From Pseudomonadota bacterium (lineage in GTDB: Bacteria > Pseudomonadota > Gammaproteobacteria > Burkholderiales > Rhodocyclaceae), in contig JAKOTN010000140.1 of assembly GCA_029776255.1 (NCBI GenBank), positions 1 through 34,084 on the forward strand: DNA of 34,084 nt. The letters are read 5' to 3'. Numbering within the stretch: position 1 is the first letter of the stretch; each line of letters starts with the position of its first letter. Made by a program: the position numbers and the translations under genes. The notes under the pieces were generated by a model. That model was not told the origin of the DNA, did no database searches, and was given only the letters and a program-made list of their open reading frames with translations. Below, in pieces: positions 1 to 34,084 of the stretch.

Positions 1-1
1 C

Positions 2-178
2 GTGCTGTGCGCCGCGGGTTACAACCGGCGCTGGCTGCTCCGGGCCATGCGCCGTTTGGACCTGAAGGCCACTTTCGTGCGCCCCGTTTTACTCCCGCTG
101 ACCTCGATCTTCAGCCGCGAAAATTCCCGATTCAAATCGAGCCAGCAGATTTCTCGTCCGGTCGGGGCGCTTGGATGA
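2..178 (+). pseudogene. C-terminal remnant of an IS5-like transposase
   Basis: An open frame enters from the left edge and stops at 176-178 after 58 codons. It begins VLCAAGYNRRWLLRAMRRL, which resembles the conserved tail of IS5-family DDE transposases (a 'CAAGYN.RWLLR' helix after the last catalytic Glu). No DDE residue lies inside the window, so only the tail is visible. The next sequence, on the other strand, is a broken macB fragment starting near 192, so the insertion element probably ended near 180-190 and truncated macB. The terminal inverted repeat could not be identified. The family is inferred from motif memory only, and a different DDE family is possible. Confidence 0.5.
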
Positions 179-191
179 ATTTTGCAGGGGC

Positions 192-776
192 GACGACAAC
201 GGCTTCGATGAGGAACTGAGGCAATACTTCATGCTCCAGCGCGCCGATGGCGAGGCGGATGCCGATTTCGCGCGTCCGCTCGGTGACCGATACCAGCATG
301 ATGTTCATGATGCCGATCCCGCCGACAAGCAGGCTCACGGCGGCGACGGCGCCCAGTAATCCCGTCATGTTCAGGGTTTGCAACTTGTTGCGGATGCTGT
401 GGATGTGCACATCGATGCTGCGGTCGAATCGCGTCATCGGGCGTCCCAGTGCCTGCCGGGAAAGCTCTTCCTCGCTGACGATCATGCCGACATGGCGGGC
501 CAACACCTCCAGCACGCTGAATTCGGTGCCGGTCAGTTCAATCGGCCTGTCATGGTCGGTGGCGCGTCGCCGCGCAGGCCAGATCAGGAAATGACCTAGG
601 GCGATTGGCTGACCGTCGCCGCTGTCGGCAGGTGAGTTGATGCCCGGCGGCTTCAATTTTTTGAGGATGGCTCGCAGCCGGGCGATCGATTCGCGTGGAG
701 AGCAAGGTTTCGGCACGTAATCACCGGCTCCGTGCTCAAGGCCCGTGACATGATCGCCATCATCCCCGCGCACGCC
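192..776 (-). pseudogene. Chimeric remnant: OmpR-type response regulator joined to MacB C-terminal piece
   Basis: One uninterrupted minus-strand frame (132-830) contains two unrelated gene pieces. The 5' part (about 770 down to 381) is the second half of an OmpR/CpxR-type response regulator: the end of the receiver domain with the conserved Lys-Pro ([11 protein letters not shown]), then a winged-helix DNA-binding domain with [15 protein letters not shown] and [15 protein letters not shown]. The phosphoacceptor Asp half of the receiver is gone. From about 368 to 192 it switches to the FtsX/MacB transmembrane signature ([26 protein letters not shown]) and then leaves homology at the IS-like remnant. 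An internal deletion in an RR-kinase-macAB type cluster would give this fusion. The regulator edge at about 770-776 coincides with the start of integrase homology. The chimera is probably non-functional. Confidence 0.6.
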
Positions 777-1859
777 AACATCAAGTACGCGACCCGCCTC
801 GCACTGGACGTAAAACGTCGCATCGCGCAAGGCACATTCGACTACGCGGAATTCTTCCCAGACGCCCCCCGAGCGAAAACAGCGCCCCAGAAAAATACCA
901 CCTTCGGCGAACTCGCCGACTTATGGATCACATCAAAGGGGCGGCTCGCTCCCTCGACCCGAGACCAATACGGAACGGCGGTGCGCTTCTGGAAAAAACT
1001 GCTCGACGCCGACAAACCGCTGGAAGACATCAGCCACAAAATGCTAGCCGCCAAGATCGGAGGCTATCCGTGGCCCTCCGCCAAGACGCACAACAACTAC
1101 CTGATCGCCTTGCGCGGCATATTCAGCCTTGAATACCGTGGCGCCACCGCCAACAACAACCCGCTGATCGGCATCGAAAGCATGCCCCTCGTGAAGACGC
1201 TTCCAGACCCTCTCACGCTGGACGAACGCGACCGCATCCTGGACGACATGGAAAGCCACTATGACCCCCGCGTCCATGCCTACTTCTTATGGATGTTCTA
1301 CACAGGGATGCGGCCGGAAGAAGCCATCGCGCTGCGCTGGTCCGACATCGACAGCGCGCGGCAGGTCGCGCGCGTGCAGCGCGTGCGCACCTTCAGGGGG
1401 TTGGAACGCGACGGCTCGAAGACCCACACGGAGCGTGACGTGGACCTGCTTCCGCAAGCGCTCGACGCGCTGGCGCTGATGAAGCCGCACACGTTCATGC
1501 GGGGCAACGATGGCCGGGGAGACGCCCCCTCCGCCGACATCTTCGTCAATCCAGTGACGGGTCGCCCATGGCACGACGAGAGAGGCCAACGCGAAAACTA
1601 CTGGCGACCGACGCTCAAGCGCCTGGGCATCCGCTGGCGCAAGGCGTATAACACCCGCCACACTTTCGCCACCATGGCGCTGATGCTTGGCGCGCCGCCG
1701 TCGTACATCGCTGCGCAGCTTGGTCACGGCGTTCAAATGCTTTTGGCGAAATACGCCCGCTGGGTACCGGAAAACGACAGCGGAAACGCCCGCGCCCTAC
1801 TGGCCGCCGCGGTTAATAGGTCCCAAATACGTCCCAAAAACAAAACGGGACCAACCTAA
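732..1859 (+). CDS. Tyrosine recombinase / phage-type integrase, N-terminally truncated
   Basis: The protein would catalyse site-specific integration or excision of a genomic island or prophage. Visible features are the end of an Arm/DUF3596-type domain ([14 protein letters not shown], about residues 32-45), a SAM-like core-binding domain (about 55-145) and a catalytic domain with box I Arg in [15 protein letters not shown], the YNTRHTFAT box in which Tyr stands in for the first His (common in this family), QLGHG, and the nucleophile Tyr in LLAKYARWV. Family members normally have about 40-60 more N-terminal residues. Homology here begins at about 768, exactly where the opposite-strand response-regulator fragment ends, so the 5' end has been replaced. 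GTG 732 or ATG 750 are the only available starts and neither has a convincing ribosome-binding site. The gene ends 25 bases from the tRNA-Val 3' end, the usual integrase/attachment-site arrangement. Catalytic residues look intact; function is doubtful because the arm-binding region is missing. Confidence 0.8.
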
Positions 1860-1878
1860 GTAGTTGATCCCGCTTTTT
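1846..1878 (+). terminator. Intrinsic terminator after the integrase (may act in both directions)
   Basis: The stem CGGGACCAAC (1846-1855) pairs with GTTGATCCCG (1863-1872) with one mismatch, leaves a 7-base loop, and is followed by CTTTTT. The left arm overlaps the last integrase codons. On the minus strand the hairpin is followed by GTTTTG, so it could also stop readthrough from the tRNA. Confidence 0.7.
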
Positions 1879-1884
1879 AAAAAT

Positions 1885-1912
1885 TGGTAGGCGCGATTGG
1901 ACTCGAACCAAC
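1885..1912. other. Probable attachment-site core (3' part of tRNA-Val)
   Basis: An integrase gene ends 25 bases away and points at the tRNA 3' end, the geometry of tRNA-targeted tyrosine recombinases. The core should be the T-arm to CCA segment. No second copy is visible within the window, so the far end of the element would lie to the left, outside the window, or has been lost. The exact boundaries are inferred. Confidence 0.4.
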
Positions 1913-1961
1913 GACCCCCACCATGTCAAGGTGGTGCTCTAACCAGCTGAGCTACGCGCCT
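1885..1961 (-). tRNA. tRNA-Val (anticodon GAC)
   Basis: Read on the minus strand, this is a 77-nt cloverleaf with acceptor stem AGGCGCG/CGCGCCT, D-arm TAGCTCAGCTGGTTAGAGC, anticodon stem CCACC/GGTGG around loop TTGACAT (anticodon GAC, valine), variable loop, T-arm GGTTCGAGTCC, discriminator A and an encoded CCA end at 1885-1887. All arms pair well. The 3' end faces the integrase, making the T-arm/acceptor half the likely attachment core of the adjacent island. The gene is intact, as expected when the integrating element restores the 3' end. Confidence 0.95.
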
Positions 1962-2002
1962 TCATCAACGTTCGAACCGCACGTGACTTCAGGGAAGTGC
2001 GC

Positions 2003-2030
2003 ATTATACGGGCCAGGAAGTTCAAGTCAA
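2003..2030 (-). promoter_or_regulatory. sigma-70 promoter of tRNA-Val
   Basis: On the minus strand TTGACT (2025-2030) and a perfect TATAAT (2003-2008) are separated by 16 bases, about 40 bases upstream of the tRNA 5' end. The -10 is followed by a GC-rich discriminator (GCGCAC), as in stable-RNA promoters under stringent control. Confidence 0.8.
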
Positions 2031-2075
2031 GCATGTGTGCCGGAAGCATTGAAAACTCTTGCGTTTGCCGGGCGT

Positions 2076-2692
2076 TTACTCGCCCACGACGTCGGTATTT
2101 GGCGGTGGCGTAAATCGGAACAAGGTCGCCGCCAAGCGAGGATTGCGTTCGATGTGAGTAAAGGTTAGCGAGGTGATTTGACCTAGATTATCGAATAACT
2201 CCATTGCTTTCAGGTTGTTATCGACAAAGCCAAGGCGTAGTTTCTCGAAACCGGTATCCGGTGTCCTTGGGATTGCCTCGACCCAATCCAGTCCGTCGCG
2301 TTCGCCTATTTCACGCAAGGTAAAGTTTTTTTCGATGTTGCCATCGCCGGCGAGTAGCGCGGCCGGTGTGCCGCCCAGCGCTTTGCCGGTTTTTTTCACC
2401 GTGACCTGACGCAGGTCGGGATCGTGAATCCAGACTTGCTCGCCGTCGCCGACCAGTAATTGGTTGTAGGGTTTGTCGATCTGCCAGCGGAACTTGCCTG
2501 GCCGCGACAGCGTCATCGCTCCGCTGGAAACTTGCGGTTGGCGGCCATTCTTGGCGATCACCGTTTGCGTGAAATCGGCGCGCACGGTCCGGGTCGTTTC
2601 CAGAAAACGGTGCAGCTTGCCGATGGCGCCAGCGTTGGCCGCTTGCGCGGCCAGTAGGCCGATGACGAGCAATAAGGAGGTGTGGCGTTTGA

Positions 2693-2696
<4 letters not shown>
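2076..2696 (-). CDS. lolA: LolA, periplasmic lipoprotein carrier
   Basis: LolA shuttles outer-membrane lipoproteins from the LolCDE complex in the inner membrane across the periplasm to LolB. The 206-residue product has the family's normal size and starts with a Sec signal peptide (MIKRHTS, hydrophobic stretch [10 protein letters not shown], cleavage likely after AANA at residue 22). The mature protein shows the LolA pattern: [16 protein letters not shown] near the N-terminus, [36 protein letters not shown], and a C-terminal [17 protein letters not shown] segment. Its ATG overlaps the ftsK stop codon (ATGA), so the two genes are translationally coupled in the common betaproteobacterial ftsK-lolA order. 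No clear terminator follows. Confidence 0.93.
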
Positions 2697-5032
<2,336 letters not shown>

Positions 5033-5078
5033 CAGGGGTTGAGTGGAAACATGTTGTTATGGTCGGGACGGCAGTCAG

Positions 5079-5813
5079 TCAACTCGCCTCGGTGGCTGCG
5101 GCACTCGCCGGGAATTGACCGCCGGGGGCGGTCGGAATTCGTTTTTCCAGAATGACGATTCGGCCGTCTTCAACCTTGAAGTAGCCGCGATTTTCAAGGT
5201 CCTTCATCACCCGGCTGACCATCTCGCGCGAGGCGCCGATCATCTTGGCGATGTCCTGTTTGGTCAGGCGGCGCTTGATCACGCGTGCGCCGCGTTCGTT
5301 CTCCGAGAAGTCGAGCAGCAATTTGGCGACTCGACCGTAGACGTCCATCAAGGCCAGACTCTCGATGTTCCTGTCCGCTTCGCGCAGGCGCTGCACCAGG
5401 CTTTTCATGATGTTGAGACAAAGATCGAAATTCTCGGTCAGGCAACGCTTGAAATCGTTCTTGGTGATCACCAGCAACTCGCAAGTCTCCGTGGCCATGA
5501 CATCGGCCGACCGCGGGCTACCGTCGATCAAGCCCATTTCGCCGAAAAATTCCCCGGGGCCGAGCAAGGTCAAAATCACTTCCCGTCCTTCATCGTCGCT
5601 ATTGAGGACCTTGGCGCTGCCGCTGATCAGTACGTAAAGCGAATCGGTGCTGTCACCCGCGCGGACGATGACCGTTTGGCGCGCCACGCGACGATGGAAG
5701 GCGACCTTGGCAATTTGCTCAAGCTGTGAATCCGGCACGCCGGCGAACATCGGAATGCTGTGCAGGAGAATCAAACTGGGGCCCCGCCTGGGTTGCTCGA
5801 TCTGGACGTTCAT
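5079..5813 (-). CDS. Crp/Fnr-family transcriptional regulator (cAMP-receptor type)
   Basis: A DNA-binding regulator with an N-terminal cyclic-nucleotide-binding beta-barrel (about residues 20-135) and a C-terminal Crp-type helix-turn-helix (about 165-225). The phosphate-binding cassette GEFFGEMGLIDGSPRSADV keeps the Gly-Glu and Arg-Ser pair of nucleotide-binding members. The recognition helix lies in LTKQDIAKMIGASREMVSRVMKDL. There is no N-terminal cysteine cluster, so it is not an oxygen-sensing FNR. The ligand cannot be decided from sequence: cAMP, c-di-GMP (Clp-like) or none. A 28-residue Ala/Pro/Thr tail follows the HTH. It is divergent from trxB, and a TATAAT lies at 5865-5870 on its strand. 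A purine-rich AAGAGAGAA precedes the ATG. Confidence 0.88.
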   Translation of the reverse strand: MNVQIEQPRRGPSLILLHSIPMFAGVPDSQLEQIAKVAFHRRVARQTVIVRAGDSTDSLYVLISGSAKVLNSDDEGREVILTLLGPGEFFGEMGLIDGSPRSADVMATETCELLVITKNDFKRCLTENFDLCLNIMKSLVQRLREADRNIESLALMDVYGRVAKLLLDFSENERGARVIKRRLTKQDIAKMIGASREMVSRVMKDLENRGYFKVEDGRIVILEKRIPTAPGGQFPASAAATEAS

Positions 5814-6941
<1,128 letters not shown>

Positions 6942-7007
6942 GAAAACGCGTGCCGGATGACGGACACTTTTTCGCATGCCGCGGCCATTGGCGTCCGGTA
7001 ATCTGCC

Positions 7008-7571
7008 ATGAGCCGGCCACGACAAGCCCTCGACGCGGAGGATTTGGCGGCTTTCCGGGTCGCCGTTGAAGGCGCGACGCCGTTGCGCCACCATGATCGC
7101 GTCAATTTCGAAGCACCAAAACCTAGTCCCCGGCCCAGGCAGAGCGAACGCGACGAAGCGGCGGTGCTCATCGAACTGACGCACGGTTCGCTGGCCGTTG
7201 ACGATTGGCTCGATCTCGGGGGGGCGGATTCCTTCGCACGCAGCGGTGTGTCGCGAAACGTGTTGCGCGACTTGCGGCGCGGACGCTGGAGCATCCAGGG
7301 ACACATCGATTTGCACGGCTGCAATCGGCACGAGGCTCGGGAGGCTGTCGCTTTGTTTTTGGGCGATGCCGTGGTTGCCGGCAAGCGCTGCTTGCGCATC
7401 GTCCATGGTCGCGGGCATGGCTCGCCGGGCCGTGAGGCGATCTTGCGGCAACTAGTCAAGCAGTGGCTGAGTCGCCATAAGGATGTGCTTGCCTTTTGTC
7501 ATGCACCCCCCAACGACGGCGGCGATGGTGCGTTGTGGGTGTTGCTGAAGGCGACCGGATCGCGGCGATGA
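7008..7571 (+). CDS. Smr-domain protein (putative endonuclease)
   Basis: A 187-residue protein with a basic, Pro/Arg-rich N-terminal half and a C-terminal Smr domain (about residues 95-180). Diagnostic motifs are the DLHG sequence (HIDLHGCNRHEAREAV), the GKRCLRIVHGRGHGSPG loop and the closing GALWVLLK strand. Small stand-alone Smr proteins of this type (YdaL/SmrA-like) have been linked to nucleic-acid nicking or RNA cleavage. The substrate here is unknown. It sits 66 bases behind trxB on the same strand; no strong ribosome-binding site precedes the ATG. Confidence 0.85.
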   Translation: MSRPRQALDAEDLAAFRVAVEGATPLRHHDRVNFEAPKPSPRPRQSERDEAAVLIELTHGSLAVDDWLDLGGADSFARSGVSRNVLRDLRRGRWSIQGHIDLHGCNRHEAREAVALFLGDAVVAGKRCLRIVHGRGHGSPGREAILRQLVKQWLSRHKDVLAFCHAPPNDGGDGALWVLLKATGSRR

Positions 7572-7710
7572 ATTTTTCGTGGGATTGCCAATTTCGTGAA
7601 AACCACCAAAGTAAATGATTTATCTATTGTGTTGGCATGGCCGCTCGTTAATAATTCGATGAATATTTTCGACGGGTAATTTGCAAGGCCAATAACCGAA
7701 CCGACCGACT

Positions 7711-8997
7711 ATGTGGAATAAACCGGAAAAACCCGTTGCCATCGATCCGTCACAAGTCGTTATCGGCATGTATGTCTGGTTGAACGTTTCGTGGGACGAC
7801 CACCCCTTTCTTTGCAATCGCTTCAAAATAAGCGACGAGAAACAGGTTGCCACCATCCGTTCGCTCCCGATCCAGGGGAAACTTTTTTACCACCCGGAAA
7901 AAAGCACGGCCACGCCGGCGCCTTTCGTCGCGGGCGTGGCACGCGATCCCTCCGTCGTACGTACGGCTGAAGAAGAAGAGGTAGATGCCGTTTTGGCTGC
8001 GGAAATCGTCCGTCTGAATCAGGAGAAGCGCGACCGATTGCAGAAACACAAGGACGCGGCGGCACGTGCCGATCGTGCCTGGGAGCAGGCGGCGCGGGTG
8101 GCCAGCGACGCCATGCACGCCATGGGACGCGCGCCGAAGCAGGCGGGGGAACAGTTTCTCAACCTTTCGCGAAGCACCGCCAGCCTGATCAGCCAGGGAC
8201 AAGAGGTGCTGCTGCATCTGCTGGGAGACAAAGAGGGCGAGGGGGCGCAGTTTCATGCCCTCAACGTGATGACGCTTTCCATGTTGGTCGGCAAGATTGT
8301 CGGCATGGAGGAGGATCAACTGGCGGAACTGGCCTTGGGCACGCTGGCGCACGATATCGGCAAGATCAGGGTTCCGGCGCGTATCCTGCGGGCCAAGAAC
8401 CGGGCCAAGCACGAAGAGGTGTTTTATCGGGAGCATGGCACCTATGGCATCGAATTGGCGAGAATGTCGGGCGTATTCGGCGCCACCGCCATTTCGGTCA
8501 TTGCCGATCATCACGAATATATGGACGGCAGTGGTTGGCCGAATGGGAAAACATCCGCCGGACTCGCGGCAAGGATCACCGCTCTGGTTGATAGATACGA
8601 TCGGCTGTGTTCGCCGGAGTCGCCCGATCAGGAGGCATTGCTGCCTTCGGAGGCGCTCGCCCGCCTATTCAAGATCGAGTCGGCAAAATTCGATCAACGT
8701 CTGCTCAAGATTCTTATTCGATTGCTCGGTGTGTATCCCCCTGGCACATTGGTCAAACTCAGTGACGATTCGTTGGGGCTGGTCGTCGCGCCGGGCAAGG
8801 AAAGTCTGCGGCCGACGGTGCTGATCTACAGCCCGGACATGGAAAAGCGGGAAGCGCCGACAATCGATTTGTCTCAGTTCGACGATTTGAAAATCGAAGA
8901 GGCGCTGCGTCCCGCCAGTCTTCCTTCCGACGTGTTGCGTTGGATGAATCCTCGCCAACGCTTATCCTATTTTTTCTCGACCGAGCAAACGAATTGA
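7711..8997 (+). CDS. HD-GYP domain protein, putative c-di-GMP phosphodiesterase
   Basis: A 428-residue cytosolic protein. Residues 10-65 form a DUF3391 domain (PSQVVIGMYVWLNVSWDDHPFL), usual at the N-terminus of one HD-GYP subgroup. A charged, probably coiled-coil linker follows (about 85-150). The HD-GYP domain (about 175-345) keeps the metal ligands: FHALNVMTL, HD at 214-215 in LAHDIGKIRVP, the REHGTYG histidine, HHEYMDGSGWP (H267, H268) and ALVDRYDRLCS. The eponymous GYP triplet reads GWP. After the HD domain comes the usual YPPGTLVKLSDDSLGLVV strand segment. The predicted activity is c-di-GMP hydrolysis to pGpG or GMP. It is followed on the same strand by a FapA/DUF342 gene 108 bases on. 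The AT-rich 139 bases upstream probably hold its promoter, but no confident -35/-10 pair was found. Confidence 0.9.
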   Translation: MWNKPEKPVAIDPSQVVIGMYVWLNVSWDDHPFLCNRFKISDEKQVATIRSLPIQGKLFYHPEKSTATPAPFVAGVARDPSVVRTAEEEEVDAVLAAEIVRLNQEKRDRLQKHKDAAARADRAWEQAARVASDAMHAMGRAPKQAGEQFLNLSRSTASLISQGQEVLLHLLGDKEGEGAQFHALNVMTLSMLVGKIVGMEEDQLAELALGTLAHDIGKIRVPARILRAKNRAKHEEVFYREHGTYGIELARMSGVFGATAISVIADHHEYMDGSGWPNGKTSAGLAARITALVDRYDRLCSPESPDQEALLPSEALARLFKIESAKFDQRLLKILIRLLGVYPPGTLVKLSDDSLGLVVAPGKESLRPTVLIYSPDMEKREAPTIDLSQFDDLKIEEALRPASLPSDVLRWMNPRQRLSYFFSTEQTN

Positions 8998-9105
8998 CCG
9001 TCCTGCCCGCTCGGCCGATGGTTGTATTTATTGAAACGCAAGTTGTTTGCCAGTCAGGCGGGATGTTGTCGCCAAGCAATAGCCAGTCGTGACCCGGATG
9101 CCGTC

Positions 9106-11043
9106 ATGTCACAAAAAAACAACAACGTAATCAGCCTGTTCGCCGACCTGCAGGAAGGGCAGGTCGCTTTGCCATCGTTTGTCGTGCAGCGCGGGCAAGG
9201 TTTGTGTGTCGATTTGTCGCAACTTTTATCGACGACCGATTTCCTCGATTTCGTCAATCGCGTGTTCAGTCTGGGCCTATATTTCCAGGGGCTCAATTAC
9301 CTGAAATTCCATGCGCTGCTTTACGACGATCCGGCGGCGTCCCCACCGCTCGCGGAGGGCGATGATTTTCTCGCTTGCGGTATCGCCGTGTTCCGCCCTG
9401 AAAGGCAGGCGCTTTACAACGCCTTGCGGGTCAGGGGGGCGGAGGCCGACTACGTGTTTCAGCCGCTATTCCGCGATGCCGACGATGGCCGCGAGGACAC
9501 CGGCGAGGTCGATGAAACGTTTCCCGAGGTGCGGGAAGAAGTGCGCGTTCTTCTGGACGTCGATGAATTCATCGCCAGTGCCTGGACGAATGACGTCCGT
9601 TTCGGCCTCGATCTGGCGGCGATTCACGAGGGAATCGCCGCCGAGAAAGCCGTTCGTCTGGTGGTGGCACGCCCGAAGCCGTTTGTTGTCGGCAAGGACG
9701 CGGAACTCCAGGAACTCGCCCCTGGCTTGCGCCGCAACAACGCACCGCGCCATTTGTTGGGTAATCGCGTCGATTTGCGTACCTTCGAGACTCGTTATCC
9801 GCAGGTGGCCGCCGGATTGCGATTGGTGAAAAAAATCCATCGCGCGCTGGGGATCGACGGGCGCGACATCGCCGGTGCGCCACTGCTCGCGCCATTACCG
9901 AAGGATTTCGATTTGGCGGGCATGGCCGGTCCGGGCACCTCGATCATCCATCAGCAAGACGGCGATTATCTGGTGGCGTCCGCGTCGGGTTTTCTCAATA
10001 TCGATACGCGTACCAATCAGTTTTCGGTTTCCGAAAAAATTGTCAGCCACGAAGGCGTCAGCGTCAAAACCACTGGCGACCTGTCGCTGAGTGGGGAGAT
10101 TTACGAACAACACGGCGAAATTCAGGAAAAACGCCTCGTCAATTGCCGGAGCATTACCGCGCATGGCGCCGTTTTCGGCCGTATCGTGTCGGCTGGCGGT
10201 CTGGTGTGCCTGAAAAACAATCTGGTGGGTGGCAGCGCCACCAACGAGGATGGCGATATCGTCATCGAAGGTCTGGCTTCAGGGGCGACCGTGGTCGCGC
10301 ATGAGGGACGGGTCACGCTGCGGCGGGCCGACAATTGCTTGATTCTCGCCCGCGAGGTCGTCGTCGAACACGCGCTGAATTGCGACATTGTCGGCGACGA
10401 GGTCCGCGTGGAACTTTCGGAAGGCTGTGCGCTGGCCGGTAAATCAATCAGCGTGCGGATCGCGAAGTCGCGTCGCGAGGTGGAAAATGTCTTTTTGCTG
10501 CGTTTGCCGGATTTGTCGCGATACGAGGCGCAGCTCGCCGCCATGACGACGAAACAGGACAAGCTGCGCGTTTCGATCAAGGATTTACGCGCCCGGAGCA
10601 GTGTCTTGCGCAATGAAAAAAACGTCGCCAATTATCTGACGCTGGCCGGAAAGTTGCGGCGGCGTGAAATGGAGTTGAAGCCGGAGCAGGATGTTGGCTG
10701 GCGTCGTCTTTCGGCACAGGTCGCGCCGACCTTGCGCGTGCTATCCGCGCTGCGCGATAGCGTCAAGCAGGCGGAGGACGAATTGACGGAACTGGCGCTT
10801 AGGATCGCCGAGGTCGATGCCGCCAGGGCGGCGGCATGCAACGGTATTTTCTGCACGGTCGATACGATCACGGACGACTTGCGCATCAGCACGGTGCGGG
10901 TTACTCATGCGGACACACAATTGGCGGCTTTGTCGCCAAAGGAGCTGAAAGCCCGCTTGCGCCGAACAGATTCGTCAACCGAACTGCTGTTCGCCGGCTC
11001 GGGACAGGGTTTCGTCTGGACGTATCGACCGTCCTCGTCCTAG
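9106..11043 (+). CDS. FapA / DUF342 family protein
   Basis: This 645-residue protein matches the FapA (flagellar assembly protein A, DUF342) family. It has an N-terminal alpha/beta region (about 1-230), a right-handed beta-helix of short Gly-rich repeats (about 265-460; LSGEIYEQHGEI, SITAHGAVFGRIVSAGGLV, IVIEGLASGATVVAHEGRV), a coiled-coil (about 480-560; LSRYEAQLAAMTTKQDKLR) and a short C-terminal beta region. The frame extends upstream to a TTG at 9022, but homologous-looking sequence begins MSQKNNNVISLF, so ATG 9106 was chosen; its ribosome-binding site is weak. In Vibrio, FapA affects polar flagellum assembly, and DUF342 proteins elsewhere have unknown roles. No flagellar gene is in the window; the neighbour is an HD-GYP protein, hinting at a c-di-GMP or surface-behaviour context. 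It converges on cphA with only 13 bases between the stops. Confidence 0.85.
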   Translation: MSQKNNNVISLFADLQEGQVALPSFVVQRGQGLCVDLSQLLSTTDFLDFVNRVFSLGLYFQGLNYLKFHALLYDDPAASPPLAEGDDFLACGIAVFRPERQALYNALRVRGAEADYVFQPLFRDADDGREDTGEVDETFPEVREEVRVLLDVDEFIASAWTNDVRFGLDLAAIHEGIAAEKAVRLVVARPKPFVVGKDAELQELAPGLRRNNAPRHLLGNRVDLRTFETRYPQVAAGLRLVKKIHRALGIDGRDIAGAPLLAPLPKDFDLAGMAGPGTSIIHQQDGDYLVASASGFLNIDTRTNQFSVSEKIVSHEGVSVKTTGDLSLSGEIYEQHGEIQEKRLVNCRSITAHGAVFGRIVSAGGLVCLKNNLVGGSATNEDGDIVIEGLASGATVVAHEGRVTLRRADNCLILAREVVVEHALNCDIVGDEVRVELSEGCALAGKSISVRIAKSRREVENVFLLRLPDLSRYEAQLAAMTTKQDKLRVSIKDLRARSSVLRNEKNVANYLTLAGKLRRREMELKPEQDVGWRRLSAQVAPTLRVLSALRDSVKQAEDELTELALRIAEVDAARAAACNGIFCTVDTITDDLRISTVRVTHADTQLAALSPKELKARLRRTDSSTELLFAGSGQGFVWTYRPSSS

Positions 11044-11056
11044 GCGCGCCCCGGAA

Positions 11057-13648
11057 TCAGTCTTCTCGGCCTTCCGCCAGCCGTGTGGCGATATGCGCCA
11101 GCGCTTCTTCGATTTGATCGATCAAAATCAGGCACAGGTCGCCAGGCCGCAGGCCGTCCAGAGCAGTGTCGATGGCCAGGAATTCCCCACGGATTTCCTG
11201 CACCGCTGTGGTGCGCCGCGCCAGTTTCAATCCGTCTTGCAGCAAGGCCAAGACTTCGCCGTCGGCTCGGCCACGCTGACACTGGTCCTGGTACAGCACG
11301 ACACTGTCGAAGGCGTTGCCGAGAATTTCCGTCTGCTGGCGGATGTCTTCGTCGCGCCGGTCGCCGGCGCCGCTGATCACCACCGTGCGCTTGCCGCCGG
11401 CGGGCTGGTTTAGATTCTCGATGGCATCGACCAGCGCCTGAATGGCGTCGGGGTTGTGGCCGTAGTCGGCAATCAGCGTGGCTCCGCGGTAGTCGAAGAG
11501 GTTGAAACGGCCTGGCGCGGTTTGCGCATCGTTGATGAAGGTTTTCAAGCCGCGGCCGATCGTTTCCCAATCAACGTTCAAGGCCCATGCGGCGGCGACG
11601 GCGGCCATCGCGTTTTCCACCTGGAAACCGATGGCGCCGGCGCGGGTGATCGGGATGTCGGTCAGTGGAATTCGCCGTTCGATGCCGGTGCCGGAGGCGA
11701 CGATGGCGTCGCCGTCACGATAAACCACAGGCTTTTTCCGCGCCCGGTGCATGGCCATGACCGGGTGATTACGATCGGTGGCGAAGAAAATGACGCTGCC
11801 GGGACAGGTATCCGCCATGCGGGCCACCATTGGATCGGCGGCGTTGAGCACGGCGACGCCGGTCTTTGGTCTGACATTTTGCACGATCACTCTTTTGACC
11901 ACCGACAGGTCCTCGACGGTGCTGATGTAAGACAGACCGAGGTGATCGCCAAGCCCGATATTGGTGATCACGGCCACGTCGCAACGATCGAAGCCCAAGC
12001 CTTCGCGCAATACTCCGCCGCGCGCCGTTTCGAGCACCGCGGCGTCCACGTCGGGGTGGAGAAGGACGTTGCGGGCGCTCTTTGGGCCGCTGCAATCGCC
12101 GGTGTCGACGCGTCGTCCGGCGATATAGACGCCGTCGGTGCTGGTCATGCCGACGCGGAGACCTTGTTGGGCGAGAATGTTGGCGATCAGCCGCACGGTG
12201 GTGGTTTTGCCGTTGGTGCCGGCGACGGCGACCAGCGGGATGCGGCCGTCGTCGCCAGGAGCGAACATGTTGGCGATGATCGCTTCGCCGACGGGGCGGC
12301 CCTTGCCGAACGATGGTTGCAGATGCATGCGCAGTCCGGGGGCGGCGTTGACTTCGACAATGCCGCCTCCCTGGTCTTCGAGCGGACGGAGAACGCTGTC
12401 GCAGACGACGTCGACGCCCGCGATATCGAGACCGATGGTTTGCGCCGCCGCAACGGCCTGCGCGGCGAATTCCGGATGAACGTCGTCGGTGACGTCGGTG
12501 GCGGTGCCGCCGGTCGACAGGTTGGCGTTGTTGCGCAGGACCACGCGTTTGCCGCGCGGGGGAATCGAGTCCGGCGTCAGGCCGGCACTGGCCAGGCGGG
12601 TCAGGGCGAGGTCGTCGAGGCGAATCCGGGTCAGCGAGGTGGCATGTCCCTCGCCACGGCGCGGGTCGCTGTTGACCCGTTCCACCAGTTGGCGAATGCT
12701 GTCCTTGCCGTTGCCGATAACCAGTGGCGGGTCGCGCCGGGCGGCGGCGACCAATTTGTCGCCGACGACCAGCAAGCGGTAATCGTGGCCCGGGATGTAA
12801 CGTTCGACGAGTACTTCGTCGCTGATTTCATAGGCGATGGCATAAGCGGCTTCGATTTGTTCCCGGGTGCCCAGGTTGACCGCCACGCCCTTGCCCTGAT
12901 TGCCGTCCTGCGGCTTGACGACCACCGGGCCATTGATTTCGCAGGCCGCCGCCCAGGCATCCTCGGCGCTTAGCACCGGTCGGCCGGTCGGCACCGGCAC
13001 GCCGGCGGCGTGCAACAGGATCTTGCTCAGTTCCTTGTCCTGAGCGATCGATTCGGCGACCGCACTGGTGCGGTCGGTTTCCGCAGCCTGGATGCGTCGT
13101 TGCCGGCTTCCCCAACCGAACTGCACCATGCTACCTTCGGTCAGACGCCGATAGGGGATGTTGCGCGCGGCGGCGGCGTACACAATCGCGCCAGTGCTTG
13201 GACCGAGGCGAACGTCTTCATCGAGTTCACGCAAACGGTCGAGCGCTTCGACCAGATCGAAGGTCACGTCGGCCACCGCCGCGTGGCAGAGATCCAGCGC
13301 CAGTTCAAAGGCCAGCCGGCCGACTTCCTCCTCGCTGTATTCGACCACCACTTGATACGTCCCGGCCTCCACCGTTTGCGAGGTGCGGCTGAAAGTCACC
13401 GGGCAACCGGCTTGCGCCTGCAAGCCGAGCGCGGCGAATTCCAGCGCCTGGGCGATCGATACCGCTTCGTCGTGGCCGGCCGGCCGCAACATGGCCAGCT
13501 CCGGAAAACGCTCGCGCAGGCGGGTTTCAAAGCCCGGCATGTCGCCGATATTGCGCTCCGATTCGTCGCAAACGACGATGGCCTCGATTGCCGTGTGCCG
13601 GCTCCAGAGATTGGGACCGCGCAGGGCGCGGAGACGTGAGACTTGCAT
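11057..13648 (-). CDS. cphA: Cyanophycin synthetase
   Basis: CphA builds multi-L-arginyl-poly-L-aspartate from Asp, Arg and ATP. All three domains are present in 863 residues. The N domain (1-160) begins RLRALRGPNLWSRHTAIEA. The ATP-grasp domain (about 165-470; AETDRTSAVAESIAQDKELSK, VVVKPQDGNQGKGVAVNL) adds Asp. The Mur-ligase-like M domain (about 471-863) has P-loop GTNGKTT near 476, the ETARGGVLREGLGFDRCDV motif, and the C-terminal lobe (TAPGRFNLFDY, IADYGHNPDAI, GAGDRRDEDI) needed to add Arg. Anomaly: the N-domain HxxEH position, carrying a cryptic primer-generating hydrolase site in some CphA enzymes, reads QxxEF here (residues 67-71), while cphA' keeps HILEH. A GAGGAC element precedes the ATG. 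The gene lies 90 bases downstream of cphA'. No cyanophycinase is in the window. Confidence 0.96.
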   Translation of the reverse strand: MQVSRLRALRGPNLWSRHTAIEAIVVCDESERNIGDMPGFETRLRERFPELAMLRPAGHDEAVSIAQALEFAALGLQAQAGCPVTFSRTSQTVEAGTYQVVVEYSEEEVGRLAFELALDLCHAAVADVTFDLVEALDRLRELDEDVRLGPSTGAIVYAAAARNIPYRRLTEGSMVQFGWGSRQRRIQAAETDRTSAVAESIAQDKELSKILLHAAGVPVPTGRPVLSAEDAWAAACEINGPVVVKPQDGNQGKGVAVNLGTREQIEAAYAIAYEISDEVLVERYIPGHDYRLLVVGDKLVAAARRDPPLVIGNGKDSIRQLVERVNSDPRRGEGHATSLTRIRLDDLALTRLASAGLTPDSIPPRGKRVVLRNNANLSTGGTATDVTDDVHPEFAAQAVAAAQTIGLDIAGVDVVCDSVLRPLEDQGGGIVEVNAAPGLRMHLQPSFGKGRPVGEAIIANMFAPGDDGRIPLVAVAGTNGKTTTVRLIANILAQQGLRVGMTSTDGVYIAGRRVDTGDCSGPKSARNVLLHPDVDAAVLETARGGVLREGLGFDRCDVAVITNIGLGDHLGLSYISTVEDLSVVKRVIVQNVRPKTGVAVLNAADPMVARMADTCPGSVIFFATDRNHPVMAMHRARKKPVVYRDGDAIVASGTGIERRIPLTDIPITRAGAIGFQVENAMAAVAAAWALNVDWETIGRGLKTFINDAQTAPGRFNLFDYRGATLIADYGHNPDAIQALVDAIENLNQPAGGKRTVVISGAGDRRDEDIRQQTEILGNAFDSVVLYQDQCQRGRADGEVLALLQDGLKLARRTTAVQEIRGEFLAIDTALDGLRPGDLCLILIDQIEEALAHIATRLAEGRED

Positions 13649-13738
13649 GAACAGTGTCCTCTTTCGTGTTCAACCCGGTGGCCGGCGATAGGTGTGTGAC
13701 CAACAGTACGACGTTGCGACAATACGGCGATTCAAGAC

Positions 13739-15910
13739 TCAGGGCGTGCTGAAGGTTTCCAGGACGGTGCGGATAATCTCGGGGGCGATTCCGAGTGCCA
13801 GGGCTGCGGCGGTGGCGGCGAGAACGTTTTCGATTTGGAAATCGAGACGTCCGCCGTCGGTCAGCGGAATTTTCCGTAATTTGACAAGGCTCGTTTCGTC
13901 GGTACCGTTGGTGACCGCGACTTCATCGCCACGGACCAGTACGGCACGCCGGCCTTGCGCCACATGATCGGCGATCGCCGGTAGATTCGGGTCCACGGCG
14001 AAGAAAATGACCTCGCCGTCGCACAGCGCCGCCATTTCGACCAGCATCGGCTGGCTGGCGTTGAGCACCGCCGCGCCGCTTGGCAGCACCACGTCAACCT
14101 GGGTACGCAGAACGGTGAATACCTGTTCGGGGGTCTGGATGTCGTGGCGACCGTAGTGGCGTTCCGGTTCGACATTGGTGATCACGCCGACCTGACAGCG
14201 ATCATAGGCCAGGCCGTCATTGAGGATGGCGTCGGTATCGTTTTCAAAAACGGCCGCTTCGACGGCGCGGTTCATCAGCAGGCGATGCGCGGCGCCCCAG
14301 TTGGCGCTGTCGGCCTTGTCGATGCAGCGCCGATCGACGAACAGGCCACCGCTGCACGCCAGACCGGTGTGCTTGCCGGACAAGGCCAGCAACCGGGCGA
14401 TCAGGCGAGCGACCGTGGTTTTGCCGACGCTGCCGCTGACGCCGACCACCGGGATGCGGCCGTCGCCGCCGTTGGGGAACAATTGATCGACGATGGCCCG
14501 GCCGACCGGCCGCGGTTGTCCGCTTTCGGGTTTCAGATGCATCAGCAGGCCGGGGCCGGCATTGACTTCGACGATCGCGCCGCGTTGGCCGTCCAGCGGT
14601 TGGGCGATGTTCTCGCAGACCAGATCGACACCGGCGATGTCCAGGCCGACGATGCGCGCGGCCAGCGAGGCGGTGGCCGCGGTATCCGGATGCACGAGAT
14701 CGGTGACATCGTCGGTATGGTTGCCGCTGCGCACGATCAGCACCTCGCGACCGGCCGGCGGCACCGATTCTCCCGTGAAACCTTGCCGCGATACTTCGAG
14801 ACTGGCGACCGGGTTGTCGGCGAGATCGATCACATCGAGCGGAAATTCCTCGGCCGCGCCGCGCCGCGGGTCGGAGTTGATCTGGGCGTCGATCAGGGCG
14901 TTGATCGTCGAGTGACCGTCGCCGACCACCTTGGCCGTTTCCCCGCGCGCGGCGGCGACCAGCGTGCCGCCGACGACCAGCAGCCGGTGTTCCGAGCCAC
15001 GGATGTAGCGTTCGACGATGACGCCGCTGCCTTCCTCGACCGCCGCGGCGTAGGCGGATTCGATTTCCTCGCGCGCCATCAGATTGGTGAATACGCCGCG
15101 GGCGTGGTTGCCGTCGGACGGTTTCACCACCACCGGCAGGCCAATTTCCTCGGCGGCTTCCCAGGCATCCTCGGCGCTATCGACCAGACGCCCGTCGGGA
15201 ACCGGTACGCCGCAGGCTTTGAGCAGCGTCTTGGTCAAATCCTTGTCGCGCGAAATGCCTTCGGCGATGGCGCTGGTGCGGTCGGTTTCGGCGGTCCAGA
15301 TCCGGCGACTACGGGCGCCGTAACCGAGTTGCACCAGATTGCCGGTGGGCAGGAGGCGGATCGCCGGTATGCGTCTGTCCTTGGCGGTCGCCGCGTCGAC
15401 GATGCAGCCGGTGCTCGGCCCGAGCAGCTTGCGTTCGGCCATGTCGGCGAGATGGGCGACGGTGCCGGCGACATCGAAAGCCTCGTCCTTGATCGCCGCC
15501 AGCAGCAATTCGCGGCCGGCGAACAGGCAGGCGCGGGTGACGTCGTCGTGCCAGGCGCGGACGACGACCTTGTACACGCCACGCGTCGATGTCTCGCGGG
15601 CCTTGCCGAAACCGCCCGGCATGCCGGCGAGGTTCTGGATTTCCAGCGTGACGTGTTCGAGGATGTGCGCCGGCCAGGTGCCTTCGCGAACGCGCCGCAA
15701 AAAGCCGCCACGCTCGCCGTAGCTGCAACGATGGTCGATCAGCGAGGGTAAAAAACCGCTGAGGCGTTCGTGGAAACCGGGGATGAGGTTCGAGGGAAAG
15801 TCTTCCAGTTCGCCGATGTCCACCACCGCTTCGATGACCGGGCGGTAGGTCCAGATATTCGGACCGCGCAGATAGCGGATCTCGAGGAACTTGATGTCTT
15901 TGTTTTTCAT
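13739..15910 (-). CDS. cphA': CphA', truncated cyanophycin synthetase paralogue
   Basis: A 723-residue paralogue of the downstream cphA with the same N domain and ATP-grasp domain (TWTAETDRTS-like segment at about 215-230; VVVKPSDGNHARGVFTNL), followed by an M domain that ends right after LALGIAPEIIRTVLETFSTP, where CphA continues into its C-terminal Mur-ligase lobe. About 155 residues are therefore absent. The P-loop is GSVGKTT instead of GTNGKTT, and the ETARGG motif is replaced by ENDTDAILNDG, so Arg addition is unlikely. The N domain has an intact HILEH (residues 82-86). Short CphA' proteins beside cphA are known in betaproteobacteria; their role is not settled. ATG 15910 (MKNKDIKFLEIRYLRGPN) is preferred because homology starts there. 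An upstream ATG at 15952 would add a Pro-rich 14-residue extension. Neither has a strong ribosome-binding site. Confidence 0.93.
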   Translation of the reverse strand: MKNKDIKFLEIRYLRGPNIWTYRPVIEAVVDIGELEDFPSNLIPGFHERLSGFLPSLIDHRCSYGERGGFLRRVREGTWPAHILEHVTLEIQNLAGMPGGFGKARETSTRGVYKVVVRAWHDDVTRACLFAGRELLLAAIKDEAFDVAGTVAHLADMAERKLLGPSTGCIVDAATAKDRRIPAIRLLPTGNLVQLGYGARSRRIWTAETDRTSAIAEGISRDKDLTKTLLKACGVPVPDGRLVDSAEDAWEAAEEIGLPVVVKPSDGNHARGVFTNLMAREEIESAYAAAVEEGSGVIVERYIRGSEHRLLVVGGTLVAAARGETAKVVGDGHSTINALIDAQINSDPRRGAAEEFPLDVIDLADNPVASLEVSRQGFTGESVPPAGREVLIVRSGNHTDDVTDLVHPDTAATASLAARIVGLDIAGVDLVCENIAQPLDGQRGAIVEVNAGPGLLMHLKPESGQPRPVGRAIVDQLFPNGGDGRIPVVGVSGSVGKTTVARLIARLLALSGKHTGLACSGGLFVDRRCIDKADSANWGAAHRLLMNRAVEAAVFENDTDAILNDGLAYDRCQVGVITNVEPERHYGRHDIQTPEQVFTVLRTQVDVVLPSGAAVLNASQPMLVEMAALCDGEVIFFAVDPNLPAIADHVAQGRRAVLVRGDEVAVTNGTDETSLVKLRKIPLTDGGRLDFQIENVLAATAAALALGIAPEIIRTVLETFSTP

Positions 15911-16073
15911 GGGCGTCGGCTCGGGGACGGGAAGGTTGGCTGGTGGCGGCACGGCGGGCTGGTGTCTGGCGGTGGATTCGCCGCGATTCTCGTGGGGATA
16001 ACGTGGCGTCGGTCAATCGGCTGACCGCCAATGGCCCGAATGGAATTAACGATGGCCGAGGCGCGCACGGGAT

Positions 16074-16547
16074 TCACAGAAAGCGGTCCAGGAAGCGTCG
16101 GCTTTGTTGATCGAGCGCTTGCCGGTCGCGGATCAGGAAGTGGATGCCGTGACTGTCGGCGATCAGCAACGCCGGCGGCGTCAGCCGGCGAATGTCTTCC
16201 TCGCCTTTGAGAATCAGCGTCGCCAGACCGCGTTCGGTGTCCACTTCCCAGGTGCTCGGCGTGGCGAAGCTGGAAACGCTGACGATGCGCTTGATTTCGG
16301 GCATGAACTCGCGACCGGCGAGTTCGCTTTCCACCAGTGCGCGGACCTCCGCCGGCAGATCGGCGAGGCGGTCTATCCAGGCCAGTTCATGCCCGTAGGG
16401 GTCGACCAGGGCGATACCGTCGTCGGGGGCGGTGATCGGAAAGGCGCGTACCGGCACCGCTCCTTCGCTGATTTCGCCGTCGGCGCCGATGAATTCCAGC
16501 CGTCCGAAGGCGTTGCGTCGCAATTGATAGTCGATGGGGGTACTCAT
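16074..16547 (-). CDS. DUF1854 protein associated with cyanophycin metabolism
   Basis: A 157-residue soluble protein without signal peptide or membrane segment. It matches DUF1854: an opening FGRLEFIGADGEISEGAVPVRAFPI, the conserved GIALVDPYGHELAWIDRLADLP, and SSFATPSTWEVDTERG in the second half. DUF1854 genes recur next to cphA'/cphA and a particular ABC transporter in betaproteobacteria, as here. Its ATG overlaps the ABC transporter stop (ATGA, 16544-16547), indicating translational coupling and probably a shared complex or function. The biochemical role is unknown; an accessory or cytosolic adaptor for the transporter is an inference. A 163-base gap follows before cphA', with no clear terminator or promoter in it. 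Confidence 0.85.
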   Translation of the reverse strand: MSTPIDYQLRRNAFGRLEFIGADGEISEGAVPVRAFPITAPDDGIALVDPYGHELAWIDRLADLPAEVRALVESELAGREFMPEIKRIVSVSSFATPSTWEVDTERGLATLILKGEEDIRRLTPPALLIADSHGIHFLIRDRQALDQQSRRFLDRFL

Positions 16548-18868
16548 TCGCGGTCGTCCTCGTCCTTGCCGGCCAGGTCCGGAGCGCGCAGAGGGTCCTC
16601 GGTGTCCACGTTGCGCGCCTGCGCCTGATAAAGGCGGTAATAGTGACCTTCGTGGGCCATCAACGCCTCATGGCTGCCGACCTCGACGACGCTGCCGCGA
16701 TCGAGCACCACTAGCCGATTGGCGTCACGGAGCGTGGACAGGCGGTGGGCGATGGCGATGGTCGTGCGGCCGCGAACCAGATTGTCGAGGGCTTTCTGGA
16801 TTTCCTTTTCGGTGGTGGTATCCACCGACGACGTGGCTTCGTCGAGAATCAGGATGCGCGGGTCGATCAGCAGCGCGCGGGCAATCGAGATCCGCTGCCG
16901 TTCGCCGCCGGAGAGCGCCTGCCCGCGCTCGCCGACCAGTGAGTCGTAGCCATGCGGCAGGCGGAGAATGAATTCGTGAGCGTGCGCGGCGCGCGCGGCG
17001 GCGATGATCTCGGCGCGTGTCGCCTCCGGCTTGCCGTAGGCGATGTTCTCGGCGATCGTGCCGAAGAACAGGAAGGGTTCCTGTAGCACCAGGCCGATGT
17101 GGCGGCGGTACTCGGCCACTGGCAGCGAACGGATGTCCACTCCGTCGATCAGGATCGCGCCTTCGGTGACATCGTAAAAGCGGCAAATCAGATTGACCAT
17201 GGTGCTTTTGCCGGAGCCGCTGTGGCCGACCAGACCGACCATTTCGCCGGGTTCGATGACCAGGCTGATGTCACGGGTGACGCTGCGGGTGCCATAGCGG
17301 AAGCCGACGCCGCGCAGTTCGATGCGGCCGGACACCGTCGGCAGATGCATCGGGTTTGCCGGTTCGGGCACGCTGGAGACGTGGTCGAGAATATCGAAAA
17401 TCCGCTTGGCGCCGGCGGCGGCCTTTTGCGTCACCGAGACAATGCGGCTCATCGAATCGAGCCGCAAATAAAAGCGGCTGATGTAGGCCAGGAAGGCGGT
17501 CAGCACCCCGACGGTGATTCGGTCCTGGGCGATCTGCCAGATGCCGAAAGCCCAGACGATCAGCAAGCCGATTTCGGTCAGCAGCGTGACGGTTGGCGAG
17601 AACAGCGACCAGACCCGGTTGACCCGGTCGTTGACGTCCAGGTTATGCACGTTGGCGGCGCGGAAGCGTGTTGCCTCGCGCGCTTCCTGCGCGAAAGCCT
17701 TGACCACCCGAATGCCGGGAATGGTGTCGGCGAGTACATTGGTCACTTCGGCCCAGACCCGGTCGACGCGCTCGAAGCCGGTGCGCAGTTTTTCGCGCAC
17801 CACGTGGATCAGCCAGGCGATGATCGGTAGCGGCAGCAGGGTGACCATCGCCAGCCAGGGATCGATCGACACCAGAATCGCCGTGGTCATCAGGATCATC
17901 AGCACGTCGGTGGCAAAGTCGAGCAGATGCAGCGAAATGAAGATGTTGATCCGGTCGGTTTCCGAGCCGATGCGCGCCATCAGGTCGCCGGTGCGCTTGC
18001 CGCCGAAATATTCCTGCGACAGCTTCAGCAAATGTTCGTAAGTCGTGGTGCGCAGGTCGGCGCCAATGCGTTCGGAAACCAGCGCCAGAATATACGTCCG
18101 CGCCCAGCCGAGCACCCAGGCCACCAGCGAGGCGCCAAGCAGACCGGAGAGGTAGAGTCCCACCAGAGCGGGGTCGATCGACTGGCCGTTCTGGTATGGA
18201 ATCAATACCTTGTCCATCAATGGCATGGTCAGGTATGGCGCGACCAGCGTCGCGGCGGTGGTCAGCAATGAAAGCACGAAACCGGCCAGCAGGCGCCCCT
18301 TGTACGGCTTGGCGAAACGCGCCAGACGGAGCAGGGTCCAGGTCGACGGCGGTTCGTGGATTTCCTTGCTGCACGCCGGGCATTCCTCTTGGCCGGCGAT
18401 CAAGGGCGTTTCGCATTGCGGGCACAGCGGCAGCGACGAAGGCGGCGGTTCCCGGCCGGTGACGCGTAGCGACAGTTGCCGGGTAAAGCGTTCGATCAGG
18501 CGACCGGCGGCGATGTCGCAACCCAGGGTGTAGCGCCAACCGCCGAGCAGACCGTTGGCATCGGCCAGTTCCAGGGTGCCCACGCCGGAGTGATCGCGGC
18601 GCGACAGCGTCAAGCCCTCGCGGTAGCTCCAGCTTTCCCAGTCGCCATCGGCGTTCGAACTGGCCAGCAAGCGTTCTCCGGTCAGCACGACCATGCCGGG
18701 CGCGAAGCGCAGTCTGGCGTCGAGATCGATTGCCAGCCAGGCCAGAACGTTTTCATCGCCCCGCAGTTGCGGCTGTAGGCCGCTCGCCCAGGCAGCCGGC
18801 AGCGGTGTCGACGACGGTGCGGACAATACGGCGCCAGAATCCGTCGAGGAAGAAAGGGCTTGCGTCAT
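16544..18868 (-). CDS. ABC transporter (fused membrane + ATPase), cyanophycin-locus type
   Basis: A half-size ABC exporter with an unusual N-terminal extension. In order: about 120 residues of soluble PH-like/beta domain (WLAIDLDARLRFAPGMVVLT), a zinc ribbon (CPQC and CPAC, PLCPQCETPLIAGQEECPAC), an exporter membrane domain of six helices starting at FAKPYKGRLLAGFVLSLL, and an ATPase domain with Walker A GHSGSGKST, Q-loop LVLQEPFLFFGTIAENIAYG, signature LSGGERQRISIARALL, Walker B ILILDEATSSVD and the switch His in IAIAHRLSTLRDANR. It would work as a homodimer. The partners (DUF1854, cphA', cphA) suggest a role in cyanophycin metabolism; its substrate is unknown. ATG 18868 is chosen because a TATACT at 18917-18922 could be its -10; ATG 18940 would add 24 residues. 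Neither start has a good ribosome-binding site. Confidence 0.88.
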   Translation of the reverse strand: MTQALSSSTDSGAVLSAPSSTPLPAAWASGLQPQLRGDENVLAWLAIDLDARLRFAPGMVVLTGERLLASSNADGDWESWSYREGLTLSRRDHSGVGTLELADANGLLGGWRYTLGCDIAAGRLIERFTRQLSLRVTGREPPPSSLPLCPQCETPLIAGQEECPACSKEIHEPPSTWTLLRLARFAKPYKGRLLAGFVLSLLTTAATLVAPYLTMPLMDKVLIPYQNGQSIDPALVGLYLSGLLGASLVAWVLGWARTYILALVSERIGADLRTTTYEHLLKLSQEYFGGKRTGDLMARIGSETDRINIFISLHLLDFATDVLMILMTTAILVSIDPWLAMVTLLPLPIIAWLIHVVREKLRTGFERVDRVWAEVTNVLADTIPGIRVVKAFAQEAREATRFRAANVHNLDVNDRVNRVWSLFSPTVTLLTEIGLLIVWAFGIWQIAQDRITVGVLTAFLAYISRFYLRLDSMSRIVSVTQKAAAGAKRIFDILDHVSSVPEPANPMHLPTVSGRIELRGVGFRYGTRSVTRDISLVIEPGEMVGLVGHSGSGKSTMVNLICRFYDVTEGAILIDGVDIRSLPVAEYRRHIGLVLQEPFLFFGTIAENIAYGKPEATRAEIIAAARAAHAHEFILRLPHGYDSLVGERGQALSGGERQRISIARALLIDPRILILDEATSSVDTTTEKEIQKALDNLVRGRTTIAIAHRLSTLRDANRLVVLDRGSVVEVGSHEALMAHEGHYYRLYQAQARNVDTEDPLRAPDLAGKDEDDRE

Positions 18869-18994
18869 CGGGGAAAATGTCTCGGACGAGGCGGAGGGTG
18901 GCAAAAGAAGCTCGCCAGTATACTCGTCTGCAAGCGCCATGGCGGTTGCCGCGAGGAGTTGTCGATGAGCGGGCGACGGCTCCCCGGTTCGTGG

Positions 18995-19555
18995 TCAGGA
19001 AAAACCGGGGAGCCAGCCGCTCAGGTGACCGTTTGGCACCGCTACCAGCGACCCCTGGAATAGCGCTTCGATCACCGGCGCTTCGCGCCAGTGTTCCTCC
19101 ATGAAGGTTAACCCGATCTCCTCGACCAAGGTGCCTGTCCAGTAGTGGTTGGCGATTTCATCCAGCGTGGACAGGCTCAGGCTGTGCGGCAGGCGCAGAT
19201 AGTCCAGCCAGCTGGCGTCGTGAAACGAGCAAACGTAAGTGCCTTTGCTGCGGGCGCGGACGAGGGTCTTGCCGAAAACGCGTTGTGGGTGCTTGGCGCG
19301 GAAGGTTTCCGCGTCGATACGGGTGGCGAACAGCAGGAGGGCATGCAGGCGGCTCGGGAAGTGCTGAAATTCGCGTTGCCGGAAATACTCCAGGTGATAC
19401 TCGGCGAAATAGTTCTGCACCGTGGTGAACTGATCTTCCGGCAGCGCCTTGCCGAAGGGATTGCCGACCAGAATGTCCCAGCCCGGCAACTCGGCGCCGT
19501 CGTCTAGCCAAGCGTACAGTTCGAGCGGCGTGTTGTCCTTGAGCAAGTGGTCCAT
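18995..19555 (-). CDS. Uncharacterised conserved-looking protein, 186 residues
   Basis: I do not recognise this family with certainty. The start at 19555 (MDHLLKDNTPLELYAWLDDG) is supported by AGGAA ten bases upstream; the open frame runs further up but there only shadows proQ. It is a soluble protein without signal peptide, with a compact aromatic-rich pattern: YAWLDDGAELPGWDIL, an HFPSRLHALLLFATRIDAETF core, FGKTLVRARSKGTYVCSFHDASWLDYL, and ANHYWTGTLVEEIGLTFMEEHWREAP. The 'PSR..ALF.F....A' run followed by a beta strand faintly recalls DUF2441/ADP-ribosyltransferase-like proteins; this is a weak impression. It follows proQ on the same strand after a 95-base gap. No toxin/immunity partner is visible. 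Confidence 0.6.
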   Translation of the reverse strand: MDHLLKDNTPLELYAWLDDGAELPGWDILVGNPFGKALPEDQFTTVQNYFAEYHLEYFRQREFQHFPSRLHALLLFATRIDAETFRAKHPQRVFGKTLVRARSKGTYVCSFHDASWLDYLRLPHSLSLSTLDEIANHYWTGTLVEEIGLTFMEEHWREAPVIEALFQGSLVAVPNGHLSGWLPGFS

Positions 19556-19650
19556 GGCGAGGGTTCCTAGCGCGGACAAGCGGTCTGGCAATGCGACTCG
19601 TTGTTTGCCATCGGTTCTGTCGGGCTTGCCATGCGCGATAAGACGGTCGT

Positions 19651-20076
19651 TCAGCGGTTGCGGCCGAATTTTTCGACCAGTTGGCCGAGTTTTTCCGTTC
19701 GCTGCCGGGCCAGTGTTTCGGCTTCGCGCTGCGCCTTGCGCAATTCCGCTTGCTTTTTCAGGCGCTCGCGGATGATTTCCGAGGCGTACTCGCGATGCGC
19801 GGGCGGGATCGCGTCGGCGACCTCTCCGTCCAGGTTCAAGCGCACCGTCGCTTTTTCCATCGACTTCAGATAACGCAGCGAGTGAGTGTGCATGCCCAGG
19901 GCGACGCGCAGTTCCTTGCGGTTCAACTCGGGCAGCCGGCTGAGTAGCTGCTTGTCGATGCCGATGGCCAGTGGCAGGCAGTCGCGAAAAACCGGGAACC
20001 GAGTCTGCAATTCCTTCAGAAGCTGGCGTGCGTTCTGGCTGGTCGCGGAAGGTGGCGTGGGTGTGGTGGTCGTCAT
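19651..20076 (-). CDS. proQ: ProQ/FinO-domain RNA-binding protein
   Basis: A 141-residue RNA chaperone of the ProQ/FinO family, which binds 3' ends of structured small RNAs and mRNAs. The FinO domain covers about residues 15-115: LLKELQTRFPVFRDCLPLAIGID, LPELNRKELRVALGMHTHSLRYL, and a KATVRLNLDGEVADAI turn. It ends in a highly charged helix (RERLKKQAELRKAQREAETL) and lacks the Tudor-like C-terminal domain of E. coli ProQ, as is usual for the short betaproteobacterial/Neisseria forms. The N-terminal dozen residues are Thr/Pro-rich and disordered. It lies between the fatty acyl reductase and the uncharacterised protein, all on the minus strand, with gaps large enough for separate promoters. Confidence 0.88.
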   Translation of the reverse strand: MTTTTPTPPSATSQNARQLLKELQTRFPVFRDCLPLAIGIDKQLLSRLPELNRKELRVALGMHTHSLRYLKSMEKATVRLNLDGEVADAIPPAHREYASEIIRERLKKQAELRKAQREAETLARQRTEKLGQLVEKFGRNR

Positions 20077-20220
20077 GAGTGTCGGGGCGGAAAAAATAGT
20101 CGATCAGGCCCTGCATGGCCGTGAAACGCGAGCAGGTGCGATGGCGGGAGTCGTGGCGAACGTGTCTGGTCCAAGATTATTGTTCCGTCGGCGAGACCGG
20201 AAACGGCCACGGGTTGGCGT

Positions 20221-22200
20221 TCAAAAATGAATCCCGCGCATGATCTGGGAAAAGGCGATCTGGTCGGCGGTCTGGTGCGGGGAGTCCTGCTTTTTGGCGG
20301 CGCTGGAGTCGGGGAACATCCGGAACGAGGTGTTCATGACGATTTGCGCGACCTTGGGCGTCAAGGAATGCAGCAAGGCGCCGAAAATGCCGAGACGGGT
20401 GGCGATGCGAACCGGTTTGTGGATGATCGCCTGGACGATCATCTCGGCCGCTTCTTCAGGCGAGAGGGTCGGGACCTGATCGTAGAGCTTGGTCGGGGCG
20501 ATCATCGGCGTTTTGACCAGCGGCATGTTGATGGTCGTGAAATCGATACCCCGGTCGACGAATTCCGACGCCGCGCAACGGGTCCAGGCATCCATCGCCG
20601 CCTTGGAGGCGACGTAGGCGGAAAATCGCGGCGCATTGGTCAGCACGCCGATCGATGAAATGTTGATGATCTGTCCCTTGCGCTTGGCGATCATTCCCGG
20701 CAGAAAGCCCATGGTCAGGCGCAGCGATCCGAAGTAATTGACTTCCATGGTGCGTTCGAAATCGTGGAAGCGGTCGAAAGAGTTCTCGATGCCGCGACGG
20801 ATCGAGCGGCCGGCGTTGTTGACCAAGATGTCGACGCCGCCATGCTCCTCGGTCATGTACTTCACGAAGGCTTCGCATTGCCCGGGATCGGCGACATCCA
20901 CCGCGCGCGTGATCAGGCGCAGGCCGGCGGCTTCGAATTCCAGCCGGGTGTCTTCGAGCGCCTGCGCGTCGCGGGCGATGGTGACGGCGATCGCGCCGGC
21001 TTCGGCCAGCTTGCGCACGGCGGCCTTGCCGATTCCGGACGATCCGCCGGTGACCAGGACGACCTTGCCGCCGACCTTGCCGCGCAAGGTCAGATCGATG
21101 AACAGATCGGGGTCGAGGTGGCGTTCCCAGTAATCCCACAGGCGCCAGGCATAGCTGTCGAGCGGCGGTACCGCGATGCCGCTGCCCTTGAGCGCGCGCT
21201 GGGTCTCGCGGCAATCGAAACGGGTGGGATAGTTGATGAAATCCAGGACATCGTCCGGCAGGCCGAGATCCTTCATCACCGCGTTGCGGATGCGGCGCAC
21301 CGGCGTCAGCGCGAACATCGCCTTGCGTACCGAGCGCGGAATGAAACCCAGCAGCGCGGCATTGACGCGCATCGCCATCTCGGGCGCGTGCGCGGCGCGG
21401 GCGAAAGTGTTCAGCAAATCGCCGACGCGCATCGGCGTCGGGTCGGTGAGGTGGAAGCAATTGCCGTCCTGCCCCTCCTGATGGGCAATGTGGTCCAACG
21501 CGGCGACGACGAAGTCTACCGGCACGACATTGATGCGGCCGCCTTCGATGCCGATGGTCGGCATCCATGACGGGAACATCTTGCGCATCTTCTGGATCAG
21601 CTTGAAGAAGTAATAGGGGCCGTCGATTTTGTCCATTTCGCCGGTTTGCGAGTCGCCCACGACGATCGCCGGCCGGAAAATGCGCCACGGCACCTTGCAC
21701 TCCCGGCGAACGATTGCTTCGGAGTCGTGCTTGGTGCGGAAATAGGGGTTGTCGAGATTTTCCGCCTCGTCGAACATGTCCTCGCGAAACAGCCCCTCGA
21801 AGAGGCCGGCGGCGGCAATCGAGCTGACCAGATGGAAATGCTTGCTGCCGATCTGTTCAGCCAGACGCACGGTATTGCGCGTGCCATCGACATTGACGCG
21901 CTGCTGATCTTCCGCGCTGGCTTTGAGGTCGTAGAGCGCGGCGAGATGGAAAAAGTGATCGATCTTGCCCTTGAGTTTGCGTGAATCCGGCTTGGCGATG
22001 CCCAGTTCATCTTCCGTCAGATCGCCGACTATCGGGATGACGCGTTTTTCGTCGCAGTCCCAGTACGCGTACAGATCCTGGAGCCGGGGTTCCTCGATGG
22101 CTCGCGTCAGGAAATACACCACGGCGTCGGGGCGGGCCAGCAGTTTCGCGACCAGTCTCTTGCCAATAAAACCGGTGGCACCCGTGACAAAGTAATTCAT
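20221..22200 (-). CDS. Two-domain fatty acyl-CoA reductase (Marinobacter FAR type)
   Basis: A 659-residue fusion of two NADP(H)-binding Rossmann domains. Domain 1 (about 1-360), of the extended SDR/thioester-reductase kind, opens MNYFVTGATGFIGKRLVAKL and has HLVSSIAAAGLFEGLFREDM, the Y-x3-K site in NPYFRTKHDSE and MPTIGIEGGRINVVPVDFVV. Domain 2 (about 380-620) is a classical SDR with VTGGSSGIGKAAVRKLAEAG, NNAGRSIRRGIENSFDRFHD, ISSIGVLTNAPRFSAYVASK and MPLVKTPMIAPTKLYDQVPT. Architecture, length and the closing IMRGIHF closely follow the Marinobacter enzyme that reduces fatty acyl-CoA/ACP to fatty alcohol, and mycobacterial relatives. A wax-ester, ether-lipid or fatty-alcohol role is inferred; no wax synthase is in the window. 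ATG 22200 has GGGAGA upstream. It is divergent from the phasin gene. Confidence 0.85.
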   Translation of the reverse strand: MNYFVTGATGFIGKRLVAKLLARPDAVVYFLTRAIEEPRLQDLYAYWDCDEKRVIPIVGDLTEDELGIAKPDSRKLKGKIDHFFHLAALYDLKASAEDQQRVNVDGTRNTVRLAEQIGSKHFHLVSSIAAAGLFEGLFREDMFDEAENLDNPYFRTKHDSEAIVRRECKVPWRIFRPAIVVGDSQTGEMDKIDGPYYFFKLIQKMRKMFPSWMPTIGIEGGRINVVPVDFVVAALDHIAHQEGQDGNCFHLTDPTPMRVGDLLNTFARAAHAPEMAMRVNAALLGFIPRSVRKAMFALTPVRRIRNAVMKDLGLPDDVLDFINYPTRFDCRETQRALKGSGIAVPPLDSYAWRLWDYWERHLDPDLFIDLTLRGKVGGKVVLVTGGSSGIGKAAVRKLAEAGAIAVTIARDAQALEDTRLEFEAAGLRLITRAVDVADPGQCEAFVKYMTEEHGGVDILVNNAGRSIRRGIENSFDRFHDFERTMEVNYFGSLRLTMGFLPGMIAKRKGQIINISSIGVLTNAPRFSAYVASKAAMDAWTRCAASEFVDRGIDFTTINMPLVKTPMIAPTKLYDQVPTLSPEEAAEMIVQAIIHKPVRIATRLGIFGALLHSLTPKVAQIVMNTSFRMFPDSSAAKKQDSPHQTADQIAFSQIMRGIHF

Positions 22201-22255
22201 TGCTGTGTCTCCCGAAGTCGATGTGGTACGTTGCGCGTGAGCCGGACGGCACATT

Positions 22256-22285
22256 TTGACAAACCGTTCCCGTGGCCTTTAGTGT
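22256..22285 (+). promoter_or_regulatory. Possible promoter for the phasin gene
   Basis: In the 175-base gap between the divergent reductase and phasin genes, a perfect TTGACA (22256-22261) is followed 18 bases later by TAGTGT (22280-22285), a weak -10. This would give a leader of about 85 bases. No operator repeat was recognised; a TetR-type site could sit here given the regulator downstream. Confidence 0.35.
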
Positions 22286-22375
22286 GCGTCCTCTAGATAT
22301 TGTCACTACACTGGCTTTCTAGGGCAAGCAAAACGCATCTCGACCCTGATATCCACTACCTTCAAGGAGAAAAAA

Positions 22376-22906
22376 ATGGGCAAGAAACTCAAGGAACTGG
22401 CTGGCGACGTCTCTGGAAGTCAACTGGCATCGACGGTGAAGGAGTCGGCACAACAAATCTGGCTGGCGGGTCTGGGCGCGTTCGCCAAGGCACAGGAAGA
22501 AGGCGGCAAAGTGTTCGAGGCGCTGGTCCAGGAGGGCGAGAACATTCAGACCAAGACCCGGAAAGTCACTGGAGAGAAAATCGCTCAAGTCGCCGGCAAG
22601 GCATCCGGGACCTGGGATCGTCTGGAGCAGGTATTCGAGGATCGCGTGGCGCGCGCGCTGGGTAGCCTCGGTGTACCAAGCAGACAGGATATCGACCAGT
22701 TGTCGAAACGCGTGGTGGAATTGAGCGCGGCCGTGCAGGCGCTGACCGAGAGTAAACCCGCGGCGGCTGAATCGACCGCCGCCGAACCGGCGGTCGCCAA
22801 GCCCGCCAAGCCACGCGCACCTCGTAAACCCGCCGCCAAGCCGGCGGCTGTCAAACCGGTGACTCCAGCGGACGTATTGAATACGCTGCCGCAAAATCAA
22901 GAATAG
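22376..22906 (+). CDS. PhaF/PhaI-family phasin (PHA granule-associated protein)
   Basis: A 176-residue granule-coat protein. The N-terminal two thirds is a phasin helix with the PhaF/PhaI pattern (IWLAGLGAFAKAQEEGGKVF, EALVQEGENIQTKTRK), then a coiled-coil stretch (DIDQLSKRVVELSAAVQAL). The C-terminal 50 residues are a low-complexity Ala/Pro/Lys tail with PAKPRAPRKPAAKPAAVKP repeats like the histone-H1-like DNA-binding tail of PhaF, which helps place granules on the nucleoid. A strong AAGGAG lies seven bases before the ATG. It heads a rightward group with a patatin-like lipase, a TetR regulator and a TPR protein, and a PHA-system gene lies convergent 3 kb on. The polymer itself (PHA versus a neutral-lipid body) cannot be told from this gene. 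Confidence 0.85.
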   Translation: MGKKLKELAGDVSGSQLASTVKESAQQIWLAGLGAFAKAQEEGGKVFEALVQEGENIQTKTRKVTGEKIAQVAGKASGTWDRLEQVFEDRVARALGSLGVPSRQDIDQLSKRVVELSAAVQALTESKPAAAESTAAEPAVAKPAKPRAPRKPAAKPAAVKPVTPADVLNTLPQNQE

Positions 22907-23029
22907 GTGTGCTTATTGCGCCGGCTTGTACGCGAGGCGTGAGGCCGTGCCGCGCGGGTGTCGACTGCCCGACGGTTGGGGGCTGGCGCGTGTTGGCGTG
23001 ACATCTTTCCAGACCAGGAGCCAGCAATC

Positions 23030-24259
23030 ATGGTCGTTTCGAACAGGACCGCCAAGATCGCTCTAGCGCTTGCTGGAGGTGGGCCGGTGGGTGGAATTTA
23101 CGAGGTCGGGGCCATGGCGGCGCTGGCCGAGGCGCTCGAAGGCATCGATTTCAACGCCTTCGACATTTATGTCGGCGTCAGTTCGGGGGCGTTCATCGCC
23201 GCCAATGTGGCTAACGGCCTGTCCCCGGCGTTGTTGGCGCAGATGCTGGTCGAGAACAGCGCCGACGAGGTGTTCGATTCCGACATGTTGTTGCGTCCGG
23301 CTTTCGGCGAATATATCCATCGGCTGCTGACGGTGCCGGTGTTGTTCTGGTCCTCTTTGCGCCAATATCTTTCCGATCCATGGCATCTCGGCCTGGTCGA
23401 ATCTTTTCAGGGTCTTAGCCACGCCATTCCGACGGGTTTATTCAACGGCTCGGGTATCGATCAATTGTTGACGAAGTTGTTTTCGACGGGTGGCCGGAGC
23501 AACGATTTTCGACGCCTGCGGCATCGGCTGTTCATCGTCGCCACCGATCTCGATACCGGTGAATCGGTGGCTTTCGGCTCCGCCGGGTACGACGATGTGC
23601 CGATTTCCGTCGCCGTGCAAGCCAGTGCCGCCCTGCCTGGCTTGTTCCCACCCGTCCGCATCGCCGATCGCTATTTCGTCGACGGGGCCTTGATCAAGAC
23701 GTTGCATGCGTCGGTCGCCCTGCATGAAGGCGCGGATCTGGTGATTTGCATCAATCCGCTGGTTCCCTTCGACTCGCGCCTGGCGGCCCAGCAGCCGCTG
23801 GAAGCGAAGAATCCGTCTTCGGCGCCGGATCATTTGGTGGAAGGAGGATTGCCGGTGGTGCTCGCGCAAACGTTCCGCGCGATCATCCATTCACGAATGC
23901 GCACGGGGATGGATCGCTATCGATTGGAGTTCGATGGCAAGGATGTGGTGCTGTTCGAGCCGACGCGCGACGACGCGGCGATGTTTTTTACCAATGTGTT
24001 CAGCTATCGAGGCCGTCGCCGCCTTTGCGAACACGCGTATCAACGGACGCGCCGCGATTTGTATCGACGCCGCCACGAACTACAACCGGTGCTCGAGCGG
24101 CACGGTATTCGCCTCAATCTCGGCGTGCTCAAGGACCACAGCCGTTCGCTGCTATCGCATAAGCGGCGACCCGATCTGGCGAGCAGCGCCAGCGCCCTCG
24201 ACGCCTCCTTGCGCGATCTCGAAACCTGGTTGCGGTCTCGGCCACACGTTGCTCCCTGA
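23030..24259 (+). CDS. Patatin-like phospholipase / lipid hydrolase
   Basis: A 409-residue cytosolic acyl hydrolase with a Ser-Asp dyad. Visible: the oxyanion-hole loop LALAGGGPVGGIYEVGAM (residues 12-29), nucleophile elbow GVSSG (Ser51), AVQASAALPGLFPPV, and the DGA catalytic Asp (D218 in YFVDGALIKT). The patatin fold covers about 9-300, followed by an Arg-rich helical C-terminus (RRRLCEHAYQRTRRDLYRRR). ATG 23030 is chosen for the CAGGAG ten bases upstream; the frame extends to 22958 without homology. The position between a phasin and a TetR gene suggests action on granule lipid or polymer. It is not a known PHA-depolymerase sequence, and the substrate is unproven. Confidence 0.85.
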   Translation: MVVSNRTAKIALALAGGGPVGGIYEVGAMAALAEALEGIDFNAFDIYVGVSSGAFIAANVANGLSPALLAQMLVENSADEVFDSDMLLRPAFGEYIHRLLTVPVLFWSSLRQYLSDPWHLGLVESFQGLSHAIPTGLFNGSGIDQLLTKLFSTGGRSNDFRRLRHRLFIVATDLDTGESVAFGSAGYDDVPISVAVQASAALPGLFPPVRIADRYFVDGALIKTLHASVALHEGADLVICINPLVPFDSRLAAQQPLEAKNPSSAPDHLVEGGLPVVLAQTFRAIIHSRMRTGMDRYRLEFDGKDVVLFEPTRDDAAMFFTNVFSYRGRRRLCEHAYQRTRRDLYRRRHELQPVLERHGIRLNLGVLKDHSRSLLSHKRRPDLASSASALDASLRDLETWLRSRPHVAP

Positions 24260-24343
24260 GTTGCCGGTGCAAGAAAGACCAGCCGCTTTTCCTGGTCCGC
24301 CGGTAAAGCGGCGTCGTGGCGTATCGATGTGGCGGAGATGAAC

Positions 24344-25009
24344 ATGGACAGGAAACCCCCGCGCCGTACGCGTGAACGCATCGTCGAAACCAGCCTGCGT
24401 TTGTTCAACGATTTCGGTGAACCGAATGTGACCACCGCGTTCATTGCCGATGAAATGAACATCAGCCCCGGAAATCTCTACTATCACTTTCATAAGAAAG
24501 ACGAAATCGTCGAGGCGATCTTTTCGATGTTCAGGCAGGAAATGGAAAATCTGCTGGCGGCGCCGTCGGCGCGGGCGGCGAACGTGGAAGACATCTGGCT
24601 GTTTTTGCATCTGTTGTTTGAACAAATCTGGAAATACCGGTTTTTTTACCGGGATCTCAACGATTTGCTGACTCGCAATCGCGTTCTCGAAATCAATTTC
24701 CGGCGAATTCTTGAACAAAAAATACACACCGCGCTGGCCTTGTGCGAAGGTCTGGTGTTCACTGGCGCCATGCGTGCCGATGGCGAGGAGTTGCGTGCGC
24801 TGGCGACCAACATGGCGGTGATCGCGACCTATTGGTTATCCTTTGAATACGCCCGCGATCCACGCGGCAATCAGGAAGATGGTCGCATCGGTCGCGGTGT
24901 CCATCAGGTGATGTCGCTTGCCGCGCCGTTTCTGGTCGGCGAGTCGCGCGCGCTGTTCGAACGGCTGTCGCTTGAATACCTTAAACCGCCGAAAGAGGCG
25001 CGCAGTTAA
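24344..25009 (+). CDS. TetR/AcrR-family transcriptional regulator
   Basis: A 221-residue repressor-type regulator. The N-terminal HTH (about 10-55) has the family pattern TRERIVETSLRLFNDFGE, TTAFIADEMNISPGNLYYHF and HKKDEIVEAIF. The remaining helical domain is the ligand/dimer part. GGAG at 24334-24337 gives best spacing to ATG 24344, so that start is preferred over 24338 or GTG 24329. Its neighbours (phasin and patatin upstream, TPR protein 18 bases downstream) make this local group the likely target; PhaD-like regulation by an acyl-CoA is possible but not shown. Tyr/Phe-rich segments such as YRFFYRDLNDLL suggest a hydrophobic ligand pocket. Confidence 0.88.
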   Translation: MDRKPPRRTRERIVETSLRLFNDFGEPNVTTAFIADEMNISPGNLYYHFHKKDEIVEAIFSMFRQEMENLLAAPSARAANVEDIWLFLHLLFEQIWKYRFFYRDLNDLLTRNRVLEINFRRILEQKIHTALALCEGLVFTGAMRADGEELRALATNMAVIATYWLSFEYARDPRGNQEDGRIGRGVHQVMSLAAPFLVGESRALFERLSLEYLKPPKEARS

Positions 25010-25027
25010 CAATCAGGAGAAAAAGAC

Positions 25028-25801
25028 ATGGCGTGGACGACATTTCCCTATCGCGAGACAAGTTATGCCTATCCCGGTAAGGCGCTGGAAAAAAATTGGC
25101 AACGGCTGCACGGTGGCGATTGCGAGCCTTTCCCCGCTGACACCCAGGTACAGGAGGCGTGGCGTCACTACCACGCCGGCGATTTCGCGTTGGCGGTCGA
25201 GGCAGGCTTGGCTTGTGGTTTGAGCGGTTACAATGTCGCCAACAAGGCCGCCGTGGTTTACGCCAGCTATCTCGAGACCGACGATGCCGTCAAGCGGCGC
25301 CTATTGCTGGAGGCGGCGCAGCGTGGCGAGGAACAACAGCACCGGACACCTGAAGACGTTAACGGCTGGTATTTGCATGCGTTCGCACTCGGCCGCTATA
25401 GCCAAAGCATTTCAGTGGCCAAGGCGCTCGCCGAAGGTCTCGGCGGCAAGATCAAGCACAGCTTGAACCGAACGCTGGAACTCGCGCCTCGCCACGCCGA
25501 TGCACGCGTCGCCTTGGGGGCGTATCACGCGGAAGTGATCGACAAGGTCGGCGCGTTGGTCGGGGGCCTTACCTACGGCGCAAAAAAAGACACCGGCAAG
25601 GAACTGCTCGAATCGGCGCTGCAACTCAATCCCGAGTCGGCCATCGCACGCATCGAGTACGCCAACGCCTTGGTGATGATGTTTGGCCGGTCGAAAATGA
25701 AAGAGGCCGAGCGGCTGTACCAGGAGGCCGCGGCATGCCAACCGATGGACGCCATGGAGCGCCTGGATGTCGAGGCGGCGAAAGCGGAATTGGCGGAGTG
25801 A
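25028..25801 (+). CDS. Tetratricopeptide-repeat-like protein
   Basis: A 257-residue all-helical protein without signal peptide, preceded by CAGGAG at good spacing and only 18 bases behind the TetR gene, so probably co-transcribed. TPR-like helix pairs are visible: AWRHYHAGDFALAVEAGLAC, ANKAAVVYASYLETDDAVKR, LNRTLELAPRHADARVALGA and LLESALQLNPESAIARIEYA, followed by MKEAERLYQEAAACQP. It opens WTTFPYRETSYAYPG, a block I cannot assign to a named domain. A scaffold role in storage or lipid metabolism is inferred from position only. Confidence 0.75.
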   Translation: MAWTTFPYRETSYAYPGKALEKNWQRLHGGDCEPFPADTQVQEAWRHYHAGDFALAVEAGLACGLSGYNVANKAAVVYASYLETDDAVKRRLLLEAAQRGEEQQHRTPEDVNGWYLHAFALGRYSQSISVAKALAEGLGGKIKHSLNRTLELAPRHADARVALGAYHAEVIDKVGALVGGLTYGAKKDTGKELLESALQLNPESAIARIEYANALVMMFGRSKMKEAERLYQEAAACQPMDAMERLDVEAAKAELAE

Positions 25802-25857
25802 CGCGATGGCTGGTCAAGGCCAGCCGTACATTGCGTGTTTACCCGCGCCGGGCAGTT

Positions 25858-26151
25858 TCAGGTTGTGGTGGGAAAATTTTCGTCGAAGTACTTGTGCGCT
25901 TCGCGTTCGATGGTCGGCTTGAGCGCGAGAAACAAGAAGCTGAGACGAATACGGATTTCGACGTTCCGGTCGTCGAGCGACAGCATGCCGGAGACACCGG
26001 GGCGGCTGAAGTGCGCGACATCGGTGGCTTCGCTGTCCCACGTGCAAGTTAAATCGAATTTCTCGGCGAGTTCGGTCGTCAGGTGTTCGGCGGCGGCGCG
26101 GGCGGCGGCGCGGCTCTTGCCGTGCTGGCGGAGGAGGATGATATCGCTCAT
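25858..26151 (-). CDS. Polyhydroxyalkanoic acid system family protein
   Basis: A 97-residue protein matching the PHA granule-region family (PHA_gran_rgn): MSDIILLRQHGKSRAAARAA at the N-terminus, followed by AEHLTTELAEKFDL, a TCTWDSEATDVAHFSRPGVS beta segment and the closing EIRIRLSFLFLALKPTIERE. The biochemical function is not established; members are found with PHA-related genes. It lies 18 bases behind rsgA on the minus strand, so it may be expressed with rsgA and the M48 peptidase, and converges with the TPR gene. A short GC hairpin (25808-25825) without a T-run lies between the convergent stops. Confidence 0.8.
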   Translation of the reverse strand: MSDIILLRQHGKSRAAARAAAEHLTTELAEKFDLTCTWDSEATDVAHFSRPGVSGMLSLDDRNVEIRIRLSFLFLALKPTIEREAHKYFDENFPTTT

Positions 26152-26169
26152 GCGTAAAGTCCTGTGGTG

Positions 26170-27036
26170 TTAAGCGGTTTCGGCACAGAGTAAACGGTAC
26201 GCCGCAAAACGGCGCGCGTCGATGCGGCCGTGGGTGACGGCGGCTTGCAGCTCGCAGCCGGGTTCGCGATCATGCCGGCAATCGCGAAAACGGCAGTGGC
26301 CGAGCAAGGGCCGCAATTCGACGAATCCTTGCCCAATCTCGTCCGTGGAGAGATGTCGCAAGCCGAACTCGGTCAGCCCCGGCGAGTCGATCAGCGCCGA
26401 GGCGGCGTTCAACCGATAAAGGCTGGTGTGGGTGGTGGTGTGTTTGCCGGTGTTCAGCGCCTGGGAAATTTCACGGGTGGGCGCGCGGGCGTCGGGAACC
26501 AGGGCATTGGTCAGCGTCGACTTGCCCATGCCGGATTGACCGATCAACAGACTGGTCTGGCCTTCTAGAAACGACCGTAGCGGGCTACCGTCACCGCGCG
26601 CGGACAGCGGTAGCACGCGATAACCCAGTTGCTCGAACGACGCCAGCGTCGCCTTTGCTCCAGGCAAGCGATCATGCAGATCGCACTTGTTGAGCACGAT
26701 CAAAGCCGCGATTCCTTGCGTCTCCGCCGCGACGATGCAGCGGGTGATCAGTTGTTCGGAAAAAGCCGGTTCGGTGGCGACGACGACGATCACTTGCGTG
26801 ACATTGGCGGCAATTAGTCGTTGCTTGAACGTATCCGAGCGGTAAAACAGCGTTTTTCGCGATGTCAGCGCATGTATCACGCCCAAGGTATCGCTTGTTT
26901 CCTCAACCAGGACTTCGTCGCCGCAGACCAATTCGCTTTTTTTACCACGTGGAAAGCAGAGCAGGGTCTTGCCGTCGGGCAATGCGATCCGGTATTGCCG
27001 CCCATGCGCGGCAACCACCGTGCCGATGATGTTCAA
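26170..27036 (-). CDS. rsgA: RsgA, 30S ribosome-maturation GTPase
   Basis: A circularly permuted GTPase that checks late assembly of the 30S subunit. The 288 residues contain an N-terminal OB fold ([20 protein letters not shown]), then G4 NKCD (LIVLNKCDLHDR), G1 GQSGMGKSTLTNAL and G3 DSPGLTEFGL in permuted order. A C-terminal zinc knuckle has ligands in GHCRFRDCRHDREPGC. Its ATG overlaps the stop of the upstream M48 peptidase (ATGA, 27033-27036), so translation is coupled. The gene order htpX/ste24-like, rsgA, opposite orn is common in betaproteobacteria. Confidence 0.96.
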   Translation of the reverse strand: MNIIGTVVAAHGRQYRIALPDGKTLLCFPRGKKSELVCGDEVLVEETSDTLGVIHALTSRKTLFYRSDTFKQRLIAANVTQVIVVVATEPAFSEQLITRCIVAAETQGIAALIVLNKCDLHDRLPGAKATLASFEQLGYRVLPLSARGDGSPLRSFLEGQTSLLIGQSGMGKSTLTNALVPDARAPTREISQALNTGKHTTTHTSLYRLNAASALIDSPGLTEFGLRHLSTDEIGQGFVELRPLLGHCRFRDCRHDREPGCELQAAVTHGRIDARRFAAYRLLCAETA

Positions 27037-28271
27037 ATGTCGCGCAGGCGGGCGATGCGTATCGCCGCCGAGGGGTGCGAATCGTAAAACAGCGAATGCA
27101 GCGGGTCTGGCGTCAAGGTCGCCGCGTTGTCCTCATAGAGCTTGACCAAGGCAGCGATCAGATCCTCGGATGCGGCGTGCGCGGCGGCATAGCGATCGGC
27201 TTCGAATTCATCGCGGCGCGACAGCAGGCTGAACAGCGGGGTCATCAGGAATGTAAACACCGGTCCGGCCAGAAGGAAGAGCGTCAATCCCAGCGCGGTG
27301 TTTTGACCATGCACGCCCAGCCCGTTGAAAAACCAGCGCGAATCGATCAGTTGACCGAGCACGGCGAGAAAAAAAAGCGACATGGCGAACAGCAGGACAA
27401 TGCGCTTGATGACGTGTCGATGTGCGAAATGGCCCAGTTCATGGGCCAGGACGGCTTCGATTTCGGCGGTTTGCAGGCGGTCGAGCAGGGTGTCGAAAAA
27501 AACGATGCGTTTATTCTTGCCAAAGCCGGTGAAATAGGCGTTGCCATGACTGGAGCGTCTGGAACCGTCCATCACGAACAGTCCGGAACTGGTGAACCCG
27601 CAGCGGTTCAACAACGCTTCGACACGCGTTTTCAATGACGCGTCCGCCAATGGCGCGAACTTGTTGAACAGCGGCGCGACCCAGGTCGGATAGATGAACA
27701 GAATCAGCAGATTGAAAGCGCACCAGAACAGCCACACGTCAAACCACCACCGTTCTCCCATCCGCGCCATCAGCCAGAGAACGGCCAGCAAAACCGGCAC
27801 CCCGACGACGACTCCCAGCGCAGCGTGCTTGACGAGATCGATGGCGAAGAGTTTGCCGCTCATGCGGTTGAAGCCGAAGCGCTCCTCGATGATGAACTGA
27901 CGATAGATGGCCAGCGGCAGATCGATGAGAGAGGTCAACGCGAAGACGCTGAAAATCAGGACGACGCCGTAAAACAGGCCATCGAAATGCGCCGACCAGA
28001 ACTCGTGCAGCCATTGCAGACCGCCACCCAATGTCAGTGCGAGTAGAACCACGACATCGACCGCGAGCGCGAAGTGACCGAAGCGGGTACGTGCAAGGGT
28101 GTAATCGGCGGCTTTTTGATGCGCTGGCAGCGCGACCTGGTCGACGAAACTGCTTGGAACAGCGCCACGATGGGCTGCGACATGTGCGATTTGGCGCCGT
28201 GCGAGCCAGGTCCGCAAGACGACCATGACGGTGACGGCGGCGAGAAAAGCGAGGGAAAAGGAATTCAGCAT
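27033..28271 (-). CDS. M48 family (Ste24-type) integral-membrane metalloprotease
   Basis: A 412-residue membrane zinc protease of the CAAX-protease/Ste24 type. The N-terminal M48_N region (about 1-200) has several transmembrane helices and the motifs [16 protein letters not shown] and [14 protein letters not shown]. The catalytic domain carries HELGH near residue 277 ([13 protein letters not shown]) with the third ligand Glu in [32 protein letters not shown] is the family's conserved substrate-strand segment. Its role in bacteria is membrane-protein quality control or unknown processing. It is divergent from orn (45 bases between starts) and overlaps rsgA by 4 bases. Confidence 0.92.
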
Positions 28272-28316
28272 ACGGCTGTGACAAAATACGTCATTTCACG
28301 GAACCACGCGGATTAT

Positions 28317-28862
28317 ATGACACAGGATGCAAATCACCTTGTCTGGTTGGACATGGAAATGTCCGGTCTCGAACCGGAGCGCGACCGTATCATCGAACTG
28401 GCGATCATCGTCACCGATGGGCGATTGGACACTGTTGCCGAATCGCCGGTTTGGGTGGTGCACCAAGAGGCCGCTTGTCTGGAAGCGATGGACGACTGGA
28501 ACCGCAAGACACACGGCCGTTCGGGATTGATCGAGCGGGTAAAGGCGTCGACGCTGGACGAGGCGGCTGTCGAAGCGGCGGCGCTGTCCTTCGTGCAAAC
28601 CTATGTTCCGCGAGGTGTCAGCCCGCTGTGCGGGAATTCGGTTGGTCAGGATCGTCGCTTCATGGTCAGGTATTTGCCGCGATTCGAAGCCTGGTTCCAT
28701 TATCGTAACCTCGATGTCAGCACCTTGAAGGAGTTGTGCCGGCGTTGGAAGCCCGAGGTCGCCAAAGGGTTCGTGAAAAAATCCGACCATACGGCGGCGG
28801 CGGATATTCGCGAGTCGATCGAGGAACTGAAATATTACCGCGAGCACTTCATCAAACCGTGA
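28317..28862 (+). CDS. orn: Oligoribonuclease
   Basis: A DEDDh 3'-5' exoribonuclease that degrades RNA di- to pentanucleotides, including pGpG from c-di-GMP breakdown, in the cytosol. The 181 residues match the normal size. Motifs: [20 protein letters not shown] (first Asp-Glu), [12 protein letters not shown] (second Asp), and the C-terminal [18 protein letters not shown] with the catalytic His/Asp. The start ATG 28317 gives [10 protein letters not shown]; the open frame runs upstream without homology. It lies divergent from the M48 gene and convergent with the glycosyltransferase gene. The HD-GYP protein at 7711 could supply pGpG to this enzyme. Confidence 0.97.
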
Positions 28863-28866
28863 AGGA

Positions 28867-28895
28867 AACGCCGGCCGCCGAGTTGGCGCGGCGTT
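28867..28895. terminator. Possible hairpin between convergent orn and glycosyltransferase genes
   Basis: AACGCCG (28867-28873) pairs with CGGCGTT (28889-28895) and an inner CGCC/GGCG extends the stem with a small bulge. It overlaps the stop of the minus-strand gene. There is no T-run, so it may only be a weak or Rho-assisted stop. Confidence 0.3.
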
Positions 28896-30579
28896 AGTCT
28901 CGCGCGCCGCCCGACACGTTTTTTTTCGCGCTTCGCTGATAAAGGCGCAGTTTTTCGTTATCGCGCCGATCGACCGGTCGGCCACCTTCCCAAATCTTAC
29001 GCCAGCCGCTGGTTGTCGTGAGGCCCGCCTCCTTGGGCGTGCCGTGGATTAGCAGCAAATCACAATTCCTGTCCGGCGCCGATCGCGCCGGCACGATTTG
29101 GAGACCTTGAAAATAGCTTAGCGAAGCCAGCATCGCGTCGGTCAAATTCATGCCGGCAATGCAGTCGCGCTTTTCCGGCAAGGCCTTGACCAGCGATGTG
29201 GCGACCGCGCGGTAGGTCTTTCCATAGTCGAACCACGGCATCCAGAGCAAGGTCATCAACAGCCAGAACAGCGTCACGCCGGCCATCCAGTGCATGATCC
29301 CGCGCATCGGTGAACGCGGTGTGGTGGCGATCAGCCAGCACCACGCCAGGGTGGCGAGCAGCGCTGCCACGGTGGCGGCAATAGCCGGCTGGCCGACAAA
29401 ACCAGGTTCCATGCGGGTGAGCTGCTTCGCCAGACGTGCCGGCCAGCCGAAAACCATCGCCATCCAGCCCAGCCAGATCAGCAGCGAAAAAACGCTGAAG
29501 GTGATCATTCCGAACCAGTCGAAGGCGTTAGCCGCGCCACGGCGTAGGGATTGGATTCCCGGTGCCGCCAGCAGCACCAGTGGCGGCAGCAGGAGCAAGG
29601 TCGAGGCACTGCGCGCTCCCAGGCACAGGCTGACCACCAGCAGTGTCAGGACAAAGGAAAAAATCGGCAGCAACATCGGCGTGCCGCTTAACTGGCGACG
29701 TTTTGCCCATAGTGTCCAACCAGCGAGAGGGAGCGCCGGCCACGCATACCACGGCAACATTAGCAGCAACCGCTGCATGCTGAGCAGGGGTTGTGGGCTG
29801 CTGCTGAGCTGGTTGAGTTCAGCGAGCCATAGATCGCTCAGATAGCCGGGAGAGGTGAGTAGCAAGGGAAGCAGCCAAAGGCTGGCGATCGCGCCGGCCA
29901 GCAGCAGGGCGCCGAGTGACAAAAGCGCGGTGTGCTGTCGGTTCTTTGCTCGCCAGACAACGAAGGCCGCCACCGGTAACAACGGCAGCATCGGAGCCAA
30001 GCCATTGGCGAGATAGCCGAGGCCGAGGGCCGCGCCGAAATAACATGCGCCACGTCGCGGTCGCCGGTCGATCTGCACCAATCCCCAATAAGCCGCCGTG
30101 TGCGCGGCTAACGCCGCCAGCATCGGCTGTGCTTCATGGGCGTGGAAAAGAAAGCCGACACTGCCTGCCAGGAGCAACGGTGCGGCCGGTGCGGGTTCTC
30201 GGCCGTGCAGTTCTCTCGCGGCCAGAAGAATGAATGTCAATGCGAGCAGGGTGAATACGCTGCTGGCCAATCGCGTTGCTTCATGTACCGGTAAAAGCCA
30301 GGACAATAAATGGCTGCTGACGGTTGCCAGCCAGTAGTACAAGGGGGCGTCGGGAAACGGACGGCCCGCGAGGCTGGATCGCAACCAGTCGCCGTTGTTG
30401 ACCATTTCGTTGACCACGCCAATGGTCACGGCGTCATCGTTTTTCCAGGGGTCGTGACCGATCAGACCGGAGAAAACATACAGGGCGAGCAAGATCGCCA
30501 ACGTCCAGCCGTTGGGCGGCAACTGGATTCCCTTCAAGCACGCGGGCACTTGCTGATCTCGCATGAGGGTGGCGACCAT
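28894..30579 (-). CDS. ArnT-like (GT83-type) membrane glycosyltransferase
   Basis: A polytopic membrane protein of about 561 residues with roughly 11-13 hydrophobic helices and a C-terminal soluble segment. It follows the ArnT/PMT layout: after the first helix, DPWKNDDAVTIGVVNEMVNN is equivalent to the catalytic-Asp loop (usually 'W..DE.RY'), then PFPDAPLYYWLATVSSHLL (the 'KPPLYYW' equivalent). Such enzymes move sugars from undecaprenyl phosphate to lipid A or other periplasmic acceptors; acceptor and donor are unknown here. The usual Lys before Pro-Pro-Leu is replaced (FPDAPLYYW). The start is uncertain: ATG 30579 or 30564; the open frame continues into the rpmE terminator. It follows rpmE on the same strand but behind that terminator. 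Confidence 0.78.
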   Translation of the reverse strand: MVATLMRDQQVPACLKGIQLPPNGWTLAILLALYVFSGLIGHDPWKNDDAVTIGVVNEMVNNGDWLRSSLAGRPFPDAPLYYWLATVSSHLLSWLLPVHEATRLASSVFTLLALTFILLAARELHGREPAPAAPLLLAGSVGFLFHAHEAQPMLAALAAHTAAYWGLVQIDRRPRRGACYFGAALGLGYLANGLAPMLPLLPVAAFVVWRAKNRQHTALLSLGALLLAGAIASLWLLPLLLTSPGYLSDLWLAELNQLSSSPQPLLSMQRLLLMLPWYAWPALPLAGWTLWAKRRQLSGTPMLLPIFSFVLTLLVVSLCLGARSASTLLLLPPLVLLAAPGIQSLRRGAANAFDWFGMITFSVFSLLIWLGWMAMVFGWPARLAKQLTRMEPGFVGQPAIAATVAALLATLAWCWLIATTPRSPMRGIMHWMAGVTLFWLLMTLLWMPWFDYGKTYRAVATSLVKALPEKRDCIAGMNLTDAMLASLSYFQGLQIVPARSAPDRNCDLLLIHGTPKEAGLTTTSGWRKIWEGGRPVDRRDNEKLRLYQRSAKKNVSGGARD

Positions 30580-30585
30580 GGTTGA

Positions 30586-30623
30586 AAACAACGAAGGCAG
30601 CCGTGTGGCTGCCTTCGTTGTTT
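30586..30623 (-). terminator. Intrinsic terminator of rpmE
   Basis: A perfect 17-base inverted repeat (30586-30602 with 30607-30623) around a GTGT loop starts 26 bases after the rpmE stop. On the minus strand the second arm ends in TTTT followed by CAAC. It is the strongest hairpin I noticed in the window and separates rpmE from the glycosyltransferase gene. Confidence 0.88.
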
Positions 30624-30648
30624 ACTGTGACGAACCTCGCGTTCGCGG

Positions 30649-30864
30649 CTAGACCGACTTGCGCATGGCGCCGTATTTTTGATTGAACTTCTCGACACGG
30701 CCAGCGGTATCGATGATTTTCTGCTTGCCGGTGTAAAACGGATGGCAGGCCGCGCACACTTCAACGTGCAGCGCTTTCTTCATCGTCGACTTGGTGGTGA
30801 AGCTGTTCCCACAGGAACAACTCACGTTGATTTCGTTGTACGCAGGGTGGATGTTGTCTTTCAT
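30649..30864 (-). CDS. rpmE: 50S ribosomal protein L31, zinc-binding (type A)
   Basis: A 71-residue ribosomal protein at the subunit interface. All four zinc-ligand cysteines of the C+ form are present: CSCG (C16, C18) and VCAACHPF (two Cys spaced CxxC), with the closing [20 protein letters not shown] of the L31 signature. This is the zinc-containing paralogue, normally replaced by a Cys-less copy under zinc starvation; no second copy is in the window. AGGAA lies ahead of the ATG, a good promoter is at 30948-30976, and a perfect terminator follows. Confidence 0.97.
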
Positions 30865-30947
30865 CTCGTGCTATTCCTGTCTGTTGGTTCGGTCATTTCG
30901 GCGCCATCCGACGGCGAGCCGAGCATGCTGAATTCTTCAAAACCGGA

Positions 30948-30976
30948 ATTATCGATCATTTTGCGATCTGTCGCAA
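30948..30976 (-). promoter_or_regulatory. sigma-70 promoter of rpmE with overlapping palindrome
   Basis: On the minus strand TTGCGA (30971-30976) and GATAAT (30948-30953) are spaced by exactly 17 bases, about 84 bases before the rpmE ATG. The -35 is half of a perfect inverted repeat TTGCGA-TCTG-TCGCAA (30961-30976), a possible operator. Confidence 0.65.
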
Positions 30977-30992
30977 TTGGCAGCCCGTTGTT

Positions 30993-31886
30993 TCACTCAA
31001 TGGGACGCAGGGCGGCAGTGGCGCCGGCGACCAGTGCACGGGTCAGGCTGCCGATCAGCGCCGAATCGAGTGGCCAGCAATGCCAGTACAGCGGAATCGC
31101 CACCGCCACGTCGGGCGTGACATCGATCAGCGAGCCGGCGGCAAGTTCGTTGCCGCACTGCGCCAGGGGCAGCATGCCATAACCATAGCCGAGAAGCGTT
31201 GCTTGCAAATAGGCTTCGAATGCCGGGACGAAATGATGCGGGAAACGCGGTTCGTCGATATCGAGACAGCGACGCAGGTGCTCGGCCAGCAAGGCGTCAC
31301 GACGATTGAACACCAACGCCGGCGCGCGGCTGGCGGCCGCGCGGTCGAGGCCGTTGGGAAAATGGCAGCGGGCGAATTCCGGCGAGGCCACGCAAACGTA
31401 CGGCATCTCGCCGAGCGGCACAACGCAACAGCCGGTGGCCGGAGCGCTTACCGAACCGATACATCCAATCACTTCGCCGTTGCGCAGCCAGATGGGAGTT
31501 TGTGTTTGGTCGTCGACAACGAATTCAAGCATCACCGCGTGTTCGCGCATCCATGGCGCGAGTGCCGGCAACACCCAGGTACCCAGACTGTCGGCATTTA
31601 CCGCCAATCGCAGTTGGCCGCGACTCACGGTTTGAAGCGCTTCGGGGAACGCTTCCATCGCGAGCAAACGTGTCTGTCGGGCGAAACGCAGCAGCGGTTG
31701 AGCCGCTGGCGTTGGCCGCACCGGCCGGACGCGAAACAGTAGAGGCAACCCGATTTGTTGTTCAAGTTGACGAATGCGCTGCGACACCGCCGACTGGGTG
31801 ATCGACAGCATGGTCGCCGCTTTTTCGAAACTGCCCTCTGTCACTACCGCTTCGAGGCATTCAAGCAGTGCGAATTCGATTTTCAT
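30993..31886 (-). CDS. argP: LysR-family regulator ArgP (IciA/LysG type)
   Basis: A 297-residue LysR-type activator that senses Arg/Lys and controls the divergent exporter gene. The N-terminal winged HTH (about 1-60) has FEKAATMLSITQSAVSQRIR and the ArgP-typical LEQQIGLPLLFRVRPVRPTP. The periplasmic-binding-like effector domain covers 90-290 (GQLRLAVNADSLGTWVLPAL is the ArgP 'NADSLATW' signature). Its assignment is strengthened by the divergent LysE/ArgO gene 110 bases away, the classic argP-argO pair. The leader just before its ATG is very AT-rich and shows no Shine-Dalgarno sequence. Confidence 0.92.
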   Translation of the reverse strand: MKIEFALLECLEAVVTEGSFEKAATMLSITQSAVSQRIRQLEQQIGLPLLFRVRPVRPTPAAQPLLRFARQTRLLAMEAFPEALQTVSRGQLRLAVNADSLGTWVLPALAPWMREHAVMLEFVVDDQTQTPIWLRNGEVIGCIGSVSAPATGCCVVPLGEMPYVCVASPEFARCHFPNGLDRAAASRAPALVFNRRDALLAEHLRRCLDIDEPRFPHHFVPAFEAYLQATLLGYGYGMLPLAQCGNELAAGSLIDVTPDVAVAIPLYWHCWPLDSALIGSLTRALVAGATAALRPIE

Positions 31887-31996
31887 TAGAAAATTTAATA
31901 AATAATGAAATTTTTTACTGATACTAATACATAAGCCGCTTGCTCGCTACATTGCCGATAAACGGCGTTTGCCGTGCGCTATCGGGAGTTACGGCG
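31887..31996. promoter_or_regulatory. argP-argO divergent control region
   Basis: A 110-base gap with a markedly AT-rich half next to argP (31887-31935; runs such as AATTTAATAAATAATG and AAATTTTTT) and a GC-rich half next to argO containing a small ACGGC-GTTT-GCCGT hairpin near 31963-31976. ArgP would be expected to bind here; no exact LysR box or -10/-35 pair could be fixed. Confidence 0.45.
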
Positions 31997-32626
31997 ATGG
32001 ACTTACATTTCGTGTTACAGGGTTACGCACTCAGCGCCGGCTTGATCGTGGCGATCGGCGCGCAGAACGCACACGTGTTGCGCATGGGTCTGCTGCGTAG
32101 GCATGTGGCGCTCACCGTTATCTTGTGTGCGGCCTCCGACGCGCTGCTGATCGGACTGGGCATCGTCGGCATGGGTGCGTTCATGGCGCAATGGCCGCGG
32201 ACGCTGCAAGTGGCGACCTGGGCCGCTGCGGCATTCTTGCTCGCCTATGGCTGGCGCGCCTTGCGTTCGGCAACCACGGGTCAAGGTGCGCGGATTGTCG
32301 AAGGCGCTGTTGCCGTCTCCAGGCGGACCGCCGTATTAACGGTGCTGGCTTTTACGTACCTCAATCCCCATACCTATCTGGACACCGTCGTTTTGATCGG
32401 ATCCATCGGCGGACGCCTGACGGTTTCGGAGCGTTTCCTGTTTTATATTGGCTGCGTGCTTGCCTCGGTCAGTTGGTTCTTGATGCTTGGCTACGGTGCG
32501 CGCTGGTTGGCGCCGTTGTTCGCCAAACCGTTGTCGTGGCGCATTCTCGACGCCGTCATTGGCGTCACCATGACGGCTTTGGCTGTCGGGTTGTTGCACG
32601 GTCAACGCGCTTTCGGCGTGGTGTGA
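31997..32626 (+). CDS. argO: LysE/ArgO-family basic amino acid exporter
   Basis: A 209-residue inner-membrane exporter of the LysE superfamily with six predicted helices. The signature GYALSAGLIVAIGAQNAHVL near residue 10 and the later TYLNPHTYLDTVVLIGSIGG (LysE 'NPH.YLDT' motif) mark the ArgO/LysE branch, which exports arginine or lysine and analogues. ATG 31997 is chosen because GGGAG lies nine bases upstream; an upstream ATG frame to 31940 adds no homology. It is divergent from argP. Arginine balance may matter here because the same region encodes cyanophycin synthesis, which consumes arginine. Confidence 0.92.
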   Translation: MDLHFVLQGYALSAGLIVAIGAQNAHVLRMGLLRRHVALTVILCAASDALLIGLGIVGMGAFMAQWPRTLQVATWAAAAFLLAYGWRALRSATTGQGARIVEGAVAVSRRTAVLTVLAFTYLNPHTYLDTVVLIGSIGGRLTVSERFLFYIGCVLASVSWFLMLGYGARWLAPLFAKPLSWRILDAVIGVTMTALAVGLLHGQRAFGVV

Positions 32627-32663
32627 CATCGCCTCCGTGGCGCCAGTCTGCGACAATGGCGGT

Positions 32664-33554
32664 ATGAAAACCGCGCATTTTCTGCAATTGATTGTTCTCG
32701 GGGCGTTATGGGGCGCTTCCTTTTTGTTCACCCGGATCGCCGTTCCAGTGCTTGGCCCGGTGTGGCTGGTTAGCGCGCGAGTGCTGGCCGGAGCCTTGTT
32801 TTTGCTCGCCGCCGGTGCATTTCTGCGGCGAGCGGTCGAGGTGAAAGGCAATCTGGGCCATTTCTTTTGCCTGGGTTTGCTCAATACCGCGTTGCCGTTC
32901 CTGCTTTTTTCGTATGCCGCGACAGCATTGACCGCTTCATTGCTGTCGATCATCAACTCGACGGCTCCGCTATGGGGCATGCTGGTGGGGATCGTGCTGA
33001 CACGCCAGGCGCCGTCCTGGCGTGTCCTTGGCGGACTTGCGGCGGGTTTGGTCGGAGTGGCGGTGTTGGTCTTGCGCGATCCCGCGGCGCTTGCCGCAAA
33101 ATCGGCCTTGCCCGTCGTCGCGGCCTTGGTGGCCCCCGTTTGCTACGGTATCGCCAGCCATTACGCACGGCTGCAAACGACGCATGTTTCTCCGATGGCC
33201 GTGGCGCACGGCAGTATGTGGGGCGCGTTTCTGTGTCTGTTGCCGGTCGTGCTGGTCACGCCGCTGCCGGTGCCGGCGGCGGCACTCGATGTCGGGATAC
33301 TGGCTTCCGCACTGGCTCTTGGCGTGTTGTGTACCGGTGTTGCCTATCAGATTTACTTTCGGCTGGTGCGCGACATAGGCGCCGCCTCGGCGCTGACGGT
33401 CACTTTTCTGATTCCGCTTTTCGGTATTTTGTGGGGGGCTGTCTTTTTGAATGAGGCGATCAATGGCAGTACTTTTGTCGGCGCGGCCTTTGTCTTGCTC
33501 GGCACGGCGCTGGTTACTGGCTTCAATCCTCTGGCGCTGAGTCGCCAGGGATGA
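32664..33554 (+). CDS. DMT-superfamily (EamA) permease
   Basis: A 296-residue membrane protein with ten predicted helices in two EamA repeats: LGALWGASFLFTRIAVPVLG at the start of the first and VAPVCYGIASHYARL opening the second, ending ILWGAVFLNEAINGSTFVGA. DMT carriers export small metabolites, often amino acids; the substrate is not predictable. It is 37 bases behind argO on the same strand, so co-transcription is plausible. Its 3' end overlaps the convergent small gene by 32 bases. Confidence 0.9.
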   Translation: MKTAHFLQLIVLGALWGASFLFTRIAVPVLGPVWLVSARVLAGALFLLAAGAFLRRAVEVKGNLGHFFCLGLLNTALPFLLFSYAATALTASLLSIINSTAPLWGMLVGIVLTRQAPSWRVLGGLAAGLVGVAVLVLRDPAALAAKSALPVVAALVAPVCYGIASHYARLQTTHVSPMAVAHGSMWGAFLCLLPVVLVTPLPVPAAALDVGILASALALGVLCTGVAYQIYFRLVRDIGAASALTVTFLIPLFGILWGAVFLNEAINGSTFVGAAFVLLGTALVTGFNPLALSRQG

Positions 33555-33795
33555 ATTCAATCATTCGTTCTTCGTCGGCGACGATTTCCCACGCATACAT
33601 CAGGCTGCTTTCGGAAAAACCGCGGCCATTTTCCTCGTCTCGCCACCATGTCGTGCCATGCGTGTCCTTGCCGTCAAAACGCCAGCGCCGCAGTTCGCCA
33701 CTGCACAAACGGACGTAATAAACCTTACCTTCGCTCATTTCCACGGCAATCGGCCTTGTTGGGAAAACGGTAGTCGTCGATTCAACGATATTCAT
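33523..33795 (-). CDS. Small acidic hypothetical protein
   Basis: A 90-residue soluble protein I do not recognise. It starts at ATG 33795, preceded by GCGGAG at nine bases. The sequence is rich in Trp, Arg and Glu (LRRWRFDGKDTHGTTWWRDE, YAWEIVADEERMIEFIPGD), with no signal peptide, and reads like a small beta-rich domain. The open frame continues upstream only through IS481-derived sequence in the wrong frame, which I exclude. It overlaps the 3' end of the EamA permease (33523-33554) in the opposite direction. It may be cargo or an orphan next to a degraded insertion sequence. Confidence 0.6.
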   Translation of the reverse strand: MNIVESTTTVFPTRPIAVEMSEGKVYYVRLCSGELRRWRFDGKDTHGTTWWRDEENGRGFSESSLMYAWEIVADEERMIEFIPGDSAPED

Positions 33796-33879
33796 GAAGC
33801 CAACTCCGCAACCGCCACCATGATTGACGCCATCGCTGGCGACGGTCGGCTCATGCGTCTGGTGGACGTGGCGTTTTAC

Positions 33880-34084
33880 CGTAATAAGGCGCCGCTTCCA
33901 CAAGGCCAGACGGGAAATCCCGAGCAACCGAGCGGGTGGCTCGTGGATGCGGGTCGGCGTAGGCAAACTTGGCGGTTCTGTCGATCGCCACAAACAGGTA
34001 GCGCCTGCCCTCGTCGGTTGCACGTCCGCGATGTCGATGTGCAAGTGGCCAATCGGGTAGATCTTGAATTTCTTCCGCGGCTTC
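33880..34084 (-). pseudogene. IS481-family transposase fragment, frameshifted and truncated
   Basis: The minus strand from the right edge reads KPRKKFKIYPIGHLHIDIAD, the first catalytic Asp region of IS481-type (rve, DDE) transposases. A one-base shift near 34017-34020 (CAACC where CAAACC would keep frame) then moves the homology to a second frame reading TDEGRRYLFVAIDRTAKFAY, then VARDFPSGLVEAAPY, ending near 33880. The rest of the gene beyond the 'VEA.PY' position is missing and the 5' part lies outside the window. It is non-functional and marks the right boundary of the conserved gene block. Confidence 0.75.

Follow-up and report, generated by a model that had tools for sequence, protein, structure and literature searches.

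The window, i.e. the whole stretch of 34,084 nucleotides that was analysed, carries two adjoining genes for cyanophycin synthetase paralogues, CphA and CphA', whose active sites have been lost in a complementary manner: the N-domain site is kept in CphA' and gone from CphA. This complementary loss is real and general, as it is found in this bacterium and in many of its relatives. We consider it reasonably likely that CphA' serves as the primer-cutting partner of CphA, which would act as the Asp and Arg ligase, the two having arisen by one duplication. A complete cyanophycin synthetase 1 would have been duplicated once, and its three active sites divided between the copies. CphA' would have kept the N-domain zinc endopeptidase and lost Asp binding in the G domain and, in most lineages, a working M domain; CphA would have kept Asp addition (G domain) and Arg addition (M domain), its N site being lost by a small deletion. 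The order of these losses is one that we infer. Polymer, presumably cyanophycin, would be laid down by CphA, which on its own should depend on primers; the N site of CphA', whether as part of a mixed oligomer or in a free protein, would nick the chains internally, and the short pieces released would be extended by CphA, the pair together being primer-independent.

The two genes and the sites under discussion are as follows (positions of the window).

11057..13648, minus strand: CphA gene (863 aa), which lacks the N-domain site but has complete G and M domains
12896..12898, minus strand: codon of CphA Q251, the position of His267 in TeCphA1 (GNQGKG against GNHGRG), from alignment to PDB 7wac
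13436..13504, minus strand: region of CphA from which the site was lost, a shortened Cys loop ending in QALEF
13739..15910, minus strand: CphA' gene, with ATG at 15910 (723 aa) and stop at 13739; an alternative start, the in-frame GTG at 15952, would extend the protein to 737 aa
13739..14450 (start approximate), minus strand: M core of CphA' (Pfam Mur_ligase_M)
15653..15727, minus strand: N-domain site of CphA', Cx19HxxEH, C62 to H86, from a pattern match; codons C62 15725-15727, H82 15665-15667, E85 15656-15658, H86 15653-15655

CphA is over the cut-off of both NCBIfam models, with 1241.4 bits for NF010623 (cut-off 877) and 960.8 bits for TIGR02068 (cut-off 850). CphA' exceeds the former (1057.8 bits against 877) and does not reach the equivalog cut-off of TIGR02068 (754 bits against 850). 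The relatives' alignment opens with MxxKxIxFL at the ATG of CphA'. The M core of this protein has the P-loop GSVGKTT and a site that reads K,R,H, in which the catalytic Asp-His pair has Arg in place of its Asp, and the lid, Mur_ligase_C, was absent from it in a Pfam search.

Relatives were taken from three overlapping samples: the order of the window, with 399 genomes searched and 148 matching at E <= 1e-100, the class (369 searched, 18 matching) and the phylum (398 searched, 29 matching). CphA-family frames were obtained from 166 genomes, and the 165 at >= 330 bits were used. The matched genomes G014, G091, G172, G051, G075 and G082 were left out of the fetched regions, and 30 loci of the order had flanks of 1.5 kb, in which the N domain of one partner is missing unless refetched. 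A second set comprises the 80 named loci listed of 104 relatives, and shares 7 CphA' and 8 CphA sequences with the first; among these named loci the nearest relatives are Candidatus Accumulibacter, with CphA' identities of 81-85%, and the window probably comes from this group. Scores served to assign each protein to CphA, to CphA' or to a single type that is clearly neither, the latter being a score class rather than a copy count; 9 planctomycete loci (Pirellula and relatives) are among its 42 members. TeCphA1 (PDB 7wac) was the reference for alignment and numbering. Nineteen CphA' and five CphA were dropped as their N domain was not in the fetched piece, and one more CphA was dropped under a stricter coverage rule.

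The published residues of the N site are Cx19HxxEH together with H57, F67, R70 and E87 (PMC9262961). In the window, the full Cx19HxxEH of CphA' is CSYGERGGFLRRVREGTWPAHILEH. The original prediction had placed HILEH at residues 82-86 of CphA', counted from the ATG (codons 15667-15653), and QALEF at residues 67-71 of CphA (codons 13450-13436); both motifs lie exactly there, yet the Cys, which is the third metal ligand, had been overlooked. Among relatives, the eight residues H57, C59, F67, R70, H79, E82, H83 and E87 (PMC9262961 numbering) are invariant in 182/182 scorable CphA', which represent 175 distinct sequences and read HCFRHEHE at these positions. Given that 22 of the 150 columns of the CphA' N domain are invariant and that the N-site residues make up 8 of these 22, a hypergeometric P of 6e-8 is obtained, which indicates that the invariance of the site is not due to chance. 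All eight residues are retained even where the G domain of CphA' is most heavily damaged, namely in the second pair of G316, in G489 and in G284, in which 1/6, 1/6 and 3/6 of the ATP or catalytic residues are left, respectively. As for the single-type enzymes, 39/42 have the C, H, E and H; the exceptions without the motif are G626 and G136, both divergent, and one protein of the second G056 locus.

In CphA, by contrast, Cx19HxxEH has no match in the window protein and is kept in 0/202 scorable proteins (194 distinct sequences). Survival of the individual residues is 0/202 for C59, 160/202 for H79, 142/202 for E82 and 9/202 for H83, and HxxEH without the Cys is found in 7/202. The QxxEF of the window is a minority form, with Q, E and F at H79, E82 and H83 in 18/202. 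The common lesion is a Cys loop nine residues shorter, observed in 187/202 CphA: 29 residues lie between P52 and Q89 in these proteins, against 38 in 182/182 CphA'.

The roles of the G-domain residues were taken from TeCphA1 (PMC9427784). In the window, CphA keeps K220, K261, R309, R323, N394, S396, D431, E450, G456 and R458 (TeCphA1 numbers) as well as K499, D585 and H586 of the M domain, with His267 changed to Gln and Glu215 to Ser. Gln at the His267 position is the rule in paired CphA (198/203 proteins with a residue there), and R323, S396 and R458 are nearly always retained in them. The G domain of CphA' mostly retains the ATP and Mg ligands, K220, K261, H267, R309, D431 and E450 being all present together in 173/182. 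According to PMC9427784, the incoming Asp is held by R323, the S396 loop and R458. The window CphA' has Gly for R323, a deletion at S396 and Leu for R458, and in the CphA' of relatives R323 is replaced (mostly by Gly), the S396 loop deleted and R458 replaced (mostly by Leu), in the combinations listed. Given these replacements and deletions, Asp addition by CphA' is unlikely on the sequence evidence. The original prediction had assigned primer supply and possibly Asp addition to CphA', with polymerisation left to CphA. The division itself is supported, since the N site is apart from the polymerising sites in every scorable sequence and the constraint on the domains agrees with it, whereas the suggestion of Asp addition is not supported.

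The M catalytic residues are gone in most CphA', although the M core itself is retained. The M lid is present in 22/201 CphA', some of the rest being cut pieces; those with the lid include Cupriavidus, Pandoraea and Achromobacter. The D585 column was misaligned in the larger alignment, and the M-domain D and H were read from other alignments. Two further positions concern both paralogues. E215, which contacts the Arg side chain of the polymer in TeCphA1, is usually replaced by S, A, T or G in CphA and CphA' alike, and is E in only 17/42 single-type proteins; W672, a tetramer residue of SuCphA1, is unconserved in CphA, CphA' and the single type. The polymer made and the way in which the subunits assemble may therefore not be the same as in cyanobacteria.

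A G-domain tree built from 411 sequences has one clade for CphA' (174 members, support 1.0) and another for CphA (193 members, support 0.78). An outlying CphA-like protein from G056 is not in the CphA clade, and the planctomycete single genes and G928 stand beside the two clades in a poorly resolved placement. The tree topology points to a single old duplication, retained since. The loss of the N motif in CphA with its retention in CphA', which had been expected to extend to related species, does so (0/202 against 182/182). Nevertheless, as the pairs trace to one duplication, this correlation counts as one evolutionary event, which limits what it can prove by itself. Plain drift, i.e. one old loss in CphA after the duplication and no functional pairing, would also follow from that single duplication, which explains the whole table. 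We find it scarcely credible, however, given that loss of the N site is seen in 0/182 CphA', whereas equal-cost parsimony requires at least 6 changes in the state of the M lid (17 losses if regain is disallowed; the CphA' tree used has several weak nodes) and decay of the G domain is seen in a few CphA', which group together with weak support.

Constraint was compared by domain. In 106 same-genome pairs, mean pairwise identities are 0.60 (N), 0.70 (G) and 0.67 (M core) for CphA, and 0.64, 0.66 and 0.46, respectively, for CphA'; the same order of identities is obtained in 67 named loci. The N domain is more conserved than the G domain in 40% of the genome comparisons of CphA', and less conserved in 98% of those of CphA. 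Median dN/dS in 18 Accumulibacter-type pairs, the window included, is 0.120 (N), 0.086 (G) and 0.106 (M core) for CphA, and 0.085, 0.088 and 0.219 for CphA'. Judged by these values, the N and G domains of CphA' are held and its M domain is relaxed or truncated, while the N domain is the least constrained part of CphA, yet still constrained. A mirror-tree comparison of CphA and CphA' distances yielded an uninformative r = 0.49 (113 genomes).

Constraint on CphA' is of similar strength in the G and N domains, so that cutting may not be the sole job of this protein. CphA' could even be mainly a repurposed ATP-grasp ligase, acting on a starter unit, a CphA2-like dipeptide or two fragments, with the N site assisting. 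The dN/dS of 0.088, the six ligands retained together in 173/182 and the new common residues at the former Asp-binding positions (Gly for R323, Leu for R458, the S396 loop deleted) are all in line with such a ligase. We nonetheless regard it as unlikely, because the three CphA' that have lost half or more of those six residues still have the N site, and CphA2 is described as being without the N motif (PMC9262961).

The AlphaFold2 model of CphA' has a mean pLDDT of 87.7 and a confident N domain, in which the N-site helix is predicted at residues 80-94 (block pLDDT 96 for residues 81-90). Its best solved fold matches are TeCphA1 and SuCphA1, with TM of 0.87-0.90 by query length, and 7txv, the E82Q form with polymer, is among the best cyanobacterial CphA1 matches. 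SuCphA1 and TeCphA1 are also the closest solved chains by sequence. The match with CphA2 is weaker (TM 0.59-0.64 by query length). For CphA, the model has a mean pLDDT of 72 with a poor G domain; its residues 1-150 have block pLDDT of 53-93, and the N domain is predicted to fold. Alternatively, CphA' might be a subunit without catalytic activity, structural or regulatory, whose site residues serve only zinc binding and folding. Its G and M sites are indeed altered, and an M core that persists in most CphA' after its catalytic residues have gone would suit a scaffold. This is very unlikely, however: E82 is the general base and no metal ligand, yet it is invariant in 182/182 CphA', and for CphA a folded N domain is predicted even though most of the site residues are missing from it.

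In 178/178 loci with one gene of each kind (some species being represented twice), CphA' is encoded immediately upstream of CphA and in the same orientation, and the gap between the two has a median of 37 bp, as estimated from the aligned start. One genome, G358, has CphA without CphA'; a long unrelated frame stands at the CphA' position, near the contig end, and it is thus no clean exception. Two further genes lie upstream of the pair in the window.

16074..16547, minus strand: DUF1854 gene, matching NF052234 ("cyanophycin metabolism-associated DUF1854 family protein") with 231.4 bits, cut-off 150
16544..18940, minus strand: ABC exporter-type gene, matching NF052233 and overlapping the DUF1854 gene

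The DUF1854 gene is probably in the same operon as the pair. The match of the exporter-type gene to NF052233 ("cyanophycin metabolism-associated ABC transporter") has 1413.3 bits, with a cut-off of 880. A homologue of this transporter is found at 83/91 fetched pair loci and beside 0/8 single genes from the order of the window (short flanks in two cases); in the named set, it is found at 65/71 loci with CphA' and at 0/9 planctomycete loci. The cyanophycinase model TIGR02069 has no match in the window's own genome, and a recognisable cyanophycinase was reported in only 3% of CphA1-bearing betaproteobacterial genomes (PMC10206079). Leftovers of degradation are therefore a less obvious source of primers. 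The same observations could mean that the N site of CphA' is there for turnover, either as the missing cyanophycinase or as a setter of chain length for ABC export, given how few betaproteobacteria have a recognisable cyanophycinase and how regularly the transporter accompanies the pair. This seems improbable to us, since the N domain that has been characterised is a slow, endo-acting enzyme yielding mainly four-unit pieces, unlike the exo-acting cyanophycinase (PMC9262961), and since single-type enzymes without an adjoining ABC transporter keep the same N site.

In comparison with characterised CphA1 (SuCphA1, 7lg5 and 7txv; TeCphA1, 7wac), the pair presents the same N-G-M architecture and the same site residues, of which CphA' keeps the N site, and CphA the Asp-binding residues of the G domain and the M site. 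SuCphA1 and TeCphA1 have the three sites on one chain, whereas those of the window are on two, and they also differ from the window CphA in having His267 where it has Gln. The motif Cx19HxxEH occurs in 83% of CphA1 at 70% redundancy (PMC9262961), and hence is not strictly defining. The closest counterpart of the window CphA in this respect is TmCphA1 of Tatumella morbirosei (7lgn by PDB title), which likewise has a motif-less N domain, although it has His267. An active N domain supplied in trans can serve TmCphA1, for which no natural partner is described in the available text of PMC9262961: the N domain of SuCphA1 frees it from the need for primer, either in isolation or as part of a SuCphA1 whose G and M sites are dead, and the E82Q form is inactive without primer (PMC9262961). 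By analogy, the pair of CphA and CphA' looks like nature's version of this trans experiment.

CphA2 (7ta5, 8fxh) is a shortened relative, whose M lid is missing as it is from most CphA'; the motif that it is described as lacking (PMC9262961) is present in 182/182 CphA'. An assignment of CphA' as CphA2 was rejected on account of the kept N motif and a fold nearer to CphA1.

Some reports run counter to an N-site partner being required. TmCphA1, motif-less and with no known partner, makes cyanophycin in E. coli (PMC9262961), and 7lgm (A. baylyi by PDB title), also with no known partner, shows no HxxEH in the alignments. Ralstonia eutropha has two homologues, yet its wild type is reported to be free of visible cyanophycin (PMC11362209, with reference to Adames 2013). 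The lack of visible cyanophycin in R. eutropha might be explained by a product that is unusual or exported. The pair would then be an obligate two-subunit machine, in which the partly gutted paralogue is the dedicated primer-maker, its ATP-grasp domain has a new acceptor instead of Asp, and a possibly non-standard product is exported by the ABC transporter; this we put forward as speculation, with a rather small chance of being right. Concerning expression, one study reports both copies to be evenly expressed in Accumulibacter (PMC10687191), and very low cphA expression in Accumulibacter was reported in another (PMC12455942).

Neighbouring duplicate cphA genes of the same kind have been recorded before (Fuser and Steinbuchel 2007, cited in PMC10687191), as has the R. 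eutropha pair (PMC11362209), and an ABC transporter gene is included in such a duplicate-cphA cluster (PMC10687191). In the available text of these accounts (PMC10687191, PMC11362209), no separate role is given to the second copy, and that of PMC9262961 has no mention of paralog, operon, second copy or proteobacteri. In a literature search that covered mainly open-access papers, no description of complementary N-site loss was found, nor was any report of a betaproteobacterial pair making cyanophycin. Primer cutting by CphA' would give a concrete role to the second synthetase gene, recorded beside non-cyanobacterial cphA since 2007 (cited in PMC10687191), and offers an answer on where primers come from when few genomes have a recognisable cyanophycinase. 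It also suggests expressing both genes together in trials of polymer production with betaproteobacterial enzymes, and would provide a clear example of a single enzyme with several sites that was split over two paralogues.

Matches were also found in 19 plasmid records, at one place each; all have less than 60% identity to CphA' and are annotated as cyanophycin synthetase.

Within the ATP-grasp Asp-adding (G) domain of CphA, the residue at the place of His267 (TeCphA1 numbering) differs from the reference.

12896-12898: codon Q251 of CphA, at the place of His267 in the phosphate loop of the G domain

In the alignment of the relatives' proteins, Gln replaces His267 in 198 of 203 paired CphA. When Ala was placed at this position in the cyanobacterial SuCphA1, the G domain became inactive (PMC9262961), and the Ala variant of TeCphA1 shows lowered activity (PMC9427784). 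Gln at 267 together with an intact N site was found by alignment in the planctomycete single gene at locus L308 and in genome G928.

The planctomycete (Pirellula and kin) single CphA loci among the matches listed are L297-L301, L303-L305 and L308. Compared with other proteins of the single type (i.e., a score class clearly neither CphA nor CphA'), their proteins score higher with both paralogues, and may resemble the pre-duplication state.

The pair is also associated with two neighbouring genes, one of the ABC exporter type and one for a DUF1854 protein.

16074-18940: ABC exporter-type gene and DUF1854 gene
18995-20116: further ORF (373 aa) that lies upstream of the ABC gene and matches no Pfam or NCBIfam family

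The ABC gene lies near the pair in 83 of the 91 pair loci fetched (65 of 71 among the named-set loci listed), and neither it nor the DUF1854 gene was seen next to single genes in the same-order and planctomycete single-gene loci checked.

Unusual loci were observed in other genomes. Genome G056 has, besides an ordinary CphA'/CphA pair, a second locus (L218, 2-6934) with two motif-less full-length synthetases on opposite strands. Downstream of a single-type cphA, locus L039 encodes a protein of 585 aa (7686-9440) that resembles only the CphA M domain and matches positions 474-860 of the TIGR02068 profile; other single-gene genomes have weak matches at similar places. Besides its pair, G141 has seven extra proteins (open frames of 589-641 aa, e.g., L207:904-2697) whose likeness is to the G-domain part of CphA. 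In G358, a long unrelated frame near the contig end (L076:7166-9346) occupies the expected CphA' place upstream of CphA, and is possibly an insertion.
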